A stretch of 37,502 bases of DNA from Mucilaginibacter sp. (GTDB lineage Bacteria > Bacteroidota > Bacteroidia > Sphingobacteriales > Sphingobacteriaceae): NCBI GenBank assembly GCA_028288085.1, contig JAQBOK010000353.1, positions 1 through 37,502 on the forward strand, read 5' to 3'. Position 1 is the stretch's first letter; every line of letters begins with the position of its first letter. Under the pieces are notes generated by a model, which was given only the letters and a program-made list of their open reading frames with translations, had not been told where the DNA came from and ran no database searches. The position numbers were made by a program, and so were the translations under genes. Below, in pieces: positions 1-37,502 of the stretch.

Positions 1-22
1 AAATATCGAGACAATTTTCATC

Positions 23-736
23 CTAAAAAGCAATAAAGTAAGGTTGCAGCAATTTAATGTATTCTTCCGAATAGTTACCAATAGCCTTATAAATGATCAA
101 TTTACTTATCTCAGTTGAAACCTTTTCGAAACCAAAACAAGCGATAACCCTGTGCGGCACTGAAGCGTCAAATGATTTGACATTTATTCTGCGTTGCAGG
201 CATAAATTACAATCTGCCGCCAGGTAGAACACAAAGTCTGCAATGGTTAAAGGTATAATCAGCCAAAAACAGCCTGATGAGTTTAAATGCACAGACGTAG
301 TATTGATCAGTTTTTTGAAAAAGTCATCATCGGTATGCTTAGCCAGTTCCTTTTTCGCCTCCGGCGATTTTAAAGAGTTGATAAAAAACGGTGGGTTTGA
401 TATGATCAGATCGTATTTTTTACCGGGATTTTTCTCAAAAAATGGTTCAAAACCCACAGCTTGAATGCTTAATCTTTTAGCAAATGGTGAATTGATGAAA
501 TTTCCCTCAGCAGTTTGTGCCGCGACCGGATCAATTTCAACTGCATCAATTTGAGCACCATCAAATCTTTGTGCCAGCATTAAAGCTATCACACCTGTAC
601 CAGTTCCAATATCCAGTATATTTTCAACTTGATCCGCTTCGGCTAATGCCCCCAATAATACACCATCCGTATTGATCTTCATTGCGCATCCGCTTTGATC
701 AACATTGAATTGTTTGAAACGGAAAATATCAGGCAT
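23..736 (-). CDS. trmN6: tRNA1(Val) (adenine(37)-N6)-methyltransferase, TrmN6/YfiC family
   Basis: This is a 237-residue SAM-dependent methyltransferase expected to N6-methylate A37 of tRNA1(Val) in the cytoplasm. The SAM-binding motif I (LDIGTGTGVIALML) lies at about residues 41-54, the acidic end of motif II (VEID) at 66-69, and the N6-adenine methyltransferase signature NPPF at 114-117. The N-terminal FRFKQFNVDQSGCAMKINTD pattern and the length are typical of YfiC proteins. The ATG at 736 lies only 2 bases after the stop of the VOC gene, so the two are almost certainly cotranscribed. The family assignment is firm. The exact tRNA target is inferred from family knowledge, since related NPPF methyltransferases modify other substrates. 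Confidence 0.88.
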   Translation of the reverse strand: MPDIFRFKQFNVDQSGCAMKINTDGVLLGALAEADQVENILDIGTGTGVIALMLAQRFDGAQIDAVEIDPVAAQTAEGNFINSPFAKRLSIQAVGFEPFFEKNPGKKYDLIISNPPFFINSLKSPEAKKELAKHTDDDFFKKLINTTSVHLNSSGCFWLIIPLTIADFVFYLAADCNLCLQRRINVKSFDASVPHRVIACFGFEKVSTEISKLIIYKAIGNYSEEYIKLLQPYFIAF

Positions 737-738
737 AG

Positions 739-1128
739 CTATTTTTCGTAAAACTCTATCGGCAATCCATCCGGGTCTGCAAAAAAAGTAAATTGTTTAC
801 CCGTAAATTCATCGATCCTGATTGGTTCGGCGATTATGTTGTGGGATGTAATATGCTGAATAGCTTCCTCAATATTATCAACCTCAAACGCTATATGGCG
901 CAAACCAACAGCTTCTGGCCGGGAAGAACGTGCAGGTGGGTCAGGAAATGAAAAAAGCTCGATCTGGTATTGCCCTGCAACTTCCAGATCAAGCTTGTAA
1001 GAATTTCTTTCCTTGCGAAAAACTTCCTGTAATATCTTAAAACCGAGCACCTCACTATAAAAATGCCTGGATTTTTCATAATCCGAACAGATGATGGCGA
1101 TATGATGTACGCAGTTAATTTTCAGCAT
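739..1128 (-). CDS. VOC-family (glyoxalase I-like) protein, YaeR/GloA2 type
   Basis: This is a 129-residue single-module vicinal oxygen chelate protein. Candidate metal ligands sit at the usual places: His8 or His9 in the first strand, Glu57 (IELFSF), His78 (LRHIAF) and Glu125 (LPIEFYE). The sequence resembles the YaeR/SMU1112c subgroup, whose substrate is not settled, so a lactoylglutathione lyase function should not be assumed. It is followed 2 bases later by trmN6 and preceded by a 31-base palindrome that ends the purL transcript. The start ATG at 1128 leaves no room for an N-terminal extension, and the protein is expected to be cytosolic. Confidence 0.85.
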   Translation of the reverse strand: MLKINCVHHIAIICSDYEKSRHFYSEVLGFKILQEVFRKERNSYKLDLEVAGQYQIELFSFPDPPARSSRPEAVGLRHIAFEVDNIEEAIQHITSHNIIAEPIRIDEFTGKQFTFFADPDGLPIEFYEK

Positions 1129-1160
1129 TTATTCACCTGATATAATGTGTAAAAATATCG

Positions 1161-1191
1161 GACTTACGAAGTTTTAAAAACTTCGTAAGTC
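1161..1191 (-). terminator. Palindromic stem-loop downstream of purL
   Basis: Two perfect 15-base arms (GACTTACGAAGTTTT and its complement) flank a single central base. Read on the minus strand, the stem is followed by CGATATTTTTAC, so it can act as a Rho-independent terminator for purL, whose stop codon is about 14 bases upstream. The near-complete palindrome is unusually long for a simple terminator and may be a dispersed repeat (see findings). Confidence 0.7.
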
Positions 1192-1205
1192 TTTCTGCGG
1201 TTAGC

Positions 1206-3428
1206 TTATTCACCTAAAATAACATGTAAAACGTTATCATATACCAGCTTTATATCGGTAATATGTCCGAAAGATTCTTCATCAATGTGCAAATAACCAT
1301 CACTTACAGAACCTAAGAGGCTAAATTCAACCTCGCTGGTTGCCATTAGTTCAATAAAACGCTCCTGTTCTTCGGGCGATATACTCACTACTACCCTGCC
1401 CTGCGCTTCGCCAAATAAAAAGGCATCTTTACGTATAGCACTGTCTGATTCAATTTCAAAACCAAAACCGTTTGACATCGCCGATTCCATCAAAGTGATA
1501 AACAATCCGCCATCAGATACATCATGAGCAGATTGTATAACCTGGTGTTTTATCAATTGCTTTACCACCTGGTGCATATCATATTCCTTGTCCAAATCAA
1601 AATAAGGGGCCGGAGCTGATGAAATTTTGTGATAAGATGCCAAATATTGAGATGAAGCAATATCATTAACCGACTCGCCTATTAAATAGATCAGATCGCC
1701 GGGTTGTTTAAAATCAGATGTCATCAGCGTTGATTTATCATCTAATACACCAAGCATACCAATCGTTGGCGTCGGGAATACTGGCCCATCATCCGTCGAC
1801 TGATTATAGAAGCTCACATTGCCCCCTGTAACCGGAGTTTCAAACTTGGTACAGGCTTCACTCATACCTTTTATTGCGCCAACAAATTGCCAGTAAACTT
1901 CGGGTTTATAAGGGTTACCAAAATTGAGGCAATTGGTTATGGCTACCGGTTCGCCACCTGCACAGGTAATGTTACGCGCAGCTTCTGCAACAGCAATAGC
2001 ACAACCTTTTTGAGGATCGGCATACACATAACGCGAATTACAGTCTACTGTTAATGCGATGGCTTTATCCGTTCCCTTTACATTGACAACAGCCGCATCA
2101 CACGGACGATTGGTTGTCATGGTGGATGCACCAACCATCGAGTCGTATTGTTTGGTCACCCAACGTTTTGACGCGATATTGGGATGCGATATTAAATGCT
2201 CTGCAACATCTTTCAAATCCGCAGGCTCTTTTACATCCTCTATCTTAAATTGTTGATTCTTTTTATAATAGGCAGGTTCGCTGTATTCACGTTCATAAAC
2301 CGGTGCGCCGCCGCCCAAAACCAAATCATCAGCGGGGACATCAGCAACCAGTTTACCATCCATATAATAAAGCAAACGTTTGGTATCAGTTACTTCACCA
2401 ATAATAGCACAGTTCAAATCCCATTTATCAAATACTGCCTCTACTTCTTTTTCTCTTCCTTTATGTACCACTATCAACATACGCTCCTGCGATTCAGAAA
2501 GCAATATCTCGAAGGGTTTCATGTGATCCTGCCGCGTAGGCACTTTATCCAAATCGATACGCATACCATGCTCACCTTTTGCAGACATCTCTGAGTTAGA
2601 ACAAATAATACCTGCGGCGCCCATATCCTGCATACCTACTACAGCACCTGTTTTGATCACTTCAAGCGTAGCTTCCAATAAAAGTTTTTCCTGGAACGGG
2701 TCCCCTACCTGTACAGCCGGCAGATCATTCACCGAATCTTCAGTAATATCTTTTGATGCAAAAGCGGCACCATGTATACCATCTTTACCGGTTGCTGAAC
2801 CTACAATATAAACCGGGTTACCAACTCCATAAGATGTTGCAGAAACCGTTTCGCCAGCTTTTACAATACCTGCTGACATAGCATTTACCAATGGGTTAAC
2901 ATTATAGCATTCATCAAAAAACAATTCGCCCCCTACCGTTGGGATACCAAAGGCATTGCCATAATCGCCAATGCCTTTAACCACACCTTTGATAAGCCAT
3001 TTGGTACGATCAAGGCTAAGATCGCCAAAACGTAAAGAATTTAGCTGTGCAATAGGCCTTGCTCCCATTGTAAATATATCGCGGTTAATGCCGCCAACAC
3101 CGGTAGCCGCACCCTGGTAGGGTTCCAAAGCTGATGGGTGGTTATGTGATTCTATTTTGAAAGCGCAGCCTATACCATCTCCCAGGTCAACCAAACCAGC
3201 ATTTTCTTCACCTGCTTTGGCCAGCATTCGCGGACCATCTTTAGGTAAAGTTTTTAGCCAGGTAATAGAATTTTTGTAGGAACAGTGTTCGCTCCACATT
3301 ACTGAGAAAATAGAGAGCTCGGTAAAATTGGGCACACGGCCCAATATTTCTTTTATTCGTTCAAATTCTTCGGGTAGTAAGCCTAAATCTTTCGCGGTTT
3401 GGGGGGTAGTTAATTCCAGGTGCTCCAA
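1206..3428 (-). CDS. purL: Phosphoribosylformylglycinamidine synthase, PurL subunit
   Basis: PurL catalyses the ATP- and glutamine-dependent conversion of FGAR to FGAM, the fourth step of purine synthesis; in the short form it works with separate PurQ and PurS. Family features include EHCSYKNS near the N-terminus, IESHNHPSA, GVGGINRD, and a C-terminal AIRS-like half with AHDVSDGGL. The open frame reaches back to an ATG at 3533, but those extra 35 residues are unlike PurL and overlap a terminator hairpin and a TAATTTTG -7 box. A TTG at 3428 gives a 740-residue protein starting (M)EHLELTTPQT, close to the roughly 740 residues usual for this form, and was chosen. No glutaminase domain is present, so PurQ and PurS must be encoded elsewhere. 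Confidence 0.93.
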   Translation of the reverse strand: MEHLELTTPQTAKDLGLLPEEFERIKEILGRVPNFTELSIFSVMWSEHCSYKNSITWLKTLPKDGPRMLAKAGEENAGLVDLGDGIGCAFKIESHNHPSALEPYQGAATGVGGINRDIFTMGARPIAQLNSLRFGDLSLDRTKWLIKGVVKGIGDYGNAFGIPTVGGELFFDECYNVNPLVNAMSAGIVKAGETVSATSYGVGNPVYIVGSATGKDGIHGAAFASKDITEDSVNDLPAVQVGDPFQEKLLLEATLEVIKTGAVVGMQDMGAAGIICSNSEMSAKGEHGMRIDLDKVPTRQDHMKPFEILLSESQERMLIVVHKGREKEVEAVFDKWDLNCAIIGEVTDTKRLLYYMDGKLVADVPADDLVLGGGAPVYEREYSEPAYYKKNQQFKIEDVKEPADLKDVAEHLISHPNIASKRWVTKQYDSMVGASTMTTNRPCDAAVVNVKGTDKAIALTVDCNSRYVYADPQKGCAIAVAEAARNITCAGGEPVAITNCLNFGNPYKPEVYWQFVGAIKGMSEACTKFETPVTGGNVSFYNQSTDDGPVFPTPTIGMLGVLDDKSTLMTSDFKQPGDLIYLIGESVNDIASSQYLASYHKISSAPAPYFDLDKEYDMHQVVKQLIKHQVIQSAHDVSDGGLFITLMESAMSNGFGFEIESDSAIRKDAFLFGEAQGRVVVSISPEEQERFIELMATSEVEFSLLGSVSDGYLHIDEESFGHITDIKLVYDNVLHVILGE

Positions 3429-3445
3429 GGTAATTATCGTTTTTT

Positions 3446-3453
3446 TGAAAAGA
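3446..3453 (-). promoter_or_regulatory. Candidate purL -7 box (TAATTTTG)
   Basis: The minus strand carries TAATTTTG, matching the Bacteroidota -7 consensus TAnnTTTG, about 17 bases before the TTG start at 3428. This implies a leader of roughly 10-15 bases. No convincing -33 TTTG is present at the usual spacing, so this is moderate evidence only. Confidence 0.45.
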
Positions 3454-3526
3454 TGCACAAAATTAGAAAAAAGAGGCGAAAGCCGAAAGAAAAGGCCAAA
3501 TGAAAAAGGCCTCTCTAAATATAAAA

Positions 3527-3565
3527 AGGACAAAGATGAAGGATCAATGACCCTATCTTTGTCCT
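3527..3565 (-). terminator. Rho-independent terminator of the 3607-4437 TonB gene
   Basis: A perfect 11-bp inverted repeat (AGGACAAAGAT / ATCTTTGTCCT) with a 17-base loop is followed on the minus strand by CTTTTTATATTTAG. It lies about 40 bases past the stop of the TonB gene and directly before the purL promoter, separating the two transcription units. Confidence 0.8.
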
Positions 3566-3606
3566 CTTCCCCCTCTAAACCGCTCTCTTATGATTTACAA
3601 TAAACC

Positions 3607-4437
3607 TTAATTGTTGTCGGATAGCTGGAAACTGATCGGTATTGTGTACTTCACCCTCACCGGCTGATGATTTTGGATACCTGGTTTCCAGGCTGGTGCG
3701 ATCCTTAATACCCGCAAGGCTTCTTCATCAAGACCATATCCAACACCTCTCTCAACTTTAATATTTGATAAATGCCCGTCTTTTTCTATAATAAAGCTTA
3801 GCCAAACTTTGCCCTGTGCACCTGCATCCTGTGCCTGTTGCGGGTAATGAATATTTTTTTGCAAAAATTTGGCCCAGGCAGCCGCACCGCCATAAGGTTC
3901 CGGCATAGCTTCAAGGTTCTCGGTACCAATAAGCTCATTTGTATTTGCTTTTGGCCCCGGGTCAATTCCACCCGGTCCGCTGGTTTGTATGGGCGGGTTA
4001 CCGTGAGTTTCTACGCCCTTTATTGTTTCGGGCCCTATTGCTGTATTAGCTAAAATTTCTGTTTTTGGTGGGTTGGTTGCTTTACTGTCATCAACCGCAA
4101 TTAATGGAACATCTCTGGTTGTCGCTATTTGCACCGGCGGTTTAGGAGCCTGGTGTATTATTGGTTTTACCGGCTCAATCCTAGGTGGATGCGCAATGAT
4201 CCTCGGGTCAAGAGTAACAGGAACTTCTTTTATGATCTCAACCGGTTGTTTATTTTTCAACAAAAGCCCGAAGCCAATAAACAATAATGAGATGCTAAAA
4301 AAAGCAATGCCCATTGCTTTTAACAAATTCCCGGCATAATGTTTTCTCAGATCGTAAGCGCCGTATTCTTTGTTCCTGTCATCAAATATAAGCTCGAGCC
4401 ACTCGGGTTTATATAAATCAAATTTTGAAATAAACAT
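3607..4437 (-). CDS. Energy transducer TonB (paralogue 1)
   Basis: This is a 276-residue TonB protein, anchored in the inner membrane and passing proton-motive energy to outer-membrane receptors. The short N-terminal segment FDDRNKEYGAYDLRKHYAG (about 18-36) is typical of Bacteroidota TonB proteins. It is followed by one transmembrane helix (about 41-61), a Pro-rich periplasmic stretch (about 65-170), and a TonB C-terminal domain (about 190-273) with YPQQA, GKVWLSFIIEKDG and PAWKPG. It is about 105 bases downstream of a close paralogue on the same strand, and the pair is clearly a tandem duplication. It ends at a good terminator. Which receptors it serves cannot be told from sequence; two TonB-dependent receptors lie about 11 kb away. 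Confidence 0.92.
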   Translation of the reverse strand: MFISKFDLYKPEWLELIFDDRNKEYGAYDLRKHYAGNLLKAMGIAFFSISLLFIGFGLLLKNKQPVEIIKEVPVTLDPRIIAHPPRIEPVKPIIHQAPKPPVQIATTRDVPLIAVDDSKATNPPKTEILANTAIGPETIKGVETHGNPPIQTSGPGGIDPGPKANTNELIGTENLEAMPEPYGGAAAWAKFLQKNIHYPQQAQDAGAQGKVWLSFIIEKDGHLSNIKVERGVGYGLDEEALRVLRIAPAWKPGIQNHQPVRVKYTIPISFQLSDNN

Positions 4438-4542
4438 GGTTTTGAGGTTTAATTTTACTTAATAAAATTTACACAATTTGAAAAGCAATTAAGATGCGGG
4501 CCAAAAAACAGACCTTTCACCCTCGCTCATTTACTTTTTACC

Positions 4543-5361
4543 TTAATCTGATTCTGGTATCATGAAATTAATAGGCAGGGTGAATTTCACGCGCACAGGC
4601 CTGCCGTTTTGTATACCAGGTTTCCATGCCGGGGCCCGACTCAATACTCTAACTGCTTCCTCATCTAAACCATAACCAACGCCTCGTTCTACCACAATAT
4701 TTGACAAGTGCCCATCTTTTTCAACAATAAAACTTAAAAAAACTTTGCCCTGGGCATGAGCATCCATGGCCTGTGGCGGATAGTGCATATTTTTCTGTAA
4801 AAATCTAGACCACGCCTCAGCGCCTCCCACGGGTTGGGGTAAAATCTCGACTGAATTCATTTCTTTTGGCGTATTGTCTTCAGTTATTTTTGCAATGCCA
4901 CTTCCGGATCCCGTTTCTGGTATATCTATATTAGCTGCATCATCTTGTCCCTTTACCGTTTTTGTACCTATTGCTGCAGTTTGAAGTTCAGTTATTTTTG
5001 GAGGATTAGTCGCGATATCATCGGGAGTTACTACTGGCGGAGGAAATTTTATTGTATTTACCTGTACATGAGGCTTTGGAAGTTCAACTCTTGGCGGAGT
5101 TATTGGTGGCTTAATAATATCCTTCGCAGGGATGATGGGTATATCAGTAAATGTCCGGGTGTGTTCGACAGGTTTGTGTTTAAATAAAATGTCGTGACCG
5201 ATAAAAAGAAGAGCAACACTAAAAAAAGTGATACCCATTGCTTTTACCAAATTCCCGGCATAATGTTTCCTTAGATCATAAGCACCGTATTCCTTATTAC
5301 GGTCGTCAAATACAAGCTCGAGCCACTCGGGCTTGTACAAATCAAATTTTGAGATAAGCAT
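4543..5361 (-). CDS. Energy transducer TonB (paralogue 2)
   Basis: This 272-residue protein has the same plan as its downstream neighbour: a cytosolic segment ISKFDLYKPEWLEL / FDDRNKEYGAYDLRK, one transmembrane helix at about 41-60, a Pro-rich spacer, and a TonB C-terminal domain with HYPPQAMDAHAQGKVFLSF and RAPAWKPGIQNG. The N-terminal 50 and C-terminal 85 residues are nearly the same in the two proteins, while the Pro-rich middle has diverged strongly. It is probably the first gene of a two-gene unit. No strong -7 box was found in the 136 bases upstream. Confidence 0.92.
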   Translation of the reverse strand: MLISKFDLYKPEWLELVFDDRNKEYGAYDLRKHYAGNLVKAMGITFFSVALLFIGHDILFKHKPVEHTRTFTDIPIIPAKDIIKPPITPPRVELPKPHVQVNTIKFPPPVVTPDDIATNPPKITELQTAAIGTKTVKGQDDAANIDIPETGSGSGIAKITEDNTPKEMNSVEILPQPVGGAEAWSRFLQKNMHYPPQAMDAHAQGKVFLSFIVEKDGHLSNIVVERGVGYGLDEEAVRVLSRAPAWKPGIQNGRPVRVKFTLPINFMIPESD

Positions 5362-5497
5362 GGTTGTTGAAATTTAATTTTTATATATAACGTATACAAC
5401 ATATTAAATATTGCACAATTACAAAATAAAATTTCGCCATTGCTATCTTATTCCATATTTTATTGGCATTTTATCGAATATACCGATCAGATGTTTG

Positions 5498-6073
5498 CTA
5501 CCACTTATCGGTTACTACTTTGGCAGGTGGCTGATCCTGCTTCTTGATAGCCCGGCCTTCAGCCATATATTTTTTCAACTTCTCACTTAATTGTTTGCAA
5601 AAGGATCCTGTTTGATCAAGATAACCATCCAACTCCTTTTTTGTGACTTTTGATATAGCTGTTTCAAGCGGAATATCAATACCATTTATAGGTACAAACA
5701 AACCGTATCTGTTTTTTTCATAAGGCGTAAAAACAAAATCAGTGAGCCAATACCGGTATTTAGCCTCTTTACATTCAATACTTAGCGTGCAGGCAATTTC
5801 TCCGTCTTCATGTTTTACTATATAAGTGTAGGTTAAAAACTTATCTTTAATAATAATGCTATTGTTACTCATTTGCATCGGTTTTGTTTTAGGGTAAACC
5901 TGCTTAATAAAATAGACAGCATTTTTATACAAACTATCTGCAGAAATACCCGGAAGGTCAACCACCTGATAATAGATATATTTATTGTGCTCATTCATTG
6001 ATAGCAGGCTTTTCTGTGCATTCGCCATCCCGGCAAGCAATAAACAAATGGAAAACAGCAAAATTTTTTTCAT
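5498..6073 (-). CDS. Secreted DUF4468-type protein
   Basis: This is a 191-residue protein with a signal peptide (MKKILLFSICLLLAGMANAQ), so it is exported to the periplasm or beyond. The mature part matches the pattern I know for DUF4468, a TBP-like fold common in Bacteroidota and of unknown function: YYQVVDLPGISADSLYKNA near the start, then an alternating strand region (IACTLSIECKEAKYRYWLTDFVF), and a Lys-rich helical C-terminus. It lacks a lipobox. Its start codon is 11 bases past the hairpin that ends the porin gene, so it may depend on readthrough from there or on its own unseen promoter. The domain call is from recall, not a search. Confidence 0.72.
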   Translation of the reverse strand: MKKILLFSICLLLAGMANAQKSLLSMNEHNKYIYYQVVDLPGISADSLYKNAVYFIKQVYPKTKPMQMSNNSIIIKDKFLTYTYIVKHEDGEIACTLSIECKEAKYRYWLTDFVFTPYEKNRYGLFVPINGIDIPLETAISKVTKKELDGYLDQTGSFCKQLSEKLKKYMAEGRAIKKQDQPPAKVVTDKW

Positions 6074-6084
6074 GATATAAATAT

Positions 6085-6116
6085 AAAGCCGCTCTCTGGT
6101 AAAAGAGAACGGCTTT
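6085..6116 (-). terminator. Stem-loop between porin and DUF4468 genes
   Basis: The arms AAAGCCGCTCTCT and AGAGAACGGCTTT form a 13-bp stem with one mismatch around a short loop. Read on the minus strand it follows the porin stop by about 25 bases and is trailed by ATATTTATA rather than a clean T-run. It could terminate or attenuate transcription into the downstream DUF4468 gene. Confidence 0.6.
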
Positions 6117-6140
6117 TAAAAAAATAGTTAAGTTAACTTG

Positions 6141-7238
6141 TTAGAAAGCGTAAACAGCGGCCAGTAAAAATTGCGAGGCACTATTTGTTGATACACCATT
6201 GCTATCTTTAAATGGCGCATAAAAAGCAGTTGTTTTATTATCAAACCTAACCTCAGGAATAAAAGTCAACGGCCCTGCCTTGATGTTCGCTGTTGCAGTG
6301 ATGCCGGTTACATTACCACCACCTTTCTTCACATCAAAGTATTCACCCCTTAAACCAAAGGTAACTACTTTTGATACAGCTAACTGCGGGTATATAGCTA
6401 CTCCATCAAACCCTGCACCATTGTGAGGCGGTGAAAAGGTGGCCGCATTTAAGCCCAGTTTAAAGGCATCGGTAATCTGATAGGCAGTTGTAAGGTCGAA
6501 TTCAGTGCCCGAATAGGATCCGGTCAGCACATTCAGATAAGCAGTCCAACCTTTTACAGGAGTCACTGTTAACTGAGCACCAAAAGTAGATACATCACCT
6601 GATCCCAGGCTTTCTCCTGTTGAACTGTAAGAGGTATATGTATTCCAGTAATTATTAAAAATACCAGCCATTAAGCTCACTTTGTCTGAGAAAGCGTAAG
6701 TGGCTTTAAAACCTGCATTCTGGAATGGGCCATTGGTAAATAAATAAGAAGTGGAATAGTTAAAGTTGGCTGCCGGTGATATCACTTCGTAGCCTACAAA
6801 GGTAGACATATAACCTGCTGTAAGGTTAAATTTATCTGTTACATCATATGATACATACAGATTCTGGATATGATAGCTGGAAACACCAGGTGTTACAATA
6901 GGGTCCAATGAGTTTGATCCATCAGGTAACGACTGTTCCTGTCCTCTGGGACCGAATGATATTTCTCCAACAAATGAAGCCTTTCCAACTTTTTTCTTCA
7001 ACCCAAGATCTATCATACCTATAGATACAGAATTTTGATCTGATGCAAAGCTAGTTGGTATGTTGGCGCGTTTAGCAAAATCATATTTCCAATAGGTATC
7101 GACAGAGCCGGAAAATACTAATGGTGGATCTGGAGGAGCAGGTGCCGCTGCCTTGCCGGTATCAATTGGCGCAGTAGTTTCAGCTTTTGCTGATACGATA
7201 GCAACGGCAAGTAATGATAAGAGTAACAATTTTTTCAT
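6141..7238 (-). CDS. Outer-membrane beta-barrel porin (BBP2-like)
   Basis: This 365-residue protein has a signal peptide (MKKLLLLSLLAVAIVSAKA) and a short Pro-rich linker, then repeated amphipathic strands ending in an aromatic residue (LLAAVYAF), the usual outer-membrane barrel signal. FSGSVDTYWKYDFAKR near the N-terminus, LYVSYDVTDKFNLTAGYM and GLRGEYFDVKKG resemble the putative beta-barrel porin-2 family (often annotated 'outer membrane beta-barrel protein'). It lies 195 bases downstream of amt on the same strand, with a hairpin between. By context it probably lets ammonium or small solutes cross the outer membrane, but the substrate is inferred only. Confidence 0.85.
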   Translation of the reverse strand: MKKLLLLSLLAVAIVSAKAETTAPIDTGKAAAPAPPDPPLVFSGSVDTYWKYDFAKRANIPTSFASDQNSVSIGMIDLGLKKKVGKASFVGEISFGPRGQEQSLPDGSNSLDPIVTPGVSSYHIQNLYVSYDVTDKFNLTAGYMSTFVGYEVISPAANFNYSTSYLFTNGPFQNAGFKATYAFSDKVSLMAGIFNNYWNTYTSYSSTGESLGSGDVSTFGAQLTVTPVKGWTAYLNVLTGSYSGTEFDLTTAYQITDAFKLGLNAATFSPPHNGAGFDGVAIYPQLAVSKVVTFGLRGEYFDVKKGGGNVTGITATANIKAGPLTFIPEVRFDNKTTAFYAPFKDSNGVSTNSASQFLLAAVYAF

Positions 7239-7361
7239 GATAATAAATTGGTTGATAAATAAATAGTTGATTGATTGATTTTTGCAGGCAAACCACCCCC
7301 ATCCAGGGCTAAAAATAAGTTTAACGCTGCTATATTGTTATAGAATTTATTGGAAAACCTA

Positions 7362-7411
7362 TGCGGTTGGCTATAAAGTGATGGTTAATAAAATAAGTAT
7401 AACCAACCGCA
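7362..7411 (-). terminator. Stem-loop downstream of amt
   Basis: The arms TGCGGTTGGCTAT and ATAACCAACCGCA pair over 13 bases with one mismatch across a 24-base loop. On the minus strand the stem is followed by TAGGTTTTCC. It sits 20-70 bases past the amt stop and may terminate most amt transcripts or protect their 3' end, with some readthrough into the porin gene. Confidence 0.55.
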
Positions 7412-7433
7412 CAAGTGATATTTATGAAAGCTA

Positions 7434-9065
7434 TTAGGCTTCCGCAGGCAATTTAACGCCCTTGTCAAACAGACCGCTCAAACTGATGTCATCTTCCTGA
7501 GGAGGGTAAACCTCAATTCCGTGATCAAATACATCAAGGCCACCAAAACCGGCTTCGCCGTGTTCTTCCACACGCAATCTCCATGGATTTGGCAACTTAT
7601 TGATGACATACATCATTATTATAGTAACTACAAATACAGCTATTGCAATAGTAAAAGTACCTATAGCCTGTGCCTCGAGCACACTTGTTCCGCCACCGTA
7701 AAACAAACCGGTTACCGGTGCACTATTATCAGCACCTGTTGGACCTGTGGCGCCATATTGACCTGATGCGAATAAGCCAAGTGACAAAGTACCCCAGATT
7801 CCGCAAAATCCGTGTACAGATACTGCACCAACTGGATCGTCAATACGGAACCACTCAATTAAATACATGCCACCGAAAACAACAAGTCCGGCAACAGCTC
7901 CAAGTAAGCATGCTCCAAGTGGGCTAACCCAATAACAAGGGCAGGTAATGGCCACCAAACCGCCCAATACACCATTCAGCGTAAACCCTAAATCGAATTT
8001 GCCTTTTGTACCTCCCCACCATAAACCGGCTAACATAGCCAACATACCGCCTGTACATGCTGCCAGTGTTGTATTGGCGGCTATACGGCCAATTCCTTGC
8101 ATATCCATTGCAGAAAGGGAACTGCCTGGGTTAAATCCATACCATCCGAACCATAAGATAAATGTACCTACGGCGGCAACTAACATATTATGTCCCGGTG
8201 GCATGCCGCCTTTCTCTTTATCATCCCGTTTAAATATTCGTCCTAAGCGCGGCCCCAGTACTATGGCTCCGGCAAGCGAAGCTATACCACCAATAGTGTG
8301 TACTACTGTTGAACCTGCAAAGTCGCGGAAGCCCTGTCCTAATGAAGGAAGGAAGAAACCTTTGGCACCCATAGTAGCAAGGAAACCATCCGGACCCCAT
8401 GCCCAGTGACCTATTATCGGATAAATGAACCCAGTAATACCTATGCTGTAAAGAATATCGCCGCGGAAACTTGTACGACCTATCATCGCACCTGATACTA
8501 TAGTTGAGCAGGTATCAGCAAAAGCATATTGGAATATCCAGTGCGCTAAAATCGGGATTCCGGTTCCTTCATAAGTTGCAGGTGTATTTTGCAGGAAAAA
8601 CCAATTTGTAATTGTTTTACCATCAGCGCCAAGTCCGCCCCAACCAATAAAACCATTACCATGGCCAAACATAAATGCATAGCCAATAGCATAAAACAAT
8701 ATACCGCAAAGACAAGTGTCAAATATGCACTCCATTAAAACGTTTACCGTTTCACGTTTGCGGGCAAAACCTGCTTCAAGCATTACAAAGCCCGCCTGCA
8801 TTCCGAATACTAAAAATGCGGCAACCAATGTCCAAACAGTATTGATTGAATTGATCATTGATGTTTCCAGATCGGTTGGTTTTGCAGGGGCAGCAGCAGC
8901 ATGAGCCGCTGTTGGCAGCAATCCAGGGATGGTCATCATGGCTACTAATACAAGACCTAGCCCGATCATTTTTCCAGATAAAATGGTCGCTCCGAGCGCC
9001 CATTTTTCACGCGTCAGTTGTCGGAGGGAACTGAGCAAGTTGATTTTTGCGGATTTTACTTTCAT
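7434..9065 (-). CDS. amt: Ammonium transporter Amt
   Basis: This is an inner-membrane ammonium transporter of 543 residues. A long N-region and hydrophobic stretch ending AHA at about residues 54-56 look like a signal peptide, as in E. coli AmtB. About 11 membrane helices follow. The twin pore histidines are present, His256 (FAGSTVVHTIGG) and His418 (VSVHGFCGIWG), as are AFADTCSTIVSGAMIGR and the C-terminal GLDVFDHGIEVYPP that normally contacts a PII protein. The protein is over 100 residues longer than AmtB (about 428), from the N-region, an insertion around 430-465 rich in Gly/Ser/Thr, and the tail. No glnK/PII gene is adjacent. It is divergent from glnN across 555 bp, which suggests shared nitrogen control. 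Confidence 0.95.
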   Translation of the reverse strand: MKVKSAKINLLSSLRQLTREKWALGATILSGKMIGLGLVLVAMMTIPGLLPTAAHAAAAPAKPTDLETSMINSINTVWTLVAAFLVFGMQAGFVMLEAGFARKRETVNVLMECIFDTCLCGILFYAIGYAFMFGHGNGFIGWGGLGADGKTITNWFFLQNTPATYEGTGIPILAHWIFQYAFADTCSTIVSGAMIGRTSFRGDILYSIGITGFIYPIIGHWAWGPDGFLATMGAKGFFLPSLGQGFRDFAGSTVVHTIGGIASLAGAIVLGPRLGRIFKRDDKEKGGMPPGHNMLVAAVGTFILWFGWYGFNPGSSLSAMDMQGIGRIAANTTLAACTGGMLAMLAGLWWGGTKGKFDLGFTLNGVLGGLVAITCPCYWVSPLGACLLGAVAGLVVFGGMYLIEWFRIDDPVGAVSVHGFCGIWGTLSLGLFASGQYGATGPTGADNSAPVTGLFYGGGTSVLEAQAIGTFTIAIAVFVVTIIMMYVINKLPNPWRLRVEEHGEAGFGGLDVFDHGIEVYPPQEDDISLSGLFDKGVKLPAEA

Positions 9066-9620
9066 TGTTTGTTTAATTTAGTTTGATTGATATGAACGAT
9101 TTTAATGATATACGATAATAATTGGCAGTTAAATCAACAATTAATCTTTATTTGTTAATAGAATCATACATTTTTCTAGTTATTAATATGATTTTATTAA
9201 TTTTTCATGAAATTATGTATGTTTTTTTAAAAAAACAAGTTTTAGGCAGCTAAAATGTTATAAAAATTGAAAGAATTATGATAATTATAAAAAACACATT
9301 AAAATTAACGCAGATTTTACATTATTTTCAATAGTATAATCACCATAATATATTAGTTGCCATTTTTGAAATTACAAAAGATGCATTATTAATAAAAAAC
9401 TCCATTTTTCATTGACAATTTTCATGATTTTATTAAAATTACACACCTTAAATCTAATTTTTACTAAATAAGACTGCTTTAAATCCGTTTTATCCGACAA
9501 TTTTCAAAAATTAACATTAAAACACTCATATTTTTTTATTAACTATATATTTGTTTAACATTCTTCCTATTATAAAGGATAATTTTACTTTTGAACTTAA
9601 AGCTTATAACCCAATAAAGT
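9066..9620. promoter_or_regulatory. AT-rich divergent control region between amt and glnN
   Basis: This 555-bp stretch has no credible coding sequence and is visibly richer in A/T than its neighbours, with T-runs, A-runs and long AT stretches. It must hold the promoters for amt (leftward) and glnN (rightward). A glnN -7 box is clear (next entry). No TAnnTTTG box was found for amt on the minus strand, and no sigma-54 type GG/GC element was seen on either strand. The length is large for two simple promoters, so further regulatory sites are plausible but none is identified. Confidence 0.6.
9586..9593 (+). promoter_or_regulatory. glnN -7 box (TACTTTTG)
   Basis: TACTTTTG matches TAnnTTTG and lies 27 bases before the glnN ATG, predicting a leader of about 20 bases. 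A second match, TATATTTG, lies at 9546-9553 and may be an upstream start or provide a T-rich element. The -33 motif is weak. Confidence 0.55.
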
Positions 9621-11795
9621 ATGTCAAACATTCGATTTCAAGCTCTAAATGCTGTACTTAGCAGAACGATCCCGGAAGTGAAATTACCTTCAAACAAAAT
9701 CTCCGATTATTTCAACTCTAACGTTTTCGATAAAATAAAAATGAGAGAGTATCTCTCAAAAGAAGCATACCAGGTTGTTGCTAATTCAGTTGAAAGAGGA
9801 GAACCCATTCCGAGAGATATGGCCGAGCAGGTTGCATCAGTTATGAAATCATGGGCATTAAGTAAAAACGCTACTCATTATACTCATTGGTTTCAACCGC
9901 TTACAGGTACAACTGCCGAAAAGCACGATGCGTTTTTTGAACCAACAGCTGATGGCGGCGCGATTGAGGTTTTTTCTGGCGATGCCTTATCCCAGCAAGA
10001 ACCTGACGCTTCAAGTTTTCCAAGTGGTGGTATACGTAATACTTTTGAGGCAAGAGGGTATACTGCATGGGATCCCTCCTCTCCTGCATTTATAATGGGG
10101 CGTACTTTATGTATCCCCACAGTATTTGTTTCTTATACCGGCGAAGCGCTGGATTATAAGGTCCCCTTGTTAAAAGCGTTAAACACATTAGATAAAGCAG
10201 CTGTTGATGTATGCCATTATTTTGATAAAAGCATAGAAAAAGTTAATGCCTCATTGGGTATTGAGCAGGAATATTTTCTGGTGGATATAGCTTTATTTAA
10301 TGCACGCCCCGATCTTTACCTGACGGGACGAACCTTGTTTGGGCACATGTCTGCCAAAAACCAGCAATTGGAAGATCATTATTTTGGTTCGATTCCCGAG
10401 CGGGTGTATGCATTCATGCAGGATATGGAAACCGAAGCACTTCAACTGGGCATCCCTTTAAAGACACGCCATAATGAGGTGGCGCCTTCCCAGTTTGAGT
10501 GTGCTCCTATATATGAAGAGATCAACCTCGCCATAGATCATAACCAGTTGTTAATGGATATTATGGATAGGGTTGCCAAACGACATAACTTTAAAGTACT
10601 GCTTCACGAAAAACCATATGCCGGCATCAACGGCTCAGGCAAGCACAATAACTGGTCAATGATTACCAATACTGGTAGGAATTTGTTATCGCCAGGCAAA
10701 ACTCCAAAAAACAACCTGATGTTTCTTGCCTTTTTTGTTAATACCATAAGAGCGGTATATGAACATGCCGACTTATTAAGGGCATCCATAGCATCAGTAA
10801 ATAACGACCATCGTTTGGGAGCCAATGAAGCCCCCCCCGCTATTATATCTATTTTTCTGGGTAGCCAGTTGAGTGATGTGCTTGATGAGATTGAAACTTC
10901 AAGAATCAGCAAAAAAATAAAAGATGATGCATTATTATGGCAGGGAATTCCTAAAATACCTCAAATTTTAAAGGATAATACCGATCGTAACCGTACTTCG
11001 CCATTTGCCTTTACCGGCAATAAATTTGAACTCCGGGCTGTAGGCTCCTCAGCCAACTCTGCTGGCCCTATGACCATTTTGAACATGATAGTAGCCGATC
11101 AGTTGAAAAAGTTCAAATACGATGTAGATAAATTGATCAAAAAAGGCGAAAAGAAGGACGTTGCGCTGCTAATTGTTATCAAAAAGTATATTAAAGAGTC
11201 TAAAAACATACGTTTTGAAGGCAATGGATATAGTGATGAGTGGGAAAAAGAAGCAGAGGCCAGGGGATTGTCGAACTTTAAAACCACCCCAAAGGCCCTT
11301 GATGCCTTACTTTCTGAAAAATCAGCCATCTTGTTTGAGGAAACAGGAGTATTTAGCAAAAGGGAAGGGCATGCCCGCCATGAAATTTTATTAGAAAGTT
11401 TTTATAAGAAATTACAGATAGAGGCCAGGGTAATTGGCGAGATGGTAACCAATGTGATCATACCATCGGCCATTACATATCAGAGCAAACTGGTTGAAAA
11501 CGTGAAAGGCCTGAAAGATATCGGCATGAATGAATCGACATATACGGCACAATTGGATATCATCAATAAAATAGCCGAGCACGTTAATTTCATCAAATCA
11601 AATGTTGAAGAAATGATCAGCGAACGCAAAAAGGCAAATATAATTGAAGACATACGCGAAAAGGCGTTAGAATATGATGAAAAGGTAAAAACGTACTTCG
11701 ATCCGATCCGCTATCATGTAGATAAACTGGAACAATTGGTTGATGATTCAATATGGCCTTTACCAAAATTCCGCGAATTACTTTTTATTAAATAA
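9621..11795 (+). CDS. glnN: Glutamine synthetase type III (GlnN)
   Basis: This 724-residue enzyme makes glutamine from glutamate, ammonium and ATP in the cytosol. Length and motifs are those of type III glutamine synthetases: THWFQPLTG near the N-terminus, EQEYFLVD (metal-binding glutamates), RHNEVAPSQFE, GINGSGKHNNWS, and the type signature DHRLGANEAPPAI at about 395-407. The long C-terminal segment is the usual type III extension. The start ATG at 9621 fits the -7 box just upstream. It is divergent from amt, placing ammonium uptake and fixation side by side, and it ends in a strong stem-loop. It is complete and shows no odd residue. Confidence 0.97.
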   Translation: MSNIRFQALNAVLSRTIPEVKLPSNKISDYFNSNVFDKIKMREYLSKEAYQVVANSVERGEPIPRDMAEQVASVMKSWALSKNATHYTHWFQPLTGTTAEKHDAFFEPTADGGAIEVFSGDALSQQEPDASSFPSGGIRNTFEARGYTAWDPSSPAFIMGRTLCIPTVFVSYTGEALDYKVPLLKALNTLDKAAVDVCHYFDKSIEKVNASLGIEQEYFLVDIALFNARPDLYLTGRTLFGHMSAKNQQLEDHYFGSIPERVYAFMQDMETEALQLGIPLKTRHNEVAPSQFECAPIYEEINLAIDHNQLLMDIMDRVAKRHNFKVLLHEKPYAGINGSGKHNNWSMITNTGRNLLSPGKTPKNNLMFLAFFVNTIRAVYEHADLLRASIASVNNDHRLGANEAPPAIISIFLGSQLSDVLDEIETSRISKKIKDDALLWQGIPKIPQILKDNTDRNRTSPFAFTGNKFELRAVGSSANSAGPMTILNMIVADQLKKFKYDVDKLIKKGEKKDVALLIVIKKYIKESKNIRFEGNGYSDEWEKEAEARGLSNFKTTPKALDALLSEKSAILFEETGVFSKREGHARHEILLESFYKKLQIEARVIGEMVTNVIIPSAITYQSKLVENVKGLKDIGMNESTYTAQLDIINKIAEHVNFIKSNVEEMISERKKANIIEDIREKALEYDEKVKTYFDPIRYHVDKLEQLVDDSIWPLPKFRELLFIK

Positions 11796-11801
11796 TATTT
11801 T

Positions 11802-11834
11802 AATAGCGACCTTGTGCTATACAGGGTCGCTATT
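11802..11834 (+). terminator. glnN terminator, shared with the 3' end of the ClC gene
   Basis: A perfect 10-bp stem (AATAGCGACC / GGTCGCTATT) with a 13-base loop is followed by ACTGTTTTT on the plus strand. The ClC stop codon (11817-11819, minus strand) lies inside the loop, so the rightward arm is the end of the ClC coding sequence. On the minus strand it is followed by A-rich DNA, making it a poorer terminator in that direction. Confidence 0.8.
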
Positions 11835-13229
11835 ACTGTTTTTAATATCTTCCTGCACTTTAAGACCTTTTTCCAATTGTTCTTCTTCGTTCAAATCACG
11901 GATATATTGAACCTTAAGGTGATCATATAATGAATGTTTATCTATTAGTATAGATACCAAACTGGCAACCATTCCCGCTAAAATCAAGTGGAAGATAACA
12001 TTATGACGATCTGTCATCTCAAGCACCAATATAGCCGAAGTGAACGGCGACCTGGTAACACCGGTTAAAAACCCCACCATGCCTGATAAAACAAGTAAAT
12101 TAGTATTGGTGTCAGAAAGGTGAAACCAACCTGAAACCAGTGAGCCCACACTTGCTCCTGCCCCCAATGCCGGTGCAAAAATACCTCCCGCTGCACCCGT
12201 TGTGAATGATAACAAAGGCCCCAATATTCTCAATAATGGCGTATACCACAAGGAGTATTTATTTGATGTAAACAACACCCTCTGCATCACATCTTTTCCC
12301 GACCCTAAGATGCCATAATCTACAAAAAATGCAAACCCAGCCAATATCAGCGCACATGATACCACATATATAACATGCTCACGATTATATTTGAATTTCG
12401 ATTTCCATCTCAATATCGCCAATATAATTTTAGACATACCGCTCCCCAATAAGCCCGAAATAATTGCGACAAGCACTACTCCTAAAAAAATGAATCCTGA
12501 CAGGTCACCCATTTTAGGGTAACCGAGATATAGATATGGCCCTAATATTCCCTGGGCTGTTAAACCGGCAATAATAACGGATGAAAAAATAGCTGTTTTA
12601 AAGTAACTGAAATGCGTTTTGGTGAGCTCTTCTATCGCAAATACAATTCCGCCAAGTGGCGTATTAAATGCAGCTGCCAGCCCTGCCGCGGCCCCCGTAA
12701 TGATCATATTCCTTTTAGCAACTTTTGGCCACCAGGCAGGCAAAATCTGGTTTACCTTTCTAAAAACAGATGCAGCTATCTGGATTGTTGGTCCTTCCCT
12801 GCCTATCGCACCGCCGCCAACAGCCATTACAAGGCTTGATAACACTTTGAACAGTATTATTCTTATGCTCAAGAGTTTATTTACCTTCTGATCTGTTTTA
12901 GGGTTTGTTATTTCTATAGCAGCCATAACCTGTGGTATACCGCTACCCCTTGAATAAGGGGCATAACGCTTAACTAACCACCACGAAACGACAAAACAAA
13001 CGGGCGTTAAAATAAACAGCAGCCATTCATGCTGATGAAAAATAAAGCTGGTAAGTTCTTCGGCCTTTAAAAAAAGCCTGGTATAAATCACAGCTATCAG
13101 ACCGGTAACAACCGAAGCTATCCAAAAAGGGATTGCCTGCAGCAGATTCTTTTTTAATTCTTCATTATTGATCCGGTCAAATGAGTGTTTTAAATGCAGG
13201 CGTACTTTAGAGACAGCAGTATTTAACAT
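11817..13229 (-). CDS. ClC-family H+/Cl- exchange transporter
   Basis: This is a 470-residue inner-membrane protein with the three ClC selectivity motifs: GSGIPQ at 95-100, GREGPT at 143-148 and GGIFAP at 348-353. The gating glutamate is Glu145. A glutamate pair at 200-201 (FAIEEL) aligns with Glu202/203 of E. coli ClcA, the proton glutamate, so an exchanger is more likely than a channel. No CBS domain follows. The gene is divergent from purM with 71 bases between them, and has a TACTTTTG box on the minus strand at 13249-13256. The stop codon falls within the glnN terminator. The role (acid or ionic stress) is inferred from the family. Confidence 0.93.
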   Translation of the reverse strand: MLNTAVSKVRLHLKHSFDRINNEELKKNLLQAIPFWIASVVTGLIAVIYTRLFLKAEELTSFIFHQHEWLLFILTPVCFVVSWWLVKRYAPYSRGSGIPQVMAAIEITNPKTDQKVNKLLSIRIILFKVLSSLVMAVGGGAIGREGPTIQIAASVFRKVNQILPAWWPKVAKRNMIITGAAAGLAAAFNTPLGGIVFAIEELTKTHFSYFKTAIFSSVIIAGLTAQGILGPYLYLGYPKMGDLSGFIFLGVVLVAIISGLLGSGMSKIILAILRWKSKFKYNREHVIYVVSCALILAGFAFFVDYGILGSGKDVMQRVLFTSNKYSLWYTPLLRILGPLLSFTTGAAGGIFAPALGAGASVGSLVSGWFHLSDTNTNLLVLSGMVGFLTGVTRSPFTSAILVLEMTDRHNVIFHLILAGMVASLVSILIDKHSLYDHLKVQYIRDLNEEEQLEKGLKVQEDIKNSNSDPV

Positions 13230-13248
13230 AGATAATAGGTGAGAATTG

Positions 13249-13256
13249 CAAAAGTA
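13249..13256 (-). promoter_or_regulatory. ClC gene -7 box (TACTTTTG)
   Basis: The minus strand reads TACTTTTG, a TAnnTTTG match, 20 bases before the ClC start codon; the predicted transcript leader is about 10-15 bases. No -33 TTTG at the expected distance was seen. Confidence 0.5.
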
Positions 13257-13289
13257 ACGGTTTTGGCATTCTAAACTATTATTAAGCAG

Positions 13290-13297
13290 TATATTTG
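13290..13297 (+). promoter_or_regulatory. purM -7 box (TATATTTG), 3 bases before the ATG
   Basis: TATATTTG exactly matches TAnnTTTG and ends 3 bases before the purM ATG at 13301. A TTTG at 13262-13265 stands 24 bases upstream, slightly beyond the usual spacing. Since Bacteroidota transcripts begin only a few bases after the -7 box, the mRNA would start at or beside the A of the start codon. Confidence 0.6.
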
Positions 13298-13300
13298 CCC

Positions 13301-14479
13301 ATGATTTCTTCGCAAAGATACGATCAGAGAGGTGTATCAGCCTCTAAAGATGATGTACATAATGCTATCAAAAACATTGATAAGGGTATTTTTCCAAAAG
13401 CATTTTGCAAAATTGTCCCCGATATTTTAAATAACGACCCTGGTTACTGCAACATTATGCATGCAGATGGGGCCGGAACAAAATCGGCTCTCGCTTACAG
13501 TTATTGGAAGGAAACCGGCGATATATCCGTTTGGCGGGGAATAGCCCAGGATGCTATTATTATGAACCTTGATGACCTGCTTTGCATAGGTGCCATTGAT
13601 AATATTCTCCTTTCTTCAACTATCGGCCGCAATAAAAATCTAATTCCCGGTGAAGTGATAGCCGCCATTATAAACGGAACTGAGGAGATATTGGCCGAAT
13701 TGCGGGATGCTGGAATTGGCATTTATTCTACCGGTGGTGAAACTGCCGATGTTGGTGACCTGGTGCGTACTATAATAGTTGACTCGACAGTAACGTGTCG
13801 CATGAAACGCGAAGACGTTATATCTAACGACCGTATCCGGCCCGGGGATGTTATTGTTGGCCTGGCATCATACGGAAAGGCTAATTATGAAAAAGAATAT
13901 AATGGGGGAATGGGTTCAAATGGTTTAACCTCGGCCCGGCACGACGTATTTAACAAAAGCGTTGCTGATAAATATCCTGAAAGCTACGATCATGCGGTCC
14001 CTTATGATCTTGTATTTTCGGGAACTAAAAATTTAACCGACATGATTGATATCGGAAACGGAAATTCAATTGAGGCAGGTAAATTGGTACTTTCCCCAAC
14101 CCGCACCTATGCCCCGATTATTAAAAATATTTTGGATAGTTACAGGAGTCAAATACATGGAATGGTGCACTGTAGCGGAGGCGCTCAAACCAAGGTGCTT
14201 CATTTTATAGATAATCTTCATATTATAAAGGATAACTTATTTCCTGTTCCGCCATTATTTAAACTGATACAGGAAGAGTCCAAAACAAGCTGGCACGAAA
14301 TGTATAAGGTATTTAATATGGGCCACCGTATGGAATTATATGTACCGGAAGAAATTGCCGGCGATCTAATAAAGATATCCCAGAGCTTTGGTGTTGAGGC
14401 TCAAATCATTGGGCGGGTTGAAACTGCAGAGCATAAGCAAGTAACTGTACGGTCTGAATTTGGGGAATTTATATATTAG
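13301..14479 (+). CDS. purM: Phosphoribosylformylglycinamidine cyclo-ligase (PurM), Bacteroidota type
   Basis: PurM converts FGAM and ATP to AIR, the step after PurL in purine synthesis. The 392-residue protein shows the AIR synthase fold: HADGAGTKSALAYSYW (metal/nucleotide loop, about 54-69), QDAIIMNLDDLLCIGA, STGGETADVGD, RPGDVIVGLASYG, and the C-terminal domain with HCSGGAQTK and VFNMGHRMELYV. It is longer than E. coli PurM (about 345), as is usual in this phylum. The frame can be read from a TTG at 13295, but that codon lies inside the -7 box, so the ATG at 13301 (MISSQRYDQRG) is preferred. It ends before a strong bidirectional terminator. Confidence 0.93.
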   Translation: MISSQRYDQRGVSASKDDVHNAIKNIDKGIFPKAFCKIVPDILNNDPGYCNIMHADGAGTKSALAYSYWKETGDISVWRGIAQDAIIMNLDDLLCIGAIDNILLSSTIGRNKNLIPGEVIAAIINGTEEILAELRDAGIGIYSTGGETADVGDLVRTIIVDSTVTCRMKREDVISNDRIRPGDVIVGLASYGKANYEKEYNGGMGSNGLTSARHDVFNKSVADKYPESYDHAVPYDLVFSGTKNLTDMIDIGNGNSIEAGKLVLSPTRTYAPIIKNILDSYRSQIHGMVHCSGGAQTKVLHFIDNLHIIKDNLFPVPPLFKLIQEESKTSWHEMYKVFNMGHRMELYVPEEIAGDLIKISQSFGVEAQIIGRVETAEHKQVTVRSEFGEFIY

Positions 14480-14500
14480 TCACAAACTAAGTCTTAAAAC

Positions 14501-14531
14501 AAAAGCGGCCCTGATATTCGGGGCCGCTTTT
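14501..14531. terminator. Bidirectional terminator between purM and the lipoprotein gene
   Basis: Perfect 11-base arms AAAAGCGGCCC / GGGCCGCTTTT enclose a 9-base loop, with GTTTTT after it on the plus strand and TGTTTTAAG after it on the minus strand. It closes purM and also the leftward receptor-lipoprotein unit. Confidence 0.9.
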
Positions 14532-14562
14532 GTTTTTCAATATTTGCAGTGTTAGAAGTTTG

Positions 14563-15675
14563 TTAGTGTGCAACCCATGCTGTACCATTGTACTGGAAAG
14601 TAAGCGTGGTTAGAACATCGGCCCCACCTGTATAATTCAAGTAAGTAATTTTATAATTTACATTTGGCGTAGGCGTTGGGAAATCGGTAGTTAATACCAG
14701 GATCATTGCACTTTGAACATCAGCAGCAAGCCAGCCTGAAAAATCACCATATTGGCCAAGATTCGTTCTTTGAGCCGCAGTTCCTATACTTGATGCAGCA
14801 ATAAGTTTGGTATCAATAGCTTTTAACGTATAATAAACAGTTGGGTCTGCTATCCAGGTTCCATTGGTCCTTAAAAACCCTAGTGTACTTGTTCCTGTCA
14901 TTACCCAATTAGTACCATTATATATAAGTGTTAAAACTCTCTGAGAAGTAATTTTAGTACTACTGTAATAATTAAAACTCACATATTTAATATCACCGGA
15001 TTTAGCGATAGGCGAAACCGTCAGATCGGCCTTTAAAATAGCATTAAAATAGGCAAGCAAATTAGCGTCGTCTGTAGAAGTAAACTGATTAAAGCCCCCT
15101 CGCCCCACTGAAGCGTATTGCGCAGGTGTTATCATATATATTTGCTGCCACGCGCCGCCCAAATACAAATATGAATAGGTTTGCACTGTGGTAGTTCCAC
15201 TATAATAGTTAAAGGTAAGTACCTCGAGTTGATTATCAACAGGAGCCAGATATTTATAAGGCAGCCAGTTAAGTATCTGCGCTGAACTAAAATCGGTAAA
15301 CTTGTTATTCGGCAATAGCAAATAATCGGCGTTAGTAAGCGTGTAAGCTACATCTTTGTAAACACTATCAGCCAGTTTGATCTGTGTAGTGAAAGTTATA
15401 TTGGCATTTGATCCGTTACCAACCTGCGGGTATTTTGAATTCAAAATAGTTGGGATGTACATTTTCGCATCAGCTTGCGTTCTGAAACTATGTGTATAAT
15501 GTGCATAAACCGAAGTGTCTAAAAGTGAAAAGTCTGTTGTTGCTAAATTGTAGGTAATAGTTTGTGCAGGTAACGGAGCTTCATCAAGTTGCTTGTACGT
15601 GCTATCTAATGGGTGGCAAGCGGCAAAAGCAATAGCTGTTGCAACAAATGCAAATAAATAATATATCTTTTTCAT
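14563..15675 (-). CDS. Lipoprotein with repeated modules, paired with a TonB-dependent receptor
   Basis: This 370-residue protein has a lipoprotein signal (lipobox AFAAC, lipidated Cys20). I do not recognise a named family. The mature part appears to consist of about four diverged copies of one module. Each begins with an aromatic-rich segment (DYLLLPNNKFTDFSS at 117; QYASVGRGGFNQFTS at 186; RTNLGQYGDFSGW at 303), followed by a helix and V-x-F/Y-x-YY-(S/T)-(G/S), and closes with LIYNGTNWV or QYNGTAWV. A first, weaker copy spans about 45-97. The gene is 20 bases after the TonB-dependent receptor gene on the same strand, so the two are one operon and the protein may be its surface partner. It does not look like SusD. 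Substrate unknown. Confidence 0.8.
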   Translation of the reverse strand: MKKIYYLFAFVATAIAFAACHPLDSTYKQLDEAPLPAQTITYNLATTDFSLLDTSVYAHYTHSFRTQADAKMYIPTILNSKYPQVGNGSNANITFTTQIKLADSVYKDVAYTLTNADYLLLPNNKFTDFSSAQILNWLPYKYLAPVDNQLEVLTFNYYSGTTTVQTYSYLYLGGAWQQIYMITPAQYASVGRGGFNQFTSTDDANLLAYFNAILKADLTVSPIAKSGDIKYVSFNYYSSTKITSQRVLTLIYNGTNWVMTGTSTLGFLRTNGTWIADPTVYYTLKAIDTKLIAASSIGTAAQRTNLGQYGDFSGWLAADVQSAMILVLTTDFPTPTPNVNYKITYLNYTGGADVLTTLTFQYNGTAWVAH

Positions 15676-15695
15676 AAAAACTCTTTTAAAGCTTA

Positions 15696-18347
15696 TTAAA
15701 ATTTAATTTTCAATGTCGTCATATAAGTCCTGCCTGCACCATACCATACACCAAGTGCATTTGTCCTGGGAACAAAACCACCATTTGAAGGAGCGTTTTC
15801 AAACGCATCAGAAAGGTAAGTGGTATTAAGCAAATTATATACGTTACCAATAAATGAAGCATCCATTCCGGCTAATTTAAACCTGAAAACAATGTTCAGA
15901 TCAAGCGTTGAGAAATTAGGTATCTGATATGGAGTATACGCCGCAGCATTAAAAGTAGTGGAGTTAACCATTTTTGTAGGATCGTAAGAAGCATAATAAC
16001 GACCATAATAATTATAATTAGCTCCTATTTTTACTTGTGGCAGTACATTCACATCCAAACCCAAAGCTGCTGTGGTTTGTGCACCTGTACTTGCAGCGCC
16101 AAATTCACCAACTTTTTTTCCTTTAAGCAGTAATGAAGCCTGGGTAAATGTTTGTCCGTTATCAGAAGTAGTTTGTGCAGGGCCTGTATTGGTCAAATAA
16201 TGATAATCGCCAACAGAAAGCATACCACTAAGAGTTACATCTTTTATTGGGTACAACTTTGCATCAATCTCAACACCCTGGTGTAATTCATTTAAACCCG
16301 AAACGTTAACGGTAGAGAATGTGTTATCTGTAGTGTTTAAAAAGGTGCTTACTTTTGAACGATCTCTGTACGTAGATCTATATAAGTTGATATTAGTGCT
16401 GAATATCGGACTGCTGAAACCATAACCCAATTCATAACTCAATAGTTTTTCTGGTATGGCATTAGTATTGATATCATTCACTTTATTCAGGAATACAGAA
16501 GCTACCAATGGCGCTCTTTGGATATAACCGATATTGGCAAAAATGTTATTTTGGTTATCAATATTGTAGTTGGCACCACCTTTAGCCTGGTAACCTAAAA
16601 AATTAACCCATTTACTGGTTTGGTTAGGGTCGCTGTTTAAATAATCAAAGTAGTCAACCCTTCTGTTACTGGTGTTATCAGCTGCAAGTGCAACAAAAGC
16701 AGAAAGATTATTCTTAACATATTCTGTTTGAACGTATACACCTTCTGATCCAACTTCGTAACGATAGTCATTATTAAATTTACCACCGGGACCGATATGG
16801 GCGTTAGGATTATTAATATTACCTGCCGGAGATGAAGCGCTGGTGCTCAATGCATCTACAAGATATGATCCGCCAAGCAAATCATTTACTTTATTAAAAT
16901 GCTCCCCTTCATAATATCTCGCATCTATACCAGCCAGGAAATTAAGATTTTCAGCTAATTTCGTTTTATAAGTACTTAATAAGCCATATTGTTTATGATC
17001 GTTCTCGGCATTTTGTAAATAAGTACTTGAAGCACCTGTACCATTTGCCAAATTGTTTTTGGTGATCTGGTTAAAATCTATAGGTGAATAAGTACCACCC
17101 GTTCTGGGTACATTACCTGTTCCGGGGGTTAATGTAGAAGTTCCACCTGTACCACTGGCGATATAAACAGCGGCTCCGGTACCATATGATGCATAAAGCT
17201 GAGTTGATAATGATGATTTTTCATTGATCTTCCAGTTATGGTTCAGTGAAGCTAATGGCTTATTATAATAGTTTTGTTCGGCACTTAATAGCTGTCCATT
17301 AAGGTATCCATAATCAGAATTATACCTGATGCCTTGCGGTGCGTTCCTATAAGTTGCAATAGTATTGTAAGTATAACGCTGTCCATGGTTTTGTGAAGCG
17401 CCCATTATACTAAAAGATAAAGACTGTGTAGGGCTCAATATCTTTGATATGTTAGCAAAATAGCTATACCCTGTATAATATAAGCCTTCAGCATAACCGT
17501 CGCCAGTACTTCTGGATAACAAAAATGAAGATGCCCATCCTTTATCGCTTAATCCGGTTGAGTAGGATACCAACGTTTTTAAAGCATTGTAACTACCTAT
17601 AGATTGAGATACTGTACCACCCTGTTTTGCATCAGTACCCATGGTTGAAATATTAATGGTACCTCCCAAAGATGGTACCGCTACTGTTGAAGCACCCAAG
17701 CCACGCTGAACCTGCATAGATGTTGTTACATCAGCAAGGCCGGCCCAGTCATTCCAGTAAATTTTGCCTGCTTCAACATCGTTAACCGGGATGCCATTAA
17801 CTAAAAGGGCAACATTATTACTGCTGAAACCACGGATATTTATCCTGGAATCGCCATAACCACCACCAAGTCTGCTGGTCATTACTCCAGGAGTGGCTTT
17901 TAACAGTTCTGGAAATTCAGCACCGGAACCCTTTTCCTCAATGTATTGCTTACCAACAGTTGATACTGCAATAGGCGTTTGCCTGGCAATTGCCAGGGAT
18001 TGGTTTGCAGTGATGGAAACCTCCTTCATCGAGGCTGATGTTGGATCAAGTGTAATAACACCCAGGTTCTTTTGCGAAACCTCCATCTCTTTGGATACAT
18101 AGCCGATGTAAGAAATTACCAATGTGGTACTACCATCTTCAGGTACCCTGATCTTAAAGGAACCGTCAAGCGATACCGAAGTAGCTTTGGTTGTACCTTT
18201 TATTAAGACAGTTGCCCCAATCAGTGGTTCTTTTGTCTGTGCGTCAAGCAGCTTGCCTGTAACCAGTTTTTCACCACTTTGTTGGGCAAAGGCCATGCCC
18301 ATGGTACTAAATAGTGCGATTAAAAAAAGAAGTAAATGCTTCCTCAT
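15696..18347 (-). CDS. TonB-dependent receptor with carboxypeptidase-regulatory-like domain
   Basis: This is an 883-residue outer-membrane active transporter. A signal peptide (ending MGMAFAQ) is followed by a carboxypeptidase-D regulatory-like domain (about 28-108, VTGKLLDAQTKEPLIGATVLIKGT), a TonB-box-like KEVSITANQ at about 109-117, a plug domain (about 120-240, with RINIRGFSSNNVALLVNGIPVND), and a long barrel ending TYMTTLKIKF. The downstream lipoprotein starts 20 bases away and is probably its partner. There is no SusD-like neighbour and no glycosidase or peptidase nearby to hint at a substrate. The upstream 250 bases show only an imperfect TACTTTG box at 18388-18394. Confidence 0.93.
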   Translation of the reverse strand: MRKHLLLFLIALFSTMGMAFAQQSGEKLVTGKLLDAQTKEPLIGATVLIKGTTKATSVSLDGSFKIRVPEDGSTTLVISYIGYVSKEMEVSQKNLGVITLDPTSASMKEVSITANQSLAIARQTPIAVSTVGKQYIEEKGSGAEFPELLKATPGVMTSRLGGGYGDSRINIRGFSSNNVALLVNGIPVNDVEAGKIYWNDWAGLADVTTSMQVQRGLGASTVAVPSLGGTINISTMGTDAKQGGTVSQSIGSYNALKTLVSYSTGLSDKGWASSFLLSRSTGDGYAEGLYYTGYSYFANISKILSPTQSLSFSIMGASQNHGQRYTYNTIATYRNAPQGIRYNSDYGYLNGQLLSAEQNYYNKPLASLNHNWKINEKSSLSTQLYASYGTGAAVYIASGTGGTSTLTPGTGNVPRTGGTYSPIDFNQITKNNLANGTGASSTYLQNAENDHKQYGLLSTYKTKLAENLNFLAGIDARYYEGEHFNKVNDLLGGSYLVDALSTSASSPAGNINNPNAHIGPGGKFNNDYRYEVGSEGVYVQTEYVKNNLSAFVALAADNTSNRRVDYFDYLNSDPNQTSKWVNFLGYQAKGGANYNIDNQNNIFANIGYIQRAPLVASVFLNKVNDINTNAIPEKLLSYELGYGFSSPIFSTNINLYRSTYRDRSKVSTFLNTTDNTFSTVNVSGLNELHQGVEIDAKLYPIKDVTLSGMLSVGDYHYLTNTGPAQTTSDNGQTFTQASLLLKGKKVGEFGAASTGAQTTAALGLDVNVLPQVKIGANYNYYGRYYASYDPTKMVNSTTFNAAAYTPYQIPNFSTLDLNIVFRFKLAGMDASFIGNVYNLLNTTYLSDAFENAPSNGGFVPRTNALGVWYGAGRTYMTTLKIKF

Positions 18348-18535
18348 ACTTTTTGTTTGTTAGTTAATTATTGATTTTAAAAAAAAACAAAGTAATCGCA
18401 TTCATATTAACTCATTGTTACCAACTAGCACCAAATTATTTTGTAACGAAAATTTTGCACAAGGATCTAAAAACAATTCATGCTATCTTTTAGTAATTCG
18501 ACATGCCCTGCTATTGCTTTACATAACTTCGGTTT

Positions 18536-18576
18536 AAAACAAGAAACCCGGTCAAATTGGCCAGGTTTCTTGTTTT
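18536..18576 (-). terminator. Terminator of the Oar-like receptor gene
   Basis: AAAACAAGAAACC pairs perfectly with GGTTTCTTGTTTT over 13 bases, with inner CGG/CCA bases partly extending the stem. On the minus strand it sits about 25 bases past the receptor stop and ends in TTGTTTTAAA. It separates the two receptor genes, which are therefore separate transcription units. Confidence 0.85.
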
Positions 18577-18599
18577 ATAAGTTGTTTGGTTAATCAATA

Positions 18600-21500
18600 T
18601 TAATTAAAGATATACCTTAAACCCAACTGGGCTTGCCAGCGTGATAATTGGCTGCTATCATTGATAAATGATGAGGTAACCGGCGTATTGGTTGTTTTGT
18701 TTAACAACGGAAAAGAGTATTCCGCATGCTTAGTTACGTTATCAATACCTACATAATGTAATACTGTTGTACTTCCATTATTAAATCCATTAAATGAATT
18801 CTCGTACAGTCCCCAGTTCTTATTCAGAAAGTTACCCAGGTTGATCATATCGAAAGATACCTCGATGGTATTTTTGCTCTTGCCAACTTGTACATAAAAG
18901 TCTTGGATCAATTTAAAGTCAACTCTTTTGAAATATGGCAATATCACACCATTTCTCGCTGCAAACTCACCTCTATGTTTACTTAAATACTTATCCTGGC
19001 TGATAAAGCTATTTAATTGATTCCATTGTGTTTGTGCATCAGCAGGATTTGTTCCTGCATCAGGCACCAACTCAATATCTCCCTGACTTTTAGGTATCCA
19101 CATTAAGTCATTGGTAGCGCCATCTTTGTTAGGGTCGCCACTGGTAATGTATGATACAGCACCATTATTCGCCATTTCAAATATCAAACCAAGAGAAGTT
19201 GAAGCGTGGTTCAAATACTCTTTTTTATACATGAACGATGCTATAACCCGATTTGGCTGCACAAAAGAACTGTTCGACAGATTGTCAGCATTAGGGTTAT
19301 TGGCTATATACCTTGAACTCCAAATAGTGCTCGCAGTTGAACCACCATCATTTACATCTTTTGAACCGCTACGTGTATACGCTACATTAGCATACAACCC
19401 ATTTGAGAAGCTTTTTTGCAATTGTGCAGTAACAAAGTAAGAATAACCCTGGTTAGTATTAGTCATATAATACAACCCGGTAATAGCTGGGTTTTGTGCA
19501 GTAGCTACTGCAGCAGCAGGAGTCACATTTTTCGAGGTAAATTGAATTTGTCCTTCCGGTCCAGGTATAACACTAATACCGCCGTTAGCTACAGAGTAAT
19601 TAGATAATACAAGGTTTTCATGGTAAATAGCATGGATGTCCTTGGTGTAGGCGCCTTCTAAAGTTCCAACGATTCCACCCGGCAATCTTTGGTCAATTGC
19701 TAAATTGCTTCTCCAGATTTTTGGATATTTGAGGTTCGGGTCAGCAATATCAAGTTCGTAAGAAGTATTGGCAGCACCAGGAGCGCCATGGTTTGCATCA
19801 ATATTAGGGTTAAATTTCAGCTGTCCGTTTTGAGCTAGTGTATTTCCTGGGGCACCCTTAACAATTGTAGTTGATCCAAATAATACGCCATTGTTTGAAG
19901 CCTGGTTTGATATCCATACAAAAGGAACAGTACCAGCAAATAATCCGGTACCACCACGCACCTGGGTAGTTTGGTCGCCATTGACATCCCAGTTAAATCC
20001 TAAACGCGGGGATAACTGCACCCTGTTTTTAGGTAATTGTGATGGGTCCACATGTATACCTTGTTGAAATTCACTTAATCCTGTGACATTTGAGTTTTGC
20101 GGTAAACTTGTTGGAAATGCATCATAGTCAGCCCTGATACCGTAAGTGATCCTTAGGTTGTCAGTAGCATGCCATTTATCTTGTGCATAAACACTATAGA
20201 TACCTGCTTTGATTTTTGCAAAAGGGAAGGAAGTGCCCTGAGCCGAATAACGGGAAGTATATGCAGCCGCAGGCAATCCGTTGATAAAATCAGTATATGA
20301 GTTATAGGTATATAGGCCATTATAATCAGGTGCAAAACCATTTGTATAGCTTTGAAGCTGATCACTGGTTCCGATTGTGATTTCGTGCTTACCTGCATAA
20401 ATGCTAAAATCATCAGAAAACTGCCCGATATTGGTTGTTAATAAGTTACCCGCAGTGTACAATTCATATCCAAAGCTTGTTTCTACCGATGTAGCTTTTG
20501 TAATTACAGAACCATCAACACCCGAAACACCGTTACCAATATCAACCATTGGTAAAGCAGCGCCGCTACCCAATGAAGCCCTGTAATCTCTTAGTGCTGA
20601 GTATCCAATAGTCGCCCTGTTTGACATACTATTGCTGATACGGGTATCTAACTCAACAATACCGATATTAAAGTTATTATTGATACGATAACCTGAACCA
20701 TAAAAAGGCAAGCTGTTAGTACCGGCATCACGTGTGGTTCCATATCCAACACTTGTGGTTCCGTTTGAATTGCTTACACCTGAATTGCTCGGTGGGTGAT
20801 CTCCGTATGATTTTAGATAGAAATATTTAGCGCTCAGCGTGTTATTCTTGTCTATATTCCAGTCGATCTTAGCGGTTATTTTGTCGCTGTAGGTATCAAA
20901 GTTGTAACCCTGGTATGGGCCTGCATTATAACCATATTTTGATTTAAGGAATTTAGAAAGGGAATCAAGAACTGAAGATTTTGCCTGCGATACTGAACCG
21001 CTTGCACCTGAACCGGTAGCTACATAAGAGGTAGCCGGCTGGCTGATACGTTCCTCTTCGCCTGATAAAAAGAAAAATAATTTATTCTTGATGATTGGGC
21101 CGCCAAAGCTTGCGCCTGTTTGCCTGTAAGTAAATGGTGTTTTGGCAACAGTAACACTGCCTGCATTGTACCCGGTAAGGCCTGTGCCCCGGATATAATC
21201 ATAAATTGTGGCCTTAAAAGTGTTTGTACCTGATTTTACCACGGTATTAACACCAGCACCGGTAAAATTACCCTGGCGAACGTCATAAGGAGCGATATCA
21301 ACCTGTATCTGGTCAATCGCGTCTAATGAGATCGGTTGAGAGTTTGTTTGCCCTCCCAATGTAGTTGCTAAACCGAAAGAGTTATTAAACAAAGCACCAT
21401 CAACGGTGATATTGTTATATAATCCGCTGCGGCCGCCAAAACTTAAGCCATTTGCAGATGGAGTTAGTTTTGTAAAGTCACTAAGTGAGCGGCTGATAGT

Positions 21501-21950
21501 AGGCAAGCCTTCTATCTGGGCACGGTTTACTGTTTCCCTGGCTCCAGTACGTGAAGAATTGATCACTTTACCTTGCGTACCGGTAATTACCACCTCAGCT
21601 AAATTGGTATTGCTTTCTTCGATCTTGACATCGATCTTCTGATCCTGGCCAATTGATAAAGAAATATTTTCCTCTACAAAATCTTTGTAACCTATAAAAG
21701 TTACTTTAAATGTATAAGGACCGCCTACTCTCAAGTTAGGCAAATTGAAGCGCCCGTCTGCACGGCTAACAGTAGCGTATACAGTACCTGTAGGAACATG
21801 TGTAACAGTTACAGTCGCACCTGGTATCGATCCCTTGCTATCGGTAACAATACCATTAACTGATGCAGTTGTTACACCCTGCGCGTTTACATTTCTGCTC
21901 ATTAAAAATGTAACCCCTGTTAATAATAATAAAAGTAAATACTTCCTCAT
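18600..21950 (-). CDS. Oar-like TonB-dependent receptor with N-terminal carboxypeptidase-regulatory-like domain
   Basis: This is a 1116-residue outer-membrane protein with a signal peptide (to about residue 23, SRNVNAQG). A carboxypeptidase-regulatory-like beta-sandwich (about 27-105) contains VNGIVTDSKGSIPGATVTVTH and GPYTFKVTFIGYKDF. A plug region (about 120-240) includes SFGGRSGLYNNITVDGALFNN and IDQIQVDIAPYDVRQGNFTGAGVN, wording typical of Oar-type receptors. A barrel of over 800 residues follows, ending AQLGLRYIFN. Such proteins are widespread in Bacteroidota and Myxococcus; in some species they export or import peptides or proteins, but the ligand here is unknown. A good -7 box precedes it, and a terminator follows. 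Confidence 0.92.
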   Translation of the reverse strand: MRKYLLLLLLTGVTFLMSRNVNAQGVTTASVNGIVTDSKGSIPGATVTVTHVPTGTVYATVSRADGRFNLPNLRVGGPYTFKVTFIGYKDFVEENISLSIGQDQKIDVKIEESNTNLAEVVITGTQGKVINSSRTGARETVNRAQIEGLPTISRSLSDFTKLTPSANGLSFGGRSGLYNNITVDGALFNNSFGLATTLGGQTNSQPISLDAIDQIQVDIAPYDVRQGNFTGAGVNTVVKSGTNTFKATIYDYIRGTGLTGYNAGSVTVAKTPFTYRQTGASFGGPIIKNKLFFFLSGEEERISQPATSYVATGSGASGSVSQAKSSVLDSLSKFLKSKYGYNAGPYQGYNFDTYSDKITAKIDWNIDKNNTLSAKYFYLKSYGDHPPSNSGVSNSNGTTSVGYGTTRDAGTNSLPFYGSGYRINNNFNIGIVELDTRISNSMSNRATIGYSALRDYRASLGSGAALPMVDIGNGVSGVDGSVITKATSVETSFGYELYTAGNLLTTNIGQFSDDFSIYAGKHEITIGTSDQLQSYTNGFAPDYNGLYTYNSYTDFINGLPAAAYTSRYSAQGTSFPFAKIKAGIYSVYAQDKWHATDNLRITYGIRADYDAFPTSLPQNSNVTGLSEFQQGIHVDPSQLPKNRVQLSPRLGFNWDVNGDQTTQVRGGTGLFAGTVPFVWISNQASNNGVLFGSTTIVKGAPGNTLAQNGQLKFNPNIDANHGAPGAANTSYELDIADPNLKYPKIWRSNLAIDQRLPGGIVGTLEGAYTKDIHAIYHENLVLSNYSVANGGISVIPGPEGQIQFTSKNVTPAAAVATAQNPAITGLYYMTNTNQGYSYFVTAQLQKSFSNGLYANVAYTRSGSKDVNDGGSTASTIWSSRYIANNPNADNLSNSSFVQPNRVIASFMYKKEYLNHASTSLGLIFEMANNGAVSYITSGDPNKDGATNDLMWIPKSQGDIELVPDAGTNPADAQTQWNQLNSFISQDKYLSKHRGEFAARNGVILPYFKRVDFKLIQDFYVQVGKSKNTIEVSFDMINLGNFLNKNWGLYENSFNGFNNGSTTVLHYVGIDNVTKHAEYSFPLLNKTTNTPVTSSFINDSSQLSRWQAQLGLRYIFN

Positions 21951-21993
21951 ACTCGTTTGTTTAAATGAACTTTATAATGAATTGAATGTGTTG

Positions 21994-22001
21994 CAAAGAT
22001 A
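21994..22001 (-). promoter_or_regulatory. Oar-like receptor -7 box (TATCTTTG)
   Basis: The minus strand has TATCTTTG, a perfect TAnnTTTG match, 43 bases before the ATG at 21950, predicting a leader of about 35 bases. A TTTA lies 23 bases upstream as a degenerate -33 element. Confidence 0.6.
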
Positions 22002-22235
22002 GGCAATGGCCTAATTGTCCATGTTAAATTAATATTAATATTTATTATATATTTTTCAACATTTAATACACTTAGCATATATTTAATTTAACAGACTCGT
22101 GATATAAATATGACAATTGCATAAAAAACCATGTTTAAACTTTTAGTTAATCTATAATTTTGGTGGAATTTATATTCATTTTGTAAAAATCAGCACCCTG
22201 CTGACCGGGGTTTTTTCTATTCCCTCCTTTTTACT

Positions 22236-22243
22236 TAGCTTTG
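22236..22243 (+). promoter_or_regulatory. lpdA -7 box (TAGCTTTG)
   Basis: TAGCTTTG matches TAnnTTTG and ends 29 bases before the lpdA ATG; the -33 region is a T-run rather than TTTG. Confidence 0.5.
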
Positions 22244-22272
22244 GCTTCGAATTCAAAAAAGTATTAAAAAAC

Positions 22273-23661
22273 ATGGACTACGATTTGATTGTTATAGGTT
22301 CTGGCCCGGGCGGTTATGTGGCTGCCATACGTGCTTCACAACTTGGTTTAAAAACCGCGATTGTTGAAAAAGAATCATTAGGGGGCATTTGTCTTAATTG
22401 GGGCTGCATCCCTACTAAGGCTTTATTAAAAAGCGCACAAGTATTTGAGTATATGAATCATGCTGCCGACTATGGTATAAAAGTTTCGGGTGGCGAAGTT
22501 GATTTTGAATCGGTGATTAAAAGAAGCCGTGGTGTTGCAGATGGGATGAGCAAAGGCGTTCAGTTCCTGATGAAAAAAAACAAGATTGAAGTGCTTATGG
22601 GCACCGGAAAGCTTAAATCAAAAGGCACTGTCGAAGTAAAAAGCAGCGAAGGAGTTGCTAAAGATTACACAGCCAAACATATCATATTAGCTACAGGAGG
22701 CCGCTCTCGCGAGCTACCCAGTATTAAGCAGGACGGCGTAAAAGTGATAGGATATCGCCAGGCTATGTCCCTACCAAAACAACCAAAATCAATGATCGTG
22801 GTAGGTTCCGGGGCAATCGGGATTGAATTTGCTTATTTCTATAATTCGATAGGCACCAGTGTTACTGTTGTTGAATTTTTGGATAACATTGTACCATTAG
22901 AAGATGAAGACGTATCAAAGCAGCTGAATCGTATCCTTAAAAAACAAGGTATAAATATTATGACCAGTTCTACTGTCGAATCAGTTGACAGCAGCGGCGA
23001 TATTTGCAAAGTAAGTGTAAAAACTGCAACCGGCACGGTATCTCTTGAGGCCGAGATCGTATTATCAGCCATTGGTATCAGTACCAATCTTGAAGGTATT
23101 GGCTTAGAAGAAAATGGCGTTAAAACCGATAAGGGTAAAGTATTGGTTGACGATTTTTATAAAACAAACGTTGAAGGTGTTTACGCCATTGGCGATATTG
23201 TAAAAGGACAGGCGCTGGCACATGTTGCCTCGGCCGAAGGAATAATTTGTGTTGAAAAGATCGCCGGTTTAAATCCTGAACCTTTGAACTATAATAATAT
23301 TCCGGGTTGTACTTATTGCATGCCTGAAATTGCTTCTGTTGGATATACCGAAAAAGGAGCTAAGGAAGCCGGTTATGAAATCAAGGTTGGTAAATTCCCA
23401 TTCTCGGCATCAGGCAAGGCATCTGCAGCCGGAGCAAAAGATGGCTTTGTAAAAGTGATATTTGATGCTAAATATGGCGAATTCCTGGGTGCCCACATGT
23501 TGGGCCACAACGTAACAGAGATGATTGCCGAAGTAGTTACCGCACGCAAATTGGAAACTACCGGACACGACATTATTAAATCTGTTCACCCGCACCCAAC
23601 CATGAGCGAAGCTGTAATGGAAGCAGCTGCAGAAGCTTACGGAGAGTGCATTCACTTATAA
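22273..23661 (+). CDS. lpdA: Dihydrolipoyl dehydrogenase (E3)
   Basis: This 462-residue flavoenzyme reoxidises dihydrolipoamide in 2-oxoacid dehydrogenase and related complexes, passing electrons through FAD to NAD+. Visible features are the FAD-binding GSGPGG (9-14), the redox-active disulfide Cys40-LNWG-Cys45 (GGICLNWGCIPTK), the NAD-binding GSGAIGIEF, the second FAD motif YAIGDIVKG, and the C-terminal catalytic HPHPTMSE with His441 and Glu446. All key residues are present. No E1 or E2 subunit gene is adjacent, so it probably serves complexes encoded elsewhere. The gene has its own promoter and is followed by a long AT-rich stem-loop. Confidence 0.96.
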   Translation: MDYDLIVIGSGPGGYVAAIRASQLGLKTAIVEKESLGGICLNWGCIPTKALLKSAQVFEYMNHAADYGIKVSGGEVDFESVIKRSRGVADGMSKGVQFLMKKNKIEVLMGTGKLKSKGTVEVKSSEGVAKDYTAKHIILATGGRSRELPSIKQDGVKVIGYRQAMSLPKQPKSMIVVGSGAIGIEFAYFYNSIGTSVTVVEFLDNIVPLEDEDVSKQLNRILKKQGINIMTSSTVESVDSSGDICKVSVKTATGTVSLEAEIVLSAIGISTNLEGIGLEENGVKTDKGKVLVDDFYKTNVEGVYAIGDIVKGQALAHVASAEGIICVEKIAGLNPEPLNYNNIPGCTYCMPEIASVGYTEKGAKEAGYEIKVGKFPFSASGKASAAGAKDGFVKVIFDAKYGEFLGAHMLGHNVTEMIAEVVTARKLETTGHDIIKSVHPHPTMSEAVMEAAAEAYGECIHL

Positions 23662-23676
23662 TTAAGTCAAAATTAT

Positions 23677-23723
23677 AAATTCAAAAGTCAAATCGCTTGT
23701 CTATCATTTTGACTTTTGAATTT
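23677..23723 (+). terminator. Long AT-rich stem-loop after lpdA
   Basis: Perfect 16-base arms (AAATTCAAAAGTCAAA and complement) flank a 15-base loop. The downstream side has TAATTTTCG, not a clean T-run. It could terminate lpdA or stabilise its 3' end; it fills nearly the whole 77-base gap before the next gene, so the hydrolase may be reached by readthrough. Confidence 0.5.
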
Positions 23724-23738
23724 TAATTTTCGAATTCA

Positions 23739-24578
23739 ATGAAATTATACACCATCGATACCGGTTTTTTTAAATTAGACGGCGGCGCCATGTTTGGCGT
23801 TGTTCCAAAATCTATCTGGAACAAAACCAATCCCGCTGATGAAAATAACCTATGTAACTGGGCCATGCGCTGTTTGCTGGTTGAGGATAATAATCGCCTT
23901 ATTTTAATTGATACGGGCATTGGCAATAAACAGGATGCCAGGTTTTTTAGTCATTATTACCTGCATGGCGATGCAACTCTTGATACTTCATTGGCAAAAC
24001 ATGGTTTTCACCGCGATGATATAACAGATGTATTTTTAACCCATCTGCACTTTGATCATGTTGGCGGAGCTGTTAAGCGTGAAAATGACCAACTAACCCC
24101 TGCTTTTAAAAACGCTTCTTACTGGAGCAATAAAAAACATTGGGATTGGGCGGTGTTTCCGAACGAACGTGAAAAAGCATCTTTTTTAAAAGAAAACATA
24201 ATCCCTATCCAGGAAAGCGGCCAGTTGAAATTTATTGATACCGGCGGGGAAGTAAAATTCGCGGATAATTTTAATGTGCGCTTTGTTTCTGGCCATACAG
24301 AAGCAATGATGCTTCCACTAATTAAATATAAAGGGAAAAATATCCTTTATATGGCCGACCTTTTACCATCAACCGGGCACTTACCTATTCCCTATGTAAT
24401 GGCCTATGATATGTTCCCTTTAACAACGCTGAATGAAAAGAAATTATTTTTAAATGAAGCTTTGGAAAACGATTATATTCTGTATTTTGAGCACGATCCA
24501 TTGAACGAATGTTGTACAGTTCAGCAAACCGAAAAAGGCATCAGGGTAAAGGATACTTTTAAGCTAAATGAGCTATAA
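23739..24578 (+). CDS. Metallo-beta-lactamase-fold hydrolase
   Basis: This is a 279-residue protein with a complete dinuclear zinc site: THLHFDHVGG (His102, His104, Asp106, His107), His186 in SGHTEAM, Asp207 in MADLL and His252 in FEHDP. No signal peptide is present, so it acts in the cytosol. The overall plan (an N-terminal DTGFFKLDGG segment, an insertion with YWSNKKHWDW, then the second His) resembles lactonase-like MBL hydrolases, but the substrate cannot be named from this. The gene lies 77 bases after lpdA and 146 before rpoD. No promoter box was found. Confidence 0.87.
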   Translation: MKLYTIDTGFFKLDGGAMFGVVPKSIWNKTNPADENNLCNWAMRCLLVEDNNRLILIDTGIGNKQDARFFSHYYLHGDATLDTSLAKHGFHRDDITDVFLTHLHFDHVGGAVKRENDQLTPAFKNASYWSNKKHWDWAVFPNEREKASFLKENIIPIQESGQLKFIDTGGEVKFADNFNVRFVSGHTEAMMLPLIKYKGKNILYMADLLPSTGHLPIPYVMAYDMFPLTTLNEKKLFLNEALENDYILYFEHDPLNECCTVQQTEKGIRVKDTFKLNEL

Positions 24579-24649
24579 AACAGGCTTCAAATCCTGTTGA
24601 ATAAACTCATAATAAATATATTTTAATTAAAATGTAAAGAAGTTTTGAG

Positions 24650-24682
24650 TTGTTATTTTTTAATAACAATTTTATAACTTTG
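24650..24682 (+). promoter_or_regulatory. rpoD promoter (TTG-N22-TAACTTTG)
   Basis: A TTG at 24650-24652 (with TTTG slightly upstream at 24644-24647) is followed by 22 bases and then TAACTTTG at 24675-24682. This fits the Bacteroidota consensus of a -33 TTTG/TTG and a -7 TAnnTTTG. The predicted leader is about 38 bases, and an A-rich stretch with GAGG at 24709-24712 precedes the ATG at 24725. Confidence 0.7.
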
Positions 24683-24724
24683 CACGTTCTATTCTAAAAG
24701 GAATTATTGAGGTAATAAAAATAA

Positions 24725-25585
24725 ATGAGACAACTCAAAATAACCCAATCCATTACCAACCGTGAGTCGCAATCTCTCGATAAATATCTTCACGAAATTG
24801 GTAAGGTTGATCTGATCACAGCGGAAGAAGAAGTAATTTTAGCTCAGAAAATACGAGAAGGTGACCAGGCAGCTCTGGAAAGGTTAACAAAAACAAATCT
24901 GCGTTTTGTAGTATCGGTAGCAAAACAATATCAGAATCAAGGGCTTACCCTGGGCGACCTCATAAATGAAGGCAATTTAGGCCTTATAAAGGCTGCAAAA
25001 CGTTTTGACGAAACTAAGGGATTTAAATTTATATCCTATGCCGTATGGTGGATCCGTCAATCCATATTGCAGGCTATCGCCGAGCAATCACGTATAGTAC
25101 GTTTGCCGTTAAACCAGGTAGGCTCATTAAGCAAGATCAGCAAAGCATTTTCAAAGCTCGAACAAGAGTTTGAGCGCGAACCTTCACCAGAAGAGTTAGC
25201 CGAGATGCTGGAAACCACTGTTGATAAAATATCTGATACTTTAAGTAATTCAGGTAGGCATGTATCAATGGATGCACCTTTTGTACAAGGCGAAGAAAAC
25301 ACTTTGCTGGATGTATTAGAGAACCAGGAACCAAATACCGACTCCATACTAATTAATGAATCATTATCCGAAGAAATAAAACGCTCCCTTTCTACATTAA
25401 CAGAACGTGAACGCGAAATTATTGTATTATTCTTCGGTTTAGGAACCAACCATCCGCTTTCGTTAGAGGAGATAGGTGAAAAATTCAATCTTACACGTGA
25501 GCGTGTAAGGCAGATAAAAGACAAAGCGCTGCAACGCCTCAGGCATACCTCCAGAAGTAAAATTCTGAAATCATATTTAGGTTAA
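24725..25585 (+). CDS. rpoD: Primary RNA polymerase sigma factor RpoD (SigA)
   Basis: This 286-residue housekeeping sigma factor has the short N-terminus typical of Bacteroidota. Region 1.2 (about 15-48, [20 protein letters not shown]), region 2 (about 49-120, including [33 protein letters not shown] and [14 protein letters not shown]), region 3 (about 128-205) and region 4 (about 218-280, with [15 protein letters not shown] and the helix-turn-helix [20 protein letters not shown]) are all visible. It should recognise the -33/-7 promoters found around this window. It is monocistronic: own promoter, strong terminator. Confidence 0.97.
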
Positions 25586-25592
25586 AAAATAG

Positions 25593-25618
25593 GCCTTCCA
25601 AACCCGGAAGGCTTTTTT
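25593..25618 (+). terminator. rpoD terminator
   Basis: A perfect 7-bp GC-containing stem (GCCTTCC / GGAAGGC) with a 6-base loop is followed directly by six T residues, 8 bases after the rpoD stop codon. Confidence 0.92.
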
Positions 25619-25664
25619 GTTTCTATAACTTACTGCTATATTAGAGCCTTAATATTTAGCGCTC

Positions 25665-26450
25665 ATGAAAATCTCTATTTACCAGGCTGATGCTTTTACC
25701 AATCGTCTTTTCGGTGGCAATCCTGCTGCTATTTGCCCATTAAATGAATGGCTCCCCGACGAGACAATGCAAAAAATAGCGGCTGAAAATAACCTGGCCG
25801 AAACCGCCTTTTTTGTTAAAAATGATACTGGCTATAAATTAAGATGGTTTACCCCAGAACTGGAGATTGATCTTTGCGGCCATGCCACACTTGCATCAGC
25901 ACATATTATTTTTACAGAATTAGGGTATAAAGAAAACGTCATTAACTTCGAAACAGTAAAAGCCGGTGTACTAACCGTTAAAAAAGATGGTGACAAATAC
26001 CAGATGGATTTCCCATCCAGGCCAGCAATACCTATTGAATTGCCTAATGGATTGGCTGAAGCTATGGGAGAAAAGCAACCGCTGGCAGCTTACCGTTCCC
26101 GCGATTACTTTTTGGTTTATGAAAAAGAGGAGGATATTGTGGATATCACGCCTGATTTCTTTGCTTTGTCAAAACTGGATACTGTAGGGGTAATTATTAC
26201 TGCACCCGGAAAAGATGCCGACTTTGTTTCCCGCTTTTTTGCACCCGGCGCCGGAATACCTGAAGATCCGGTTACTGGCTCGGCACATTGCAACCTTATA
26301 CCTTACTGGGCAAATAAATTAGGCAAGGATAAACTGCACGCTTACCAGCTATCAGCCCGCAAAGGTGAGCTTTGGTGTGAAAACAACGGCGATAGGGTGT
26401 TAATGAGCGGCAATGCTGTTACCTACCTGAAAGGCGAGATATTTATTTAG
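25665..26450 (+). CDS. PhzF-family epimerase/isomerase-like protein
   Basis: This 261-residue protein has two similar halves, as in the PhzF / diaminopimelate-epimerase fold. FTNRLFGGNPAAI at 11-23, the catalytic glutamate Glu46 (NNLAETAFF), CGHATLASAH and the C-terminal PEDPVTGSAHCNLIPYW are hallmark motifs. It is expected to be a cytosolic isomerase of small molecules. There is no phenazine cluster here, so phenazine production is not implied. It begins 47 bases past the rpoD terminator; only an imperfect -7-like TAATATTTAG precedes the ATG. Confidence 0.9.
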   Translation: MKISIYQADAFTNRLFGGNPAAICPLNEWLPDETMQKIAAENNLAETAFFVKNDTGYKLRWFTPELEIDLCGHATLASAHIIFTELGYKENVINFETVKAGVLTVKKDGDKYQMDFPSRPAIPIELPNGLAEAMGEKQPLAAYRSRDYFLVYEKEEDIVDITPDFFALSKLDTVGVIITAPGKDADFVSRFFAPGAGIPEDPVTGSAHCNLIPYWANKLGKDKLHAYQLSARKGELWCENNGDRVLMSGNAVTYLKGEIFI

Positions 26451-26537
26451 TTGAAAGTTGAATATTATAGGTTATATGAAATTACTGTAAAAAGTAATTC
26501 ATGATTTATAACTAACAGCTCATAACTTACAACTCAC

Positions 26538-29500
26538 ATGCAGCTTAGCAGTTTAGAGATAAAGGGATTTAAAAGCTTTGGCGATAAGGTAACCATTAAT
26601 TTTGATAAGGGTGTTACTGCGATTGTAGGGCCGAATGGTTGCGGCAAATCAAACGTTGTTGATGCTATTAGGTGGGTACTTGGCGAGCAAAGTACCCGCA
26701 TGCTGCGTTCCGAAAAAATGGAGAACATTATTTTTAATGGTTCCAAAAGCCGTAAGCCTGCTAACCTTGCCGAAGTCTCTTTAACTTTTGACAATACAAA
26801 AAATATACTTCCTACAGAATTTTCGCAGGTTACAGTAACCCGTAAGTTGTACCGTGCCGGCGATAGCGAGTACCGGTTGAATGATGTTCAGTGCCGCTTA
26901 AAAGACATTACCGACTTATTTTTAGATACCGGCATTGGTGCCGACTCCTACTCTATTATCGAACTAAAGATGATAGATGAGATCATTGCTAATAAAGAAG
27001 GCTCACGACGCAATTTATTTGAAGAAGCATCAGGTATTTCCAAATATAAGCTACGCAAAAAACAAACTTTCAATAAACTTAAGGATACCGAGGCTGACCT
27101 GGAAAGAGTTGAAGATCTACTTTCCGAGATCGAAAAAAACCTGAAGACACTGGAGAACCAGGCAAAAAAGACTGAGCGCTACTATAAATTAAGAGAACAA
27201 TATAAAACTCTTAGTATTATGCTGGCCTCTTTCAGGATCATTTCGTTCAGCGAATCATTAAATAAGATCGAAGACCAGGAACAAAAACAAAGGGCTGAAA
27301 AACTTGGCATAGTAGCACAAATTGATACACTGGAAGCTGCTTTGCAGCAACAAAAGGTAGATAGCCTCACCAAAGAAAAAAACCTGTCCATTCAGCAAAG
27401 GGCTACCAACGAATATGTTTCAAAGATCAGGGCCTATGAAAACGAGAAAAAAATAAAAAACGAGCAACTCAAATTCCAACAGGATAGAGAAGCACGTTTA
27501 ATTGAAGAACTGGAACGCGACCGCAACCAATTTAACCATGTTTTATACAATATAAAACGGCTTGCTGAAGAAAAAGCGCAGGAAGATGAGAACTTACAAA
27601 TGGTTCAAACCTTGGTTAATGACTTAAAATCAGCGGTTGATGAGTTAAGACTACAACAAACTTCGGCCCGTGCTGAATTGAACGAACTGACTACTATCAA
27701 TAGCAGACTTCAGAACCAAATATATCAAACTGAAAAAGACCTTGAAATACTTCAAATACAAGAGCAGGCTTTAGAACAGGAAAGTCAGCGAAATGCAGAG
27801 GATGCAACCAATAAAGAAGCAGAACTCTCCCATTTTAACCAGGTAGTTGCAGAGTTACAGAACCGTTCTGAAACTATGGAAAAGGAACTGCAGATTGCTA
27901 CTGATTTTGAAAATAAACTGCAGGGACAAATAAAAGACACCGAAACTGAATCAAACAGCATAAAAGATACCATTATACAGGAAAGCCGAAAGCTCGATGC
28001 CAGGCAAAACGAATACAACCTGACTAAAAGCATGGTGGATAACCTGGAAGGTTTTCCTGAATCCATCCGTTTCCTTAAAAAGAATAGCGACTGGGCCAAA
28101 AATGCCCCGCTTCTTAGTGATATCCTTTTTTGCCGGGAAGAATACCGTGTAGCTATCGAGAATTATTTGGAGCCGCTGATGAATTATTATGTGGTCGAAA
28201 ATTATAATGAAGCAATATCTGCTATTAACTTATTAAGTAATTCCGCAAAAGGCCGGGCACAATTTTTTGTATTGAGTAATTATGAAGCGTTACCCAAGCC
28301 ACTCCCGAAAGGAAAGCTTCTGAGTGATGGAGAGGTGGCCCCTGCCGGAGCAGACTTTAATGGGACACGTATACCGGCACTAAGTGTAATTGAAGTGGAT
28401 AAACGCTACCTAAACCTTTGCAACCATTTATTGAAGGATGTTTACCTTGTTAATGATTCAACTGAGAACGACCTGAACAATGCTTCAGTTTCCGGTGATA
28501 TGGTATTGATCGGTAAGAGCGGAAAATTCAACAAATCCAAGTTGACAATGGCCGGCGGATCAGTGGGTTTGTTTGAGGGGAAACGAATTGGCAGGGTGAA
28601 AAACATGGAGAATCTGGCCAAAGAAATAAGGGCGGTTGATAATCGGCTTAACGAATTAAAAAGCCGGTCAGAAGAGCTTCAAAGTATACTCTCGGGATTG
28701 AAGTCATCGGGCAAAAAAGACCAGATCGCTCTGAAACAGCAAGACCTTAACCGGCTAAATACTGAATTGATCACTGTGAAAACCAGGCAAGAACAATACC
28801 AGGCATTTATTGAAAACAGTCGGAACCGTAAGGAAGACATCGCCCAAAAAATAAGCGGCATAAAGGAAGAAACTCTAAAATTACAACCTCAGCTTGCAGA
28901 GGTTAAAACCCAAAAGCAAATTCAAAATGATCTATTGGCTGATAAACAAGAAGCCTTTAATGAACTAAATGAATATATATCTGTTCAATCCAATACTTAT
29001 AACCAGGAAAATATCCGCTACCATCAGCAGCAAAATAAGGTTTCGGGCCTGGTAAAAGATATGGATTACCGGGAAAGTCAAAAGGAAAATTTAGAAAGTC
29101 GTATTGCACAAAACAGCACAGAGCTGGAAAAAGTAAAACTGGCCATTAGCGAAAATCTTGCCTTGGCGGGTCACTCAGATGATGACCTGATAGAAATGTA
29201 TAGTCAAAAGGAAGAACTCGAAAAAGCCACACAGCAAGCGGAACAGGAATATTACAGCTGGCGTGGAAAAATCACGGAGACTGAAAATGAAGTAACCGGG
29301 CTTAGACGAAAGAAGGACCAGGCTGAAGCAATTGAAAATGAGTTAAAGGATCAAAAAAATAATTTGAAGCTTGATTTGAATGCGTTGAAAGAGCGTCTTT
29401 CGGTTGAGTTTAACATCGATATCCAGGAACTACTGGATGCTAAGCCTCCCGAAAATGAAAACGAGGCAGATCTGAGAGAAAGAACAGAAAAGCTAAAAAG

Positions 29501-30122
29501 ACAACTCGACGATTTTGGGCCTATCAATCCTTTGGCCGTTGATGCCTATTCTGAAATGAACCAGCGGTATGAGTTTATCCAGGCACAAAAAAAGGATCTT
29601 AACGAAGCAAAAACCTCTCTTTTAGCCACAATACAAGAGATTGATGATACCGCGAAAGAGAAATTTATGCTCGCCTTTATCAATGTTAGGGAGAATTTTA
29701 TAAAGGTATTTCGGTCCTTGTTTAATGAAGAAGATTCATGCGATCTGATCCTGACTGATCCCCAAAACCCTTTGGAATCAGATATCGATATTATTGCAAG
29801 ACCAAAAGGGAAACGCCCATTATCCATCAATCAACTTTCGGGTGGCGAAAAAACATTGACTGCTACAGCCATCCTATTCTCACTTTATCTGCTAAAACCT
29901 GCCCCTTTCTGTATTTTTGATGAGGTTGACGCCCCGTTGGATGATACTAATATTGACAAGTTTAATATTATTATCCGCGAATTTTCGAGCGATTCGCAAT
30001 TTATCATCGTATCACATAATAAAAGAACCATCGCCAGCACAGATATAATCTATGGTGTTACAATGGTTGAACAGGGAATATCAAGAGTTGTTCCCGTTGA
30101 TCTCCGGGAGCTTGCAGATTAA
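26538..30122 (+). CDS. smc: Chromosome segregation ATPase SMC
   Basis: This is an 1194-residue structural-maintenance-of-chromosomes protein that organises and segregates DNA with ScpA and ScpB (not in this window). The N-terminal head has LEIKGFKSFGDK and the Walker A GPNGCGKSN (31-39). Two long coiled coils rich in Glu, Lys and Gln (about 165-490 and 670-1010) flank a hinge (about 500-660, with LFCREEYRVAIENYLEPLMNYYVVE spread over two segments). The C-terminal head has the signature LSGGEKT (1100-1106) and Walker B CIFDEVDAPLDD (from about 1125). It is complete. The 87 bases upstream are AT-rich and hold no promoter I can identify. Confidence 0.97.
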   Translation: MQLSSLEIKGFKSFGDKVTINFDKGVTAIVGPNGCGKSNVVDAIRWVLGEQSTRMLRSEKMENIIFNGSKSRKPANLAEVSLTFDNTKNILPTEFSQVTVTRKLYRAGDSEYRLNDVQCRLKDITDLFLDTGIGADSYSIIELKMIDEIIANKEGSRRNLFEEASGISKYKLRKKQTFNKLKDTEADLERVEDLLSEIEKNLKTLENQAKKTERYYKLREQYKTLSIMLASFRIISFSESLNKIEDQEQKQRAEKLGIVAQIDTLEAALQQQKVDSLTKEKNLSIQQRATNEYVSKIRAYENEKKIKNEQLKFQQDREARLIEELERDRNQFNHVLYNIKRLAEEKAQEDENLQMVQTLVNDLKSAVDELRLQQTSARAELNELTTINSRLQNQIYQTEKDLEILQIQEQALEQESQRNAEDATNKEAELSHFNQVVAELQNRSETMEKELQIATDFENKLQGQIKDTETESNSIKDTIIQESRKLDARQNEYNLTKSMVDNLEGFPESIRFLKKNSDWAKNAPLLSDILFCREEYRVAIENYLEPLMNYYVVENYNEAISAINLLSNSAKGRAQFFVLSNYEALPKPLPKGKLLSDGEVAPAGADFNGTRIPALSVIEVDKRYLNLCNHLLKDVYLVNDSTENDLNNASVSGDMVLIGKSGKFNKSKLTMAGGSVGLFEGKRIGRVKNMENLAKEIRAVDNRLNELKSRSEELQSILSGLKSSGKKDQIALKQQDLNRLNTELITVKTRQEQYQAFIENSRNRKEDIAQKISGIKEETLKLQPQLAEVKTQKQIQNDLLADKQEAFNELNEYISVQSNTYNQENIRYHQQQNKVSGLVKDMDYRESQKENLESRIAQNSTELEKVKLAISENLALAGHSDDDLIEMYSQKEELEKATQQAEQEYYSWRGKITETENEVTGLRRKKDQAEAIENELKDQKNNLKLDLNALKERLSVEFNIDIQELLDAKPPENENEADLRERTEKLKRQLDDFGPINPLAVDAYSEMNQRYEFIQAQKKDLNEAKTSLLATIQEIDDTAKEKFMLAFINVRENFIKVFRSLFNEEDSCDLILTDPQNPLESDIDIIARPKGKRPLSINQLSGGEKTLTATAILFSLYLLKPAPFCIFDEVDAPLDDTNIDKFNIIIREFSSDSQFIIVSHNKRTIASTDIIYGVTMVEQGISRVVPVDLRELAD

Positions 30123-30135
30123 GCCAAAACAAAAA

Positions 30136-30173
30136 GCCGGGAACAAAAGCGATTATAATGCTTTGCCCCCGGC
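30136..30173. terminator. Bidirectional terminator between smc and the S41 protease gene
   Basis: A stem-loop with paired GCCGGG/CCCGGC outer and AAAGC/GCTTT inner segments lies between two converging genes. The plus strand continues CTTCCGTTTTTTACC and the minus strand continues TTTTTGTTTT, giving T-runs in both directions. Confidence 0.85.
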
Positions 30174-30194
30174 CTTCCGTTTTTTACCTTCAGT

Positions 30195-31745
30195 TTAAAA
30201 TCTCTTTTTCGATTTTAACTTTTTATCGAATATCATTCCGTTAAATTTACTCTTACTCATCTTTTTGGCCAACGAGTTTTCAGCACTTATTGACATTGTT
30301 TGTCTTGAAGAAAGGCTTTGTATAACCGGTGATTTAACCGAATATGTTCCCGTTTTCACATAACTTAAAATGTGTGCAAGCAACCCTTCACCAGAGTCAC
30401 CAAAATCTTTAGTAACATCGTCAAAATCCTCTACTCCAGGATAAGCGGAAGTAGATGCCCCCGGGGTAAATCCTGAATAATACCCACCTTGTCCTGCTGA
30501 ATTCTGGGTATAAAATTCGGGAATATACAGTTGATACTTATTAATATCTATTGCAAAAAAACCAACTGGTTTGCCATAGCTCGTGTTACCTACAAATTGA
30601 ACATCCATTTCAGGACGCAAATTATTGATAGTTAACTCACTCGCAGAAGCCGTTGCACCAGTAATGATGAAGTATACATGATTAACATTTAACGATCCTT
30701 TTTTATTAAAACTTATACTATTATCGCTATTTTCAGGCTTAAAGCTTCCCGCTGGAATATTATATACCCCACTCAGTAAAGGGTGAATATCATTTTGCAA
30801 ATTATTGTTGTAATAAGTAATATACATTGGCGTACCTGATTTTGTTGCCGGAACAATATAATTATCTATGTATTCGGCTGTTGAAACATAGCCACCTCCA
30901 TTGTAACGCAAGTCTACAACCAGATCAGTAATGGCGCTATCAATAAACTTATTAAATACCAAATCTAATTGAGGGCCGGCATTGTCCTGGGAAGTAAAGC
31001 TATTGAAAACCATATACCCAACTTTACGTCCTTTACTCGGATTATATACACTATCCTTTAAAACCGGGTTTACATTATAATTTGCTGTACTCATATTATT
31101 TACTGTAAGGGTGGTTCCATCAGGCTTAAGCAAGGTCATCGAAATGGTATTGCTGTATGCATAAGCGTTAACCACAAAATTTACATTTGGGCCATTATCT
31201 CCATCATATGTAAGGCTTGTTCTGCTATTTATGCTGGTAATGCGGTACCCTCGTTTTATGCCTTTAAGATCCGCTGGCGAACCTGGATAAACATATTTCA
31301 CGCGCAGATCAGACTCATCTAAATGGTTATAAAATGGTGCAAAACCAAAATCTCCTTTTACACCGTTCAATTCTGCTGAAACCGACCCATCATCAATAAA
31401 GGAATATTTGGCTTCACCCGGATTTGGAACATAATACTCATAAGGCTTAGTAGTTGTGGGGTTAATAGCAATTTGTGATAATGCATCAACCTCCTTGGTT
31501 AATGCTGTCATATCATCCGGATCGGTAAAAGATCGTGGGTTAAAAACTTGGTAGGTTGGTAATTGATCGTACCACAAATAATCTTCCTTAGCAAACAAAA
31601 ACACCGAATCTTTAATAAGATCAAGCGCAGTCGGTGTCAATTTAGTCGTATCTGTAATGGGTTTTGGGACTACCTTCTTTTCTTTAGTACACGAAGAGGC
31701 CAATATCACGGATAATAAAAGAAGAGAGTAAAATATTTTTTTCAT
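30195..31745 (-). CDS. S41-family (C-terminal-processing-like) peptidase, lipoprotein
   Basis: This 516-residue protein has a lipoprotein signal (lipobox LASSC, Cys19) and should be held at the cell envelope. After a linker comes an N-terminal lid region (EDYLWYDQLP at about 54), a PDZ-like domain (about 146-220, with VYPGSPADLKGIKRGYRITSI) and the S41 catalytic core. The core contains DLRYNGGGYVSTA (about 278-290), the serine motif TGATASASEL (nucleophile Ser367 or Ser369) and the general-base Lys392 in TSYGKPVG. Its arrangement resembles the lipoprotein S41 proteases common in Bacteroidota rather than CtpA. It is 75 bases downstream of the HAD gene and could be in the same transcript. Confidence 0.92.
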   Translation of the reverse strand: MKKIFYSLLLLSVILASSCTKEKKVVPKPITDTTKLTPTALDLIKDSVFLFAKEDYLWYDQLPTYQVFNPRSFTDPDDMTALTKEVDALSQIAINPTTTKPYEYYVPNPGEAKYSFIDDGSVSAELNGVKGDFGFAPFYNHLDESDLRVKYVYPGSPADLKGIKRGYRITSINSRTSLTYDGDNGPNVNFVVNAYAYSNTISMTLLKPDGTTLTVNNMSTANYNVNPVLKDSVYNPSKGRKVGYMVFNSFTSQDNAGPQLDLVFNKFIDSAITDLVVDLRYNGGGYVSTAEYIDNYIVPATKSGTPMYITYYNNNLQNDIHPLLSGVYNIPAGSFKPENSDNSISFNKKGSLNVNHVYFIITGATASASELTINNLRPEMDVQFVGNTSYGKPVGFFAIDINKYQLYIPEFYTQNSAGQGGYYSGFTPGASTSAYPGVEDFDDVTKDFGDSGEGLLAHILSYVKTGTYSVKSPVIQSLSSRQTMSISAENSLAKKMSKSKFNGMIFDKKLKSKKRF

Positions 31746-31819
31746 ATTAGGAATAATTATGTGCGCGAAGCCATTTAGCTTTAAACGAAATTTGCGGTAA
31801 ATATGTTATGGATTACTTG

Positions 31820-32425
31820 TTAAAATTCACTTAATTCCAAGTAATCAATGCCGCAAGCTTCGGCACAAATTTCATCAGTTTCAGAATTTCCTATCATTAA
31901 AACATTTCTTCGTTGCAAATTATGATCTTTTATAAGCAGATCAATACAATCTGTTTCAGGTTTAGGGGTTATTTCATCGGCAAAATAACAGGTGAGGTAG
32001 GGTTCGAGTCCGTTCCATTCGGTTTGCTTAACTTTATTTAACTGCTGCTCGGGATTCCCATTAGTCACAATAAATATTTCTTTCCTGTCAATCACAATTT
32101 CCTGCAGCAAGCTAAGCATATTTTGATGGAGCAGCAGTTTCAAAGGCAGCTTTGCCGTTTTCTTTAGATGATCAAAGTTAAATCTATATTTTTCGTCAAT
32201 GTTAAACTTTTTCTTTAAACAATCAAAAACCGCATCCTTTCCTTCTGATAAATACGTATTTATCATCAAATCAGTTGCTTCTTTTGCATTTATAAATTCG
32301 GTGTATTCTAAAAAGCTTGTAAAAAGATAATAAACCTGGTATAAATAGTCCTTTTCGGGATAAAGAACCTCATCCAGTTCAAATATGAAAGCTGTTTTTC
32401 GATGATCTAAGTCTCTATATTTCAT
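31820..32425 (-). CDS. HAD-superfamily protein with substituted catalytic acids
   Basis: This 201-residue protein has a HAD-like layout: motif I at 16-20, a helical cap (about 25-105), motif II VTNG (Thr121), motif III lysine (Lys155, TPKPE) and motif IV MIGNSETDE (178-185). However, motif I reads ELDEV instead of DxDxT/V, so the nucleophilic Asp is Glu16, and motif IV has Asn180 where Asp normally lies (GDS). Asp18, Thr121, Lys155 and Asp184 remain. The DNA reading was checked at both positions. The protein may be inactive as a phosphatase and could bind a ligand instead. Its ATG overlaps the 3' end of the upstream gene by 11 bases, so the two are translationally coupled. Confidence 0.8.
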   Translation of the reverse strand: MKYRDLDHRKTAFIFELDEVLYPEKDYLYQVYYLFTSFLEYTEFINAKEATDLMINTYLSEGKDAVFDCLKKKFNIDEKYRFNFDHLKKTAKLPLKLLLHQNMLSLLQEIVIDRKEIFIVTNGNPEQQLNKVKQTEWNGLEPYLTCYFADEITPKPETDCIDLLIKDHNLQRRNVLMIGNSETDEICAEACGIDYLELSEF

Positions 32426-32723
32426 TATCAGTTACTTGTATTTTGATATTATATTCCTGAAATAACTGTTCTGCATTTAATAAAAGTTGTTTTTCCTGTT
32501 CGCGTAAAGCGTAAATAGTATCTATATCCTTGTCAATACACAAGGAAAGCATCTCATGGGTGTAGCTTGTTTTTTTGGGGTCTGGTAATCTAAGTACCTT
32601 GCCCGTTTTTAACAATAAATCAGGCAAATCATGGTAATCACCCAATAAAACATAGTCCGAATTTAATTTACTTTTCAATTGGTAGGCTCGTGATGAATTA
32701 GCCGCTGTAATTAACTTATACAC
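32415..32723 (-). CDS. Small protein resembling a stand-alone pre-ATP-grasp domain
   Basis: This 102-residue protein begins with GTG and has no named family that I recognise with certainty. Its pattern is like the N-terminal Rossmann-type domain that precedes ATP-grasp ligases: LITAANSSRAYQLKSKL at the start, a VLRLPDP strand-loop at about 43-49, then LSLCIDKDIDTIYALREQE and LNAEQLFQEYNIKIQVTD at the end. No ATP-grasp catalytic domain follows, because the frame stops and the HAD gene begins. It starts 6 bases after lolD and overlaps the HAD gene by 11, so the three are one operon. The domain call is inference from pattern alone. Confidence 0.7.
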   Translation of the reverse strand: MYKLITAANSSRAYQLKSKLNSDYVLLGDYHDLPDLLLKTGKVLRLPDPKKTSYTHEMLSLCIDKDIDTIYALREQEKQLLLNAEQLFQEYNIKIQVTDNEI

Positions 32724-32729
32724 AATAAT

Positions 32730-33383
32730 TTATTGAACAATTAAACCGTCTTTCATTAAAATTTTCCGGTCTGCGAGTTCAGCCAGATGTTCATTGTGGG
32801 TAACTATTACAAAAGTTTGATCAAACTCATCCCTAAGTTTAATAAACAGCTCATGCAACTCATTTGCATTTGTTGAATCAAGGTTACCTGATGGTTCATC
32901 AGCAAAAATAAGTGCCGGTTTATTGATCAAGGCCCGGGCAACTGCCACTCTTTGCTGTTCGCCGCCCGACAATTGATTAGGTTTATGATCCATTCTATCT
33001 CCTAATCCTAACTTTTCCAATAATAGAGCAGCTTTTTTCTCAGCATCAGCACGTGAATCCCCTGCAATAAGAGCTGGTATGCATACATTTTCCATTGCAT
33101 TAAATTCAACCAGCAGGTGATGAAATTGAAATATAAACCCGATTTTTTTATTCCTGAAAGCACTTATGTTTCTGTTGCTTAGCTGACTTACTTCAATGTT
33201 ATTTAAAAACACCTTGCCAGAATCCGGCTTGTCCAATGTACCAAGGATATTTAGTAGTGAGCTTTTGCCTGCGCCTGAGGCGCCAACAATAGTTACAATT
33301 TCGCCTCTTTTTACATCGAGATCAACACCCTTTAGTATTTGAAGTTGTCCGTATGATTTATGGATAGATTGGGCCTTAAGCAT
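32730..33383 (-). CDS. ABC transporter ATP-binding protein, LolD-like
   Basis: This 217-residue ATPase has Walker A GASGAGKS (34-41), Q-loop Gln86, signature LSGGEQQRVAVARAL (138-152), Walker B ALIFADEPSGNLD (157-169) and H-loop His196. The short length, LKGVDLDVKRGEI and IFQFHHLLVEFNAMENV are typical of the LolD/MacB group, which powers MacB-type membrane proteins in lipoprotein release or envelope export. No permease gene is adjacent; the partner must be elsewhere. It is the first gene of the leftward operon and diverges from sucC across 204 bp. Confidence 0.9.
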   Translation of the reverse strand: MLKAQSIHKSYGQLQILKGVDLDVKRGEIVTIVGASGAGKSSLLNILGTLDKPDSGKVFLNNIEVSQLSNRNISAFRNKKIGFIFQFHHLLVEFNAMENVCIPALIAGDSRADAEKKAALLLEKLGLGDRMDHKPNQLSGGEQQRVAVARALINKPALIFADEPSGNLDSTNANELHELFIKLRDEFDQTFVIVTHNEHLAELADRKILMKDGLIVQ

Positions 33384-33587
33384 TTTGTAAAGGTAGCTGT
33401 TTGAAATGTTGGAAGATAGTAAAGTTAAAATGTTGTAAAATTATCTTTCCGCGGGTTCAAATTTCTCCTGTCAGCCATCATAAATCCATGATTATAAATC
33501 TTTCTACAATCCATCAACATTTCACCCTTCCAACTTTACAACAATTTAAACAAAAGTAGTAGCTTTACCGCAAATTCTACACAAAAC
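33384..33587. promoter_or_regulatory. Divergent promoter region between lolD-like gene and sucC
   Basis: This 204-bp gap contains TACCTTTA (minus strand, just before the lolD-like start) and TAGCTTTA (plus strand, about 30 bases before sucC), both near-matches to TAnnTTTG. Related words GTTGGAAG / CTTCCAAC and TTGTAAA / TTTACAA recur in opposite orientations near the two ends, giving a loose, imperfect inverted-repeat structure. Confidence 0.4.
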
Positions 33588-34781
33588 ATGAATATTCACG
33601 AATACCAGGGTAAAGCCATATTAAAAAGCTTTGGCGTTAGAGTTCAGGAAGGCATCGTTGCCGATACTGTTGAACAAGCTGTTGCCGCTGCTCAAAAACT
33701 AAAAGAAGACTTAGGATCAAGTTGGGTTGTAATTAAAGCACAGATACATGCCGGCGGCCGTGGTAAAGGCGGTGGTGTTAAACTGGCAAAAAATTTGGAG
33801 GAAGTTAGAGAAAGGGCTGGAAATATATTAGGAATGCAACTGGTTACCCCTCAAACCGGTCCGGAAGGTAAAAAAGTTAATAAAATTTTGGTTGCGCAGG
33901 ATGTTTACTATCCCGGCGAAAGCGAAACCAAGGAATTATATGTCAGCGTATTGCTCGACCGTGCAAAAGGCCGCAACATAGTAATGTATTCAACCGAAGG
34001 CGGTATGGATATTGAGCATGTTGCCGAGCACACACCAGAATTAATATTTAAAGAAGAAATTGATCCGAAGGTAGGACTACAACCTTTTCAGGCACGAAAG
34101 ATCGCTTTCAACCTGGGCCTTTCCGGCGATGCTTTTAAGGATATGGTTAAATTTGTAACCGCATTGTATAAAGCTTATGATGCTACCGATTCTTCGTTAT
34201 TTGAGATCAATCCTGTTTTAAAAACATCTGATAATAAAATATTGGCTGTTGATGCCAAAGTGAACCTGGACGACAACGGTTTATTCCGTCACCCTGATTT
34301 TGCTGCTCTGCGCGATCTGAATGAAGAAGACCCTACAGAAGTTGAAGCAAGCAAATCAAACTTAAATTATGTTAAACTTGATGGCAATGTAGGCTGTATG
34401 GTTAATGGCGCCGGCTTGGCTATGGCTACTATGGATATCATTAAACTGGCCGGTGGCGAACCTGCTAACTTTTTGGATGTAGGCGGTACCGCTAATGCCG
34501 AGACTGTAAAAGCTGCCTTTAATATCATATTAGAAGACCCAAAAGTAAAAGCAATACTGATCAATATTTTTGGCGGTATAGTACGCTGCGACCGTGTGGC
34601 ACAAGGTGTGATAGATGCTTACCAGGAAATAGGCAATATTCACGTCCCCATCATTGTACGCTTACAGGGCACCAATGCCGAAGAAGCCAAAAAACTAATA
34701 GACGAATCTGGTCTGAAAGTTTACTCGGCCATATTGCTTAAAGAGGCCGCCGCTAGAGTGGAGGAAGTATTGGCATTATAA
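33588..34781 (+). CDS. sucC: Succinyl-CoA synthetase (ADP-forming) subunit beta
   Basis: This 397-residue ATP-grasp protein, with SucD (not in this window), interconverts succinyl-CoA and succinate with ATP formation in the TCA cycle. The start MNIHEYQGKAILKSFGV, the nucleotide-binding HAGGRGKGGGVKLAKN (about 54-69), SLFEINPVL, NLDDNGLFRH, and the C-terminal GCMVNGAGLAMATMD, FLDVGGTANAET and NIFGGIVRCD are characteristic. It is full length and ends in a strong terminator. That sucD does not follow is noteworthy but not rare. Confidence 0.97.
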   Translation: MNIHEYQGKAILKSFGVRVQEGIVADTVEQAVAAAQKLKEDLGSSWVVIKAQIHAGGRGKGGGVKLAKNLEEVRERAGNILGMQLVTPQTGPEGKKVNKILVAQDVYYPGESETKELYVSVLLDRAKGRNIVMYSTEGGMDIEHVAEHTPELIFKEEIDPKVGLQPFQARKIAFNLGLSGDAFKDMVKFVTALYKAYDATDSSLFEINPVLKTSDNKILAVDAKVNLDDNGLFRHPDFAALRDLNEEDPTEVEASKSNLNYVKLDGNVGCMVNGAGLAMATMDIIKLAGGEPANFLDVGGTANAETVKAAFNIILEDPKVKAILINIFGGIVRCDRVAQGVIDAYQEIGNIHVPIIVRLQGTNAEEAKKLIDESGLKVYSAILLKEAAARVEEVLAL

Positions 34782-34812
34782 ATCTAACCATAGATTACAA
34801 TATTTAAGATTG

Positions 34813-34840
34813 GAGCCCGTAATGGGCTCTTTTTATTTTT
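34813..34840 (+). terminator. sucC terminator
   Basis: A perfect 6-bp GC-rich stem (GAGCCC / GGGCTC) with a 5-base loop is followed by TTTTTATTTTTAT, about 30 bases past the sucC stop. Confidence 0.9.
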
Positions 34841-34881
34841 ATAGCTGACTAACAAAAATGATTATTTATGGTTAAAGTCTA

Positions 34882-34903
34882 TACAATTTGTCGACAAATT
34901 GTA
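34882..34903. promoter_or_regulatory. 22-bp perfect palindrome upstream of yceI (candidate operator 1)
   Basis: Each half reads TACAATTTGTC, meeting at a central TCGA, so the site is a perfect 22-bp palindrome. Its centre is about 35 bp upstream of the centre of a second palindrome and about 63 bp before the predicted transcript start. Such symmetry suits a dimeric regulator; the TACAATT...AATTGTA ends resemble operators of the MarR/OhrR type, an inference only. Confidence 0.6.
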
Positions 34904-34914
34904 AACTTAAAAAT

Positions 34915-34940
34915 TAGATATATGTTTAAACATATATCTA
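34915..34940. promoter_or_regulatory. 26-bp perfect palindrome over the yceI promoter (candidate operator 2)
   Basis: Each half reads TAGATATATGTTT and the centre is TTTAAA, giving a perfect 26-bp palindrome. It ends two bases before the -7 box and takes the place of the -33 element and spacer, so a protein bound here would compete with RNA polymerase, or replace a missing -33 contact. The sequence is unlike palindrome 1. Confidence 0.6.
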
Positions 34941-34942
34941 TC

Positions 34943-34950
34943 TATATTTG
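34943..34950 (+). promoter_or_regulatory. yceI -7 box (TATATTTG)
   Basis: TATATTTG is a perfect TAnnTTTG match 23 bases before the yceI ATG, with a predicted leader of about 18 bases. No -33 TTTG is found at the normal distance; that stretch is the 26-bp palindrome. Confidence 0.65.
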
Positions 34951-34973
34951 ATTTATAAACAATCATTAAAGCT

Positions 34974-35510
34974 ATGGCAACAATAACAAAGTGGTCTATT
35001 GACCAAATGCACTCAGAAGTACAATTTAAGGTAAAACACTTGGTAATCTCAACGGTAAGCGGTTTTTTTAAAAGCTTTGAAGGATCAGTTGAAACAGAAA
35101 ATGATGATTTCTCAGACGCGAAGATTGAATTTTCAATTGATATTGACAGTCTTGATACTACCCAAACCCAACGCGATGAGCACTTGAAATCAGCCGAGTT
35201 TTTTGACGCTGCAACTTATCCGCACATCAAGTTCAAATCAACTTCATTTACCAAAACCGGTGATGATGAATATGCATTAAAAGGCGATCTTACAATCAAG
35301 GACGTAACCAAACCGGTTACACTTAGTGTTGAATACGGCGGTTCTGCAGGCGATTTTTATGGCAATATTAAAGCAGGTTTTGAAATTACCGGGAAAATAA
35401 ACCGTAAAGAGTTTGGTTTAACCTGGGACGGTGTAACCGAAGCAGGTTCGATAGTAGTTGGTGAAGATATTAAATTAACCATCAACGCACAGCTGACCAA
35501 GCAAGCGTAA
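34974..35510 (+). CDS. YceI-family lipocalin-like protein
   Basis: This 178-residue protein of the YceI family folds as a beta-barrel that binds long isoprenoid or other lipid chains. Characteristic parts are WSIDQMHSEVQFKVKHLVIST (7-27), the LDTTQTQRDEHLKSAEFFDA stretch, YPHIKFKST and GKINRKEFGLTWDG. No signal peptide is visible, so this is a cytosolic member rather than the periplasmic form. It is a single-gene unit with two palindromes across its promoter and a terminator just after it, which points to dedicated regulation. In other bacteria some yceI genes respond to pH or oxidative stress; whether this one does is unknown. Confidence 0.93.
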   Translation: MATITKWSIDQMHSEVQFKVKHLVISTVSGFFKSFEGSVETENDDFSDAKIEFSIDIDSLDTTQTQRDEHLKSAEFFDAATYPHIKFKSTSFTKTGDDEYALKGDLTIKDVTKPVTLSVEYGGSAGDFYGNIKAGFEITGKINRKEFGLTWDGVTEAGSIVVGEDIKLTINAQLTKQA

Positions 35511-35546
35511 TTGATTTCGAACTTTAATTTTTAAATAAAGAATTAT

Positions 35547-35576
35547 AAGCCATTTGCTTTGCAGATGGCTTTTTTG
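35547..35576 (+). terminator. yceI terminator
   Basis: AAGCCATTTG pairs with CAGATGGCTT (one G-T pair) around a short loop and is followed by TTTTTG, about 37 bases past the stop codon. Confidence 0.85.
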
Positions 35577-35636
35577 TTCGAAAAAATATCGGGTAATATT
35601 TCTTATTTTTAAAAACAATTGACAGCCTATATCCTG

Positions 35637-36425
35637 ATGAAAAATATAATTCTGCTAATAGTGATCGCTGCATTGTTCAGTTGTAAAAATTCCTATAAAA
35701 AGTTAGAACTATCAAATCAGGACACTACTATAAATTCTGTCAGTAAGCAGTCAGAACCTGATATTATTAGCGGTAATGACAAAGATTCTGTTAACATCAG
35801 TGCGGATACTGATGATACTTTTAAATATTCAAAGGGCGACTTGAGAAAGATAATAAAAGCCTGTCCAGAGTTTACTAAAGAGCTGCATTACGCTCCTGAT
35901 GTAAGCCTTGCAAAATTAAAAGGTGTAACCATAAATATAGGAGGCAAGGACAATACAATGAATTTTAATTGTGAAGTATGCCAGGACAATTATTATGTTT
36001 TATATGCTTTCTTCTTAAAAATGGGCGATTGTGATGAGCAATATAAGATGCAGCGGCAGACTTTGATAAAACTATACAGAGACCTCAATTTTATATTTGG
36101 GAGGTTAAGACACGGTGGAACATATTACGGCCACCAATACAGTCGGATTTTAGGCTATGCAGAATATTCTGTTTACCTGCTTCATGAAGATGGAAATTAT
36201 GGTGATTTTAAAAAATCTTATAGTATTTCAAAACAAAAAGCGCTTTATATAGCAGCGTTAAAACAGACGATCGAGGATGAAGTAAGCAGTGATAATGAGA
36301 CTCTTTCAAAACAAAAACCAAATAACAAAAAGGAATTGCTTAAAACAGTAAATGAAATGGACAGTTTAATAACTGATTACTTTTATTTAAACATGGTGCA
36401 GGAATTTCAGTATTCACATTATTAA
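35637..36425 (+). CDS. Lipoprotein of unknown function with a CxxC motif
   Basis: This is a 262-residue protein that I do not recognise. It starts at the ATG at 35637, which gives a clean lipoprotein signal (MKNIILLIVIAALFSC, Cys16). An upstream TTG at 35619 would add six residues that spoil the signal and was not used. A Ser/Asp/Asn-rich linker (about 20-62) leads to a folded region with cysteines at 76, 112, 115 and 132 (NCEVC forms a CxxC), then RLRHGGTYYGHQY and SVYLLHEDGNY. The C-terminal 60 residues look helical and charged. Four cysteines outside the lipobox in an envelope protein could form disulfides or bind metal; this is inference. The YciO-type gene begins 20 bases later and is probably cotranscribed. 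Confidence 0.75.
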   Translation: MKNIILLIVIAALFSCKNSYKKLELSNQDTTINSVSKQSEPDIISGNDKDSVNISADTDDTFKYSKGDLRKIIKACPEFTKELHYAPDVSLAKLKGVTINIGGKDNTMNFNCEVCQDNYYVLYAFFLKMGDCDEQYKMQRQTLIKLYRDLNFIFGRLRHGGTYYGHQYSRILGYAEYSVYLLHEDGNYGDFKKSYSISKQKALYIAALKQTIEDEVSSDNETLSKQKPNNKKELLKTVNEMDSLITDYFYLNMVQEFQYSHY

Positions 36426-36445
36426 TCCCGCCTCATTATTATATT

Positions 36446-37066
36446 ATGCTGATAAAAATATACCCGGAAAACCCTAACCCTAAAGTTATTGAACAGGTTG
36501 TAGACGTGTTACGTAAAGGTGGCATTATCATCTACCCTACCGATACCGTGTATGGCTTGGGATGCGACATCACCAATCATAAAGCAATTGAAAAGATATG
36601 CCAAATAAGGCACATCAAGCCCGATAAAGCAAATTTTTCATTTATATGCTATGATTTGAGTCACATATCCGACTATATCAAACCCATTGACAATACAACT
36701 TTTAGGGTATTAAAGAAAGCACTGCCAGGCCCTTTTACCTTTATTTTTAACGCCAGTCATATGGTACCAAAGTTACTGAGTTCCAACAAAAAAACTGTAG
36801 GTATCCGTGTGCCTGACAATGATATAGCCCGCGAAATAGTGAGGGTGCTGGGCAACCCTATCTTATCCACTTCCATACATGACGAGGATGAAATTGTGGA
36901 ATACTCCACCGACCCGGAATTGATCTACGAAAAATATGAAGATAAAGTAGATATAGTGATCGATGGCGGCTATGGCGGTAATGTGGCATCTACCGTTGTG
37001 GATTGCACTTCTGGAGAATTTGAGGTAGTGCGTGAGGGCAAAGGGGAGTTGGAAATGTATTTGTAA
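36446..37066 (+). CDS. Sua5/YciO/YrdC-family protein, YciO type
   Basis: This 206-residue protein has the YrdC fold: RKGGIIIYPTDTVYGLGCDI (28-47), ICQIRHIKPDKANFSFICYDLS (about 51-72), LPGPFTFIF, KKTVGIRVPDN, ILSTSIHD and the C-terminal VASTVVDCTSGEFEVVREGKGE. Length and the NFSFICYDLS segment match E. coli YciO (also 206 residues) rather than YrdC or Sua5, so it may be a relative with low or different activity toward threonylcarbamoyl-AMP, the t6A tRNA precursor. Whether it is the cell's main TsaC cannot be decided here. It follows the CxxC lipoprotein by 20 bases and converges on trpA across a long inverted repeat. Confidence 0.9.
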   Translation: MLIKIYPENPNPKVIEQVVDVLRKGGIIIYPTDTVYGLGCDITNHKAIEKICQIRHIKPDKANFSFICYDLSHISDYIKPIDNTTFRVLKKALPGPFTFIFNASHMVPKLLSSNKKTVGIRVPDNDIAREIVRVLGNPILSTSIHDEDEIVEYSTDPELIYEKYEDKVDIVIDGGYGGNVASTVVDCTSGEFEVVREGKGELEMYL

Positions 37067-37071
37067 CTGTT

Positions 37072-37149
37072 AGAAATCGAAGTTTTGACATAGCGAAGCT
37101 CTGAACGAGGCCATTAAAAACAAGCACCCTGAGTTAAACTTCGATTTCT
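37072..37149. repeat. Inverted repeat between yciO-type gene and trpA
   Basis: Perfect 14-base arms (AGAAATCGAAGTTT at 37072-37085 and its complement at 37136-37149) are separated by 50 bases. The right arm runs into the trpA stop codon. No T-run follows either arm, so it is a poor standard terminator; a long hairpin in both converging transcripts is likely. The core CGAAGTTT is shared with the palindrome at 1161-1191. Confidence 0.65.
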
Positions 37150-37502
37150 ATGGTCTGATAGATTTTATAAACTCTGGTATCTTTTCCAAATAGTTTTTCT
37201 CACCCAAAAGCTTCACAAAGGCACTACCTACAATGGCACCTTGCGCATATTCACAGGCTTTTTTGAAGGTATCGTTATTGGAGATACCAAAGCCGATAAT
37301 AGCCGGGTTTTGAAGCTCCATAGCTTTAATGCGCTTATAATAATCCTCGATGGCATTAGACACTTCCAGGTTTTTCCCGGTGATGGATGATGAGGAAAGC
37401 AGGTAAATAAAGCTGTTACTCAGTTTATCTATTTTGCGGATACGGTCCTCTGACGTTTGCGGAGTTACCAGGAAGATGTTACTCAAACCATTGTCAATAA
37501 AG
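37148..37502 (-). CDS. trpA: Tryptophan synthase alpha subunit (3' part, runs off window)
   Basis: The visible 117 residues are the C-terminal part of TrpA, which cleaves indole-3-glycerol phosphate to indole for the beta subunit. The frame continues upstream past the window edge (FIDNG then LSNIFLVTPQT), so the gene is cut by the window, not broken. Matching features are FLVTPQTSEDRIRKID, FIYLLSSSSITG (phosphate-binding loop; usually SxxGVTG), PAIIGFGISNNDTF and the conserved GAIVGSAFVKLL. Family length is about 260, so roughly 140 residues are missing. The stop codon overlaps the inverted-repeat arm at 37136-37149. Confidence 0.92.
   Translation of the reverse strand, partial: FIDNGLSNIFLVTPQTSEDRIRKIDKLSNSFIYLLSSSSITGKNLEVSNAIEDYYKRIKAMELQNPAIIGFGISNNDTFKKACEYAQGAIVGSAFVKLLGEKNYLEKIPEFIKSIRP

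Follow-up and report, generated by a model that had tools for sequence, protein, structure and literature searches.

Conservation of an inverted repeat at the yceI promoter of Mucilaginibacter points to an operator for a MarR-type regulator

Two perfect palindromes lie before the promoter of yceI in a 37,502-nucleotide stretch of Mucilaginibacter DNA (the window), which raises the question of whether both are operators and of what might bind them. The first-pass annotation of this DNA described palindromes of 22 and 26 bp with centres about 35 bp apart before a -7 box, the nearer one occupying the spacer and the expected -33 position of the promoter, and all of these elements are present. They are located as follows.

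34812 to 34830, + strand: terminator-like stem after sucC.
34882 to 34903, no strand: 22-bp perfect palindrome, with the full dyad (11 of 11 pairs) in the window species only and at most 8 of 11 pairs in 35 other aligned sites.
34888 to 34904, + strand: direct repeat TTGTC-N6-TTGTAA with an 11-bp period, a proposed separate regulatory site.
34915 to 34940, no strand: 26-bp perfect palindrome, the proposed MarR operator, with the core TAnATGTTTAAACATnTA at 34919-34936 and ATGTTTAAACAT at 34922-34933.
34943 to 34950, + strand: TATATTTG, assigned from sequence as a Bacteroidota-type -7 box, for which we take TAnnTTTG to be the consensus.
34974 to 35510, + strand: yceI, encoding a 178-aa YceI-domain protein (PF04264, E 5e-50).
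35547 to 35571, + strand: terminator-like stem after yceI.

Both palindromes are free of loops and 100% paired. The arms of the 22-bp palindrome span 34882-34892 and 34893-34903 (TACAATTTGTC and GACAAATTGTA) and those of the 26-bp palindrome 34915-34927 and 34928-34940 (TAGATATATGTTT and AAACATATATCTA); the centre-to-centre distance is 35 bp, and the TATATTTG box starts 15 bases past the centre of the 26-bp palindrome. Because terminator-like stems follow both sucC and yceI, yceI is probably a transcription unit of its own, as the annotation had it. Elsewhere in the window a third perfect palindrome, TGATAAATACGTATTTATCA (20 bp, 32246-32265), lies within a 201-aa open reading frame (31820-32425).

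The two palindromes before yceI are both real and improbable by chance, yet they are different in nature. Our results suggest, with a probability of roughly three in four, that the 26-bp palindrome is the operator of a MarR-type regulator encoded elsewhere in the genome (L073 MarR), which would control a YceI/pirin detoxification regulon, and that the 22-bp palindrome is a species-specific overlay on a direct repeat. This reading is built on sequence comparisons that establish the conservation of the operator, its gene set, the linkage to MarR, the presence of the operator in promoters of MarR-yceI loci from other families, and the absence of a dyad from the upstream element.

Conservation was assessed in the DNA upstream of yceI orthologues of at least 70% identity in Mucilaginibacter (60 genomes searched), a sample of 58 regions including that of the window; L058 (69.7% identity) fell under the cut, though the site is present there, and L061-L065 are paralogues. 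At least 10 of the 12 letters of the core ATGTTTAAACAT are kept in 57 of the 58 regions: the core is exact in 47, has one change in 8 and has two in 2, and both of the latter variants, GTGTTTAAACAC and ATGTTGCAACAT, remain symmetric. The sole miss, L066, is a second yceI copy in G029. When the 57 regions are anchored on the core, the conserved block is TAnATGTTTAAACATnTA, most positions of the core having about 2 bits and the values dropping steeply outside it, and the conserved dyad is 18 bp. According to the excerpted text of PMC6798810, MarR-type operators span 16 to 20 bp as palindromes or pseudopalindromes; the 26-bp element provides such a site at a promoter. In 43 of 57 orthologues the TAnnTTTG box starts 13 to 16 bases past the centre of the operator; in 5 the stretch scanned has none. 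The operator was absent before all five genus yceI-type genes of 52 to 60% identity that were fetched, and present before several more distant, secreted yceI-type genes of the genus. Among 24 newly fetched loci, a set distinct from further matches listed without loci, ATGTNNNNACAT was found in 5 of 7 from the genus, with one letter changed in 2, and upstream of yceI in 11 of 17 from other genera of the family, with one or two changes in 5 and no site in 1. The first-pass annotation had made the fate of the palindromes in close relatives a test of its proposal, and on this point they part: the 26-bp palindrome is kept, whereas the 22-bp palindrome is changed.

Pairs 10-15 form the outer arms of the operator (window 34913-34942, orthologues L003-L060); their letters vary, but complementarity is kept. 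There are 199 complementary cells compared with 164 in shuffles, a value reached in 0 of 1,000; controls slid by 1 to 3 bases gave no comparable excess (the largest, at +3, was 156 versus 147, reached in 122 of 1,000), and beyond pair 15 the excess is gone. That the symmetry is conserved while the letters are not may reflect DNA structure or hairpin-templated correction, by which imperfect inverted repeats are corrected during replication. Such correction may have acted beside binding and contributed to the perfection of both palindromes, and the perfection of the 22-bp palindrome in one species only would fit with this. However, the pairing excess at pairs 13-15 persists when pair 7 is mismatched (62 versus 49.4, as against 22 versus 20.3 with pair 7 matched), the opposite of what contiguous pairing predicts, and the invariant core of the operator is left unexplained. 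We therefore regard a contribution from hairpin-templated correction as possible but doubtful.

The genes that lie behind the operator form a recurring set. Exact copies of ATGTTTAAACAT number 36 in ten other genomes of the genus, compared with 12 for a backwards control, and 28 of them were counted, by reading of the neighbouring genes, as close before a small set: cytoplasmic yceI (6 sites), secreted YceI-type genes (5, two named by eye), pirin or its divergent NAD-binding neighbour (pirin/epimerase; 4), VOC/glyoxalase genes (6), nitroreductases (4 sites at 3 genes), and one site each before a luciferase-like, an SDR and a DoxX-like gene (the last recognized by eye, with no Pfam hit). The remaining 8 are inside genes or beside unrelated genes. 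Pfam confirmed the family membership of representative genes behind the sites. Two exact ATGTTTAAACAT sites stand 40 bp apart in one nitroreductase promoter (L115:1508 and 1548). Within the window's own genome the exact 12-mer is scarcely enriched (4 versus 3 for the control) and the relaxed operator WNATGTNNNNACATNW is not enriched genome-wide (27 versus 35); nor did the scan for further copies that had been proposed in the annotation find a second copy of either full palindrome within 3 mismatches. A weight matrix built from the yceI sites was used to rank the 46 own-genome sites within one mismatch, and its top three were the window yceI, a secreted yceI (C250) and pirin (C342). It is likely, judging from these neighbourhoods, that the 26-bp element marks a regulon of YceI proteins, pirin, VOC/glyoxalase, nitroreductase and luciferase-like oxidoreductases. 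A peroxide- or lipid-stress switch had been envisaged for this promoter; the gene content points rather to detoxification of reactive organic compounds.

The candidate regulator in the window's own genome is the L073 MarR (C8:9748-10194; L073:1381-1827). This protein has 37 to 54% identity to MarRs adjoining yceI in four other families, and 59 of the 60 genomes of the genus have a close orthologue. A particular kind of MarR gene adjoins yceI in other families of Bacteroidota, as in the orders yceI-MarR-DoxX (DoxX by eye) and MarR-pirin-yceI. Named genomes were scanned for MarR loci, and the counts in the remainder of this paragraph and in the next refer to the best 80 of 589 related stretches, in which 27 Sphingobacteriaceae-type loci were separated from 53 others by title and shared gene order. 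The Sphingobacteriaceae-type MarR has a common gene position away from yceI, whereas in 31 of the 53 other loci the MarR gene adjoins a YceI or pirin gene that is read in the same direction. In those 53 loci, ATGTNNNNACAT is present in 27 of 75 MarR, YceI and pirin promoter regions, whereas 300 shuffles averaged 0.39 and never exceeded 3, and it is the commonest inverted 4-mer repeat with gaps of 0 to 10. It occurs in 21 of 28 loci with MarR-YceI/pirin adjacency versus 4 of 20 without. Other promoters of the same loci have it in 14 of 208 regions; these hold 17 matches, 13 being the same DNA read from a divergent gene and 4 not. Many of the sites touch a ATATATTTG-like box. We consider these MarR-yceI/pirin promoters with ATGTNNNNACAT to be the strongest evidence that the 26-bp palindrome would be the operator of the L073 MarR.

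Of the 27 regions with ATGTNNNNACAT, 11 have two such sites, and 9 of 11 intervals between them measure 15 bp; the two-site MarR-yceI promoters are L211, L213, L215, L216, L218, L223, L234, L258-L260 and L262. The matches to the MarR clade include records titled Ignavibacteria, Kapaibacterium and Calditrichia. The operator centre varies by group (TTAA here; TATA, TGCA and others elsewhere) and, because operator letters differ between groups, the link of MarR to operator across them rests on ATGT/ACAT and on position. Upstream of the Sphingobacteriaceae-type MarR gene itself ATGTNNNNACAT was found in 0 of 27 regions, whereas sites do precede MarR genes in other families. An operator before the regulator's own gene is common, but not universal, in the MarR family.

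It is also conceivable that the 26-bp palindrome is the operator of some other regulator (HxlR, TetR or another MarR) and that the MarR-yceI neighbourhood is incidental. Besides several other MarR genes the own genome encodes six HxlR regulators, the MarR linked to yceI elsewhere lies apart from its supposed targets in the genus, and no match to this MarR was found in G003, a 99%-complete genome, although the operator is present before its yceI (L036). However, ATGTNNNNACAT is concentrated in the MarR-yceI/pirin promoters of other families (best 80 of 589), and 0 of the 46 own-genome one-mismatch sites are directly before any of the six HxlR or ten MarR-model genes, the latter a kind of gene beside which the annotation had suggested looking. 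We judge that another regulator is improbable. HxlR regulators, none of which has a one-mismatch site in front, were rejected as the binder; the site nearest to an HxlR gene (C268) is inside a gene about 400 bp downstream. Also rejected was a different MarR, whose neighbour in G048 is a tolC-like gene (by eye): an exact site (L106:1510) is present between the two genes, 3' of the MarR, and this protein is of another MarR type, with 23 to 31% identity to the yceI-linked MarRs. The annotation's association of this promoter with a MarR-type regulator is probably correct, but it was made for the 22-bp palindrome, whereas MarR fits the 26-bp one.

The L073 MarR matches PF12802/PF01047, and not HxlR, in a Pfam scan. 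In an alignment of 88 MarRs (87 locus proteins and our own; 8 of 30 genus loci, L263-L292, passed the motif filter), no cysteine is invariant, and 74 of the 88 have a cysteine within aligned residues 92-98, probably the wing. These sequences do not favour cysteine-based sensing of the kind used by OhrR.

What, then, is the 22-bp palindrome? Upstream of the operator, WTGT-N7-WTGT is present in 36 of 57 genus orthologues (shuffle mean, 1.3-1.4), and no other direct-repeat gap in the 57 gave a count above 6. In 32 orthologues the repeat ends in WTGTAA, and 33 of the 36 repeats start 37 to 43 bases before the operator centre, the other three being elsewhere (-52, -70). In the frame of the 22-bp palindrome, however, the 36 aligned sites have 4.44 complementary pairs per site versus 4.42 expected from independent columns. 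Because 36 of 57 orthologues keep the repeat while the pairing is that of independent columns, it is the one-helical-turn direct repeat that selection appears to keep, and the perfect dyad is, on this alignment, a peculiarity of the window species. WTGT-N7-WTGTAA was found in 0 of 17 loci from other genera of the family, and WTGTC-N6-WTGTAA was not enriched in the own genome (9 versus 18 backwards), its nine matches having no common theme by eye. By eye, a possible extra WTGT unit precedes the direct repeat by about 10 bp in five orthologues (L005, L006, L012, L019 and L023). Some 55 bases upstream of the operator centre, L007, from another species, has an 18-bp perfect palindrome, ACATTGTTGCAACAATGT.

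The first-pass annotation had likened the TACAATT...AATTGTA ends of the 22-bp palindrome to MarR/OhrR operators and had taken the pair of palindromes to suggest two regulators or one with a bipartite site. There are indeed two different conserved elements, but the upstream one is a direct repeat with no conserved dyad, and those ends form a perfect palindrome in the window species alone among the 36 sites. A true second operator, OhrR-like or for a second MarR dimer bound 35 bp from the first, would be consistent with the perfect 11-bp arms, with the 8 and 7 of 11 pairs kept by the nearest relatives L060 and L004, and with some excess of inverted ACAA-N8..14-TTGT (15 of 57; shuffle mean, 2.5). 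But inverted arrangements have smaller excesses than the direct repeat, the largest being ACAW-N10-WTGT (9 of 57; shuffle mean, 1.2); these are scattered over positions (-73, -55, -44) and spacings, and the spacing of the window palindrome occurs in 2 of 57. Moreover, TTGTCGACAA is present in 1 and ACAAT-N10-ATTGT in 2 of 57 yceI upstream regions, and the direct repeat accounts for the conserved letters. On the dyad counts we rejected the 22-bp palindrome as an OhrR/MarR operator, and a second operator of either kind seems very improbable. As for chance, the 192-bp intergenic stretch is 77% AT, but arms of at least 11 arose in 12 and of at least 13 in 2 of 20,000 first-order resamplings of it, two separate long palindromes arose together in none, and the two before yceI are the only perfect loop-free palindromes with arms of at least 11 in the window (mean expectation, 0.02 per window in 100 first-order resamplings), so that the rarity claimed by the annotation stands and chance, refuted for the 26-bp element by its conserved core, can be practically dismissed.

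The best reading is therefore of a MarR-repressed regulon for detoxification of electrophiles or quinone-type compounds, together with a separate upstream direct-repeat site. A dimer of the L073 MarR would bind the 26-bp palindrome before yceI and, because the operator overlies both the spacer and the place expected for the -33 element, would block RNA polymerase at the yceI promoter; the position of the operator could also suit an activator instead of a repressor. The same MarR may control YceI proteins and pirin and, depending on the species, VOC/glyoxalase, nitroreductase and luciferase-like oxidoreductases. As the gene content resembles the MhqR and QsrR regulons, the MarR might be released, by analogy with MhqR, by a quinone or another small, reactive organic molecule. 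The layout of the direct repeat WTGTC-N6-WTGTAA would suit an activator that binds in tandem, for example a response regulator of the OmpR/PhoB type.

Both YceI proteins and pirins are very common, and little is understood about either. The tie of one MarR and one operator to both of them across Bacteroidota would give a handle on their role via the inducer, and no link of YceI, pirin and MarR was found in the literature among the matches listed. A broader proposal, which we offer tentatively as one that probably overreaches, is that this MarR clade, widespread in Bacteroidota and neighbouring phyla, acts through the operator ATGTNNNNACAT as master switch of a regulon in which YceI proteins and pirin serve to detoxify electrophiles, and that in Mucilaginibacter the operator has gained an outer dyad, kept in its symmetry but not in its sequence, by which DNA shape or cruciform extrusion might tune the switch. 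If so, the poorly understood YceI lipocalins would join quinone and electrophile defence. The locus also illustrates how a perfect palindrome in a single genome can mislead; the comparison of orthologues alone separated the likely operator from a one-species dyad.

Several known systems bear on this reading. OhrR operators have the form TACAATT-AATTGTA, and the 22-bp palindrome is like them in its outer letters, but its dyad is not conserved in orthologues. Redox sensors of the OhrR type have an invariant N-terminal reactive cysteine, and the 88 aligned MarRs share no invariant cysteine. OmpR/PhoB-type response-regulator boxes are 11-bp direct repeats, a period matched by WTGTC-N6-WTGTAA upstream of the yceI promoter. 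QsrR, YodB and CatR are alike in gene content, with quinone reductases, a nitroreductase, an FMN-linked monooxygenase and dioxygenases, in the excerpted text of PMC6798810, which also describes the use of Cys6/Cys7 by YodB and CatR, whereas the candidate MarR clade is without an invariant cysteine. These three regulators are MarR/DUF24 proteins, unlike the L073 MarR with its PF12802/PF01047 match. DUF24 is here equated with the HxlR type. A further parallel is MhqR of Staphylococcus aureus and Bacillus subtilis, a MarR-type repressor with a 9-9 bp palindromic operator, which the excerpts of PMC6798810 and PMC12893000 describe as sensing quinones without a thiol switch and, in B. subtilis together with YodB and CatR, as controlling dioxygenases, nitroreductases and quinone reductases. 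However, the MhqR operator given in these excerpts, TATCTCGAA-ATCGAAATA (TATCTCGAA-aTCGAaATA), differs in its letters from that of the window and lies over the transcription start, and its target genes also differ; a term search found no pirin in PMC6798810 and no YceI in PMC12893000. Because its operator has other letters and its targets include YceI and pirin, a difference from MhqR so far as those excerpts describe it, we do not file the candidate L073 MarR as MhqR.
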